Shown: piece after piece, positions 1-40,256 of the stretch
How the letters are laid out: each line of letters opens with the position of its first letter
Position numbering within the stretch: the stretch's first letter is position 1
Origin: an uncultured bacterium
Lineage (GTDB): Bacteria > Bacillota > Clostridia > Lachnospirales > Lachnospiraceae
DNA length: 40,256 nucleotides
Direction of reading: 5' to 3'
Assembly: GCA_947177425.1 (NCBI GenBank)
Contig: CAMWUN010000032.1
Coordinates: 1-40,256 of the forward strand
The notes under the pieces: model-generated
Database searches by the model: none
Told to the model about the DNA's origin: nothing
The model's input: the letters and a program-made list of their open reading frames with translations, nothing else
Program-made: the position numbers and the translations under genes

Positions 1-98
1 TGGTCGTAAGAAAGTGATTCGAGAGTGCAAAAATCCCATTGCCGAAGGCAATTTACGATAGATTTTTGCATGTTACTGGTCACGGAGTGAACAGTAAC
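1..98 (-). repeat. MITE-like repeat, partial copy at window edge
   Basis: Bases 1-97 match the reverse complement of 21390-21486 with about four differences by eye. The copy is cut by the window start. Bases 71-98 form a hairpin (GTTACTG ... CAGTAAC with inner TCAC/GTGA), and 25-69 form a second stem (GCAAAAATC ... GATTTTTGC with inner ATTGCC/GGCAAT). The end at 87-97 is the terminal sequence GTGAACAGTAA, as in the full copy near 21.4 kb. No coding capacity is seen. Confidence 0.75.
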
Positions 99-137
99 GG
101 TATAGGCGCCGTAAACAAACCGCACAATCAATTATGG

Positions 138-166
138 TTGACATAAATTTCACATCGGAATATAAT
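138..166 (+). promoter_or_regulatory. Consensus sigma-A promoter of nrdR
   Basis: TTGACA at 138-143 and TATAAT at 161-166 are separated by exactly 17 bp, a perfect vegetative promoter. Transcription should start near 173, which rules out coding starts upstream of that point and supports the nrdR start at 227. Confidence 0.85.
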
Positions 167-226
167 GGTATTATTATCAAAATTATGTGTAACCATTGTA
201 CTTGTCAACCAGCGGAGGGAAAACAT

Positions 227-676
227 ATGAAATGTCCGTTTTGCGGCCACGAAAATACCAGGGTAATTGATTCAAGACCGGCGGAGGAAAATAATTCAAT
301 CAGACGACGCAGGGTGTGTGACGAATGTGACAAGCGTTTCACTACTTATGAAAAGATTGAGACAATCCCCCTCATTGTAATCAAGAAGGATGACAACAGG
401 GAGACATACGACAGATCCAAGATTGAGGCGGGGGTACTGCGTGCCTGCCATAAAAGGCCCATAAGCGCCAATCAGATTAAGCATCTGGTGGACGAAGTGG
501 AAACTGAAATTTTCAGCAGGGAAGAAAAGGAAATCTCAAGCCGTATTATTGGGGAACTTGTTATGAATAAGCTGAAAGAATTAGAGGCGGTGGCTTATGT
601 CCGTTTTGCGTCCGTTTACAGGGAGTTCAAGGATATCAACACCTTCATGGACGAACTTAAGAAAGTTTTGGAATAA
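227..676 (+). CDS. nrdR: Transcriptional repressor NrdR
   Basis: 149-residue NrdR, the nucleotide-sensing repressor of ribonucleotide reductase operons. The N-terminus has a zinc ribbon with CPFCG (from residue 3) and CDECDKRF (about 31-38) as its two cysteine pairs, followed by the ATP-cone domain with conserved YDRSKI near residue 65. Length is normal for the family. The ATG at 227 is chosen because GGAGGG lies 7 bases upstream at 214-219 and a consensus promoter occupies 138-166; the longer in-frame reading from 134 would start inside that promoter. The gene stands alone and is followed by a repeat and a strong terminator. No ribonucleotide reductase gene is in the window, so its targets lie elsewhere. 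Confidence 0.96.
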   Translation: MKCPFCGHENTRVIDSRPAEENNSIRRRRVCDECDKRFTTYEKIETIPLIVIKKDDNRETYDRSKIEAGVLRACHKRPISANQIKHLVDEVETEIFSREEKEISSRIIGELVMNKLKELEAVAYVRFASVYREFKDINTFMDELKKVLE

Positions 677-678
677 AG

Positions 679-807
679 CCTGCAACGCAGCAGAACACAT
701 ATACGCCGTCGGTGTATTTGGCATGTGACCCTCGCGGCAGCCGCCAAATGTACAAACCAACCTTCGTTGGTTTTAGGCAGCCGCCTGACTCGTTGTCCGC
801 GGAAATC
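679..807 (-). repeat. Dispersed intergenic repeat, family C, copy 1
   Basis: Read on the minus strand it begins GATTTCCGCGGACAACGAG and continues with ACATTTGGCGGCTGCC and TTCTGCTGCGTTGCAGG. The same blocks occur in the same order at 10227-10322, and the first block again at 17930. This copy carries an extra hairpin (AACCAAC ... GTTGGTT) between blocks. No ORF is supported. Together with the terminator and leader that follow, it fills the nrdR to chemoreceptor gap. Confidence 0.6.
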
Positions 808-830
808 AATATTGGGTAACAGATAATGAC

Positions 831-873
831 AATAGCCGTTATGGAGATTAAGTTCTCTGTAATGGCTATTTTT
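831..873 (+). terminator. Intrinsic terminator after nrdR
   Basis: 831-847 pairs with 854-870 through 17 contiguous pairs (three G-T) around a 6-base loop, followed by TTTTTC. It lies between nrdR with its repeat and the next promoter. Confidence 0.8.
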
Positions 874-898
874 CATTGTGCGTTTTGTAATAGGAGAG

Positions 899-1074
899 TA
901 TAATAAATACATATAAGATTTCATGAGAAGACAGTTGTAAAACGATGGCATGGCATGGGTATAGGGGGAAGCCATGATCGTATCTGGAACCATGATTACG
1001 AAGGAGACTTATTAACCAATGGATAGGAAATGGACGCAATACAACATTTCCTTATCCAGGCAACAAAGATAAGG
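899..1074 (+). promoter_or_regulatory. Probable promoter and structured leader of the chemoreceptor operon
   Basis: TATAAT at 899-904 is a good -10; the -35 at the right distance (TTGTGC, 876-881) is poor. The resulting 5' leader would be about 215 nt. Within it 1021-1032 pairs with 1045-1057 (12 pairs, one bulge), while 1050-1056 (CCTTATC) can instead pair with 1068-1074 (GATAAGG). The two stems share bases and cannot coexist. I do not recognise a known riboswitch class here. Confidence 0.4.
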
Positions 1075-1125
1075 AAGCAATGACTAACGAGTCCTGCGAA
1101 CTTATCACACGAGGAAGAATGACAA

Positions 1126-3147
1126 ATGGGGAAAAAAGCAAAAAAGAAAATGTTTCCTATTAAGGCAAAGCTGTTAGGGACAATACTGCCAGTAGTTGCA
1201 GTCATGGTATTGGTTATCGCCGCGACCTCTTATATGATTTCCAAGAATATTATCACAGAATATTCGCAGAATCTGTTAAGTTCGTCCATTGCAAATCAGG
1301 CTAATGAGATTGAGTCGTGGCTGGACGAGAATTTGTCCGCGTTCCAGACTGTAAAACAGGCGGTTGAGAGGACAAATCCCGATGAAGCGGCGCTGCAGCG
1401 CATATTGGACAGTTATTATCAGTTTAATGATAATTATCCGGAAGGGCTGTATGTGGCAGATGAAAACGGAAAGCTTATGAAAGCGGCAGGATCGGACAAG
1501 ACAGAGAGCAATTTGCTGGAATCTGTGTGGTATCAGGACGGTATCACAAGACTGAATATGGCATTTACCGATGCATATACAGATGAGAATGGCGAAGCGC
1601 TTGTCAGCGCCTCTGGTATTTTGGATGATGATTCTGATGTTTTGAAGGTCATTTCAGCAGATCTGTCTCTGCAGCGTATCAGTATCATTGTAAACAGTTT
1701 TATCGAGATGGAGGATGCGCAGGCATTTCTGGTCAATTCCAGAGACGGTACGATTCTTGCCCATCGGGATAACGGTCTGATTTCCACAAGGCTTGCTGAG
1801 GCCGGCGATGCATTTATGCGGGATGTAGGCGAAAAACTTGGTCAGCATGATTACCGGATGACGGAAATAGATGACATGATGACGGCATTTACGGAAATAG
1901 AGGGAACGGACTGGATTCTGGTTTCCTATATTCCGACGGAAACGATTTATGCGGATATTAACGGTGTCAGAATCCTCATGATTGCGATTGGGCTGGTATC
2001 GCTGCTTTTACTTGCTATTTTGATTGAGCGCGTCGTGCAGGCAGTGATCAGGCCGGTTAAGGAGTTGACAAGAATTATTACTGCTATGACCGATGGTGAT
2101 TTTACGGTTCATGTAACAACAAAGAGCAATGATGAAATCGGTGTTATGAGCCGTGGCGTGGAGCAGTTTATCCAGTCCATGGGCAGTATGATTTTGTCTA
2201 TTCATGGTGTGTCTGATAAGCTGCATATCCAGGCGGACAACAGTAATGGTGTTTCCGGTGAAATGTATAATGCCTCCAGACTTCAGGGCGAGTCGATGCA
2301 GGAGTTGAACAAGACGGTAGAACAACTCTCTATATCAGTGAATGAAATTGCGGGAAGTGCAACCACGCTTGCAGCAGTAGTGGCGAATACCAAGGATGAC
2401 GGCGGGCAGGTAGACCTCAAGATGAAAGAGACGGTAGAGGTTTCCCGTCAGGGAAAAGCAGACATGCAGAATGTGGGCGATGCGATGCAGAGTATCAATG
2501 AATCGATGATGAAACTCCAGCAGGCGATTGACAAGGTGGGAAAGGCATCCGAGGAAATCACGAATATTGCAGGCGTAATCAGCGATATTGCGGACGAGAC
2601 AAACCTGTTGTCCTTAAATGCTTCGATTGAGGCGGCCCGGGCAGGTGATGCAGGAAGGGGCTTTGCGGTAGTCGCAACAGAGATCGGAAAACTTGCGCAG
2701 ACCAGTTCAAATTCCGTACATAATATCGAAAGTCTGATTTCTGAGATTATTGTTCTCGTAAAGGATGCTGTCAGCCAGGCGGGTGACAGCGTAGGAAGTA
2801 TCCAGAGCAGCAGCGGGCTGGTGAATAATGCATTGAAGACATTTGATGTGATTTTCAATAATATCGACGAGGTCAATCATCTGGTGCAGCAGATGATTGA
2901 AAAGGTGGATCAGGTAGATCATGTTGCAATTAATGTGGCTGCAATTTCAGAGGAGCAGGCGGCAAGTTCCGAAGAAATTCTTGCCACATCAACTACAATG
3001 GTAGAGCAGGCACACAGAATCACCGGAAACAGTGAGACGGTTGCGGAAGGAGCAAAAGAACTGACAGAGTCGGCGGTAGAGCTGGCAAATCAGGTGAACA
3101 TGTTTAAAGTTGACATGTCCGGGTTGGACAGGGAGGATGAAGTATGA
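1126..3147 (+). CDS. Methyl-accepting chemotaxis protein with extracellular Cache-type sensor
   Basis: 673-residue transmembrane chemoreceptor. A basic N-terminus leads into TM1 (about 17-38), an extracellular sensor of about 240 residues (probably dCache; includes [10 protein letters not shown] and a WYQDG motif), TM2 (about 280-303), a HAMP domain (starting [11 protein letters not shown]) and a long cytoplasmic coiled coil. The highly conserved signalling tip [18 protein letters not shown] lies near 485-525. There is no CheR-tethering pentapeptide at the C-terminus. AGGAAG at 1112-1117 sits 8 bases before the ATG. The stop overlaps the start of the following binding protein (ATGA), so the two are translationally coupled and probably act as one sensory unit. 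No other chemotaxis or flagellar gene is in the window. Confidence 0.93.
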
Positions 3148-4124
3148 GAAAAAAGCTGGGAATACTGTTGAGCGTGGTGATGCTGGTGATGCTGACGCTT
3201 ACCGGCTGCGGGAGCGGGGATGGCGCTTCTTCAAATAAAGACGTAAAAATTCTTCTTGTCCTAAACCAGATGGACAGCTTCCGGGGGACGCTTGTTGCGG
3301 CGGCGAGAGACACCGCTGCGGCGGAGGGCGCGCAGTTTGATTTTAAGGATGCGGAAGGTTCGATTGAAAATCAGGTGAATTACCTGAAGTCAGCACAGAA
3401 GGAGGGCTATGATGTGATTCTGTGCAGCCCGGTATCCGCAGAGACGGTTGTGGAACTGAAGGCCAGTGCAGGGGATATACCGATTGTGTTTATCAATAGC
3501 TGTCCGGATGAAAAGCAGTTAAAAGAAGGGAAATATATTTATGCCGGATCTGACGAATTTGTGGCAGGGCAGTTTCAGGCAGAATATGTACTGAACGCTC
3601 TGGCAGGCAGTCAGGAGATTAATGTGGTGCTTTTAAAGGGCGAAAGGGCTCATTCTGCGACGGACGGGAGAACCAAAGGAGTAAAGCAGACGTTAGAAAG
3701 CAGCGGAAAGACAATCAATTATGTGTTTGAGGATTATGCTGACTGGGATCAGGATCTGGCCAGGCATCTGTTTGAGGTATTTTTAAAAACCGGGTCGCCG
3801 GTGGACTGTGTGCTTTGCGAAAATGATTCTATGGCTCTTGGCGTGATTGAAGCATGCAAAGAGGCAGGTATTGCGCTAAATACCCTGCCGGTGCTGGGGG
3901 TGGATGCGACTGCCGACGGATGTGCTGCGATCAAAAACGGGGAGATGGCATTTACCGTTTGCCAGTCCGGAGTTGGTCAGGGAGAAGCGGCGGTAAAAGC
4001 GGCAATCCGGTTTGCCCAGGGAGAATCTATTGATTCGCTGGCGGGTGTCAGCGAGGATGGAAAATACGTATGGGTTCCTTTTGAAAAAGTAGACAGCACA
4101 AATGTATTACAGTACAGTAATTAG
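3144..4124 (+). CDS. Periplasmic-binding-protein-like lipoprotein (sugar type)
   Basis: 326-residue secreted lipoprotein. The signal peptide ends in the lipobox LTGC (Cys about 22), then comes a type 1 periplasmic binding fold of the RbsB/LacI-like class: [13 protein letters not shown] strand start, [30 protein letters not shown], the TDGRTKGV segment and [12 protein letters not shown] near the C-terminal half. Substrate cannot be read from sequence; sugars or autoinducer-2-like ligands are typical. It overlaps the chemoreceptor by ATGA with GGGAGG at 3131-3136, and no permease or ATPase gene follows: a strong terminator comes next. That suggests a ligand-presenting role for the receptor rather than transport. 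Partnership is inferred from coupling. Confidence 0.88.
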
Positions 4125-4131
4125 CGGATAA

Positions 4132-4163
4132 CAGCAAACGCTGCCACTCGTTGCAGGTCAGCG
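4132..4163 (-). repeat. Diverged copy of palindromic repeat family B
   Basis: On the minus strand this reads GCTGACCTGCAACGAGTGG then CAGCGTTTGCTG, matching the unit seen at 22783-22853 (GCTGGCTCGCAAAGCGTGA then CAGCGTTTG). It lies just upstream of a terminator hairpin. Confidence 0.45.
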
Positions 4164-4175
4164 CATTGTAATGGA

Positions 4176-4223
4176 ATAAGCCGCCAGACAATTGGCCCTA
4201 TTGCCAATTGTCTGGCGGCTTAT
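4176..4223. terminator. Long perfect hairpin between convergent genes
   Basis: 4176-4196 is the exact reverse complement of 4203-4223 (21 bp) around loop CCTATT. It separates the binding-protein gene from the convergent ClbS-like gene, so it probably terminates in both directions, although neither side has a long T run. Confidence 0.7.
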
Positions 4224-4238
4224 GAATGATATAAATCC

Positions 4239-4775
4239 TCATATATTTTTGCAGTTCTTCCGGTGGGCTTTCAGCTTTTTAATGGCCCAGTTATAATGGC
4301 TTGCCGTAGCTGAAACGAAAAAGGAGCCAAGGGCATTTTTGTTGGTCCAACTAAAAGTTTCTCTTGAGAACAATTCGTCATTGGTAAAGGTTTCTGCAAG
4401 AGCCATTACCTCTTCGTGGGATTTTTCCAGCATTTCCTTCGCGTCATCCAGTGAGGTATTCTGATGTTTCTTCCAAAAAAACTCATTCATCTTGCCGTAG
4501 GTTTTCCAGTTATAGGGTTTGGGTATAAAAGGTCTGTCTTCCCCTGCTGTATTTGACGAAACCCAGACCAGGAGAAGCTGATGGCATTCATAAAGATGAA
4601 TCAATACATCACGCAGGTTTTTATCCCTTTTCCAGTGGGCTTCCTTTTTGGTATCGTCAAATGTAAAGGGAGTGGATAGCTCTTTTTCCGTCAGTGAGGA
4701 AATCAGGTCGTTCATCTCCTCGTAATTTGCCTCTGCGGCAGTTATTAAATCCTGTTTTGTAGTAGGTCTTGCCAT
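4239..4775 (-). CDS. ClbS/DfsB family four-helix protein (DUF1706)
   Basis: 178-residue cytoplasmic helical protein. Family hallmarks are the N-terminal ARPTTKQDLI start, a DVLIHLYECHQLLL helix, the FIPKPYNWKTYGKMN segment, and the ETFSWTNKNALGSFF motif before the last helix. Members include ClbS, the colibactin self-resistance protein, but most homologues, including this one, have no known substrate. A good AAAGGAG lies just upstream of the start. It follows the WYL regulator gene on the same strand by 56 bp, with a hairpin between them, so it may have its own promoter or depend on read-through. A stress or detoxification role regulated by the WYL protein is possible but not shown. Confidence 0.85.
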   Translation of the reverse strand: MARPTTKQDLITAAEANYEEMNDLISSLTEKELSTPFTFDDTKKEAHWKRDKNLRDVLIHLYECHQLLLVWVSSNTAGEDRPFIPKPYNWKTYGKMNEFFWKKHQNTSLDDAKEMLEKSHEEVMALAETFTNDELFSRETFSWTNKNALGSFFVSATASHYNWAIKKLKAHRKNCKNI

Positions 4776-4811
4776 ATCATTATCTCCTTTGTTTTTTATT
4801 TATTATAAAAC

Positions 4812-4842
4812 ATAAACCCTGACTCCATATGTCAGGGTTTAT
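4812..4842 (-). terminator. Hairpin at the 3' end of the WYL regulator gene
   Basis: A 12-bp perfect stem (4812-4823 with 4831-4842) with a 7-base loop, followed on the minus strand by a T/A-rich tract. It overlaps the last codons of the regulator gene and precedes the ClbS-like gene, so it could reduce read-through. Confidence 0.6.
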
Positions 4843-5728
4843 ATTTCTTGTACATTTCTAGAACTTTTTCTGTGACAGTATTTTTTAGGGAAAGGGGTTC
4901 TATGATTTCAACCTGTGTGCCAAAGGAGAGGAGGAAACCGGTGAGCCAGTCGTCCTCCGGCATTTGGGCGGAGACGACTAAACTTCCGTCCTTTTGCAGT
5001 TGAATCTGGTCTATGTCAAATTCATCATAAACCCGGTAAGCAATTTCTTTGGGGAAGCTTAAGGTGATTTGGCGGCATGTATCTGACTGTGCGTCCATAG
5101 TTTCCGGGAAAGCAACGGGTGTAAACTGTTCTTCCAAAAGTTCCCATTTAAGAATCCGGCTTATTTTAAAAAGACGGAACCCCTGTTTCGTCTGGCAAAA
5201 GGCTTTTAAATACCAGTCCCTGGATTTGTAGAACAGCTTTAAGGGCTGGATGGTTCTTTTGGTTGTTTTCCCGTAAGAATCTGCATAAAGAATTTTCAGA
5301 CATCTGTTGTGTATGACAGCCGTCTTCAATAGCTGGAATTTGCTGTTATCCTGGGACTCGACGCCCCATCTGGAGAAGTCTGCTTCCAGCCAGTTGACGG
5401 AATGAATGTGAAAGAAAGCGGAGAGTTTTTCCAGGGTATCTTCTTTTGACTCGCCGCTGATAGAGGACAAACCCTGTAAGGCGGATAAGATCTCCTGCTT
5501 TTCCTGCCGGGACATGATGATTTTGTCTAAAACGAAATCCCCCAGCAGGCGAACCCCGCCCTTTCGCCCGGTTTCTGTGTAAATCGGGATACCGGCACTG
5601 CTTAAAGCATCAATATCCCGGTAAATTGTCCTGACAGATACCTCAAAACGGCTGGCAAGTTCAGGGGCCGTTGCATAACCTTTGTCCAGCAGGTAATATA
5701 AAATTTTAAACAGACGGCTTTCCAGCAT
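4832..5728 (-). CDS. HTH-WYL domain transcriptional regulator (YafY-like)
   Basis: 298-residue DNA-binding regulator. The N-terminal helix-turn-helix is of the HTH_11 type (LESRLFKILYYLLDKGYATAPEL then VSVRTIYRDIDALSSAGIP), followed by a WYL domain in the central part (about 140-210, including SRDWYLKAFCQTKQGFRLFK) and a C-terminal extension, the usual YafY/PafC layout. Start at 5728 is chosen because AAAGGAGG lies 9 bases upstream; a longer in-frame reading from 5815 lacks a ribosome site. WYL domains sense ligands, often nucleic acid related, in DNA-damage or stress regulation. The adjacent ClbS-like gene is the likely target, by position only. Confidence 0.9.
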   Translation of the reverse strand: MLESRLFKILYYLLDKGYATAPELASRFEVSVRTIYRDIDALSSAGIPIYTETGRKGGVRLLGDFVLDKIIMSRQEKQEILSALQGLSSISGESKEDTLEKLSAFFHIHSVNWLEADFSRWGVESQDNSKFQLLKTAVIHNRCLKILYADSYGKTTKRTIQPLKLFYKSRDWYLKAFCQTKQGFRLFKISRILKWELLEEQFTPVAFPETMDAQSDTCRQITLSFPKEIAYRVYDEFDIDQIQLQKDGSLVVSAQMPEDDWLTGFLLSFGTQVEIIEPLSLKNTVTEKVLEMYKKYKP

Positions 5729-5993
5729 TGGCGCTGCCTCCTTTGTGAAGTATCGTGGATTATAGTTTACACTTCGTATGGTTTTGATATGACAATAGTA
5801 TATTGTCATTAACAATCGCTGCGTTTCCTGTTGTTCCTTTTTATATTCAGTTTACCATATCCCACAAGCTTTGTGCTATACTATGATAGAAGCGTTTCCT
5901 GAAAAGCTTATAATGGCATGATATTTCGCTGGCCGTTACTGGCTGGGCTGTGAAATGCAGTTAATTGGAATATGTGCAAGAATTGAGGTGAAT

Positions 5994-6914
5994 ATGAAGA
6001 CAATACTTGTGACAGGCGGTACAGTATTCGTGAGCCGGTATATTGCAGAATACTATATTGCCGGGGGATATGATGTTTATGTGCTTAACAGAAACAGCAG
6101 GCCCCAGCCGGAAGGGGCAAAGCTTATCCAGGCAGACAGACATGATTTGGGGGACAGGCTGCGCCCGTTTCATTTTGATGTTGTGGTTGACACGGCCTAT
6201 ACTTCCCGGGACATTGTTTTACTGCTGGATGCCATGGGAAGCTGTGGAGAATATGTTTTTATCAGTTCAAGCGCCGTGTACCCGGAGTACTGTCCACAGC
6301 CCCTTAGGGAAGAAACCGGGACAGGAATGAATAAATACTGGGGAAAATATGGGACAGATAAAATTGCCGCAGAAGAAACCCTGATGGAGAGAAAACCTGA
6401 CGCCTACATTCTCCGGCCGCCCTATTTATACGGGCCAATGAATAATGTTTACCGGGAAGCCTTTGTCTTTGACTGCGCGCTGATGGACAGACCTTTTTAC
6501 ATTCCCCAAAAAGGCGGGATGAAGCTGCAGTTTTTTTATATCCGTGATCTGTGCAGATTTATCGATGTTATCCTGCAGAAGAAGCCAGAGCAGCATACTT
6601 TTAATGTAGGTAATAAGGATACGGTGTCTGTCCGTGAATGGGTTGAAATCTGCTATGATATTGTGGGGAAACAGGTTAAATTTGTAAATGTGCCTGATTC
6701 CGCAGGGCAGAAAAATTATTTCAGCTTCTACAATTATGAATATTATCTTGACGTTTCCAGACAGTACGGGCTGCTGGGAGAAACGAAAGCGCTTGGAGAG
6801 GGACTGGAAGAGGCGTTTGAGTGGTACAGATGCAATTCGGATAAAGTCGGCAAAAAACCATACATGGATTATATTGACAGGAATCTGGCGCAGGCATCAG
6901 AGGGTGGGGATTAG
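5994..6914 (+). CDS. NAD-dependent epimerase/dehydratase-like SDR protein
   Basis: 306-residue extended short-chain dehydrogenase/reductase. The N-terminal Rossmann start is MKTILVTGGTVFVSRYI, but the usual GxxGxxG is degenerate: positions 11 and 14 are Val and Ser instead of Gly. The central ISSSAVY serine region, the YGTDK active-site pair and LRPPYLYGP follow, then FFYIRDLCRFIDVIL and FNVGNKDTVSVREW in the substrate half. The likely role is a sugar-nucleotide or RNA-associated epimerase; substrate is unknown. Start at 5994 has GAGGTG at 5985-5990; an upstream in-frame ATG at 5955 lacks one. It appears to be a single gene, divergent from the WYL regulator. Confidence 0.85.
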   Translation: MKTILVTGGTVFVSRYIAEYYIAGGYDVYVLNRNSRPQPEGAKLIQADRHDLGDRLRPFHFDVVVDTAYTSRDIVLLLDAMGSCGEYVFISSSAVYPEYCPQPLREETGTGMNKYWGKYGTDKIAAEETLMERKPDAYILRPPYLYGPMNNVYREAFVFDCALMDRPFYIPQKGGMKLQFFYIRDLCRFIDVILQKKPEQHTFNVGNKDTVSVREWVEICYDIVGKQVKFVNVPDSAGQKNYFSFYNYEYYLDVSRQYGLLGETKALGEGLEEAFEWYRCNSDKVGKKPYMDYIDRNLAQASEGGD

Positions 6915-6998
6915 ATTTTAGTAAATTAAAAGCGGATTCTGGCTGTGCAGTCAGTGAAGGGGGAGGAGGGACAGCGGATTATGATTAATATTTGGAAA

Positions 6999-7055
6999 CG
7001 GCAGCCGTAGGAGATGGGACGCATGGACAACCTGTCGTCCTTACGGAGGTTGCCG
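6999..7055 (+). repeat. Imperfect hairpin in the epimerase-lipoprotein gap
   Basis: CGGCA (6999-7003) pairs with TGCCG (7051-7055), and CCGTA-GG (7005-7011) with CCTTACGG (7039-7046). There is no T run after it, so it is not a clear terminator. The rest of 6915-7110 holds no gene that I can see. Confidence 0.35.
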
Positions 7056-7110
7056 CTGATTGACTTGATGGCTTTGTTGCATGTATATCTGAATTAAGGC
7101 GGAGATGTTT

Positions 7111-8028
7111 ATGATGGAAAAAAGAAAAATAATTATATTGCTGCTGGCAGTTCTCATTTTTACAGGATGCCGGGCAGAGGAAAACCGGAAATCCCAGACA
7201 GCAGCGGATAGGGAAGAAATCAGGGAGGATATTGCACAGGGAGCAGAGGAGGAAGCCGGGGCGGAAGAGGAGCCGGAAGAGAGTGTTCAGCCGCAGGTTC
7301 AAATGTCTCCTGTGAAGGTATCGGGAAAGGCAGTGGGGATAGAAGCCCACATAAAAGAAGTGAAAGGGCAGGAGATTCTTATCAGTTCAGATTGTGACGG
7401 GTTCCCCGGAGCCTTTGAGGTGGAAGTGCCGGAATCAGTTTTTGACATTTCACTGCTGACAGGAGGAACGGCTGTCCGGATTGTGATGGAGGAAAAGGAC
7501 GGGACGGACGAGGATTTATGCTATCAGGCCAGAGGTATTGAGATTGTCCCGGAGCAGGGGGAAACTGCGGCGGCAGAGGAAGAGAAGTACTTGACATCGC
7601 CGCCTGCATTTGTACTCATCGACCCGCTTTCCAGTACCTATGCATCTTTTGAAATTTACCCCGGCAATTATAGCTGGAATTATAAAGATGGTGATGAGAT
7701 GGCAGGAGTGATTGCCTGCGGAGCCCACCCTTTAGATGATATGGAGCGGGAAAAGTTAAAAGTTCCCCAATATAATGGGATGGAAGCGGTGCGGTATAGG
7801 CTTTCAACAGAATCTTTGCCTGATACGCTGATAATAAATGCCTGGGATGCGGAGGACATTGGCAATACGCTGGCAGAAACGCTCTCAGAACTTACCTTTT
7901 ATTATCCGGTGGCGACGGTAGATTTGGAGAAAGGGAAAGTTTATGAAATTACAGCAGTGTGGGAGCAGGACAGGCTGGAGCAGAGGGGCTTTTATGGAGA
8001 TGCAAGCTACACACTGATTACAGAGTAA
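7111..8028 (+). CDS. Uncharacterised lipoprotein
   Basis: About 305 residues. A short basic start and hydrophobic stretch end in a lipobox (FTGC), so the protein should be lipid-anchored outside the membrane. Residues about 25-70 are a highly acidic linker rich in Glu and Ala. The rest is a globular region with no domain I can name, containing FVLIDPLSSTYASFEIYPGNYSW, and a C-terminal FYYPVATVDLEKGKVYEI strand-rich part. Start at 7111 or 7114 is preferred because GGAG (7101-7104) then has proper spacing; an ATG at 7105 is too close. A terminator follows directly. Function unknown. Confidence 0.75.
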   Translation: MMEKRKIIILLLAVLIFTGCRAEENRKSQTAADREEIREDIAQGAEEEAGAEEEPEESVQPQVQMSPVKVSGKAVGIEAHIKEVKGQEILISSDCDGFPGAFEVEVPESVFDISLLTGGTAVRIVMEEKDGTDEDLCYQARGIEIVPEQGETAAAEEEKYLTSPPAFVLIDPLSSTYASFEIYPGNYSWNYKDGDEMAGVIACGAHPLDDMEREKLKVPQYNGMEAVRYRLSTESLPDTLIINAWDAEDIGNTLAETLSELTFYYPVATVDLEKGKVYEITAVWEQDRLEQRGFYGDASYTLITE

Positions 8029-8048
8029 CTGACATGAAAATCAATTTG

Positions 8049-8078
8049 AAAACACCTTGCCAAATGGCAGGGTGTTTT
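8049..8078 (+). terminator. Intrinsic terminator after the lipoprotein gene
   Basis: 13-bp stem (AAAACACCTTGCC with GGCAGGGTGTTTT, one G-T pair) and loop AAAT, 20 bases after the stop codon, ending in TTTT. Confidence 0.8.
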
Positions 8079-8147
8079 GTACAATGATAGGGGATTAACG
8101 GCGGCGACTTTTTGTATGTGCTTCGGCAAAGGAGGAAATAGGTATTT

Positions 8148-8672
8148 ATGCTGGAATGGTTTTATCCTGATGTTTATATAAATTCCACTTATCGTATAGA
8201 TTTTAAGAAATATTATGATTCCGGGTACAGGGGAATTATTTTTGATATTGACAATACGCTGGTACCCCACGGCGCGCCTGCAGATAAACGGAGCATAGAA
8301 TTTTTTGGCAGGCTTGAAAGTATGGGATTTGCAACGCTTCTTTTATCCAACAACAAGGAACCAAGGGTGAAGATGTTTGGCGATGCAGTGGGCGCGCAAT
8401 ATATTTATAAAGGAGGGAAGCCTAAAAAGGCGGGATATCTGCGGGCCATGGAAATGATGGGAACGGACAGGAAAACTACGCTTTTTGTGGGCGACCAGTT
8501 GTTTACGGATGTATGGGGAGCCAAGAACGCGGGGATTTACTCCATACTGGTAAAGCAGATAGATAAAAAGGAAGAAATCCAGATAGTGCTGAAACGTTAT
8601 CTGGAAAAGATTGTGCTTGCGTCTTACAAGCGGAGTTGTGAAAAAAGCGGAAAAGAATATCTTGTTTTTTAG
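8148..8672 (+). CDS. yqeG: YqeG family HAD IIIA-type phosphatase
   Basis: 174-residue haloacid-dehalogenase-like phosphatase. Motif I is FDIDNTLV (about residues 35-42) with the two catalytic aspartates; motif II is LLLSNNKE; the Lys motif lies in GGKPKKAGYL; motif IV is VGDQLFTDVWGAKNAG. N-terminal LEWFYPDVYINSTYRID is typical of YqeG. Members are cytoplasmic phosphatases of uncertain substrate, often near ribosome-assembly or shikimate genes in Firmicutes. GGAGG at 8131-8135 is 12 bases from the ATG, longer than usual, but no other start fits. It precedes aroE by 133 bp and may be co-transcribed with the aro genes. Confidence 0.9.
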   Translation: MLEWFYPDVYINSTYRIDFKKYYDSGYRGIIFDIDNTLVPHGAPADKRSIEFFGRLESMGFATLLLSNNKEPRVKMFGDAVGAQYIYKGGKPKKAGYLRAMEMMGTDRKTTLFVGDQLFTDVWGAKNAGIYSILVKQIDKKEEIQIVLKRYLEKIVLASYKRSCEKSGKEYLVF

Positions 8673-8805
8673 ATACGGGAAACGCTGTTGCGGAACCGGC
8701 GTCATTCAGCTAAGAAGCAGCAGTCTGCGGCAGAAAAGCATGCTCCTGTTTCTTAAGGAATGACAGTGTGGATATAAACAGGTATTTTTGAAAGGAAGGA
8801 AAAGG

Positions 8806-9675
8806 ATGATAGACGGACATACAAGAACCTGCGGGCTGATTGGGAATCCGGTGGAGCACACCATGTCCCCGGTGATACATAACTCGCTGGCGGAAAAATT
8901 ATCCCATAATCTGGTGTATGTGCCATTTAAGGTAGAGGAAGGGCAGATACTTTCCGCTGTAGAGGGAGCGGCCGCCTTAAATCTGCTTGGACTGAATGTC
9001 ACCGTCCCTTATAAGAGCCAGGTCATGGAAGGGCTGGTTCAGGTGGATGAACTGGCAAAAAAAATAGGCGCGGTGAATACGCTGGTGCGCACAGAGGGCG
9101 GATTTAAGGGATATAATACGGACATGCCGGGGTTATACCGGGCCATGCGCAGTGAAGGAATAGAGCTGGAAGGGGAAGAGGCAGTGTTGCTTGGGGCAGG
9201 GGGCGCGGCGCGGGCTGTTGCTTTTCTTTGTGCAGACAGGGGAGCTTCTAAGGTTTATATGCTGAACCGTTCCCTGGAAAAAGCCAGGGAAGTTGCTGGT
9301 GAGGTCAATCAGAAGACAGGAAGGGAATGTATTTATCCTATGGCTTTATCTGACTACCGGGAACTGCCGGATAGAAAGTTCCTTGCCATCCAGGCTACCA
9401 GTGTGGGGCTGTACCCGGATGTGGACAGGTCAGTGATAGAGGACAGGGATTTTTACCGGAAGATACATACAGGTTACGATTTGATTTATAAACCTTCCAC
9501 TACCCGGTTTATGAAGCTGGTAAAAGATAACGGGGGACAGGCCTTCCATGGACTAAAGATGCTGCTTTACCAGGGAATCATTGCTTATGAATTGTGGAAT
9601 GGTGTTTCTGTTTCCGAAGAGATGGCACTGGAAGTTTATGAGATATTGAAAGAGAAGATGGGTATAAAGGAATAA
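8806..9675 (+). CDS. aroE: Shikimate dehydrogenase
   Basis: 289-residue AroE, reducing 3-dehydroshikimate to shikimate with NADPH in the chorismate pathway. The N-terminal substrate domain shows GLIGNPVEHTMSP and NVTVPYKSQV with the catalytic Lys near residue 69, then NTDMPG with the conserved Asp near 105. The nucleotide domain has VLLGAGGAARAV and MLNRSLEKA (NRS suggests NADP preference). The C-terminus has HGLKMLLYQGIIAYELW. The ATG at 8806 is chosen because GGAAGG at 8794-8799 precedes it; a TTG at 8788 lies too early. It is followed by aroK after 49 bp. Confidence 0.96.
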   Translation: MIDGHTRTCGLIGNPVEHTMSPVIHNSLAEKLSHNLVYVPFKVEEGQILSAVEGAAALNLLGLNVTVPYKSQVMEGLVQVDELAKKIGAVNTLVRTEGGFKGYNTDMPGLYRAMRSEGIELEGEEAVLLGAGGAARAVAFLCADRGASKVYMLNRSLEKAREVAGEVNQKTGRECIYPMALSDYRELPDRKFLAIQATSVGLYPDVDRSVIEDRDFYRKIHTGYDLIYKPSTTRFMKLVKDNGGQAFHGLKMLLYQGIIAYELWNGVSVSEEMALEVYEILKEKMGIKE

Positions 9676-9724
9676 AGGCAGAAGATAAACATTTTCCCTG
9701 ATTATATGCAGAAATGAGGAAGGC

Positions 9725-10228
9725 ATGAAAGATAATATTATTTTGATTGGATTTATGGGATGCGGCAAGACCAGTGTGGGTATCAGGCTGTCCTACCAGC
9801 GCAGGCAGACTATGATCGATACAGATAAATGGATAGAAAAAAAGCAGAAAATGAGCATTTCGGAAATATTTGAAACCTATGGGGAAGAAACTTTCCGCAG
9901 AATGGAAACCCAGTGTCTTGAGGAACTGATTAAGACTGCGGATAAGCAGATTATTTCTGTAGGCGGCGGGCTGCCCATGAGGGAAGAAAACCATGCCCTT
10001 TTAAAAGAACTTGGGAAAGTATTTTATTTAAAAGTGACGCCGGAAACGGTGTATGAGAGGTTAAAAGATGATACCACAAGACCCCTTTTACAGGTGGAAG
10101 ATCCTATGGGAAGAATCCGTGCACTGATGCAGCAGCGCGGGCCTGTGTATGAGTCCTGTGCGGATGTGATACTGGAGGTATCGGATAAGTCTTTTGATGA
10201 AATTGTACAGGACATTGGCAGTGTCTGA
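9725..10228 (+). CDS. aroK: Shikimate kinase
   Basis: 167-residue shikimate kinase, phosphorylating shikimate at the 3-hydroxyl. Walker A is GFMGCGKTS (residues 9-17), DTDKWIE carries the metal/shikimate-binding aspartates, ETFRRMET holds the shikimate-binding Arg, VGGGLPM is the conserved glycine motif, and TTRPLL with the following QRGPVYE the lid and adenine arginines. Length is normal. It sits between aroE and aroQ. Its TGA stop overlaps the first bases of a dispersed repeat, so the repeat forms the 3' boundary of the gene. Confidence 0.95.
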   Translation: MKDNIILIGFMGCGKTSVGIRLSYQRRQTMIDTDKWIEKKQKMSISEIFETYGEETFRRMETQCLEELIKTADKQIISVGGGLPMREENHALLKELGKVFYLKVTPETVYERLKDDTTRPLLQVEDPMGRIRALMQQRGPVYESCADVILEVSDKSFDEIVQDIGSV

Positions 10229-10322
10229 TTCCCGCGAACAACGAGCCAGGTGGGCATGCCTGCATGAACATTTGGCGACTGCCGTAAGGCACATACCCCG
10301 CTGCTCTGCGGCGATGCAAGAT
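10227..10322 (+). repeat. Dispersed intergenic repeat, family C, copy 2
   Basis: Begins GATTCCCGCGAACAACGAG, directly at the aroK stop, then CCAGGTGGGCATGCC, ACATTTGGCGACTGCCG and CTGCTCTGCGGCGATGC. The same order of blocks occurs on the minus strand at 679-807. It separates aroK from aroQ within a likely operon. A small hairpin (CCCTGTTG ... CAGCAGGG) follows at about 10327-10346. Confidence 0.6.
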
Positions 10323-10384
10323 TGATGCCCTGTTGCCTGCAGCAGGGGTGTTGACTTTATATTTGGAAAGAAGGAGACAGAAGA

Positions 10385-10819
10385 GTGAAAATTTTAGTAA
10401 TTAACGGGCCAAACATTAACTTTCTGGGAATTAGGGAAAAGAATATATATGGAAATCAGGATTATGATTACCTGCTGAATATGATTGGGGAAAAAGGGCT
10501 GGCATGCGGTATTTCCATTGAAGTGTTCCAGAGCAACCATGAAGGTGCAATTATTGACCGGATTCAGGATGCATATTCTGACGGGACGGAAGGCATCGTG
10601 ATTAATCCCGGCGCATACACCCATTACAGCTATGCCATCAGGGATGCCCTTGCAAGCATCCATCTTCCCAAAGTGGAGATTCATATTTCGGATATCACCA
10701 AAAGAGAGGAGTTCCGCAAAATCTCCGTGACGGCGCCTGCCTGCGATAAACAGATTTACGGACACGGGCTCCCGGGGTATCTGGAGGCGATTGATTACAT
10801 TCTGGAGAATTTTTCATAA
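10385..10819 (+). CDS. aroQ: 3-dehydroquinate dehydratase, type II
   Basis: 144-residue type II dehydroquinase, converting 3-dehydroquinate to 3-dehydroshikimate. Diagnostic motifs are NGPNINFLGIREKNIYG with the catalytic Tyr on the lid loop, FQSNHEGAIIDRIQDA, INPGAYTHYSYAIRDAL with the Asn and substrate contacts, VEIHISDITKREEFR, and the catalytic His in IYGHG. Length fits the dodecameric type II family. Start is GTG, with AAGGAG at 10371-10376. With aroE and aroK it supplies three consecutive shikimate pathway steps. Confidence 0.96.
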   Translation: MKILVINGPNINFLGIREKNIYGNQDYDYLLNMIGEKGLACGISIEVFQSNHEGAIIDRIQDAYSDGTEGIVINPGAYTHYSYAIRDALASIHLPKVEIHISDITKREEFRKISVTAPACDKQIYGHGLPGYLEAIDYILENFS

Positions 10820-10833
10820 TCTCAAGAAAGTAG

Positions 10834-10862
10834 TTGAAAAATATCACTTTTTATATTAAACT
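10834..10862 (+). promoter_or_regulatory. Probable efp promoter
   Basis: TTGAAA (10834-10839) and TAAACT (10857-10862) with 17-bp spacing, between aroQ and efp, so efp may be transcribed separately from the aro genes. Confidence 0.5.
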
Positions 10863-10903
10863 GGTAAAGAATTATAACGTGAAAATTTTAGGAGGAATAT
10901 TTT

Positions 10904-11461
10904 ATGATTTCTGCAGGTGATTTCAGAAATGGTATTACAATTGAGTTAGATAACAACGTTTACCAGATAATTGAGTTCCAGCATGTGAAGCCCGGTAAGG
11001 GGGCGGCATTTGTCAGAACCAAACTGAAAAACATCAAGAGCGGCGGCGTAGTGGAGAAAACTTTCAGACCTACTGAAAAGTGTCCACAGGCACGGATTGA
11101 TAGAAAAGATATGCAGTACTTATATGCAGACGGAGAACTGTATAACTTTATGGATGTTGAAACATATGACCAGATTGCATTAAATGCTGAGACAGTAGGC
11201 GATGCACTTAAATTTGTCAAAGAAAACGAAATGGTGAAGGTCTGCTCCCATAATGGAAGCGTATTTTCCGTTGAACCGCCTTTGTTTGTAGAATTAGAGA
11301 TTGTTGATACAGAACCCGGATTTAAGGGCGATACTGCAACAGGAGCTACCAAGCCTGCGAAGGTAGAGACAGGGGCAAATGTGAATGTGCCGTTATTCGT
11401 TGAAATGCATGATGTAATTAAAATCGATACCAGAACAGGGGAATATCTTTCCAGAGTCTGA
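10904..11461 (+). CDS. efp: Translation elongation factor P
   Basis: 185-residue EF-P, which rescues ribosomes stalled at polyproline. It has the KOW-like N-domain with [13 protein letters not shown], where Lys32 at the loop tip is the residue modified in many bacteria, then the two OB domains with the C-terminal signature [13 protein letters not shown]. No modification enzyme (EpmA, EarP, YmfI) is seen in the window. The start has AGGAGG at about 10890. A textbook terminator follows. Neighbours aroQ and yqeG are common companions in Clostridia. Confidence 0.97.
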
Positions 11462-11489
11462 ATCACCAGCATCCATCAATAGAAGCCTG

Positions 11490-11523
11490 AAAGACAATGA
11501 TATGTCATCATTGTCTTTTTTTG
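11490..11523 (+). terminator. Intrinsic terminator of efp
   Basis: Perfect 12-bp stem (11490-11501 with 11507-11518), 5-base loop, and a run of eight T at 11516-11523. Confidence 0.9.
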
Positions 11524-11525
11524 TT

Positions 11526-11638
11526 ACAATAAGCTGTCTCGCGAAGCGCGACAGTGTTTGTTGATAAGCTGTCTGGCGAAGCGCGACAGCGTTTATTGGC
11601 ATAAGGATGTCCCGAAAAGCGTGGCATCCGTTGTTTGC
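11526..11638 (+). repeat. Tandem palindromic repeats, family B (two clear and one diverged copy)
   Basis: Copies at 11526-11562 and 11563-11597 have core GCTGTC(T)(C/G)GCGAAGCGCGACAG(C/T), an internal inverted repeat with a GAA loop. A third region, 11598-11638, has diverged but keeps a stem by changing both sides (GGATG ... CATCC). The array directly follows the efp terminator. Confidence 0.75.
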
Positions 11639-11671
11639 ACACAGTTAAATTATGAAAGAAAGAGGTAGTCA

Positions 11672-12667
11672 ATGAACACATCTATAAGTTTCACATCTTT
11701 TACTCAGTCAATTCTTAATCATTTAAAGGAGAAGCTTGGAGAAAATTATGCGGTGTTTTCCCACCGCGTCCGGAAAAATAACGGCGTTGAACTGACGGGA
11801 ATTGTGGCAGGGAGGAAGGGACATAACACATCTCCTACCATTTATATTGACAGTTTATACAGAGAAGATATTACCGGAGAGGAGATAAAAAAAATTTCCG
11901 ACAGGCTGTATGATGAATTCCAGGCGGCGGAATTTGAAAATAATTTTGACCTGTCCGGCTTTGCAGAATTTAAAAAGGCAAAGGAAAAACTGTCTTTTAA
12001 ACTTATCAGTATGGAAAAAAACAGGGAACTGCTGAAGGAAATTCCCCACAAAAAGTTTTATAATCTTGCAATTGTCTTTTATTATACAGTACAGGAACCG
12101 CCCTTTTACGGAAAAGCGGCTATTCTGGTTTATAACAACCATTTAAGGCAGTGGGGGAGCAGTGTGGAGGAACTTCTGGAAATTGCCTTTGAAAATACCC
12201 CTGTTCTGTTTCCGTACGAAATTGAAAATATGGGAGACGTCATGAAAAAGATGCTTTCTGATGGACTGCTTGAAGACCTGGCCCGCATAAAAGACGGAGA
12301 GACAGACAAGGAACTCTTTGGCGGCAAATGGGCAGACGAAATGTTAGAACAGATGACACAGGGATTTTTAGAAGATAAGATTCCCATGTATGTGCTGACA
12401 AATAAACAGAAGCTTTATGGCGCTGCCTGTATGCTGTATCCCGGAATTCTTAAAAAATTTTCAGAAAAAACAGGAGAAGATTTATATGTGCTTCCCAGTT
12501 CTGTCCATGAAGTGATTCTGGTGCCTGCCAGCACGGGTGCTGACAGGGAATCTTTACGCGAGATTGTGACGGATATTAACAGGACGCAGGTAGCGGAAGA
12601 TGAGGTGCTTGCGGACTCTGTTTACTATTACAGCAGGAAAAGTGACAGGCTTGTTTGGATTTCATAA
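11672..12667 (+). CDS. DUF5688 family protein
   Basis: 331-residue cytoplasmic protein, recognised as the Lachnospiraceae-rich DUF5688 family by its layout: an N-terminal LKEKLGENYAVFSHRVRKNNGVELTGI domain, a TIYIDSLYRED segment, then a C-terminal half with YVLTNKQKLYGAACMLYPG and DLYVLPSSVHEVILVPA. No signal peptide, membrane segment or catalytic motif is evident. Function is unknown; such genes often occur in several paralogues per genome. GAGG at 11662-11665 precedes the start. The following 40 bases contain a tandem CACACTTTTTTT that may act as a weak terminator. Confidence 0.8.
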   Translation: MNTSISFTSFTQSILNHLKEKLGENYAVFSHRVRKNNGVELTGIVAGRKGHNTSPTIYIDSLYREDITGEEIKKISDRLYDEFQAAEFENNFDLSGFAEFKKAKEKLSFKLISMEKNRELLKEIPHKKFYNLAIVFYYTVQEPPFYGKAAILVYNNHLRQWGSSVEELLEIAFENTPVLFPYEIENMGDVMKKMLSDGLLEDLARIKDGETDKELFGGKWADEMLEQMTQGFLEDKIPMYVLTNKQKLYGAACMLYPGILKKFSEKTGEDLYVLPSSVHEVILVPASTGADRESLREIVTDINRTQVAEDEVLADSVYYYSRKSDRLVWIS

Positions 12668-12716
12668 GCTGGTCACAGAGGATTCACACTTTTTTTCACA
12701 CTTTTTTTATAATTGT

Positions 12717-12745
12717 TTTACTGGACATTTATAATGACATATGAT
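12717..12745 (+). promoter_or_regulatory. Probable promoter of tRNA-Arg
   Basis: TTTACT (12717-12722) and TATGAT (12740-12745) with 17-bp spacing; predicted start near 12752, at the left arm of an inverted repeat. Confidence 0.5.
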
Positions 12746-12748
12746 ATG

Positions 12749-12882
12749 ATATTCAAGGTGATGTAACAAATTTGTAATATTTATACCATATGCACCCGTA
12801 GTCTAACGGATAGAACGAAGGCCTCCGACGCCTTTAATGCAGGTTCGATTCCTGTCGGGTGCATTTGCATCACCTTGAATAT
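12749..12882 (+). repeat. Perfect 15-bp inverted repeat enclosing tRNA-Arg
   Basis: ATATTCAAGGTGATG at 12749-12763 and its exact reverse complement CATCACCTTGAATAT at 12868-12882 flank the tRNA. The right arm ends 16 bases before the next start codon. In a joint transcript the arms would pair and present the tRNA as a branch, possibly helping to process it away from the downstream mRNA. Confidence 0.85.
12792..12863 (+). tRNA. tRNA-Arg (anticodon CCG)
   Basis: 72-nt cloverleaf: acceptor GCACCCG/CGGGTGC with discriminator A; anticodon stem AAGGC/GCCTT enclosing CTCCGAC, so the anticodon is CCG (reads CGG); T arm GCAGG-TTCGATT-CCTGT. No CCA is encoded. The D stem is weak (one C-A mismatch and a G-U), with loop AACGGATA; this style is common in clostridial tRNA-Arg. 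Confidence 0.95.
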
Positions 12883-12898
12883 TTTAGAAAGGAAAGCT

Positions 12899-14188
12899 AT
12901 GAGTCATTCAAATCAGGACAAAAGGCATGGAGCAACGGAAAAATCCATGACGGACTGGATCATGGATCACAGCAAGATTGTACTGCCGCTTGTTTTAGTT
13001 GTCTGTGTGCTTATTACAGTTGTGCTGGCTATTAATGCCAACAAGAAGGAAGCCCTTGAAAAAGAGGCCCAGCAGGCAGCAATGGCGGTAGCATCGGAAC
13101 AGGCGCTGCCCTCAGTGGAAGAACTGGAAACTCCGCAGTTTGAATTGGAAGAAAATGCATATCCGGAAATAAATAACCTTATCAGAACATACTATGATGC
13201 ACAGGCAGCAGGGGATATAGAGACGATTTCCTCTTTAAATACGTATTTAGATGAAATTGAAACCATACGTGTCCAGGAATTAAGTAAATATATAGATTCC
13301 TATCCAGTGCTGAATGTGTACACGAAACCGGGGCTGGCAGAGAACACTTATGTGGCTTATGTCTATTCAGAGGTACAGTTTTCTGATGTAGATTTACCCC
13401 TTCCCGGTATGCAGACCTACTATATCGGGATAAATGATGCAGGCGATTACTTTATCAATGACGGTACCTATGACGATACCGTATGGAATTATATTAAGGA
13501 AATTACATTGCAGGATGATGTGGTCGACTTAAATAATAAGGTAGTCGTAGAGTACAATGAACTGCTTGCGGAAGATGAAGAACTCAATGAGTTTATTGCT
13601 TATCTGAAAGAAAAAATAAACGAAGATGTAGGAGAAATTCTGGCAGAAGCTGAGAGTGCTGAAGAGGAAACTCCGGCTGCGGATACTTCCCAGGAAGAAG
13701 GGAATGCGCAGGGAACTTTCCAGATGATTAGGACTGCCCGGGCTACTGATGTGGTTAATATAAGGACTTCCGACAGTGAGGAAGCAGACAAGATTGATAA
13801 AGCCCAGGTAGGCCAGGAATTCACCCTCCTTGAACAAAAGGGAAACGGATGGAGCCGGGTGGAATATAACGGTAAGGATGCTTTTATTAAGAGTGATTAT
13901 CTTGAGATTGTATCGGAAGAAACTCTGATTGTGGATACTACTGCACCAGCCGAAGAAACCCAGGAAGAGGAAGGCGAAGTGCTGGCGGCATCGAATGATG
14001 CCAGCATGGGGACAGTCAAAGTTATTGAGAATGTAAGAGTCCGCAAGAGCGCCAGTACAGAAGCGGAATCTCTGGGAACTGTTTACGTAGGCGATGAACT
14101 GGAACTTCTCATGAAGCAGGCGGACGGATGGACAAAAATTAAATATCAGGGACAGAATGCATACGTCAAGTCGGAGTATGTTGAGTAG
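12899..14188 (+). CDS. Membrane-anchored protein with two SH3b domains
   Basis: 429 residues. A short cytoplasmic N-terminus is followed by one transmembrane helix (about 26-46), so most of the protein is extracellular. Residues about 75-240 form an uncharacterised domain (EINNLIRTYYDAQAAGDIETI, NVYTKPGLAENTYVAY), followed by an acidic low-complexity linker, an SH3b domain (about 279-337, with VVNIRTSDSEEADKI), a second linker, and a C-terminal SH3b domain (about 369-429, with NVRVRKSASTEAESLG). Bacterial SH3 domains usually bind peptidoglycan, so a cell-wall role is likely. AAAGGAAAG at 12888-12896 supports the ATG at 12899. No terminator is seen between the tRNA and this gene, so it may share the tRNA promoter. 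Confidence 0.85.
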   Translation: MSHSNQDKRHGATEKSMTDWIMDHSKIVLPLVLVVCVLITVVLAINANKKEALEKEAQQAAMAVASEQALPSVEELETPQFELEENAYPEINNLIRTYYDAQAAGDIETISSLNTYLDEIETIRVQELSKYIDSYPVLNVYTKPGLAENTYVAYVYSEVQFSDVDLPLPGMQTYYIGINDAGDYFINDGTYDDTVWNYIKEITLQDDVVDLNNKVVVEYNELLAEDEELNEFIAYLKEKINEDVGEILAEAESAEEETPAADTSQEEGNAQGTFQMIRTARATDVVNIRTSDSEEADKIDKAQVGQEFTLLEQKGNGWSRVEYNGKDAFIKSDYLEIVSEETLIVDTTAPAEETQEEEGEVLAASNDASMGTVKVIENVRVRKSASTEAESLGTVYVGDELELLMKQADGWTKIKYQGQNAYVKSEYVE

Positions 14189-14193
14189 CCGGC

Positions 14194-14222
14194 AATGCGC
14201 AGGTCTGTGTGAACAGTAACCT
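14194..14222 (+). repeat. Solo end of the MITE-like repeat
   Basis: 29 bases identical to 21495-21523, the right end of the MITE-like element including GTGAACAGTAAC. The rest of the element is absent, so this is a remnant or a separately mobile end. Confidence 0.6.
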
Positions 14223-14260
14223 AAAACGTTTAGCGGTAACAATAAAGTCAGAAAAGGCAT

Positions 14261-14288
14261 TTTACAGTGTAAGGATTTGTAGTATACT
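14261..14288 (+). promoter_or_regulatory. Promoter of the Gfo/Idh oxidoreductase gene
   Basis: TTTACA (14261-14266) and TATACT (14283-14288), 16-bp spacing, each one base from consensus. Confidence 0.75.
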
Positions 14289-14371
14289 TGCATTGTAAGA
14301 TGTTTTTTTTACAATATGTGGATCGCGACAGTGTTTGACGGAGAGAAAGGTAAATATGGGAGGGAATGGCA

Positions 14372-15526
14372 ATGCTGGGAAAATTTAATATAGGCATTAT
14401 GGGGACGGGAAATATTGCATCCGTTATGGCGGATACTATTAACAGGATGAAAAATGTCAGGCTGTATGCAGTGGCATCAAGGGAGAAGGTGAAGGCAGAT
14501 GTTTTTGCCGGAAAACATGGATGCAAGAAGGCATATGGCTCCTATGAAGAACTGGCGGCGGATAAGAAGGTGGAATTAATTTATATAGCCACACCCCATT
14601 CAGAGCACTTTGCTAATGCAAAGATGTGTATGGAATATGGGAAGCCGGTATTGTGTGAAAAGGCATTTACTGTCAATGCATCCCAGGCGGAGGAACTGAT
14701 AAAAATATCGGAAGATAAGGGCGTATTTCTGACGGAAGCAATCTGGACACGCTATATGCCCATGCTGACCACTATACGGGAAGTGGTTGGAAGCGGCGTG
14801 ATAGGGGAGCCAAAGACTCTCACGGCAAACTTGGGGTATGTGATTGACCAGGTGCCCAGGTTAAAGGATCCGGCGCTGGCCGGGGGCGCGCTTTTGGATG
14901 TGGGGATTTACCCTTTGAACTTTGCCCTCATGATTTTTGGATACAATATTGGCAGAATAAGTTCAAGCTGCACTTACACAGAAACAGGGGTGGATGAGCA
15001 GAACAGCATTACTCTCCAATATTTGGACGGTAAAGTGGCCCATCTGAACAGTTCCATGGTATCCCTAAGCGACCGGAAAGGAATTATTTATGGAACTAAA
15101 GGGTATATCATAGTAGAAAACATTAATAATTTTGAAAGTATATCGGTATATGATACCTCCTATAAGAGGGTAGGGATTTACAAATGCCCAAAACAGATTT
15201 CCGGCTATGAATATGAAGTGGAAGCCAGCATAAGGGCAATCCGCAGCCGTCAGATAGAATGTGAACAGATGCCCCACAGTGAGACAATACGCGTCATGAA
15301 GATTATGGATACCCTCAGGAAGGAATGGGGAATTGTTTATCCCTTTGAAAAGACACAGGACGCAGCATTGGAAGACACAGACAAGCCGGGGAATTCAGAC
15401 AATGAGACCGGCGCAGAAAAGGATGCAGGTATAGCGGTGGAGATAAATACAGAAGGGGCAGATAGTAAAGAAAATGCAGGCAAGATAGAAAATATCCAGG
15501 ACACAGGAAATGGACAGGTGCAGTAA
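14372..15526 (+). CDS. Gfo/Idh/MocA family oxidoreductase
   Basis: 384-residue NAD(P)-dependent sugar or polyol dehydrogenase. N-terminal Rossmann fold NIGIMGTGNIASVMAD, then VELIYIATPHSEHFANAKMCMEYGKPVLCEKAF with the conserved EKP-like element (here EKA), and the C-terminal GFO domain with the GGALLDVGIYPLNF motif (Asp and His/Tyr region of the active site). Substrate is not predictable; it resembles the dihydrodiol/trans-acting group. Residues beyond about 328 form an unusual acidic, Asn/Glu/Gly-rich tail that family members do not need. The ATG at 14372 has GGAGGG 7 bases upstream; the in-frame ATG at 14366 is too close to it. A terminator follows. Confidence 0.9.
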   Translation: MLGKFNIGIMGTGNIASVMADTINRMKNVRLYAVASREKVKADVFAGKHGCKKAYGSYEELAADKKVELIYIATPHSEHFANAKMCMEYGKPVLCEKAFTVNASQAEELIKISEDKGVFLTEAIWTRYMPMLTTIREVVGSGVIGEPKTLTANLGYVIDQVPRLKDPALAGGALLDVGIYPLNFALMIFGYNIGRISSSCTYTETGVDEQNSITLQYLDGKVAHLNSSMVSLSDRKGIIYGTKGYIIVENINNFESISVYDTSYKRVGIYKCPKQISGYEYEVEASIRAIRSRQIECEQMPHSETIRVMKIMDTLRKEWGIVYPFEKTQDAALEDTDKPGNSDNETGAEKDAGIAVEINTEGADSKENAGKIENIQDTGNGQVQ

Positions 15527-15595
15527 ATACTTAGATAACAGTAAGTATAAAAAGGAACTGAATCGGGTATAAAATATAATTTTTAAGGGAAAAAT

Positions 15596-15645
15596 AAGAC
15601 AGAATAAGTGCTAACAGGTGAAGTCGGCATTTATTCTGTCTTTTT
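15596..15645 (+). terminator. Intrinsic terminator of the oxidoreductase gene
   Basis: AAGACAGAATAA (15596-15607) pairs perfectly with TTATTCTGTCTT (15631-15642), followed by TTTTT. The loop is long (23 bases). Confidence 0.8.
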
Positions 15646-15647
15646 GC

Positions 15648-15685
15648 AATAAGCTGGCTCTCGGAGCGTGGCGGTGCTTCGTGGA
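15648..15685 (+). repeat. Diverged single copy of palindromic repeat family B
   Basis: AATAAGCTGGCTCTCGGAGC then GTGGCGGTGCTTCG, clearly related to the unit at 22783. As at efp, it immediately follows a terminator. Confidence 0.5.
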
Positions 15686-15730
15686 CGGAGATAAAAGAGC
15701 AGGAATTGAATGAGAGAGGGATATTGTGAT

Positions 15731-16162
15731 ATGAAACTGGACGATGTAAGAGTTTTGCAGGAAGTGCAGAAAAATACTAAAATGGCTATGAAAGCGATTG
15801 ATACTATTAGTGAAAAAATCTATGATGACGGCCTGTCCGTGCAGGCAGCCAGAGAGTCCATGAAATATGCGGACATCTACAATAAAGCCACTGACAGGCT
15901 TTTGGAGGGCAGGGCGGCCTCCTACAGGGAATCCGGTTTCCAGGACATGATGGTAAAGGGAGGGGTGCGTGCCAATACTATGCTGAACACCAGCACCAGC
16001 CATATTGCAGAACTGCTGATACAGGGTTCCAACAGGGGGCTTACCAGTATGTGGAAGGCAATCAACCATCATGAAAATGCAGGTAATGTTTCCATGGAAG
16101 TGGCAAAGGAACTGATGGACTTTGAAGAAAAAAATATAGAGAGATTGAAGCATTATCTGTAA
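15731..16162 (+). CDS. Small helical hypothetical protein
   Basis: 143 residues, or 150 if the in-frame ATG at 15710 is used; I prefer 15731 because GAGAGAGGG at 15712-15720 is the better ribosome site. Almost entirely predicted alpha-helix with no signal peptide or membrane segment. It is rich in Met, Ala and Glu and ends in EEKNIERLKHYL. I do not recognise the family. It sits between a sugar-type oxidoreductase and gdhA, each with its own signals, so context does not reveal its job. Confidence 0.65.
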   Translation: MKLDDVRVLQEVQKNTKMAMKAIDTISEKIYDDGLSVQAARESMKYADIYNKATDRLLEGRAASYRESGFQDMMVKGGVRANTMLNTSTSHIAELLIQGSNRGLTSMWKAINHHENAGNVSMEVAKELMDFEEKNIERLKHYL

Positions 16163-16208
16163 TTATCAGAATAAGTTTACAGCAAATATGAGTTTATATA
16201 CAAAATAA

Positions 16209-17672
<1,464 letters not shown>

Positions 17673-17770
17673 TAAGTAAAATAGGAAGTAAAGTTTGGGA
17701 GAAGTCCTGGAAATGCTGAATTTTGGTGGCTGCCCGTCAAGTAGACAATTAAAAAAACAAAAAGTTTTTA

Positions 17771-17799
17771 ATGCCCGGTGTGAGTGCCGGGCATTTTTT
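17771..17799 (+). terminator. Intrinsic terminator of gdhA
   Basis: ATGCCCGG (17771-17778) with CCGGGCAT (17787-17794), followed by a run of T through 17799; preceding A/T bases extend the stem. Confidence 0.85.
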
Positions 17800-17929
17800 A
17801 TGCTGTCTCCTGCAGCTTCCTTTCGTAAAACTCCATCGGTGTCACAACGCCCAGTTTCCGCTGTACCCGTCTGTGAGTGTAATAATCAATATAATTCTTG
17901 ATGGCCCTTATCAACTTTAGAAAGATATT
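17798..17929 (-). pseudogene. IS3-family transposase C-terminal remnant
   Basis: On the minus strand about 43 codons read NIFLKLIRAIKNYIDYY then THRRVQRKLGVVTPMEFYER to a stop. This matches the end of the IS3/IS150-type transposase OrfB (final YN-R-Q--LG--SP--F/Y block of the rve integrase domain). The catalytic DDE residues and the rest of the gene are missing. Homology stops where a family C repeat begins at 17930. The gdhA terminator overlaps the other end. Confidence 0.75.
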
Positions 17930-17995
17930 GATTCCCGCGAGCAACGAGCCAGGTGGGCATGCTTGCATCTGTATGGGATGATATCTGATATGCAT
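17930..17995 (+). repeat. Dispersed intergenic repeat, family C, partial copy 3
   Basis: GATTCCCGCGAGCAACGAG then CCAGGTGGGCATGC, nearly identical to 10227-10260, followed by TGCATC-rich sequence with an internal GATATC. It abuts the truncated transposase. The remainder of 17673-18081 holds the gdhA terminator and this remnant, and no further gene. Confidence 0.55.
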
Positions 17996-18081
17996 GCATC
18001 TGGGTAGGGGAAAAATGTATCTTGGGAGATGGGAGAACTTTTGGGGAAAGACTATGCTATAATTAGTTTGAGGGCAAGAAA

Positions 18082-18531
18082 ATGAAAATAAAAACAGAAC
18101 AGGATTCATCCTGTAAGGAAATAGAAGTAACCATCAGATATTCACAAAGAAATGATCAGATTGACCGCATGATTGCTTTTTTGCAGTCATTTACCATGCA
18201 GATAAAATGTGATACCGACCATACTGAGAAGATGATAGCTGTTGCTGATATTTACTATATAGAGAGTGTTGATAAAAAAACTTTTGTATACCTTGAAAAA
18301 GCAGTTTACCATACAGATTTCCGCCTGTATCAGCTAAAGGACAGACTGCGGGAATACGGGTTTGTCCAGGTCAGTAAGTCGTGTATTTTAAATATCAATG
18401 CGCTGGAAAGCATCCGGCCTCTTTTCAACAGCAGAATGGAAGCAGTTTTAAAGAATGGCGAAAAGGTTTATATCAACCGCAATTATTTGAGCGGAGTGAA
18501 AAAAGCGCTGAGGGGAGAGGAGGAAGTATGA
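18082..18531 (+). CDS. Stand-alone LytTR DNA-binding regulator
   Basis: 149 residues. N-terminal 50 residues are a short strand/helix region (EIEVTIRYSQRNDQIDRM); the rest is a LytTR domain: VADIYYIESVDKKTFVYLE, YQLKDRLREYGFVQVSKSCILN and NGEKVYINRNYLSGVKKAL. No receiver domain, so it is not a standard response regulator. It overlaps the next gene by ATGA. This LytTR plus DUF3021 membrane-protein pair is a common Firmicutes arrangement in which the membrane protein is thought to control the regulator; that link is known only from such pairs and inferred here. Confidence 0.9.
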   Translation: MKIKTEQDSSCKEIEVTIRYSQRNDQIDRMIAFLQSFTMQIKCDTDHTEKMIAVADIYYIESVDKKTFVYLEKAVYHTDFRLYQLKDRLREYGFVQVSKSCILNINALESIRPLFNSRMEAVLKNGEKVYINRNYLSGVKKALRGEEEV

Positions 18532-18929
18532 AAAGATTTATGGTCAATGTTTTTGCGACAACAGGAATTTCCCTGCTGTTGCTTTCCCTTATCGCACTGC
18601 TTTTCCAGGCAAAATATATTTGTATCCAAACCGTTTTTCAGGTATTTGAGGCAAATATAACCGTTCAGCTTGGATTAGCTTTCGTGAGCAAACTGGAGAT
18701 AAAGTATGCAGTTATTGAAATGCTTCTGGATTTAATACTGATTCTGATTATGCTTGTTATGTTTGGCGTGATTTTTCACTGGTTTACAAGTACACCGCTA
18801 TGGACGCTTGTCATTTTAGACCTTGCAATCTATATGATTTCATTTGCGCTGAATCTGTTTTGCATGAAGAAGGAGGCACAGGAGATCAATGGGCTGATCA
18901 AAACAAGAAATAAGAAAAATGGGGAGTAA
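18528..18929 (+). CDS. DUF3021 four-helix membrane protein
   Basis: 133 residues, mostly hydrophobic: about four transmembrane helices (residues roughly 7-27, 45-65, 68-88 and 95-115), with a charged Lys/Asn-rich end. DUF3021 is assigned from size, topology and its overlap with a LytTR regulator gene. The start ATG at 18528 shares ATGA with the LytTR stop, with GGGGAGAGGAGG just upstream, so the two are translationally coupled. Likely acts as membrane sensor or anti-regulator for the LytTR protein. Confidence 0.8.
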   Translation: MKRFMVNVFATTGISLLLLSLIALLFQAKYICIQTVFQVFEANITVQLGLAFVSKLEIKYAVIEMLLDLILILIMLVMFGVIFHWFTSTPLWTLVILDLAIYMISFALNLFCMKKEAQEINGLIKTRNKKNGE

Positions 18930-18957
18930 AATTGTGTTCGAGATGGAGGATTTGGGT

Positions 18958-19791
18958 ATGTGCGGCAAAAAAGAACGATTATTGGCTGGGGTAATATTTA
19001 TTTATCTGTTATGTTTTTCCTTTAGACTTATGGAATATTTTATACTGCGTACAGACGAGAGCTTCTGGGGTGAAGCGTTTGTGCACAAAATGATTGGCAT
19101 TGTTATTCTTTTTATCGGGATAAGACATTATGGTTTTGGGGCTGAAGAAATCGGATTTACCAAAAGCAGAGCAGGGCAAAGTCTGCTGGCAGGCATTGCT
19201 TTCGGGTTCTCTGTATTTATACCTGCGTATTTCATTGAAATCATTATTTGTATAATACAAGGTAAATTTTTGGCTCTTGACTTTTATGTGAGCGCTTATT
19301 CCGTTAATGGTACGGTAGGCCGTCAGGCAGGTTTTCTTTTCTTTGCAATCTGCATTGCTGGGAATATCATTAATGTGGTTATGGAGGAAGGCGTTTTCAG
19401 AGGTTTGTTTCAAAAAATACTTGAAAAAAGGTATTCCTTTCTTTTGTCTGCTGTGACAGGCTCGTGTTTATTTGGGATGTGGCATATTGTGGCTCCTGCC
19501 AGAAGCTATTATGACGGAACGGTGAGTGGCAGTGGATTTGTGGCAAATGCAGTACTTCTGGCTGTTACATCATGTCTGACAGGTTTTAAATTTGCAATGA
19601 TGACCAGCCTGACCAACAGCTTATATATGGCAATGGGAGATCATTTTGTCAATAATGCTATCGTCAATATGCTTCATGTTGTTTCAGACACAGGTACGGA
19701 TGAACTTATGGTGGTGAGGATCGCCATCGCCCAGTCTATATCCTTTACGGCTATTTTGGTATGGTATATCCGGGCGCGGCGTAAAAAATGA
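18958..19791 (+). CDS. CPBP family intramembrane metalloprotease
   Basis: 277-residue polytopic membrane protein of the CAAX-protease/bacteriocin-processing (CPBP, Abi) family. Motif 1 is EEGVFRG (the conserved EExxxR), motif 2 FGMWHI with His, motif 3 DHFVNN with His; together these form the metal-binding active site. About seven to eight transmembrane helices. The start at 18958 is chosen because GGAGG at 18945-18949 lies 8 bases upstream; in-frame ATGs at 18919 and 18943 lack a site. It follows the LytTR-DUF3021 pair with a small gap and is probably their co-transcribed partner or target. Roles in the family range from bacteriocin immunity to surface-protein processing. Confidence 0.87.
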   Translation: MCGKKERLLAGVIFIYLLCFSFRLMEYFILRTDESFWGEAFVHKMIGIVILFIGIRHYGFGAEEIGFTKSRAGQSLLAGIAFGFSVFIPAYFIEIIICIIQGKFLALDFYVSAYSVNGTVGRQAGFLFFAICIAGNIINVVMEEGVFRGLFQKILEKRYSFLLSAVTGSCLFGMWHIVAPARSYYDGTVSGSGFVANAVLLAVTSCLTGFKFAMMTSLTNSLYMAMGDHFVNNAIVNMLHVVSDTGTDELMVVRIAIAQSISFTAILVWYIRARRKK

Positions 19792-19823
19792 GAGACAGGT
19801 TCTGCCAGGGAGAATTTTGCTAT

Positions 19824-19934
19824 TACAAAAAGTTGTTTTGCGAAGGGTGGCAGCGTTTACTACAATAAACTGCTTTGCGAAGCATGGCAGCGTTTACTAC
19901 AATAAGCTGCTTTGCGAAGCATGGCAGCGTTTGT
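19824..19934 (+). repeat. Tandem palindromic repeats, family B, three 37-bp copies
   Basis: Units at 19824-19860, 19861-19897 and 19898-19934 share TTTGCGAAG(C/G)(A/G)TGGCAGCGTTT. The third unit overlaps the 3' end of the convergent MATE gene and encodes its last codons and stop. Confidence 0.8.
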
Positions 19935-21246
19935 TGGTCTGCCCTGCCAATAGAAAGCGGACGAAATAAATGGCAAGCAAAACTATCCATGAAAATGCCT
20001 CTGCATAGCCAATTACCATGTTGCCAAACCTGCTGGCAAAGGCGTAAGACGCAATAATCCGGGCACAGAGTGATGTAATACCTGCAATGCCGGAAAAAAG
20101 CATGTCCCCAGTGCCTTCTAAATAACCTCGCAGTGCCATCGCCAACCCATAAATAACATAGCAGGCAGCGATGGTGTAAAAAAAGGACTTTCCTATTTCA
20201 ACAGATTCCGCTGATAATCCAAAAATAGCAATTAAATATTTACCGGCAAGGATAACCAGCCCCGTCAGGCATAAAGACACAATAGCCATCATAATGGAGC
20301 CTGTTTTCAAAACCTTTCTTGCTCTTATCTGGTTGCCGGCTCCAATATTTTGGGCCACAACTGTAGCAATGCCGGATCCAAAGTTTATAACCGGCAGCAG
20401 GACAGCCGAATCAACCCTATAAGCGGTTGTGATGGCCGCTACCGTCTGTTCTCCAAAACCATTCATAAACCGTTGGAGGATAAGGTTTCCCACAGAGCCT
20501 GCCCCGGATTGTATTGCTGGCGGCAGGCTGAATTTTGCACCTGCCAGGATAAAAGACCTGCAAACAATACCTTTGCCAAAATGAAACCTTAATACAGGAT
20601 ATTTCCGGATTGTATAGGAGACAACAAATATTGTCATGGCGGCTTGCGATATGACAGTTGCGGCAGCCGCTCCTGCCACTCCATATTGCAGGGCTGCAAC
20701 AAATACCAAATCTAAAACAATATTGAAAACAGAACAGACAAGCACGGACAAAAAGGCAGCTTTACTGTCACCAATTCCCCTCAGCACAGCAGAATATGTA
20801 TTGTAGACAGCCAGAAACGGAATACCAATAAAAAGGATTTGTAAATACTCTTTTCCAATGTCAAAAATACTGGCAGGCGTATCTAAGAGAGTCAGGATAT
20901 CTTTGGTTAATGGAGCGCCAAATATCGCAATAACCCCGAAAACGCCGCCCAACAGCAGCACAAAAGTGGATAAAATGCCTTTAAGCTGCTTCGTTTTTCC
21001 CATTCCATGCTGTTGTGCTGCAAGTATGGAAATACCGGATGCAAACCCGACAATGACCGTTACAAACAGATTATAGAGCGATGTAACTGCTCCGATGCCT
21101 CCCAATGCTAATTCGCCTTCGATATTCCCAACAATAAAAGCGTCTGCCCAGTTAAACATCTGCTGAAATAAACCGCTCAGTATCAAAGGAATTGTAAACA
21201 AAGTCAGGACTTTTACGATGTTTCCCTGCGTCAAATCATGTTTCAC
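19897..21246 (-). CDS. MATE family efflux transporter
   Basis: 449-residue multidrug/toxin exporter with 12 predicted transmembrane helices. The family N-terminus is LTQGNIVKVLTLFTIPLILSG, then QQMFNWADAFIVGN and ELALGGIGAVTSLYNLF; the second half starts near FGEQTVAAITTAYRVD. Start is GTG at 21246 with AGGAGG 7 bases upstream. The last 12 residues (NKRCHASQSSLL) and the stop lie inside a family B repeat unit. Transport would be driven by Na+ or H+; substrate unknown. It is convergent with the CPBP gene. Confidence 0.92.
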   Translation of the reverse strand: MKHDLTQGNIVKVLTLFTIPLILSGLFQQMFNWADAFIVGNIEGELALGGIGAVTSLYNLFVTVIVGFASGISILAAQQHGMGKTKQLKGILSTFVLLLGGVFGVIAIFGAPLTKDILTLLDTPASIFDIGKEYLQILFIGIPFLAVYNTYSAVLRGIGDSKAAFLSVLVCSVFNIVLDLVFVAALQYGVAGAAAATVISQAAMTIFVVSYTIRKYPVLRFHFGKGIVCRSFILAGAKFSLPPAIQSGAGSVGNLILQRFMNGFGEQTVAAITTAYRVDSAVLLPVINFGSGIATVVAQNIGAGNQIRARKVLKTGSIMMAIVSLCLTGLVILAGKYLIAIFGLSAESVEIGKSFFYTIAACYVIYGLAMALRGYLEGTGDMLFSGIAGITSLCARIIASYAFASRFGNMVIGYAEAFSWIVLLAIYFVRFLLAGQTNKRCHASQSSLL

Positions 21247-21388
21247 AACATATCCTCCTACAATAAAAAAGCCGTTTAAAAGCTACCATACAGCATAGTG
21301 CTGTACCACAGGGGTAACTTCTGAACGCCTCTTTGCATACTCTACCATACAGATGTTAAAAAGTCAATCGCTGATATATACTCTTTGC

Positions 21389-21521
21389 ATTACTGTTCAC
21401 TCCGTGACCAGTAACAGGCAAAAATCCATCGAAAATTGCCTTCGGCAATGGGATTTTTGCACTCCCGAATCACTTTCTTACGACCAGCGCAGTAAATGCG
21501 CAGGTCTGTGTGAACAGTAAC
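21389..21521. mobile_element. MITE-like element with terminal inverted repeats and 8-bp target duplication
   Basis: TTACTGTTCAC (21390-21400) and GTGAACAGTAA (21510-21520) are perfect 11-bp inverted termini of a 131-bp element that has no ORF and contains two internal hairpins. CTCTTTGC occurs at 21381-21388 and again at 21522-21529, the pattern of an 8-bp target duplication. A 97-bp portion matches 1-97 at about 96% identity. It fills most of the MATE-LprI intergenic stretch (21247-21690); the rest of that stretch holds likely promoters but no gene. Confidence 0.8.
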
Positions 21522-21690
21522 CTCTTTGCCACATTGTCAAATGGTGAGTTCAATTTCTATTGAGAAAAATAGGGCTGCATGTTAGAATAGGCTGGAATAT
21601 TAAAGCAGTAAATTGGAATGTATCGATGAAAGGTGAACTAACACCTATGGAAGTCGTTCATTCACAAAAACATATTTGGGAGGCATTTTT

Positions 21691-22593
21691 ATGAAAAAAA
21701 TATTTCTGGCGCTGTTGCTGAGTGCTTTTTTCCTGTCCGGTTGCGGTACGAAAGATGATGGTAATTCACTACCTGTCGTAACAAACCAGCCTAGCAGAAA
21801 CACGTCAAACACGGAGCAGATGGAAGAACCAGAACAAATGGAAAATACAGAGCAGACGGAGGTCACAAAGCAGGCAGAGAAGGAAGATGTTTCCGGCATC
21901 TATACCGATAAGCAGGGCACAACTGATGTCTATAGCCAGCTGACCCTTGCTTTGCAGCTAGATGGAACCTATACGGCAGAAATCAGTGTCTACCGCGTTA
22001 GCGAGCTGGAGGGCACAGCAGTCTGGGAGGGGGACGTACTCCGCTTTACCAGCGAGGACCCTTATGTGTTGGCAGACATTTCCGTCACTGGAGGCATGGC
22101 GGAAGTAGTGTTTATCACGGGTGCCGTTGGATTTCAGACCGGGGATGTGTATTCCTTCCCTGACGGCGCACCGGACGAATCGGCGGCAGGACAAGCCGGG
22201 GACGCCGCATTCCAACCGAACTTTTCCGATGAAATCGCCACAGAGATTTCCTATGCCGAGGAGCAGGAGAAAGAAATAGAGAAAAAACAGGAGGAAGCCA
22301 TCACACAACTGGAGATGAATCTAACCGCCGCAGAGATGTACCAACTGTGGGACAATACCCTGAATATTGTGTGGGGACTGCTGGAAGCGAACCTGAACGA
22401 AGCGGACATGGAAGTTTTGCGGAAAGAGGAAAGAGAGTGGATTGCTTTCAAGGACGCAGAAGTGCAAGCCGCTGGACAGGAGTGTGAGGGTGGAAGCATA
22501 CAGCCGTCGGTGGAAGCAACGACAGCGGCAGACTTAACAAAAGCAAGGGTATATGAACTGGCAGAGTACGAAGTACTAGCTGCTCGTCCATGA
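21691..22593 (+). CDS. Lipoprotein with C-terminal LprI-like (DUF1311) domain
   Basis: 300 residues. Signal peptide ending in the lipobox LSGC; then a Gln/Glu/Thr-rich linker with repeated EQME/EQTE. Residues about 70-165 form a beta-rich region resembling lipoprotein domains seen in secreted Clostridia proteins (VSGIYTDKQGTTDVYSQLTLAL). The C-terminal ~110 residues have the lysozyme-inhibitor LprI/DUF1311 pattern: EEREWIAFKD, a conserved Cys, and AADLTKARVYELAEYE. The LprI label suggests cell-envelope protection but function here is unproven. The ATG at 21691 has GGGAGG at 21678-21683; an in-frame TTG upstream is less likely. Confidence 0.8.
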   Translation: MKKIFLALLLSAFFLSGCGTKDDGNSLPVVTNQPSRNTSNTEQMEEPEQMENTEQTEVTKQAEKEDVSGIYTDKQGTTDVYSQLTLALQLDGTYTAEISVYRVSELEGTAVWEGDVLRFTSEDPYVLADISVTGGMAEVVFITGAVGFQTGDVYSFPDGAPDESAAGQAGDAAFQPNFSDEIATEISYAEEQEKEIEKKQEEAITQLEMNLTAAEMYQLWDNTLNIVWGLLEANLNEADMEVLRKEEREWIAFKDAEVQAAGQECEGGSIQPSVEATTAADLTKARVYELAEYEVLAARP

Positions 22594-22688
22594 TTTCAAT
22601 AAACCGCTTATCAAGGGGCTTCCATCAAAGAATATTAAATCAGACCGTTCCAGTCAGATGACAAGCGGATAATTTTTAGAAAAGGGTG

Positions 22689-22741
22689 TTGACAGGATTG
22701 CTATTTATATGATACTCTGTATAAAGTTAGATAAAACTAAC
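22689..22741 (+). promoter_or_regulatory. Promoter with iron-type operator upstream of DUF3793 gene
   Basis: TTGACA at 22689-22694 with GATACT at 22711-22716 (16-bp spacing), followed by GTTAG-N6-CTAAC at 22726-22741, which overlaps the predicted transcription start. The half sites match those of DtxR/IdeR-type iron regulators (TTAGGTTAG ... CTAACCTAA). Confidence 0.7.
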
Positions 22742-22782
22742 TTACAATAACATAATACATAATTCCAAAAGATATTTTTCTT

Positions 22783-22853
22783 ACAATAAGCTGGCTCGCA
22801 AAGCGTGACAGCGTTTGTTAATAAGCTGGCTCGCAAAGCGTGACAGCGTTTGT
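22783..22853 (+). repeat. Tandem palindromic repeats, family B, two copies
   Basis: AATAAGCTGGCTCGCAAAGCG then TGACAGCGTTTGTT, twice, at 22783-22819 and 22820-22853. The array lies between two iron-type operators inside the DUF3793 5' leader. The 22594-23016 gap contains this, the promoter, the operators and a structured leader. Confidence 0.75.
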
Positions 22854-22864
22854 TTGCCACAGGA

Positions 22865-22880
22865 GTTAGATTTGACTAAC
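22865..22880. promoter_or_regulatory. Iron-type operator GTTAG-N6-CTAAC
   Basis: GTTAG at 22865-22869 and CTAAC at 22876-22880 with the same 6-base spacing as five other sites in 22.7-24.6 kb. It lies well inside the leader of the DUF3793 gene. Confidence 0.65.
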
Positions 22881-22893
22881 TTCAAAGGGAATC

Positions 22894-23001
22894 ATGGAGG
22901 GAAAGGATAAAAGAAAAAAGAAGGAAGGACAAAATGCAAACACAAATATTTCCTCCCTTTGTGTTTGCGCCTCAAATGAAAATGCGGGCATTTTCCCTTG
23001 A
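22894..23001 (+). CDS. Possible 35-residue leader peptide of the DUF3793 gene
   Basis: A short ORF starting ATG at 22894 (with AAAGGGA just upstream) encodes a basic start MEGKDKRKKKEG and an end with CVCASNENAGIFP, and stops at TGA 22999-23001 within the TTGAGG that is the best ribosome site for the next gene. Ribosomes finishing it would open the hairpin covering that site. Codon support is weak and the ORF may be chance. Confidence 0.3.
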   Translation: MEGKDKRKKKEGQNANTNISSLCVCASNENAGIFP

Positions 23002-23004
23002 GGC
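22936..23004 (+). promoter_or_regulatory. Two tandem hairpins covering the DUF3793 ribosome site
   Basis: Hairpin 1: 22936-22946 with 22958-22968, 11 perfect pairs, loop containing TCCTCCC. Hairpin 2: GCCTCAA (22969-22975) with TTGAGGC (22998-23004) plus GAAAATGC (22978-22985) with GCATTTTC (22988-22995). Hairpin 2 buries TTGAGG, so it could repress translation. Confidence 0.6.
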
Positions 23005-23016
23005 TTGGTGCAGATT

Positions 23017-23586
23017 ATGGACACGGAAAATATATCAGAGGAACTGGTGATATACCACTGTTCCCCTACGATGGCAGGATTAAAAACAGGGAGTCTGTTT
23101 AATTGTCCCAATGGGAATGGCAGCAAATTTATAAAAAGCATCCGGGAGATGAACAGACGCCTGCTTCCCCGGGGCGCAAGGATTGTTCCGTTGAAACATA
23201 TGGGGAGCAGTACGCTGGTTTATATGTACCGCCCTGACAGGCTTCGGGAGGATTTACGTGACAGCACTGCAAAGCGGATTCTGACAGAGCTGGATTATCC
23301 GGTCGGGGAGATGGAAAGATGTATTGTCGAACTGATACACCGTTTGGAGGATGGAGAAGCGTTTCCGCATGAAATCGGGTTGTTCCTTGGCTATCCGCCC
23401 GAGGATGTGGATGCTTTTATCAAAAACGGGGCGGCGGGAGCAAAGTGTATCGGTGTATGGAAAGTATATGGGGATGTGGAAACAGCGCAGCGCAAGTTTG
23501 CACAGTATAAGAAATGTACGCAGTCGTATTGCGAGGCATTCCGCAGACACCGTTCCTTCGACAGGCTTGTCGTGTGCTGTTCATAA
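23017..23586 (+). CDS. DUF3793 family protein
   Basis: 189-residue cytoplasmic protein, recognised by VIYHCSPTMAGLKTGSLFNCP near the N-terminus and the central HEIGLFLGYPPEDVDAFI followed by CIGVWKVYGD and a C-terminal half with Phe/Lys and Cys. DUF3793 genes are common next to feo genes and flavodoxins in anaerobic Firmicutes, which suggests a role in iron or redox metabolism; the biochemical activity is unknown. The ATG at 23017 gives the usual family N-terminus; TTG and GTG codons at 23005 and 23008 are possible alternatives because the TTGAGG ribosome site is closer to them. Iron-type operators flank its promoter. Confidence 0.82.
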   Translation: MDTENISEELVIYHCSPTMAGLKTGSLFNCPNGNGSKFIKSIREMNRRLLPRGARIVPLKHMGSSTLVYMYRPDRLREDLRDSTAKRILTELDYPVGEMERCIVELIHRLEDGEAFPHEIGLFLGYPPEDVDAFIKNGAAGAKCIGVWKVYGDVETAQRKFAQYKKCTQSYCEAFRRHRSFDRLVVCCS

Positions 23587-23698
23587 AAATATTATATACA
23601 TAGGGAAAGAATGAAAGTATTTATGAGTAAAGCAGCAGCTTATTGATGCTGGAAAGATTATCCGTTGGGAAGGAATCGTCATTTTGCACAAATAGTAG

Positions 23699-23714
23699 GT
23701 TAGTAATACCTAAC
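23699..23714. promoter_or_regulatory. Iron-type operator upstream of feo promoter
   Basis: GTTAG (23699-23703), TAATAC, CTAAC (23710-23714), embedded in the longer dyad TAGGTTAG ... CCTAAC. Extra half-sites (GTTAG at 23721-23725 and 23741-23745) follow. Confidence 0.75.
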
Positions 23715-23759
23715 ATGTTGGTTAGTGTGATGAAACTAAGGTTAGCTTCGAAAATAGCG

Positions 23760-23812
23760 TTGACAAATTTATCTTTTTGTCATAATATAGTATGTGGTTA
23801 GTAGTTACTAAC
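23760..23812 (+). promoter_or_regulatory. feo operon promoter with overlapping operator
   Basis: TTGACA (23760-23765) with TAATAT (23783-23788) at 17 bp, or CATAAT (23781-23786) at 15 bp. The operator GGTTAG-TAGTTA-CTAACC (core 23797-23812) lies over the expected start of transcription, the position for repression when iron is plentiful. Confidence 0.75.
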
Positions 23813-23830
23813 CTTTATTTAGCATAGGAG

Positions 23831-23846
23831 GTTAGCATAAACTAAT
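23831..23846. promoter_or_regulatory. Iron-type operator downstream of feo start site
   Basis: GTTAG (23831-23835), CATAAA, CTAAT (23842-23846). Third site in 150 bp around the feo promoter. Confidence 0.65.
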
Positions 23847-23866
23847 AGATATTCCAAAGAGGATAA

Positions 23867-23973
23867 AGAATTTGTGCCGAAACGTCACAAATTCTACTGA
23901 TTGCAAAGCAGAATCTGAAATTCTGCGAATTGGGCACAACTCAATTTGCATTCCTCAAGGGGAAACGTTTCGG
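23867..23973 (+). promoter_or_regulatory. Structured 5' leader of the first feoA
   Basis: Local stems: 23867-23876 with 23886-23895 (10 perfect pairs) and GCAGAAT 23908-23914 with ATTCTGC 23920-23926. A competing long-range stem pairs CCGAAACGT (23877-23885) with ACGTTTCGG (23965-23973), ending four bases before GGAGG, and TTGTGCC with GGCACAA (23933-23939). No known riboswitch is recognised. The 23587-23986 gap holds only these regulatory sites. Confidence 0.55.
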
Positions 23974-23986
23974 AATGGAGGAATAC

Positions 23987-24199
23987 ATGATACCGCTTAC
24001 ACTGGCAGAAGTCGGAGAGGAAAACATTATCAGGAGAATCGGGGGAAAGCAGGAAATCAAGGCGCATCTGGAGAATCTTGGTTTTGTTGTGGGAGGGGCA
24101 GTTACGGTGATAAACGCTATTGGCGGCAATGTCATCGTGAATGTGAAAGACTCCCGTATTGCGGTCAGCAAAGAGATGGCGCAGAAAATCATGGTCTGA
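23987..24199 (+). CDS. feoA: FeoA-domain protein (first copy)
   Basis: 70-residue SH3-like FeoA protein that partners with FeoB in ferrous iron uptake. It has the PLTLAEVGEENIIRRIGG start, the HLENLGFVVGGAVTVI motif and GNVIVNVKDSRIAVSKEMA. The start at 23987 has GGAGG 5 bases upstream at 23977-23981; a longer reading from 23930 would cover the leader structures. Two successive FeoA genes before feoB are typical of Clostridia. Confidence 0.9.
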   Translation: MIPLTLAEVGEENIIRRIGGKQEIKAHLENLGFVVGGAVTVINAIGGNVIVNVKDSRIAVSKEMAQKIMV

Positions 24200-24286
24200 G
24201 CCGGATCTGGCAAAAGCAGCAAGCGTGCAGTACAGCCTAAAGCGTACGTTTACATTAATTTTTTATGAGACAGGAGGAGAATTGGA

Positions 24287-24514
24287 ATGAAAACACTGAA
24301 AGAATCAAGAATCGGCGATACAGTCCGTGTTGTGAAGCTCCATGGCGAGGGAGCGGTCAAACGCCGGATTATGGACATGGGGCTGACGAAGGGTGTGGAA
24401 GTGCAGATCCGCAAGGTTGCACCTCTTGGCGACCCGGTTGAAGTGACTGTCCGCGGCTATGAGCTTTCCATCAGGAAGGCAGATGCGGAAATGATAGAGG
24501 TCGAAAGTGTATAG
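24287..24514 (+). CDS. feoA: FeoA-domain protein (second copy)
   Basis: 75-residue FeoA: LKESRIGDTVRVVKLHGEG, KRRIMDMGLTKGVEVQIRKVAPLGDPVEVTVRGYELSIRKADA. Canonical FeoA pattern (RLxDMGL-like and LGDPxEVxVRGyxLSLRK). GGAGGAG precedes the ATG. It differs substantially from the first FeoA copy, so they are not a recent duplication. A terminator-like hairpin and an iron operator separate it from feoB. Confidence 0.95.
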   Translation: MKTLKESRIGDTVRVVKLHGEGAVKRRIMDMGLTKGVEVQIRKVAPLGDPVEVTVRGYELSIRKADAEMIEVESV

Positions 24515-24515
24515 C

Positions 24516-24542
24516 CATGGGGAGATATCCCCTATGTTTTTT
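24516..24542 (+). terminator. Terminator between feoA and feoB
   Basis: CATGGGGA with TCCCCTATG (one bulge), loop GATA, then six T. It directly follows feoA and precedes an operator, so feoB may be independently regulated or attenuated. Confidence 0.6.
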
Positions 24543-24550
24543 AATTGTTG

Positions 24551-24566
24551 GTTAGCCTTAGCTAAT
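24551..24566. promoter_or_regulatory. Iron-type operator before feoB
   Basis: GTTAG (24551-24555), CCTTAG, CTAAT (24562-24566). It repeats the site spacing seen upstream and lies 21 bases before the feoB start; no good promoter is seen with it. Confidence 0.6.
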
Positions 24567-24587
24567 AAGAGAAAGTGAGGAAAAACT

Positions 24588-26990
24588 ATGAATATGCGAA
24601 TTGCCCTTGCAGGCAACCCGAACTGCGGAAAGACTACGCTGTTCAATGCTCTGACCGGCTCTAATCAGTTCGTTGGAAACTGGCCGGGCGTTACGGTGGA
24701 AAAGAAGGAAGGAAAGCTGAAAAAGCATGACGGCGTGACGATTACCGATCTTCCCGGTATTTATTCCCTTTCCCCATACACACTGGAGGAAGTGGTGGCA
24801 AGAAATTATCTGATCGGCGAGCGCCCCGATGCTATTTTGAATATTATTGACGGCACGAATCTGGAGAGAAACCTGTATCTGACTACCCAGCTTACCGAAC
24901 TTGGCATCCCTGTTGTTGTTGCAATCAACATGATGGATGTGGTTGAGAAAAACGGTGACAAGATAAACACAGCAGAGCTGTCAAGGGCCTTAGGCTGCAA
25001 AGTGGTGGAGATTTCCGCCTTGAAAGGAAACGGCATCATGGAGGCTGCGGAGGCGGCAATCGATGCGGCAAAGAACGGGAAGACTGTTCCGATGCACACT
25101 TTTTCCGGAACAGTGGAACATGCCCTTGCACATATTGAGGAGGCGGCGGTACACAGTATGCCGGAGGAACAGCAGCGGTGGTATGCAATCAAGCTGTTTG
25201 AACGGGATGACAAGGTGCTGGAGCAGATGAATCTGGGCGGATCCGTTCTTTCCCATATCGAAACAGATATTAAGGCGGTTGAGGAAGAGATGGACGACGA
25301 TGCGGAATCCATCATTACCAATGAGCGGTATGTTTATATTGGCAGTATCATCAAAGGATGCCTAAAGAAAAAATCCGCAGGAAAGCTGACTAATTCCGAT
25401 AAAATTGACGGGATTGTAACAAACCGTTTCTTAGGGCTTCCGATTTTTGCGGTAATCATGTTCCTTGTGTATTACATATCCATGGTGACGGTAGGTTCCG
25501 CTGCCACGGATTGGGCAAATGACGGACTCTTTGGCGACGGATGGCATCTGTTTGGCATGGGATCCTCCGCTTATGAGGAGGCGGCTGAGGAATATGGTGG
25601 AGCGGCGCTTATTGTGGACGGTTATGATGCTTATATGGAAGAAAATGGTGCAGTTCCCACAGAAGATTTCCCCTATGAAGTGGAGGACGATGAAACCTTA
25701 GAAGTAACGGTAGAAACGGCAACCCTTGCAGATTATGAGGATGCGCTGGCGGTTCTTGAACAGTACGGCGAAGAGCCGGATCCGGCGGCTTACGGCGTGT
25801 GGGTTCCCGGTATCCCGGCGCTGGTAGGAGGCGGACTTGAGGCTGCAGGCGCTGCCGACTGGCTTGCGGGGCTGATTAATGACGGTATCGTAGCCGGCGT
25901 TGGCGCGGTTCTGGGATTTGTGCCCCAGATGCTTGTTTTATTCCTGCTCCTCGCTTTCCTTGAGGCATGTGGTTATATGGCGCGTATTGCCTTTGTGCTT
26001 GACCGTATTTTCCGTAAGTTCGGATTGTCTGGTAAATCCTTTATCCCCATGCTTATCGGTACCGGTTGCGGTATTCCGGGCATCATGGCATCAAGGACGA
26101 TTGAAAACGAACGTGACCGCCGGATGACGATTATGACGACCACCTTTATTCCCTGCGGTGCAAAAGTGCCTTTCATCTCCATGGTTGCAGGCGCGATTTT
26201 CGGCGGATCCGCATGGGTTGCAACAAGCGCATACTTTGTGGGAATGGCGGCAATTATTATTTCCGGCATTATGCTAAAGAAAACGAAAATGTTTTCCGGG
26301 GATCCGGCTCCTTTTGTAATGGAGCTTCCGGCTTATCATATGCCGACGGCAGGCAATGTCCTGCGTTCCATGTGGGAGAGGGGATGGTCCTTTATTAAGA
26401 AAGCAGGCACAATTATTCTGCTTTCCACTATCGTGATCTGGTTTACCACTTACTTTGGATTTACTTCGGAAGGATTCAGAATGCTTGGAGAGGAAGAGAT
26501 GGATCAGTCTCTTCTGGCTGCCATCGGCGGAGCGATTGCATGGATTTTCATACCGCTGGGCTGGGGAAACTGGCAGGCGGCTGTAGCGTCCATCACCGGT
26601 CTGGTAGCAAAGGAAAATATTGTCGGCACAATGGGTATTCTCTATCCAGGCGGATGGCCTGAGATTGGGGCCAATTTCAGTCAGGTTGCCGGATATTCCT
26701 TCCTTGTGTTCAATCTTCTGTGTGCGCCCTGCTTTGCGGCCATCGGCGCCATCAAGCGGGAGATGAACAATGCGAAATGGACCTGGTTTGCTATCGGCTA
26801 TCAGTGTCTGCTTGCTTATGCGGTGGCGCTGATGGTATACCAGTTTGGTTCTGCGTTTACCGGCAGTCTGAGCATCATCGGTCTTCTGGTTGCCATTGTC
26901 ATTCTTGCCGGTATGATTTATATGCTTTTCAGACCATATAAAGAAGCCACAAAGCTGACAACAAATGTTAAAATAAAAGTAGCAAGATAA
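24588..26990 (+). CDS. feoB: Ferrous iron transporter FeoB
   Basis: 800-residue membrane Fe(II) transporter. The N-terminal GTPase has G1 GNPNCGKT (9-16), G2 VGNWPGVTVE, G3 DLPG, G4 NMMD and G5 SALKGNG; a helical regulatory domain follows, then a membrane part with two Gate motifs, including GTGCGIPGIMASRTIENERDRR and LVAKENIVGTMGILYPG. An acidic insertion (about residues 320-410, rich in Glu, Asp and Tyr) lies between the first and second membrane segments and would be extracellular. GAGG at 24577-24580 precedes the ATG. The membrane core matches bacterial FeoB. Regulated by iron boxes upstream and followed by a Cys-rich small membrane protein. Confidence 0.97.
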   Translation: MNMRIALAGNPNCGKTTLFNALTGSNQFVGNWPGVTVEKKEGKLKKHDGVTITDLPGIYSLSPYTLEEVVARNYLIGERPDAILNIIDGTNLERNLYLTTQLTELGIPVVVAINMMDVVEKNGDKINTAELSRALGCKVVEISALKGNGIMEAAEAAIDAAKNGKTVPMHTFSGTVEHALAHIEEAAVHSMPEEQQRWYAIKLFERDDKVLEQMNLGGSVLSHIETDIKAVEEEMDDDAESIITNERYVYIGSIIKGCLKKKSAGKLTNSDKIDGIVTNRFLGLPIFAVIMFLVYYISMVTVGSAATDWANDGLFGDGWHLFGMGSSAYEEAAEEYGGAALIVDGYDAYMEENGAVPTEDFPYEVEDDETLEVTVETATLADYEDALAVLEQYGEEPDPAAYGVWVPGIPALVGGGLEAAGAADWLAGLINDGIVAGVGAVLGFVPQMLVLFLLLAFLEACGYMARIAFVLDRIFRKFGLSGKSFIPMLIGTGCGIPGIMASRTIENERDRRMTIMTTTFIPCGAKVPFISMVAGAIFGGSAWVATSAYFVGMAAIIISGIMLKKTKMFSGDPAPFVMELPAYHMPTAGNVLRSMWERGWSFIKKAGTIILLSTIVIWFTTYFGFTSEGFRMLGEEEMDQSLLAAIGGAIAWIFIPLGWGNWQAAVASITGLVAKENIVGTMGILYPGGWPEIGANFSQVAGYSFLVFNLLCAPCFAAIGAIKREMNNAKWTWFAIGYQCLLAYAVALMVYQFGSAFTGSLSIIGLLVAIVILAGMIYMLFRPYKEATKLTTNVKIKVAR

Positions 26991-27005
26991 TATTTACGAA
27001 AGCAT

Positions 27006-27041
27006 TGCACGGCAGCCCGGTTAGTTTCGGACTGCCATGCA
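27006..27041 (+). terminator. Intergenic hairpin between feoB and the small Cys-rich gene
   Basis: TGCA-GGCAG-CCG pairs with CGG-CTGCC-TGCA, with two mismatches; no T run follows closely, so it may be a processing or attenuation hairpin rather than a full terminator. Confidence 0.4.
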
Positions 27042-27069
27042 GTGTATTTTGGGAACAGGAGGAATTTAA

Positions 27070-27243
27070 GTGTTTACATGGATTATGGAAAATATGGCGA
27101 CAATCATCATCAGTACAGTGCTGCTTATTATAGTGGCGGCTATCATTGTCCGTATGGTATATAATAGGAAAAAGGGAAGATCCTCCTGTGGCTGTGGATG
27201 TGCGGGCTGTGCCATGAATGGCTCCTGCCATCCGCAGAAATAG
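27070..27243 (+). CDS. FeoB-associated Cys-rich membrane protein
   Basis: 57-residue protein: one transmembrane helix (about residues 9-30), a basic NRKKGR segment, then a cysteine-rich tail CGCGCAGCAMNGSCH. This is the standard layout of the small FeoB-associated protein found after feoB in many Gram-positive bacteria, thought to assist Fe(II) uptake (FeoC replacement). GTG start with AGGAGG at 27057-27062, 7 bases away. It is short and easily missed. No strong terminator follows before the convergent merR gene; see 27465-27490. Confidence 0.88.
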   Translation: MFTWIMENMATIIISTVLLIIVAAIIVRMVYNRKKGRSSCGCGCAGCAMNGSCHPQK

Positions 27244-27271
27244 CGGGGAGGGGGATGTGCGATGTTCCCTT

Positions 27272-28090
27272 TTACCCTGACACAGGAATTTCAATCTGTA
27301 TGATATAATCTTCAATCCGGTCAACAACCGTTTCATTGATGCCTTTTTCATAAGAAAAGCCGGACAGTTCCAGTCCATGACTGTCCGCGTAATGCAGGAT
27401 TGTCTGGTACCTCTGGGGAAGTTTGTCCAAATCTCCCTTATAAAAGGCGCGCAGATATTTTCCGGCGGGCTGCACATGCAGCCCGCTTTTTGGCGTAAGA
27501 AGAGGGATTTCAATGAACAGCCTGGAATAATCGTCAAAACTACCCTTCCGCAGACTGGCAACGGAAATCATGGAGCCATAGGAGACGTCATGAAGATGGC
27601 CTACCTGATACAGGGTTGTCTGTGCCGTAATCAGCTCGACCTCCTTTTCAAAAGAAGTGTTCTTGTCAATATCCACCGTTACCAGTAAACGTTTCTCTTT
27701 TTCCACAATACTGATTTCCGATAAATCCATGGTCAGCAATGTTTCCATATTCTGGTGATAATTGCACAAAGTTTTCCTGACTGCCTGTAAATGAAGAATT
27801 TGCAAGTCCAGACGGGCTATTTTTTCATCCAGAAGCAGTTTCAGATTTTCTGCGGAACGGTTTTTCATGAACCGCTGTATTTCATTTATGGATACATCCA
27901 GTTCCCGCAACATCAGAATCGTTTCCAGTATGGGACTTTGAAGGTAATTATAATAGCGGTATCCGTTTTCGGGATTGACGGATGCAGGCTTAAACAGCCC
28001 GATTTCATCATACCACATCAGGGTTTTCTTATTAATGCCGTGCAGAGCGGCGAACTGGCCGATTGTGAGCAGTTTGCTTTTCTTATCCAT
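27272..28090 (-). CDS. MerR-family regulator with effector-binding domain
   Basis: 272 residues. The N-terminal winged helix has LLTIGQFAALHGINKKTLMWYDEIGLF, a typical MerR start, followed by NGYRYYNYLQ and a coiled coil (ILETILMLRELD to NYHQNME). The C-terminal half resembles the GyrI-like effector-binding domain of BmrR-type multidrug regulators (LYQVGHLHDVSYGSMI, ...LRAFYKGDLDKLPQRYQ). AGGAGG lies just upstream of the ATG. Divergent from a MATE exporter whose promoter has the 19-bp spacer that MerR proteins act on, so it probably activates that exporter in response to a drug-like ligand. Confidence 0.92.
   Translation of the reverse strand: MDKKSKLLTIGQFAALHGINKKTLMWYDEIGLFKPASVNPENGYRYYNYLQSPILETILMLRELDVSINEIQRFMKNRSAENLKLLLDEKIARLDLQILHLQAVRKTLCNYHQNMETLLTMDLSEISIVEKEKRLLVTVDIDKNTSFEKEVELITAQTTLYQVGHLHDVSYGSMISVASLRKGSFDDYSRLFIEIPLLTPKSGLHVQPAGKYLRAFYKGDLDKLPQRYQTILHYADSHGLELSGFSYEKGINETVVDRIEDYIIQIEIPVSG
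27465..27490 (+). terminator. Terminator-like palindrome inside merR, plus-strand direction
   Basis: GCGGGCTGCA (27465-27474), CA, TGCAGCCCGC (27477-27486) then TTTTT on the plus strand. It lies within merR codons and would stop transcripts running in from the feo operon, which has only a weak hairpin before merR. Confidence 0.5.
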
Positions 28091-28112
28091 TTTTCCTCCT
28101 GAAAATTTCCTG

Positions 28113-28143
28113 TTGACCGTACTGTTACTGTACAGTCTATCAT
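28113..28143 (+). promoter_or_regulatory. MerR-type promoter of the MATE gene
   Basis: TTGACC (28113-28118) and TATCAT (28138-28143) with a 19-bp spacer, the unusual spacing activated by MerR proteins; the spacer holds the palindrome ACTGTACAGT (28127-28136). Confidence 0.75.
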
Positions 28144-28186
28144 ACTATGCACAGGAATTAAATACAAGACGGAAGGAGAAAAATCT

Positions 28187-29518
28187 ATGGATAATCAAAA
28201 TGTATATTTAAAACCTGTCACCCTGAAAAATGCTTTGAGGTTTGCCATACCGACCATTGCCATGACGGTGTTTATGTCTTTTTATACGATGGTTGACGGT
28301 CTGTTCGTGGCAAATCTGATTGGAACCAGCGCCCTGTCAGCCATTAACCTGACTGCGCCGGTAATCCAGCTTGTGACGGCTGTTTCCACTATGCTTGCCA
28401 CAGGGGGAAGCGCTGTTATTATGAAAAAAATGGGAGAGCAGAAGAGTGGGGAAGCCAAGGAGGACTTTACCTTCCTCATTCTGGTGAATGTGCTTGTAGG
28501 ACTTATCGTGTGCGGCCTGGGGTATCTGGTGATGGAAGGTATTTTTGCAGGGATGAATCTGTCTGCAGATGTGTCTGGATACTGTGTGGAATATTTAAGC
28601 CGCTATCTGCTGTTCACCGTTCCCATTCTACTGATGAACAATTTTACCCTTTATATGATTGCCAGCGGAAAGGCCGCGCTTTCCCTGGCTTGTTCCGTGG
28701 CAGGGGGTGTGCTGAATATGGTTCTTGATTATGTATTCATTGCGGTTTTACATATGGGAATCAGCGGTGCGGCAATTGCAACGGGAATGGGATATTCCGT
28801 AACGGCGGTGACAGGGCTGTTTGTTTTCAGCAGGCAAAAGAGCCTTCTGCACTTTAAAAAGCCTGTATGCCGGTTCAGAGTCCTTGCAAATGCCGCCGCA
28901 AACGGGTGCTCCGAGATGGCTGCGGCTCTTGTCACTGGAATTATTACGATGATGTTCAACTGGACTATGCTCCGTTATGTGGGTGAGGACGGCGTTGCGG
29001 CCGTAACAATCATAATGTATGTGCTGATGTTTGCAAGTTCCCTTTACACCGGCTATTCTTATGGCGTTGCGCCTATGCTCAGCTTTTATTTTGGGGAGAA
29101 AAATAATGAAAAGCTGAAAAAGCTGTGCGATGTCAGTCTGAAAGTAATTGGGGGCATCTCCCTGGTGACGGCAGCGGCGTCTTTTATTCTGACAAAACCG
29201 CTGGTGTCGGTATTTGCCCGTCCTGACAATCCGGTATATGATCTGGCGGTGAGTGGCAACAGAATATGCACCATAGCATTGTTTTTTATTGGCTTTAATA
29301 TATTTGCAAGCGGTATGTTTACAGCCTTATCCAACGGTCTGGTTTCGGCTGTCCTTGCCTTTTCCAGATCCTTTGTGTTTATGCTGGTTACTATGGCTGT
29401 CCTGCCCATGATAATGGGCGTGAACGGTATCTGGCTGGCGACACCCGGGGCGGAACTTATGGCTCTTGCTTTATCGGTATTTATGTACATGAAACATAGA
29501 AAGATGTATGGATATTAA
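28187..29518 (+). CDS. MATE family efflux transporter
   Basis: 443 residues, 12 predicted membrane helices. Start LKPVTLKNALRFAIPTIAMTVFMSFYTMVDGLFVANLIG matches the MATE N-terminal half. The repeat of the family fold begins near residue 235, and the first half carries LDYVFIAVLHMGISGAAIATGMGY. GAAGGAGA about 10 bases upstream. The gene is divergent from a MerR regulator with a 19-bp-spacer promoter, which strongly suggests inducible drug or metabolite export. It differs from the MATE at 19.9 kb and is not a recent duplicate. Confidence 0.93.
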   Translation: MDNQNVYLKPVTLKNALRFAIPTIAMTVFMSFYTMVDGLFVANLIGTSALSAINLTAPVIQLVTAVSTMLATGGSAVIMKKMGEQKSGEAKEDFTFLILVNVLVGLIVCGLGYLVMEGIFAGMNLSADVSGYCVEYLSRYLLFTVPILLMNNFTLYMIASGKAALSLACSVAGGVLNMVLDYVFIAVLHMGISGAAIATGMGYSVTAVTGLFVFSRQKSLLHFKKPVCRFRVLANAAANGCSEMAAALVTGIITMMFNWTMLRYVGEDGVAAVTIIMYVLMFASSLYTGYSYGVAPMLSFYFGEKNNEKLKKLCDVSLKVIGGISLVTAAASFILTKPLVSVFARPDNPVYDLAVSGNRICTIALFFIGFNIFASGMFTALSNGLVSAVLAFSRSFVFMLVTMAVLPMIMGVNGIWLATPGAELMALALSVFMYMKHRKMYGY

Positions 29519-29679
29519 AGAAATTTTTGGGGGAAAGAGAGGATAGTTTCATTGCAGCCAGGGGAGCGGGCATCAAGAAATCCGAAGCGAAGTTGGCATT
29601 CTTGGGGAGATTTCCCGGGAACTGGAGACAGAGATGAAGAAATTTAAGATAAGCGGCCTGTAGAGAACAGGATACTGCG

Positions 29680-29720
29680 GAGCCAAACGCTGTCACGCAA
29701 TGGATGACAGCGTTTGGCTC
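29680..29720. terminator. Perfect 16-bp hairpin between convergent genes
   Basis: 29680-29695 is the reverse complement of 29705-29720 around a 9-base loop. The arms contain ACGCTGTCA/TGACAGCGT, the same half as family B repeats. No T run on either side; it may be a terminator or a repeat-derived palindrome. Confidence 0.6.
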
Positions 29721-29740
29721 TGGGAGTGATGGTAATGAAA

Positions 29741-31171
29741 TTAGCTGTTTTCTCTTGCCAGCATATATTGCAGATCCTGTAACAAATCCGGGTCTTTTCC
29801 GCCAGTCAGATTTACTGCCTGCTGCATTTTTTTAAGACCTTCTTCCCGGCGGCCCATCTGGTAGAGAGCCAGGGCATAGCCGCCAAGGGCATAGGAATCC
29901 TTTTCATTTTGCTTTAGAACTTTCTCGTTGGCTTCCAGGCAGAGGTCATAATTGCCGCACATAAACTCACAGTAACCTTTTTCCTTTAGGGCATCTGCAT
30001 TTTCAGGGTCTGACAGAAGTACCTGTTCCAAAGCCAGGGCTGCCTCCTGATGGTTCCCCTGCCTCATGAGTGTATCCGCCAGCAGAAACAGGGATTTGCT
30101 GTTTTTACAGCGGGCACATTTGTCCTTCATTTCTTTTAAGGCAAGATGGTAAGAACAGTACTGGTTTTCTGAGTAGACGCTGCCATTCATGGTCAGGCGG
30201 GTATTGGGACAGCCGCCCAGGCATTTACTGCCATAGACACAGGTCCTGCATAAGCCAGACAGTTTCTCTTTTGTCATTTCCCTGCGCCATAGGAATTTGC
30301 TTTCATCCTCCCATATCTCCCGCAGAGGCCGTTCTTTGACATTGCCTTCAATATAATCACTGGAGCGGATAGAAGTGCATCCCAGAATATCTCCGTTCTG
30401 CAGTATGCCGAAACCGCGGATACCTGCGTTACAGCCGTCCCAGGGGGCAACTGTGTCTGTCCGGTAGGAGAGCCGTTTGATTTCCAGTTCCTTTTTGGTG
30501 TAGTAGCCGATGCAGTCAGCCGGATAAATGGCAATCCGGCCTTCCCTTGCGGTGTCATAACAAAAATCAATCACGTCTTTAAGCTGCTCCGGTTCCAGTA
30601 CCCAGTCAGGGCGTTCTTTCAGGCTGCCCATGGGCAGGCCAAGCTGTACCTGCCAGCTTTGGACGCCCATACCAATCAGCATTTCTTTTAAATCTTTCAT
30701 GATGCCGATATTTTGTCTGGTGATGGTGGTCACGGCTCCTGTATAAATGCCCAGCTCCCTCATGGTAAGAAAAGCACGCCTTGCGTGGTCAAAAGCGCCC
30801 TCCCTTCTGATTTTGTCGTGGACTTTTGGGGTGCCGTCAATGCTGATTGCGACGGTGGAGATGCCACTGTCCTTTAATTTCTGTGCAGTTTCCCGTTCAA
30901 GGAGCCAGCCGTTTGTGATGATATTTACGGCTACGCCCAGAGAAGAAAGCCGCTTTACCAGCAAGTGGATATCTTTTCTGGTCAGAGGTTCGCCTCCCGA
31001 AAGGGTGATCCATTTCAGCCCTAACTCTGCTATCTGGTAACACACAGCCAGCGCTTCTTCGGTGGTAAGTTCATCTGGAAGAGGATCTGTACAGGAAGAA
31101 CCGCAGTGGCCGCAGCGCATATTGCATCCCATTGTCACCTCCCAGACGCAGGTAATCGGTTGGTATTTCAT
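29741..31171 (-). CDS. Radical SAM/SPASM enzyme with C-terminal TPR domain
   Basis: 476 residues. Canonical radical SAM cluster CNMRCGHC (Cys 16, 20, 23) and GGEP motif LSGGEPLTR; the barrel continues through VAISIDGTPKVHDKIR. The SPASM region has a Cys after APWDGC, one in LGCTSIR, and CRTCVYGSKCLGGCPN (about 300-318) that binds auxiliary Fe-S clusters as in peptide-modifying enzymes. Residues about 365-470 are TPR-like repeats (SLFLLADTLMRQGNHQEAALALEQVLLSDPENADAL), a likely substrate-docking part. AAGGAGG lies 6 bases upstream, directly after the stop of the repeat-bearing protein. Most likely modifies that protein. Other SPASM roles, such as enzyme maturation, cannot be excluded. Confidence 0.88.
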   Translation of the reverse strand: MKYQPITCVWEVTMGCNMRCGHCGSSCTDPLPDELTTEEALAVCYQIAELGLKWITLSGGEPLTRKDIHLLVKRLSSLGVAVNIITNGWLLERETAQKLKDSGISTVAISIDGTPKVHDKIRREGAFDHARRAFLTMRELGIYTGAVTTITRQNIGIMKDLKEMLIGMGVQSWQVQLGLPMGSLKERPDWVLEPEQLKDVIDFCYDTAREGRIAIYPADCIGYYTKKELEIKRLSYRTDTVAPWDGCNAGIRGFGILQNGDILGCTSIRSSDYIEGNVKERPLREIWEDESKFLWRREMTKEKLSGLCRTCVYGSKCLGGCPNTRLTMNGSVYSENQYCSYHLALKEMKDKCARCKNSKSLFLLADTLMRQGNHQEAALALEQVLLSDPENADALKEKGYCEFMCGNYDLCLEANEKVLKQNEKDSYALGGYALALYQMGRREEGLKKMQQAVNLTGGKDPDLLQDLQYMLARENS

Positions 31172-31182
31172 GTTGTACCTCC

Positions 31183-31932
31183 TTAGCAGCAGGGATAACC
31201 ATATTTGGTGATGAAAGGCTCATTCTGGTTACAGAAATATCCATACTTCATGCCAGCGTCCTGGGCGCCGCAGGGGTATCCATACTTCATGCCAGCGTCC
31301 TGGGCGCCGCAGGGATAGCCATACTTCATAAAAGGATCCTGGGGATAGGCGTATGCCATATGGGAATTGAACCGGGCGCTGTTATTCCGGAAAGGCTCTG
31401 CGTTTGCGGTGGGAAAGCCGTACTCTGTACAGGGGAATGTGGGAGGCTTTACACCATACATGACAACGGGATTATAGTCATTGTTAAGAGAGTTCTGGTT
31501 ATAAATCATTCCATAGGGCATCTGCGCCTGTGCAGCTTCCCGGGGGAATGGTACGCCGTAAGGGATGATGGTGTTTGCAGTGTTGTCGGCTTCTTTCTGG
31601 CGGATATCTTCACTATATTTGACATACTCGTCAGAATTATGGGGTATGATGGTCAGGGATATTTTTTCCTCTTTTGCAATTTCTTCCGGCTGGAAGGAAC
31701 ATGCCAGCACAAAGGAAAGCTCGGCTTCCACTGTTTTAGCGGATGATACACCGAAATAAAATCTCTGTATCACAGGGGAAACTCCCGGTCCCATGGGTAT
31801 CGTCTGAATTCCTTCCAGTATAATACCGTCTGGAAGCCCGGCCAGGCACCAGCCGTAGGCTGTTGAACCAAGCATGGACTGTAAATCAACTGTAAAAATT
31901 TTTCCTTCTAAAACTACCATTTCCTGTTGCAT
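31183..31932 (-). CDS. Candidate repeat-bearing precursor of a radical SAM-modified product
   Basis: 249 residues, no signal peptide. Residues about 1-110 form a beta-rich domain with STAYGWCLAGLPDG and IQRFYFGV, which loosely resembles the chagasin/I42 inhibitor fold. The rest is Asn/Pro/Tyr-rich with Tyr-Gly motifs becoming more regular towards the end: IPYGVPF, MPYGMIY, VMYGVKP, TEYGFPT, then KYGYPC, KYGYPC, KYGYFC, KYGYPCC at the terminus. Two units (GAQDAGMKYGYPC) are a direct 39-bp duplication. AGGAGG 8 bases before the ATG. The gene is 11 bp upstream of a radical SAM/SPASM gene on the same strand, so it is likely co-transcribed. Most likely a RiPP-type precursor or modified repeat protein; not recognised as a named family. 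Confidence 0.72.
   Translation of the reverse strand: MQQEMVVLEGKIFTVDLQSMLGSTAYGWCLAGLPDGIILEGIQTIPMGPGVSPVIQRFYFGVSSAKTVEAELSFVLACSFQPEEIAKEEKISLTIIPHNSDEYVKYSEDIRQKEADNTANTIIPYGVPFPREAAQAQMPYGMIYNQNSLNNDYNPVVMYGVKPPTFPCTEYGFPTANAEPFRNNSARFNSHMAYAYPQDPFMKYGYPCGAQDAGMKYGYPCGAQDAGMKYGYFCNQNEPFITKYGYPCC
31238..31330 (-). repeat. 39-bp in-frame tandem repeat in the precursor gene
   Basis: 31238-31276 and 31277-31315 are almost identical, and the start of a third unit lies at 31316-31330. 39 bp equals 13 codons, so repeat number can change without frameshift. Confidence 0.85.
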
Positions 31933-32242
31933 TTTGAATTCCTCCTTGCTTCTTTTTCTTTTGTTTTAGCGGCAGATAGGCAGCGCCGCTTCAATATATT
32001 TCCATTATAGCAAAGTGTGCCGTGCAAAAAAGCTTGTGGCATTAAGAGGGCCTTTTCTGGCAATAAAATTTTTATTTTGTGCATATTTTCTGAAAAAGTC
32101 TGATTTTTACAATTAGAGAGGCAAATTAGTATAGATTGAATTTGGAGATTTGGATAATTCGACAAAAATAAGCAAAAAAGGATGTAAATACTCACATTTT
32201 TTTACTGATTAAAGTATAATTTATAGGAAATGGGAGGTTAAA
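31933..32242. promoter_or_regulatory. Divergent intergenic region between precursor operon and two-component genes
   Basis: 310 bp, AT-rich, no ORF supported. On the minus strand TATAAT occurs at about 32001-32006 with a poor -35, followed by a hairpin (AGCGGC ... GCCGCT) in the precursor leader. On the plus strand TATAAT at 32215-32220 precedes the response regulator, with GGGAGG at 32231-32236. No clear LytTR direct repeat was found by eye. Confidence 0.5.
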
Positions 32243-32974
32243 ATGAAAATTGCTATTATAGACGACCTGGAAAATGACAGTTTGGTTATTGCAGAGTATC
32301 TGCACAGGTACTTTCAGGAAGTCTCCTGCCAGGAACCTGTGGTAATTGAGCAGTTTGAAGACGGGGAACAGTTTGTCCGTCTTTTTGCGGAAGGCACATA
32401 TGAACTTATTCTGATAGATTACTTTATGAAAGCAATGAACGGACTGGAAACAGCCAGATATATCCGGCAGAGGGATTCCCATGTTTTCATTATTTTTATC
32501 ACTGCAAGCAGGGATTATGCCATTGACTGCTATAAAGTCCGGGCCGCCGATTATATTGTCAAGCCTCCTGTTTATGCCCGGATAAAGGAAGCCATGTCCC
32601 TGATTGACCTTAGCAGCCTGCGGGATAAACAGTGTGTGCAGATTACCTGCGGACGGGAGCAGGTGAAGATTTTTCTAAAGGATATCATCTACTGTGATGC
32701 AGCAGGCCATTATGTGCAGATACACGTGAGCGGCTCGAAACTGCTGCGTTCCAGAATTTCTTTTTCCGAATTTATACGGGAACTGACGCCATATCCCCAG
32801 TTTCTGCTATGCTACCGGGGCTGCCTGGTCAACATGGATCAGATATGCCGGATAGAAAATCTGGATTTTCTGACCAGCGAAGGGGAGCGTATTCCTATTC
32901 GGCAGAAGGAATATGCAAGACTGACGAAAATTTATTACGACTATGTGTTCACAAAAGTCAGGAGCGGCAGATGA
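32243..32974 (+). CDS. LytTR-family response regulator
   Basis: 243 residues of the AgrA/LytR type. N-terminal receiver with acidic pair IIDDLEND, phosphoacceptor Asp in LILIDYFM, conserved Thr/Ser and Lys in FITAS and DYIVKPP; C-terminal LytTR DNA-binding domain (VKIFLKDIIYCDAAGHYVQIHV, LLCYRGCLVNMDQI, IPIRQKEYARLTKIYY). ATGA overlap with the histidine kinase gene makes a cognate pair. Such pairs commonly regulate peptide or surface-protein genes. Target genes are unknown; the divergent precursor operon and the downstream peptidase/transglutaminase genes are candidates by location. Confidence 0.93.
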   Translation: MKIAIIDDLENDSLVIAEYLHRYFQEVSCQEPVVIEQFEDGEQFVRLFAEGTYELILIDYFMKAMNGLETARYIRQRDSHVFIIFITASRDYAIDCYKVRAADYIVKPPVYARIKEAMSLIDLSSLRDKQCVQITCGREQVKIFLKDIIYCDAAGHYVQIHVSGSKLLRSRISFSEFIRELTPYPQFLLCYRGCLVNMDQICRIENLDFLTSEGERIPIRQKEYARLTKIYYDYVFTKVRSGR

Positions 32975-34281
32975 TGGAATCATTACAGCTTTTAAAAATT
33001 TTTTTATATGTATTTCTTGACCTGATTCCCTGTCTTGTGCTGGCACTGGTGCCATACCGGGCCCATTTCAGGTTTTCTGCTGCCAGAACCTATGGCTTTG
33101 TTCCGTTGCTGTTTATTTTGATCTACATAAGCAGGATACTGACACTGGAAGGTGTGGATATTGCCAGAATATTTACAGCTTTATGGACAGGTCTGTACCT
33201 TGGCATGTATATGGCATGTATTAAGATGCCCATCTGCATTCTGCTTTTTACGCTTCTGACTATTTTAAATTATGGAAGCTTTAAGGCAATTATTGTCAAC
33301 TGGATTGTGTACTGGCTGCCAGTACATCCAGTAGGGCGGTATTCCTTTTTTTCCAGTCTGATTCTGCTTGCCGTTTATGCAGTTACGTTTCCTTTCATGT
33401 ATGGCATGATGGAGAAAAAGATAAGGCCCCTGACTGAGCAGACCCGGGGAAACAGGTATTGGCGTTTTTTATGGCTGGTACCTGCCACTTTCTGCCTTTC
33501 CTACTATTATAATCTGTACAGGAATGGAGGCACCGTAGCTTTTTCTTCTGAGGGAGGCAATGTTATTTTTGCGCTGATTCTTAATTTCGGCGCTCTGTTT
33601 GTGACCTTTCTTATTTTACAGCTTTTGAAGGAATGCAATGACAAGCTGCTTTTAGAACAGGAGAACCACTATCTTGCCATGCAGTCTGTCCAATATGAAA
33701 GTTTAAAATACAGGATAGAGGAAGCCAGGCAGGCCAGACATGATTTGCGGCAGCATCTGTCTGTCATGCAGACTTTTCTTCAGAATGGGGATTACGGAAG
33801 CCTTTCAGCGTATATCCATGAATACAGCAGGACTCTTCCCTTAGATTCGCCGATTGCATACTGCGAGGATTATGCGCTCAATGCCCTGATTATTTATTAT
33901 GAAGGCATGGCTGGAGAGCGGGGGGTGCGTTTTTCTGCGGATGTTGACTATCCGCCGGATTCCGGGATTCTCTCATCCGATGCGGTGATACTCTTTGGAA
34001 ACCTTCTGGAAAACGCATTGGAAGCCTGTTGCAGGGAACTGGAGGGGGAACCTTTTATAGCTCTGCGCATCAGGCGGATGCATGATATGATTGTGGCTGC
34101 AGTGGACAATACCTGTACGGCGGATATACCCGGCTATAAAGACGGGATGCCATCGGCCAAAGGAGCCCGCATGGGTATTGGAACAGTTTCCATACAGAAA
34201 ATTGCAGAAAAGTATTGCGGTACGGTACAAATGAAACAGGAAAACGGGATTTTTTACAGTTCTGTGCTGTTAAATCCATGA
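32971..34281 (+). CDS. GHKL-type sensor histidine kinase
   Basis: 436 residues. About six to seven membrane helices in residues 5-220 form an AgrC/ComD-like sensor with no large extracellular domain. A coiled coil (KECNDKLLLEQENHYLAMQ) leads to the H-box RHDLRQHLSVMQTFL (His near 257); the ATP-binding domain has the N-box LFGNLLENALEAC (near 345) and G-box region GARMGIGTVSIQKIAEKYCG. The GHKL type fits sensing of a peptide or membrane signal. ATG at 32971 overlaps the response regulator stop; its own stop is followed at once by an NlpC-like gene. Confidence 0.92.
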   Translation: MMESLQLLKIFLYVFLDLIPCLVLALVPYRAHFRFSAARTYGFVPLLFILIYISRILTLEGVDIARIFTALWTGLYLGMYMACIKMPICILLFTLLTILNYGSFKAIIVNWIVYWLPVHPVGRYSFFSSLILLAVYAVTFPFMYGMMEKKIRPLTEQTRGNRYWRFLWLVPATFCLSYYYNLYRNGGTVAFSSEGGNVIFALILNFGALFVTFLILQLLKECNDKLLLEQENHYLAMQSVQYESLKYRIEEARQARHDLRQHLSVMQTFLQNGDYGSLSAYIHEYSRTLPLDSPIAYCEDYALNALIIYYEGMAGERGVRFSADVDYPPDSGILSSDAVILFGNLLENALEACCRELEGEPFIALRIRRMHDMIVAAVDNTCTADIPGYKDGMPSAKGARMGIGTVSIQKIAEKYCGTVQMKQENGIFYSSVLLNP

Positions 34282-34301
34282 ACAAAAAGGAGGAAGATGA
34301 A

Positions 34302-35252
34302 ATGAGCGCTGCTATCAAAAAGGGAGACATGATTTTGTTTTTTGCAGGGGATACCTGGCTGAGCAAATCAATTTCATATCTCACCAACAGCGAGGTGACA
34401 CATGCCGCCATGGTATATTCGGATGACGCCATCATAGAAATACTTGCCGACGGTGTCCAGGTCAATAAGATTGCAGACTGGAATAACGTGGGGAAGGGGA
34501 AAAAGGCTTATGTTATGCGCCATAAGCCGGAACTTGATTACGCACCCTTAAAAAGGTCTGCGGATGCTTATCTGAACGCTGATGTAAGCTATGACTTTCC
34601 GGGGCTTTACCTGCTGGGGGCGCTGCTTATATATAATAAGTTCGTACCTACTGCCCGGTTTATGAAATGTACAGAGTTTATTCTGGAAATGGCAGTACGG
34701 CAGCTTGATCATGCTATCCAGAAGCAGATCAGGCATAATCCGGGAAAGGCCATGGTCTGTTCACAGTTTATCTACCAGCTTTTTTACGACTGCGGCGGGG
34801 ACTACCGGATACCCATTGTGGACGGATGCTTTTCCCTTAAGAAAAATACAAATGCATGTTGCCCGGGAGAGATTTGCCTGGCAGAACTGCTGGAAGAACA
34901 GTCCATGGACGGACTTGCAGAGGCAGATAATTTTCCTGGCACAGAGGAGCGGGAAGCGGATTTTACTTCCGGCATTCCGGCAGAAGATGCTGTTGAAAAT
35001 GCAGCCAGGGAGTTATATCTGGCGTTAACAGATTCCGGGCAGGCAAATGATGCCGGCGGCCTGCTGGCCGGAACGGAAAATACGGACAGAGTCCTTTCTC
35101 TTGCAGGACGTTTTCTGGATAAACTTAAGGAACTGAAGCAGAGGGCTGGGGCAGACCTGCCTCTGGACGCCATGTTCGTGACTGTGGCGGATTTAGCCAG
35201 CCATGCCCCCAGTCTGGAGCGGATAGGCGCCGTTTATATAGAAAGGGCTTGA
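34302..35252 (+). CDS. YiiX/permuted papain-like (NlpC/P60-type) hydrolase
   Basis: 316 residues, no signal peptide. Permuted papain-like fold: KKGDMILFFAGDTWLSKSISYLTNSEVTHAAMV gives the His (about 33) of the active site; the catalytic Cys is in MVCSQFIYQLF (about 152) with the aromatic residues around it. Family members are thiol hydrolases of peptides, lipids or cell wall. The C-terminal ~110 residues are acidic with helices. ATG at 34302 is preferred (GGAGG 8 bases upstream at 34289-34293); ATG at 34278 overlaps the kinase stop but lacks a site. Coupled to the two-component genes, so it may be a signal-processing or regulated hydrolase. Substrate unknown. Confidence 0.82.
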   Translation: MSAAIKKGDMILFFAGDTWLSKSISYLTNSEVTHAAMVYSDDAIIEILADGVQVNKIADWNNVGKGKKAYVMRHKPELDYAPLKRSADAYLNADVSYDFPGLYLLGALLIYNKFVPTARFMKCTEFILEMAVRQLDHAIQKQIRHNPGKAMVCSQFIYQLFYDCGGDYRIPIVDGCFSLKKNTNACCPGEICLAELLEEQSMDGLAEADNFPGTEEREADFTSGIPAEDAVENAARELYLALTDSGQANDAGGLLAGTENTDRVLSLAGRFLDKLKELKQRAGADLPLDAMFVTVADLASHAPSLERIGAVYIERA

Positions 35253-35276
35253 CTTACCATAAATTTCTATGTTACC

Positions 35277-35311
35277 CTTTACGTAATTAAATATTACAAA
35301 TGAACGTAAAG
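35277..35311 (+). promoter_or_regulatory. Inverted repeat upstream of the transglutaminase gene
   Basis: CTTTACGT (35277-35284) and ACGTAAAG (35304-35311), 19 bases apart, just before the ribosome site of the next gene; a candidate operator or leader hairpin. Confidence 0.4.
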
Positions 35312-35322
35312 AGGAAAAGGGT

Positions 35323-38300
35323 ATGAAACGAAAGAAAATGGTGGTCATGTTTATGACGGCGCTTTTTGTGCTGTCATTTTGCCTGTCTGGTATTGGCGGC
35401 GGCGTAAAGGCGGAAAACAAGAATAATTATCAGTATTTCGGCAGCCAGCTTCCGGATGAAGCAAAAAAAATTTATGATGCCATGTATGAGATGTACAGGC
35501 AGGGAATATTCAAAACAGGTACAGAAAGTTATGACCTGGTAGAAAACAATCATATTACGCAGGAAGAACTGTCGGCATATGAAGGGAACTATGGCGGACT
35601 GCTGAAAGCTTTTGGGGCTGCCAGGGACGCTTTTTATGCAGATTACCCGGATATTTTCTATGTAGATTTTTCACGGCTTTCCATAAGTGTGGAGGAGAAC
35701 GGAACCGGGGAATATAAAGCTTATCTGGGAACCGGGGAAAATGCCAGCTATTTTCTGGAGGGCTTTGACAGCCGGGAACAGGTGGAAAGCGCCATTGGGG
35801 AGCATGAAGCAAAAGTAAACGGGATTGTCCAGGGAGCATCGGGGCAGTCTTCAGTCAGGGACAAGGTGATCTATGCCCATAATGCCATTATAGAAAACAC
35901 CTCTTACCGACTTGAGGACAACTGTTCTTTGGGAAACAGGGGCCATGTGAGGACTTCCTATGGGGCTCTTGTAAAGAACGAAAGCCTGTGTGAGGGATAC
36001 GCCAGGGCGGTAAAGACAGTGCTGGATTCTATGGGTGTTACCAGCGTGCTGGTGCAGGGCGTATATAAGGATACAGACGGCAGTGAAAATCTGCATATGT
36101 GGAATTATGTACAAATAGACGGAAAATGGTATGGTCTGGACGCCACTGTCAATGACGGGATGAACGGCGCATCGGGCAGTGATACTTATCTGCTGGCGGA
36201 GGGCAGTGTGATGGGGAAGCATCATATCCCCAATGGCGTGATGTCGGGAGCTGGTTTCCAGTTTACATATCCCAAGCCTGAGGCGGGAAGCTCCCAGGGC
36301 GGGGAGGGGTCCCCAGAGGAAGGAGATTCAGACAGCCAGGATTATAAAGTGATTTTTGACAAAGACGGTCTGCGCGTGGAGTACAGGGACGGAACGGAAG
36401 AGGAAGGAGAAACCGGCATTTTTAAGGTAAGCTATAAAGGTATGGGATACCAGAATGCGGTTGAGGAAGAAGGGGTGTATATTCTTTCGCGCTTCTATCA
36501 GTATATGCCTGGAACCGGCATAGACGAAGCGGGAGACTGGGGATATTCGGATCCGGAGCCGTTTATGATTCCCCAGTTGCCGGATGCTTTGGTCCTGTCC
36601 AATGGAAACAGCAGTTTTATTGAATTTGCTGTCACAAAGGTTGCACCGGAAGGGCCTTTGTACGGGGATAATATAACGGTGGAAGAGATGGAACATAACT
36701 GGCGGTTCCATGGGACGGAAGATGATTTTATTGTGGCCACGGGGAAGCTGGAAAATCCTAAAGGCAATTTTGTGCCGGCGCCTTTTGCAGTGAAACTGAC
36801 CCCCAGCGCCACCGGCTTTATTACATGCGGAAAAAAGTATCACGTAAAAGCGGAATTTAATGAGAAACTGGAAGAGTATGACGGGCAGACGGCTGGATAC
36901 GAACTTTCAGTAAGAAACGGCTGGAGTGCACAGGCCAATAGCAAGATTGAAAATTTCCAGTGGGACGGCGACCGTACCGTAGAATTTGATTTTACCTCCA
37001 GTGTAATGCTCGCGGATGTTTTTGCCACATATGATTTCCAGGTAACAGGACTTAGAGGAGTTGGGAGTCAGGAGATTCCAAGTGTTTTTTCCTATTTTGT
37101 AAAGAAAAAGATATCTATCTGCGCTTTCCGTCCCCAGGGATATTACTGGAACGTTTTCGGAACCCCGGAACTGCTGGAGCCAAACGATCTTTCTTACAAT
37201 GACTGGAAGCTGGAAAGCGGTGACAGGCTTGGGGATGTGGTGACGAATGTGGTACTTGTGGCATCGAAACCGGAACTTGTGGTAAGCACGCCGGATGCAT
37301 CCCAGACCCAGGAAATGGAAAATAAAATTAAGGAAGAACTGAACGGAAAGACGGTGTTGAAAAGTGCCACTTATAATATTGACTTGCGTATATGTAATCA
37401 GAATATTGTCCATACAGGGGACAGTGTTAGAATGTCAGTGGGATTTCCGGAAGGCTTCGATGCAAATACGGAGGACGTGGTATTCAAAGCCTATCATTTC
37501 ATTAAAGGAAAAGACGGTAAAATCAGCGGTGTGGAAGAAATCGGCTGTGTTGTGACACAGTACGGGCTGGTGATAGCATGCAAATCATTCAGTCCCTTTG
37601 CCGTTGTGGCCGTGGATGCTGTGGATGTGGACAGAGAAATGACTGATGTAAGGAGAGTACTCTTCTTAAATTCCGCCGGAGGCGTAGTGGAGGGAGAGAA
37701 AATACGGGAACTGAAAAAGTCAGAGTCCCAGACAGTGCAGGTGAAAGCGAAAGACGGCTACTGTCTAAGCAGCATCAGCCTGTCGGGAAAAGAACTGCCC
37801 ATAACGGACAGTAAGTCCATGAGTATCCAGATTACTTATGATAATCTGCCCTATGATGAAAATATTGTTGATGTACAGTTTACGGCCCAGGAGCCGGAAA
37901 CGGAGGATAAACCCGGGGCAGAACAGGTAACTCCGGCGCCCCGTCCGACAGCAGATAAAAAGCCGGAAAATAACAGCGAATCTTCCAGCCGTTCAGATTC
38001 ATCTTCAAAGGATGCGGGAAGCGGACAGGAAAGCGCTCTGGCTTCGGACCAGGCAGCGGGAAATGCCCTGGCGGCAACGAAAGCGCCTGAACAGGCTGAC
38101 TCGACCCCTAACCCGACTCCGGTGCCGGCAGTGCCTGTTTCAGGCTCCAGTTCTGGAACTGGTTCTTCCACAAAAGGTGCTGGTAGTGTATCACAGACAG
38201 CCATACAGGAAGATAAAGATGAGCCAAGAGCTTCTGACAAAGAGCCGGTAACGGCCCGGGCTGGGGAAGAACAGGCGGATGTAAAGACAGCCGGAACCAT

Positions 38301-38451
38301 TGAGGAGGCGGGAATACGGAAGGTGACAGAGATTTCATATGGAAATATGGAGCCGGAGGAAGACACGTCCTTCTGGATTATACTGGCATCTATTTCAGCC
38401 TTAGGGGTTATAGGTGTGGCAGTGGTTGTGTTCGTGAAGATGAGAAGATGA
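35323..38451 (+). CDS. Large surface protein with transglutaminase-like domain and C-terminal membrane anchor
   Basis: 1042 residues. Signal peptide (1-30) followed by a region with a transglutaminase/protease-like domain: SLCEGYARAV (catalytic Cys near 222), LHMWNYVQIDGKWYGLDAT (His near 258, Asp near 273). Middle part (about 330-850) is a series of beta-rich segments, with a hydrophilic Ser/Thr/Pro/Lys/Asp-rich linker at about 860-1000 and a C-terminal transmembrane helix SFWIILASISALGVIGVAVVVF followed by KMRR. No LPXTG sortase motif is seen, so the helix itself is the anchor. GGAAAAGGG provides a ribosome site. Likely a cell-surface protein; it follows the two-component-peptidase group on the same strand. 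Confidence 0.85.
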   Translation: MKRKKMVVMFMTALFVLSFCLSGIGGGVKAENKNNYQYFGSQLPDEAKKIYDAMYEMYRQGIFKTGTESYDLVENNHITQEELSAYEGNYGGLLKAFGAARDAFYADYPDIFYVDFSRLSISVEENGTGEYKAYLGTGENASYFLEGFDSREQVESAIGEHEAKVNGIVQGASGQSSVRDKVIYAHNAIIENTSYRLEDNCSLGNRGHVRTSYGALVKNESLCEGYARAVKTVLDSMGVTSVLVQGVYKDTDGSENLHMWNYVQIDGKWYGLDATVNDGMNGASGSDTYLLAEGSVMGKHHIPNGVMSGAGFQFTYPKPEAGSSQGGEGSPEEGDSDSQDYKVIFDKDGLRVEYRDGTEEEGETGIFKVSYKGMGYQNAVEEEGVYILSRFYQYMPGTGIDEAGDWGYSDPEPFMIPQLPDALVLSNGNSSFIEFAVTKVAPEGPLYGDNITVEEMEHNWRFHGTEDDFIVATGKLENPKGNFVPAPFAVKLTPSATGFITCGKKYHVKAEFNEKLEEYDGQTAGYELSVRNGWSAQANSKIENFQWDGDRTVEFDFTSSVMLADVFATYDFQVTGLRGVGSQEIPSVFSYFVKKKISICAFRPQGYYWNVFGTPELLEPNDLSYNDWKLESGDRLGDVVTNVVLVASKPELVVSTPDASQTQEMENKIKEELNGKTVLKSATYNIDLRICNQNIVHTGDSVRMSVGFPEGFDANTEDVVFKAYHFIKGKDGKISGVEEIGCVVTQYGLVIACKSFSPFAVVAVDAVDVDREMTDVRRVLFLNSAGGVVEGEKIRELKKSESQTVQVKAKDGYCLSSISLSGKELPITDSKSMSIQITYDNLPYDENIVDVQFTAQEPETEDKPGAEQVTPAPRPTADKKPENNSESSSRSDSSSKDAGSGQESALASDQAAGNALAATKAPEQADSTPNPTPVPAVPVSGSSSGTGSSTKGAGSVSQTAIQEDKDEPRASDKEPVTARAGEEQADVKTAGTIEEAGIRKVTEISYGNMEPEEDTSFWIILASISALGVIGVAVVVFVKMRR

Positions 38452-38473
38452 TTGGAAATATAATATGGAACTT

Positions 38474-38504
38474 AAAGGCTGTCATGCGTAAGATGACAGC
38501 CTTT
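38474..38504. terminator. Hairpin between convergent genes
   Basis: AAAGGCTGTCAT (38474-38485) and ATGACAGCCTTT (38493-38504), a 12-bp perfect stem with a 7-base loop; its arms also contain the GGCTGTCA/TGACAGCC motif reminiscent of family B. Confidence 0.65.
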
Positions 38505-38540
38505 GATGCACATGGGGCAGGATGATCCGCCCGCTGGTTG

Positions 38541-40082
38541 TTATGCGGTATATTTATCAATTAACGCTTCCAGTTTGTCATGATGGAGGAAACTCCATTT
38601 ATCGTACGTACTGTTATCGTCAGATATCATTTTCCCAAGTTCTGTAAAGAATCTGGGGAGGTCTTCGGCAAGGATGGATTTGCCCATTTCGGCAAGGATT
38701 TCGTTCCCCTGCAAAGGACAGCCGCCCTCAAATACAGCGAAAGCGGGTTTAGGTCCATCGGGAGTCTGCCTGATGCCGCCCCTGAAACCAAGAGCGCCAA
38801 TCTGGTGCGCACCGCAGGAGGAAGGACATCCCGAAATATGGATTTGGGGAAGTACGCCGTCGGCAAAATTTTCTTTGCGGACCGCTTCCACGCAGGCGGA
38901 TAAAACAGACTGTGAATCGCCGATGCCCACCTGGCAGACTGCGGCGCCAATGCAGGCAACAGAGGTTTCAAACAGCGTCTGGGAGCCGTCGCTGGTTGCT
39001 TCAAGAAGTTTTTCCGATTCCTGTGCATTGCAGTTGATGATGTAAAGACCTTCTTCCGGGGTCAGTCTGATTTCTACATCTTCCATAGGCGCTATCAGCG
39101 CATAAAGTTCAGCAGCCTTTTGGGGTGTAAGGTTTCCTCCCACAGGCTGGTAAAATACGGAATATAAACCTTTCTGGCGCTGGGAGATAAGCCGTTTACG
39201 GGGAGCAGCCTGTCCGGTTCCCTGTTTTGTTATTTCAGAAACAGTAATATGCAGATCCAGATTTTCGCTGGCAGTCACTTCTTCCAGTTTTTCCTGATAA
39301 GCTTTCACCAGGCCTTCCTGTCCTAAGGTTTCCTGCATAAACCGGGTACGCGCCTTGCTCCGGTTTTCATAGTTTCCATAAGTGACAAAGGTGTTTACCA
39401 TAGCCTTGATATAGTAAAGAATTTTGTCCGGGGAAATTTCCTTTGCCACGCATACGCCCAGAGCCGGTTTAATGCCAAGCCCGCCTGCAGCATAAACGTC
39501 AAAGGTGTGGTTGGGGTTGGACACGAAACCTAAATCACGGAAGGTTGCGTGAGGATAGTTTTCGGGAGAGTTGGAGAAGCATACTTTCAGCTTCCGGGGG
39601 AACTTTACAGATTTAATAAAATTCATCATGTATTCCCCGGCCGCCTCGGCGTAAGGCATTACGTCAAAATATTCTTCCATCTCCACGCCGGATAAAGGGG
39701 ACGCCATGACATTTCTTGGAAAATCACCGCCTCCTCCCCGGGAAATCATGCCTGCTTTCCATGCCTCTTCAATCATTTCACACAAATCGGCCGCTTCCAG
39801 ATTGTGAAGCTGAATGGACTGGCAGGTGGTAATCTTTAATCTGTCAATCTGGTACTTGTCACAACTGTCCACAATAAATTTTAAGCGTTCCTTTGTGAGA
39901 CGTCCGCCTGCCATGCGCAGCCGCAGCATATGCTTTTTGCCGCCCCGCTGGGCGTAACTGCCAAAACCGCCGGAAAAACCTTTGTATTCGGCAACGGTAA
40001 TTTCACCTTTGTGAAACTGCATGGTCTTTTCACGGAATTCATCCAGGTCGGGAAGAAACTCTGTTAAATAGTCTTTTGCCAT
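38541..40082 (-). CDS. Nitrite/sulfite reductase (siroheme, Fe-S)
   Basis: 513-residue siroheme/4Fe-4S enzyme, reducing nitrite or sulfite with six electrons from ferredoxin or a similar donor. Two ferredoxin-like half domains (LRLRMAGGRLTKERLKFIVDSC and a mirrored second copy) and the cluster pattern CIGAAVC (about 378-384) and CPSSCG (about 419-424). Substrate Arg/Lys positions are in RGGGGDFPRNVM and FSNSPENYPHA. Whether nitrite or sulfite is the substrate cannot be read. Start at 40082 has GGAGAG about 11 bases upstream; an in-frame extension to 40184 lies across the promoter. It is a single gene here. Confidence 0.92.
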   Translation of the reverse strand: MAKDYLTEFLPDLDEFREKTMQFHKGEITVAEYKGFSGGFGSYAQRGGKKHMLRLRMAGGRLTKERLKFIVDSCDKYQIDRLKITTCQSIQLHNLEAADLCEMIEEAWKAGMISRGGGGDFPRNVMASPLSGVEMEEYFDVMPYAEAAGEYMMNFIKSVKFPRKLKVCFSNSPENYPHATFRDLGFVSNPNHTFDVYAAGGLGIKPALGVCVAKEISPDKILYYIKAMVNTFVTYGNYENRSKARTRFMQETLGQEGLVKAYQEKLEEVTASENLDLHITVSEITKQGTGQAAPRKRLISQRQKGLYSVFYQPVGGNLTPQKAAELYALIAPMEDVEIRLTPEEGLYIINCNAQESEKLLEATSDGSQTLFETSVACIGAAVCQVGIGDSQSVLSACVEAVRKENFADGVLPQIHISGCPSSCGAHQIGALGFRGGIRQTPDGPKPAFAVFEGGCPLQGNEILAEMGKSILAEDLPRFFTELGKMISDDNSTYDKWSFLHHDKLEALIDKYTA

Positions 40083-40128
40083 AACATTTATACTCTCCTT
40101 TTTTAAAGATAAGTTGCTTATAGTATTC

Positions 40129-40157
40129 ATATTATAATATATTGTTCCTGTTTTCAA
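40129..40157 (-). promoter_or_regulatory. Probable promoter of the nitrite/sulfite reductase gene
   Basis: On the minus strand TTGAAA (40157-40152) with TAATAT (40134-40129) at 17 bp, or TATAAT (40136-40131) at 15 bp. Confidence 0.55.
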
Positions 40158-40172
40158 GGGAAATACACCGCA

Positions 40173-40234
40173 GAATGATGACATTGGCTTACGCTATGTT
40201 ACTGTTCACTCCCAATGTCATTAAGTTTAGCCGA
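40173..40234. repeat. Inverted repeat containing a MITE-type end at the window edge
   Basis: AATGATGACATTGG near 40174-40187 and CCAATGTCATT at 40212-40222 form a stem of at least 9 bp enclosing GTTACTGTTCAC (40198-40209), the terminal sequence of the MITE-like element. The region is cut by the window end, so extent is uncertain. Confidence 0.4.
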
Positions 40235-40256
40235 TTGAAAAAATCTCATCTTATGG

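Follow-up and report, generated by a model that had tools for sequence, protein, structure and literature searches.

The window, by which we mean the whole 40,256-nt stretch of DNA that we analyzed, contains two adjacent genes on its reverse strand, which encode a repeat-rich protein (the putative substrate) and a radical SAM/SPASM enzyme (Table 1). An earlier sequence-only reading had described these two open reading frames, the short gap between them, and a repeat tail with four KYGY(P/F)C units, and we found all of them where it had placed them. The stop codon of the substrate gene (TAA) abuts a GGAGG, and the ATG of the enzyme gene lies 11 nt past the substrate's end. The strong hairpin after the enzyme gene probably marks the end of the unit, which would then consist of two genes. 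There is one small ORF on the same strand after the enzyme gene (29481-29696, 71 aa, GTG start), which overlaps the hairpin as well as the end of the MATE gene.

Table 1. Features of the two-gene unit and its divergent neighbors (positions in the window).
Feature	Position	Strand	Remarks
Divergent response regulator (LytTR type) and GHKL sensor kinase	32243..34281	+	Pfam; comparison with L002
Substrate protein	31183..31932	-	249 aa; I42/chagasin-like N-domain and XYG-repeat tail
N-domain, residues 1-107	31612..31932	-	Predicted chagasin/I42 cysteine-protease-inhibitor fold
PYG, residue 124	31555..31563	-	Candidate splice site
PYG, residue 139	31510..31518	-	Candidate splice site
MYG, residue 158	31453..31461	-	Candidate splice site
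EYG, residue 170	31417..31425	-	Candidate splice site
KYGYPC unit 1, residues 203-208	31309..31326	-	
KYGYPC unit 2, residues 216-221	31270..31287	-	
KYGYFC unit 3, residues 229-234	31231..31248	-	
KYGYPC unit 4, residues 243-248	31189..31206	-	
Gap of 11 nt with ribosome-binding site of the enzyme gene	31172..31182	-	Sequence read
Radical SAM/SPASM/TPR enzyme, predicted splicease (tyramine-excising)	29741..31171	-	476 aa
TPR repeats, C-terminal, enzyme residues 359-454	29810..30097	-	Pfam
Strong hairpin	29680..29720	-	17 bp, z -8.3, without U-run; just 3' of the enzyme gene

In both the window and L002 (3648-5704), the latter from a Lachnospiraceae metagenome-assembled genome that carries the substrate, a LytTR-type regulator and a GHKL kinase are encoded divergently from the substrate. 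(In the window, the second ORF of this pair is listed from 32809, but comparison to L002 suggests that it starts near 32971.) By eye, we saw a similar-looking pair within about 3 kb in two other genomes, G054 (L011 12077-14115) and G454 (L077 10322-12348). It is possible that the regulator and the kinase regulate the two-gene unit, and a link to peptide sensing is possible as well. Between the window and L002, conservation of the upstream DNA is scattered except for a TTATTGCCAGAAAA and a TGCTATAATG stretch. Scanning the window with Rfam identified a single tRNA only.

Besides the four KYGY(P/F)C units, the tail of the substrate contains two PYG, one MYG, and one EYG, for eight XYG in all, as well as one AYA at residue 193. 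These additional sites and the folded N-terminal domain were absent from the sequence-only reading. The protein as a whole contains nine YG; when its sequence was shuffled 20,000 times, the YG count had a mean of 1.7 and a maximum of 8. When we scanned the window's own genome for further KYGYP proteins, the three exact matches were all inside the substrate gene. We did not see a signal peptide on the substrate (by eye) or an exporter for it, so the modified product may act inside the cell.

The N-domain of the substrate is predicted to have a chagasin/I42 protease-inhibitor fold. Both lists of similar folds, which were obtained from the predicted fold, were headed by I42-type inhibitors. Searches of PDB sequences with the substrate or with a profile of the N-domain found nothing useful; it was the fold that led to I42. 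Pfam's model for I42 (PF09394) does not match the window's protein, and it matched just one of five N-domains, at E = 0.11; the substrate from G591 does pass it (score of 46.3 versus a gathering score of 27.2). In an alignment of the N-domains, a S-T-x-Y-x-W stretch is kept, and by eye, an RPW-like stretch is present only in G591. (For this comparison we used the RPW-like and other loop motifs that we take to be the inhibitory loops of I42 proteins.) The window's copy differs from the chagasin/I42 inhibitors, such as EhICP2 and chagasin itself, in that it is below detection by Pfam, it is missing one inhibitory loop motif (by eye), it has no visible signal peptide, and it is fused to an XYG tail. 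The N-domain also contains a conserved YG, which would need to escape processing. On the substrate, the models in Pfam and NCBIfam did not identify a leader of either the Nif11 or the NHLP type.

The ORF at 34215-35252, beyond the two-component genes, has weak similarity (30 bits) to YiiX-type permuted papain-fold enzymes. Because the substrate has an I42 domain, we considered a link between the two. The two-component genes stand between them, and the ORF was not seen in the L002 stretch. In L002, the genes past the two-component pair resemble hisS and aspS by eye, so we dropped this link.

In the enzyme, Pfam identifies Radical_SAM (1.1e-25), SPASM (1.1e-7), and TPR (2.4e-10). The sequence-only reading had proposed a search against maturase models, and the top model from NCBIfam was TIGR04103 (rSAM_nif11_3), which we take to be the same family as IPR026482. 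The score of 222.8 bits is below the curated cutoff of 725, so the window's enzyme is not filed in that equivalog family, and TIGR03913 is a close second (195 bits). TIGR04103 was also the top model for all seven of the other members of the enzyme's tree clade that we scanned, six of which are full-length. Besides these six, the enzymes from G158 (a member of the clade) and G646 have this top model, and those from G229 and G461 are nearest to TIGR04133. In our alignment of 41 enzymes, the CX3CX2C cysteines are present in every row, and the seven cysteines of the SPASM region are each present in 37-41 rows. Pfam's gathering scores for TPR were reached by 11 of the 13 full-length clade enzymes that were scanned (the window's is included and G189's was left out); the remaining two, G278a and G278b, have sub-threshold matches only.

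The gene pair was found in six further genomes, which supports the original description of a radical SAM enzyme adjoining a repeat-rich substrate in a RiPP-like arrangement. This gives seven substrates in total (from the window, L002, G148, G189, G054, G735, and G591). In all seven cases, the enzyme gene follows the substrate on the same strand, with an inter-ORF distance of -22 to 192 nt. The substrate is present in 4 of 397 genomes from a sample of the family, and a profile of the N-domain found hits in 3 of 391 genomes from a sample of the class, all of which adjoin the enzyme; both counts include the window's own genome, which has one copy. A genome of the same genus that was in the sample (G264) had neither the substrate nor the enzyme at the cutoffs used. 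The enzyme is more widespread: it was found in 20 of the 397 genomes at E ≤ 1e-40, where the best four are the four that carry the substrate, and its profile found hits in 16 of the 391 genomes at E ≤ 1e-60.

From the family and class matches and L002, we obtained 14 full-length enzymes of 476-552 aa that belong to one clade of the tree. (These 14 lie on one side of a branch, separate from the other labelled groups (99/96); four of the outgroups are from the window's own genome and have very long branches.) Seven of the 14 pair with an I42-type substrate. Another six (G421, G454, G734, G572, G506, and G278a) pair with short peptides that have double-glycine (GG) leaders and repeated K/L/F-Y-G-V/I. 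A C39-ABC gene is within the stretch for five of these six loci, and all five that were scanned with Pfam matched C39; no such gene was seen in the stretch for G454. The 14th enzyme, G278b, is accompanied by GG-type peptides with AYAV or AYAI. Overall, 13 of the 14 enzymes have a multi-XYG ORF in their cluster. The sequence-only reading had suggested that its proposal would be undermined if homologs of the enzyme were widespread without any KYGYPC protein. Taken literally, the GG-leader group is such a case, but its members have other substrates with XYG repeats, so the pairing of enzyme and substrate is refined by this group and not refuted.

Could the repeat protein be unmodified, with the two genes adjacent for some other reason, such as another target for the enzyme? 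The enzymes from G158, G352, and Agathobacter fall inside the clade of 14, and we did not identify an XYG-repeat partner in their stretches (in Agathobacter, there is just an upstream ORF of 68 aa, which has a single MYG), which would fit this explanation. Nevertheless, given that the genes co-occur and are adjacent across genera, and that unrelated scaffolds share the XYG unit, we consider it extremely unlikely.

Two of these relatives of the enzyme are associated with very large proteins that lack XYG repeats (L043 1063-7218 and L044 1610-7241). The G158 enzyme is beside a large protein and is too short to have the TPR tail, and the G352 enzyme is fused to a large protein (a 784-aa ORF).

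To describe the repeats, we considered the 61 YG units that follow the N-domain in the seven substrates. Relative to the Tyr at position 0 and the Gly at position +1, position -1 is Lys in 46, position +2 is Tyr in 41, position +3 is Pro in 45, and position +4 is Cys in 34. In the substrate from G054, the units are KYGYPV, AYGYPA, KYGYPV, and KYGYPT, with no Cys at +4. Among the 24 YG units of the GG-leader peptides, X is Leu or Lys in 18, the residue after Gly is always Val or Ile, and none have Cys at +4. Because picking the units by YG makes YG invariant, we also selected units with two other anchors. With.Yx[YFVIMA]P, x is Gly in 45 of 48 (Ala in two and Pro in one), and with K(x)GY, x is Tyr in 38 of 38. 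As read from these sequences, the recurring unit is X-Y-G-(hydrophobic)-P, and the Cys is optional. The partners of the window's clade carry units such as KYGYP, KYGVP, and LYGIEP. In the G148 substrate (L009 9764-10672, reverse strand), we also noticed six QPFLRN units, which lack XYG, beside the KYGYP units.

The sequence-only reading had suggested Tyr-Cys or Cys-carbon crosslinks as plausible products, and a related alternative is that the enzyme forms thioethers at the Cys of KYGYPC, as in sactipeptides or ranthipeptides. In the window, Cys is present in all four of the C-terminal units, and the six Cys of the tail are in or near XYG units. But across the clade, the expected position holds Cys in just 34 of the 61 units of this substrate type; it does so in none of the four units from G054 and in none of the 24 from the GG-leader peptides, so Cys is dispensable in the repeat. 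These are not the conserved Cys donors in the core that are expected of sactipeptides and ranthipeptides. Also, the models for thioether-forming maturases were below TIGR04103 among the matches listed for the enzyme. On the basis of the repeat statistics, we rejected crosslinking of Cys, and we consider thioethers very unlikely.

The association between the motif and the enzyme is visible across loci. In 43 loci, we found 17 ORFs with at least three matches to Y[GA]x(1-2)P. Of these, 14 are among the 103 ORFs that lie no more than 500 bp from the enzyme, and three are among the 327 other ORFs (Fisher exact test, p = 3.5e-7, with the caveats that the loci were chosen via the enzyme and that related loci are not independent). 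The three distant ORFs are GG peptides that lie past an ABC gene in the same cluster.

The sequence-only reading had found no known precursor type that matched these repeats, but XYG is a known site for spliceases. PlpXY from Pleurocapsa converts the X in XYG, and its natural sites are MYG and LYG (PMC10533398). The same source gives the net reaction, reports that PlpXY is independent of the leader, and counts 27 other characterized systems and 939 predicted ones. PlpX belongs to IPR026482 and excises tyramine from Xaa-Tyr-Gly, and this excision is described as widespread and as exploited for protease inhibition (PMC11002830). The tags described in PMC10533398 include PIRP(L/G)YGLPI and a GYGVVFP form; in G454, one of the peptides includes PIRPLYGIEP, which resembles the tag PIRPLYGLPI. 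In that source's table for FtsZ, the listed LYG tags were unmodified and two GYG forms were modified. Since LYG tags can remain unmodified, the short motif alone is not sufficient for PlpXY.

We propose, with a probability of roughly 0.8, that the window's enzyme is a splicease that excises tyramine at XYG sites in the tail of its neighbor. It could act on up to eight sites: the four KYG of the repeats, the two PYG, the MYG, and the EYG. Each spliced XYG would lose C8H9NO and leave an alpha-keto-beta-amino acid at X. If XYG is a splicease site, then the expected change in mass is about -135 Da per site, instead of the -2 Da that the sequence-only reading proposed to look for. After splicing, the I42-fold domain would carry a string of alpha-ketoamides, most of them derived from Lys. 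The product probably stays large, in agreement with the sequence-only reading.

This proposal rests in part on the resemblance to PlpXY: both are radical SAM/SPASM enzymes of a TIGR04103-like group, the substrate gene adjoins the enzyme gene, and XYG precedes a hydrophobic residue and then Pro (PMC10533398, PMC11002830). There are also differences from PlpXY as described in those sources. In the window, the substrate has many sites, which are mostly KYG instead of MYG or LYG; the substrate is a folded I42-like protein; the enzyme has a TPR tail; and neither a Nif11/NHLP leader nor PlpY was seen. Another related system is a plasmid locus from Nostoc sp. C057 (L089). Its enzyme (WP_179076315.1), which is annotated with TIGR04103 as "nif11-class peptide radical SAM maturase 3," is 32% identical to the window's, and the adjacent precursor ends with LYGLPPELF. 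Unlike the window, the Nostoc locus has a Nif11-like leader, a single YG site, a gene of 71 aa downstream, and an enzyme without a Pfam match to TPR. As a weak test for PlpY-like proteins, we used phmmer to compare the Nostoc 71-aa protein to 1,380 ORFs from 14 loci, and there were no hits at E = 10. We suspect that either the TPR tail or the folded N-domain guides the enzyme to its sites, and that this probably replaces the Nif11 leader and PlpY.

Alternatively, the enzyme might recognize XYG-x-P units and carry out another radical reaction, such as epimerization or the formation of a carbon crosslink between Lys and Tyr or between two Tyr. The identity to the Nostoc enzyme is modest (32%), and several other maturase models score well against the window's enzyme. 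Furthermore, the preferences for Lys before Tyr (46 of 61) and for Tyr after Gly (41 of 61) are more than splicing seems to need. On the other hand, the units of the GG-leader peptides show that the clade as a whole does not depend on Lys or on the second Tyr, and Y-G is what these groups have in common with the sites of PlpXY (PMC10533398). We think that another reaction is unlikely, and we favor splicing.

The GG-leader systems from Clostridia are in the same clade as the window's enzyme (42-47% identity), and they likewise have repeated XYG units, here K/L/F-Y-G-V/I. They differ in that their substrates are short peptides with double-glycine leaders, without an I42-like domain and without Cys at +4. 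A further comparison is with the radical SAM/SPASM enzymes that have an associated lipoprotein (TIGR04133). These form a separate clade in the tree and have lipoproteins as partners, but XYGxP units are found in the neighboring lipoproteins: VYGPP five times in G229, LYGVP in G461, and EYGSP in Parabacteroides. This suggests that the TIGR04133 family targets YG. Lipoprotein-like ORFs with XYGxP were seen beside TIGR04133-type enzymes at L053 7013-7465, L088 6018-6242, and L091 2063-2905. Small DUF1843 proteins are encoded beside a GDL-type (TIGR03913) maturase (L092 3046-3761) and its relative (L093 3168-3881). Near their N-termini, these DUF1843 proteins have MYGG, PYGV, MYMA, LYAA, MYAA, or PYGA, and XY(G/A) may be the target in these proteins too.

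The sister clade consists of 18 radical SAM/SPASM enzymes, mostly of 336-359 aa, and most of them are accompanied by VYAGP-type units (X-Y-A-G-P instead of X-Y-G-x-P). These units are on the same strand in 14 of the 18 loci (L046, L047, L049, L050, L052, L054, L055, L056, L057, L058, L081, L083, L084, and L085); 11 loci have two or more units, with up to 10. When we recounted, there were none at G189b, G373, or G764, and at G105 they were only in an ORF on the opposite strand. The VYAGP protein of L085, which was the only one scanned, matched a zinc ribbon, and we saw zinc ribbons by eye in others. This clade may be a large and unstudied group of protein-modifying systems. In the tree, these 18 rows received their label from the clade instead of from the motif, so a single origin for the group is partly circular. 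Because the sister clade has XYA units, the chemistry of the clade need not be uniform.

Splicing at XYG is already known. What is new here is the I42-fold N-domain of the substrate, with its many and mostly Lys-Tyr-Gly sites, and that neither PlpY nor a Nif11 leader was seen. In our search of the literature, whose scope lay outside the main survey (Scott et al. 2022), we did not find an I42-type or KYG-repeat substrate. Searching for KYGYP returned only a paper on a mussel foot protein, and searching for chagasin together with radical SAM returned nothing.

What might the modified protein do? Alpha-ketoamides act as warheads that bind serine and cysteine proteases covalently but reversibly. 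Since spliced products have been described as protease inhibitors (PMC11117315, PMC11002830), the most likely function of the window's product is protease inhibition. A review from 2022 states that no one had yet isolated a natural spliceotide and that it was unclear what they do (PMC8868522). More tentatively, the product could be a two-headed inhibitor with many sites, in which the I42 fold is directed against papain-like proteases and the string of alpha-keto-beta-lysines against Lys-specific (trypsin- or clostripain-like) proteases, although we doubt this more specific scenario. No export signal was seen on the substrate, so there is no obvious protease for it to target.

If it is borne out that a splicease with a fused TPR tail works without PlpY and without a Nif11 leader, then such an enzyme would offer a simpler way to introduce ketoamides into proteins. 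And with a splicease substrate that is fused to a protease-inhibitor fold and has many Lys sites, the question of function is open to direct assay. If the product does inhibit both kinds of proteases, then the inhibitor came first and the splicease was recruited to it, and in nature, the spliced proteins of at least this branch would serve to control proteases.
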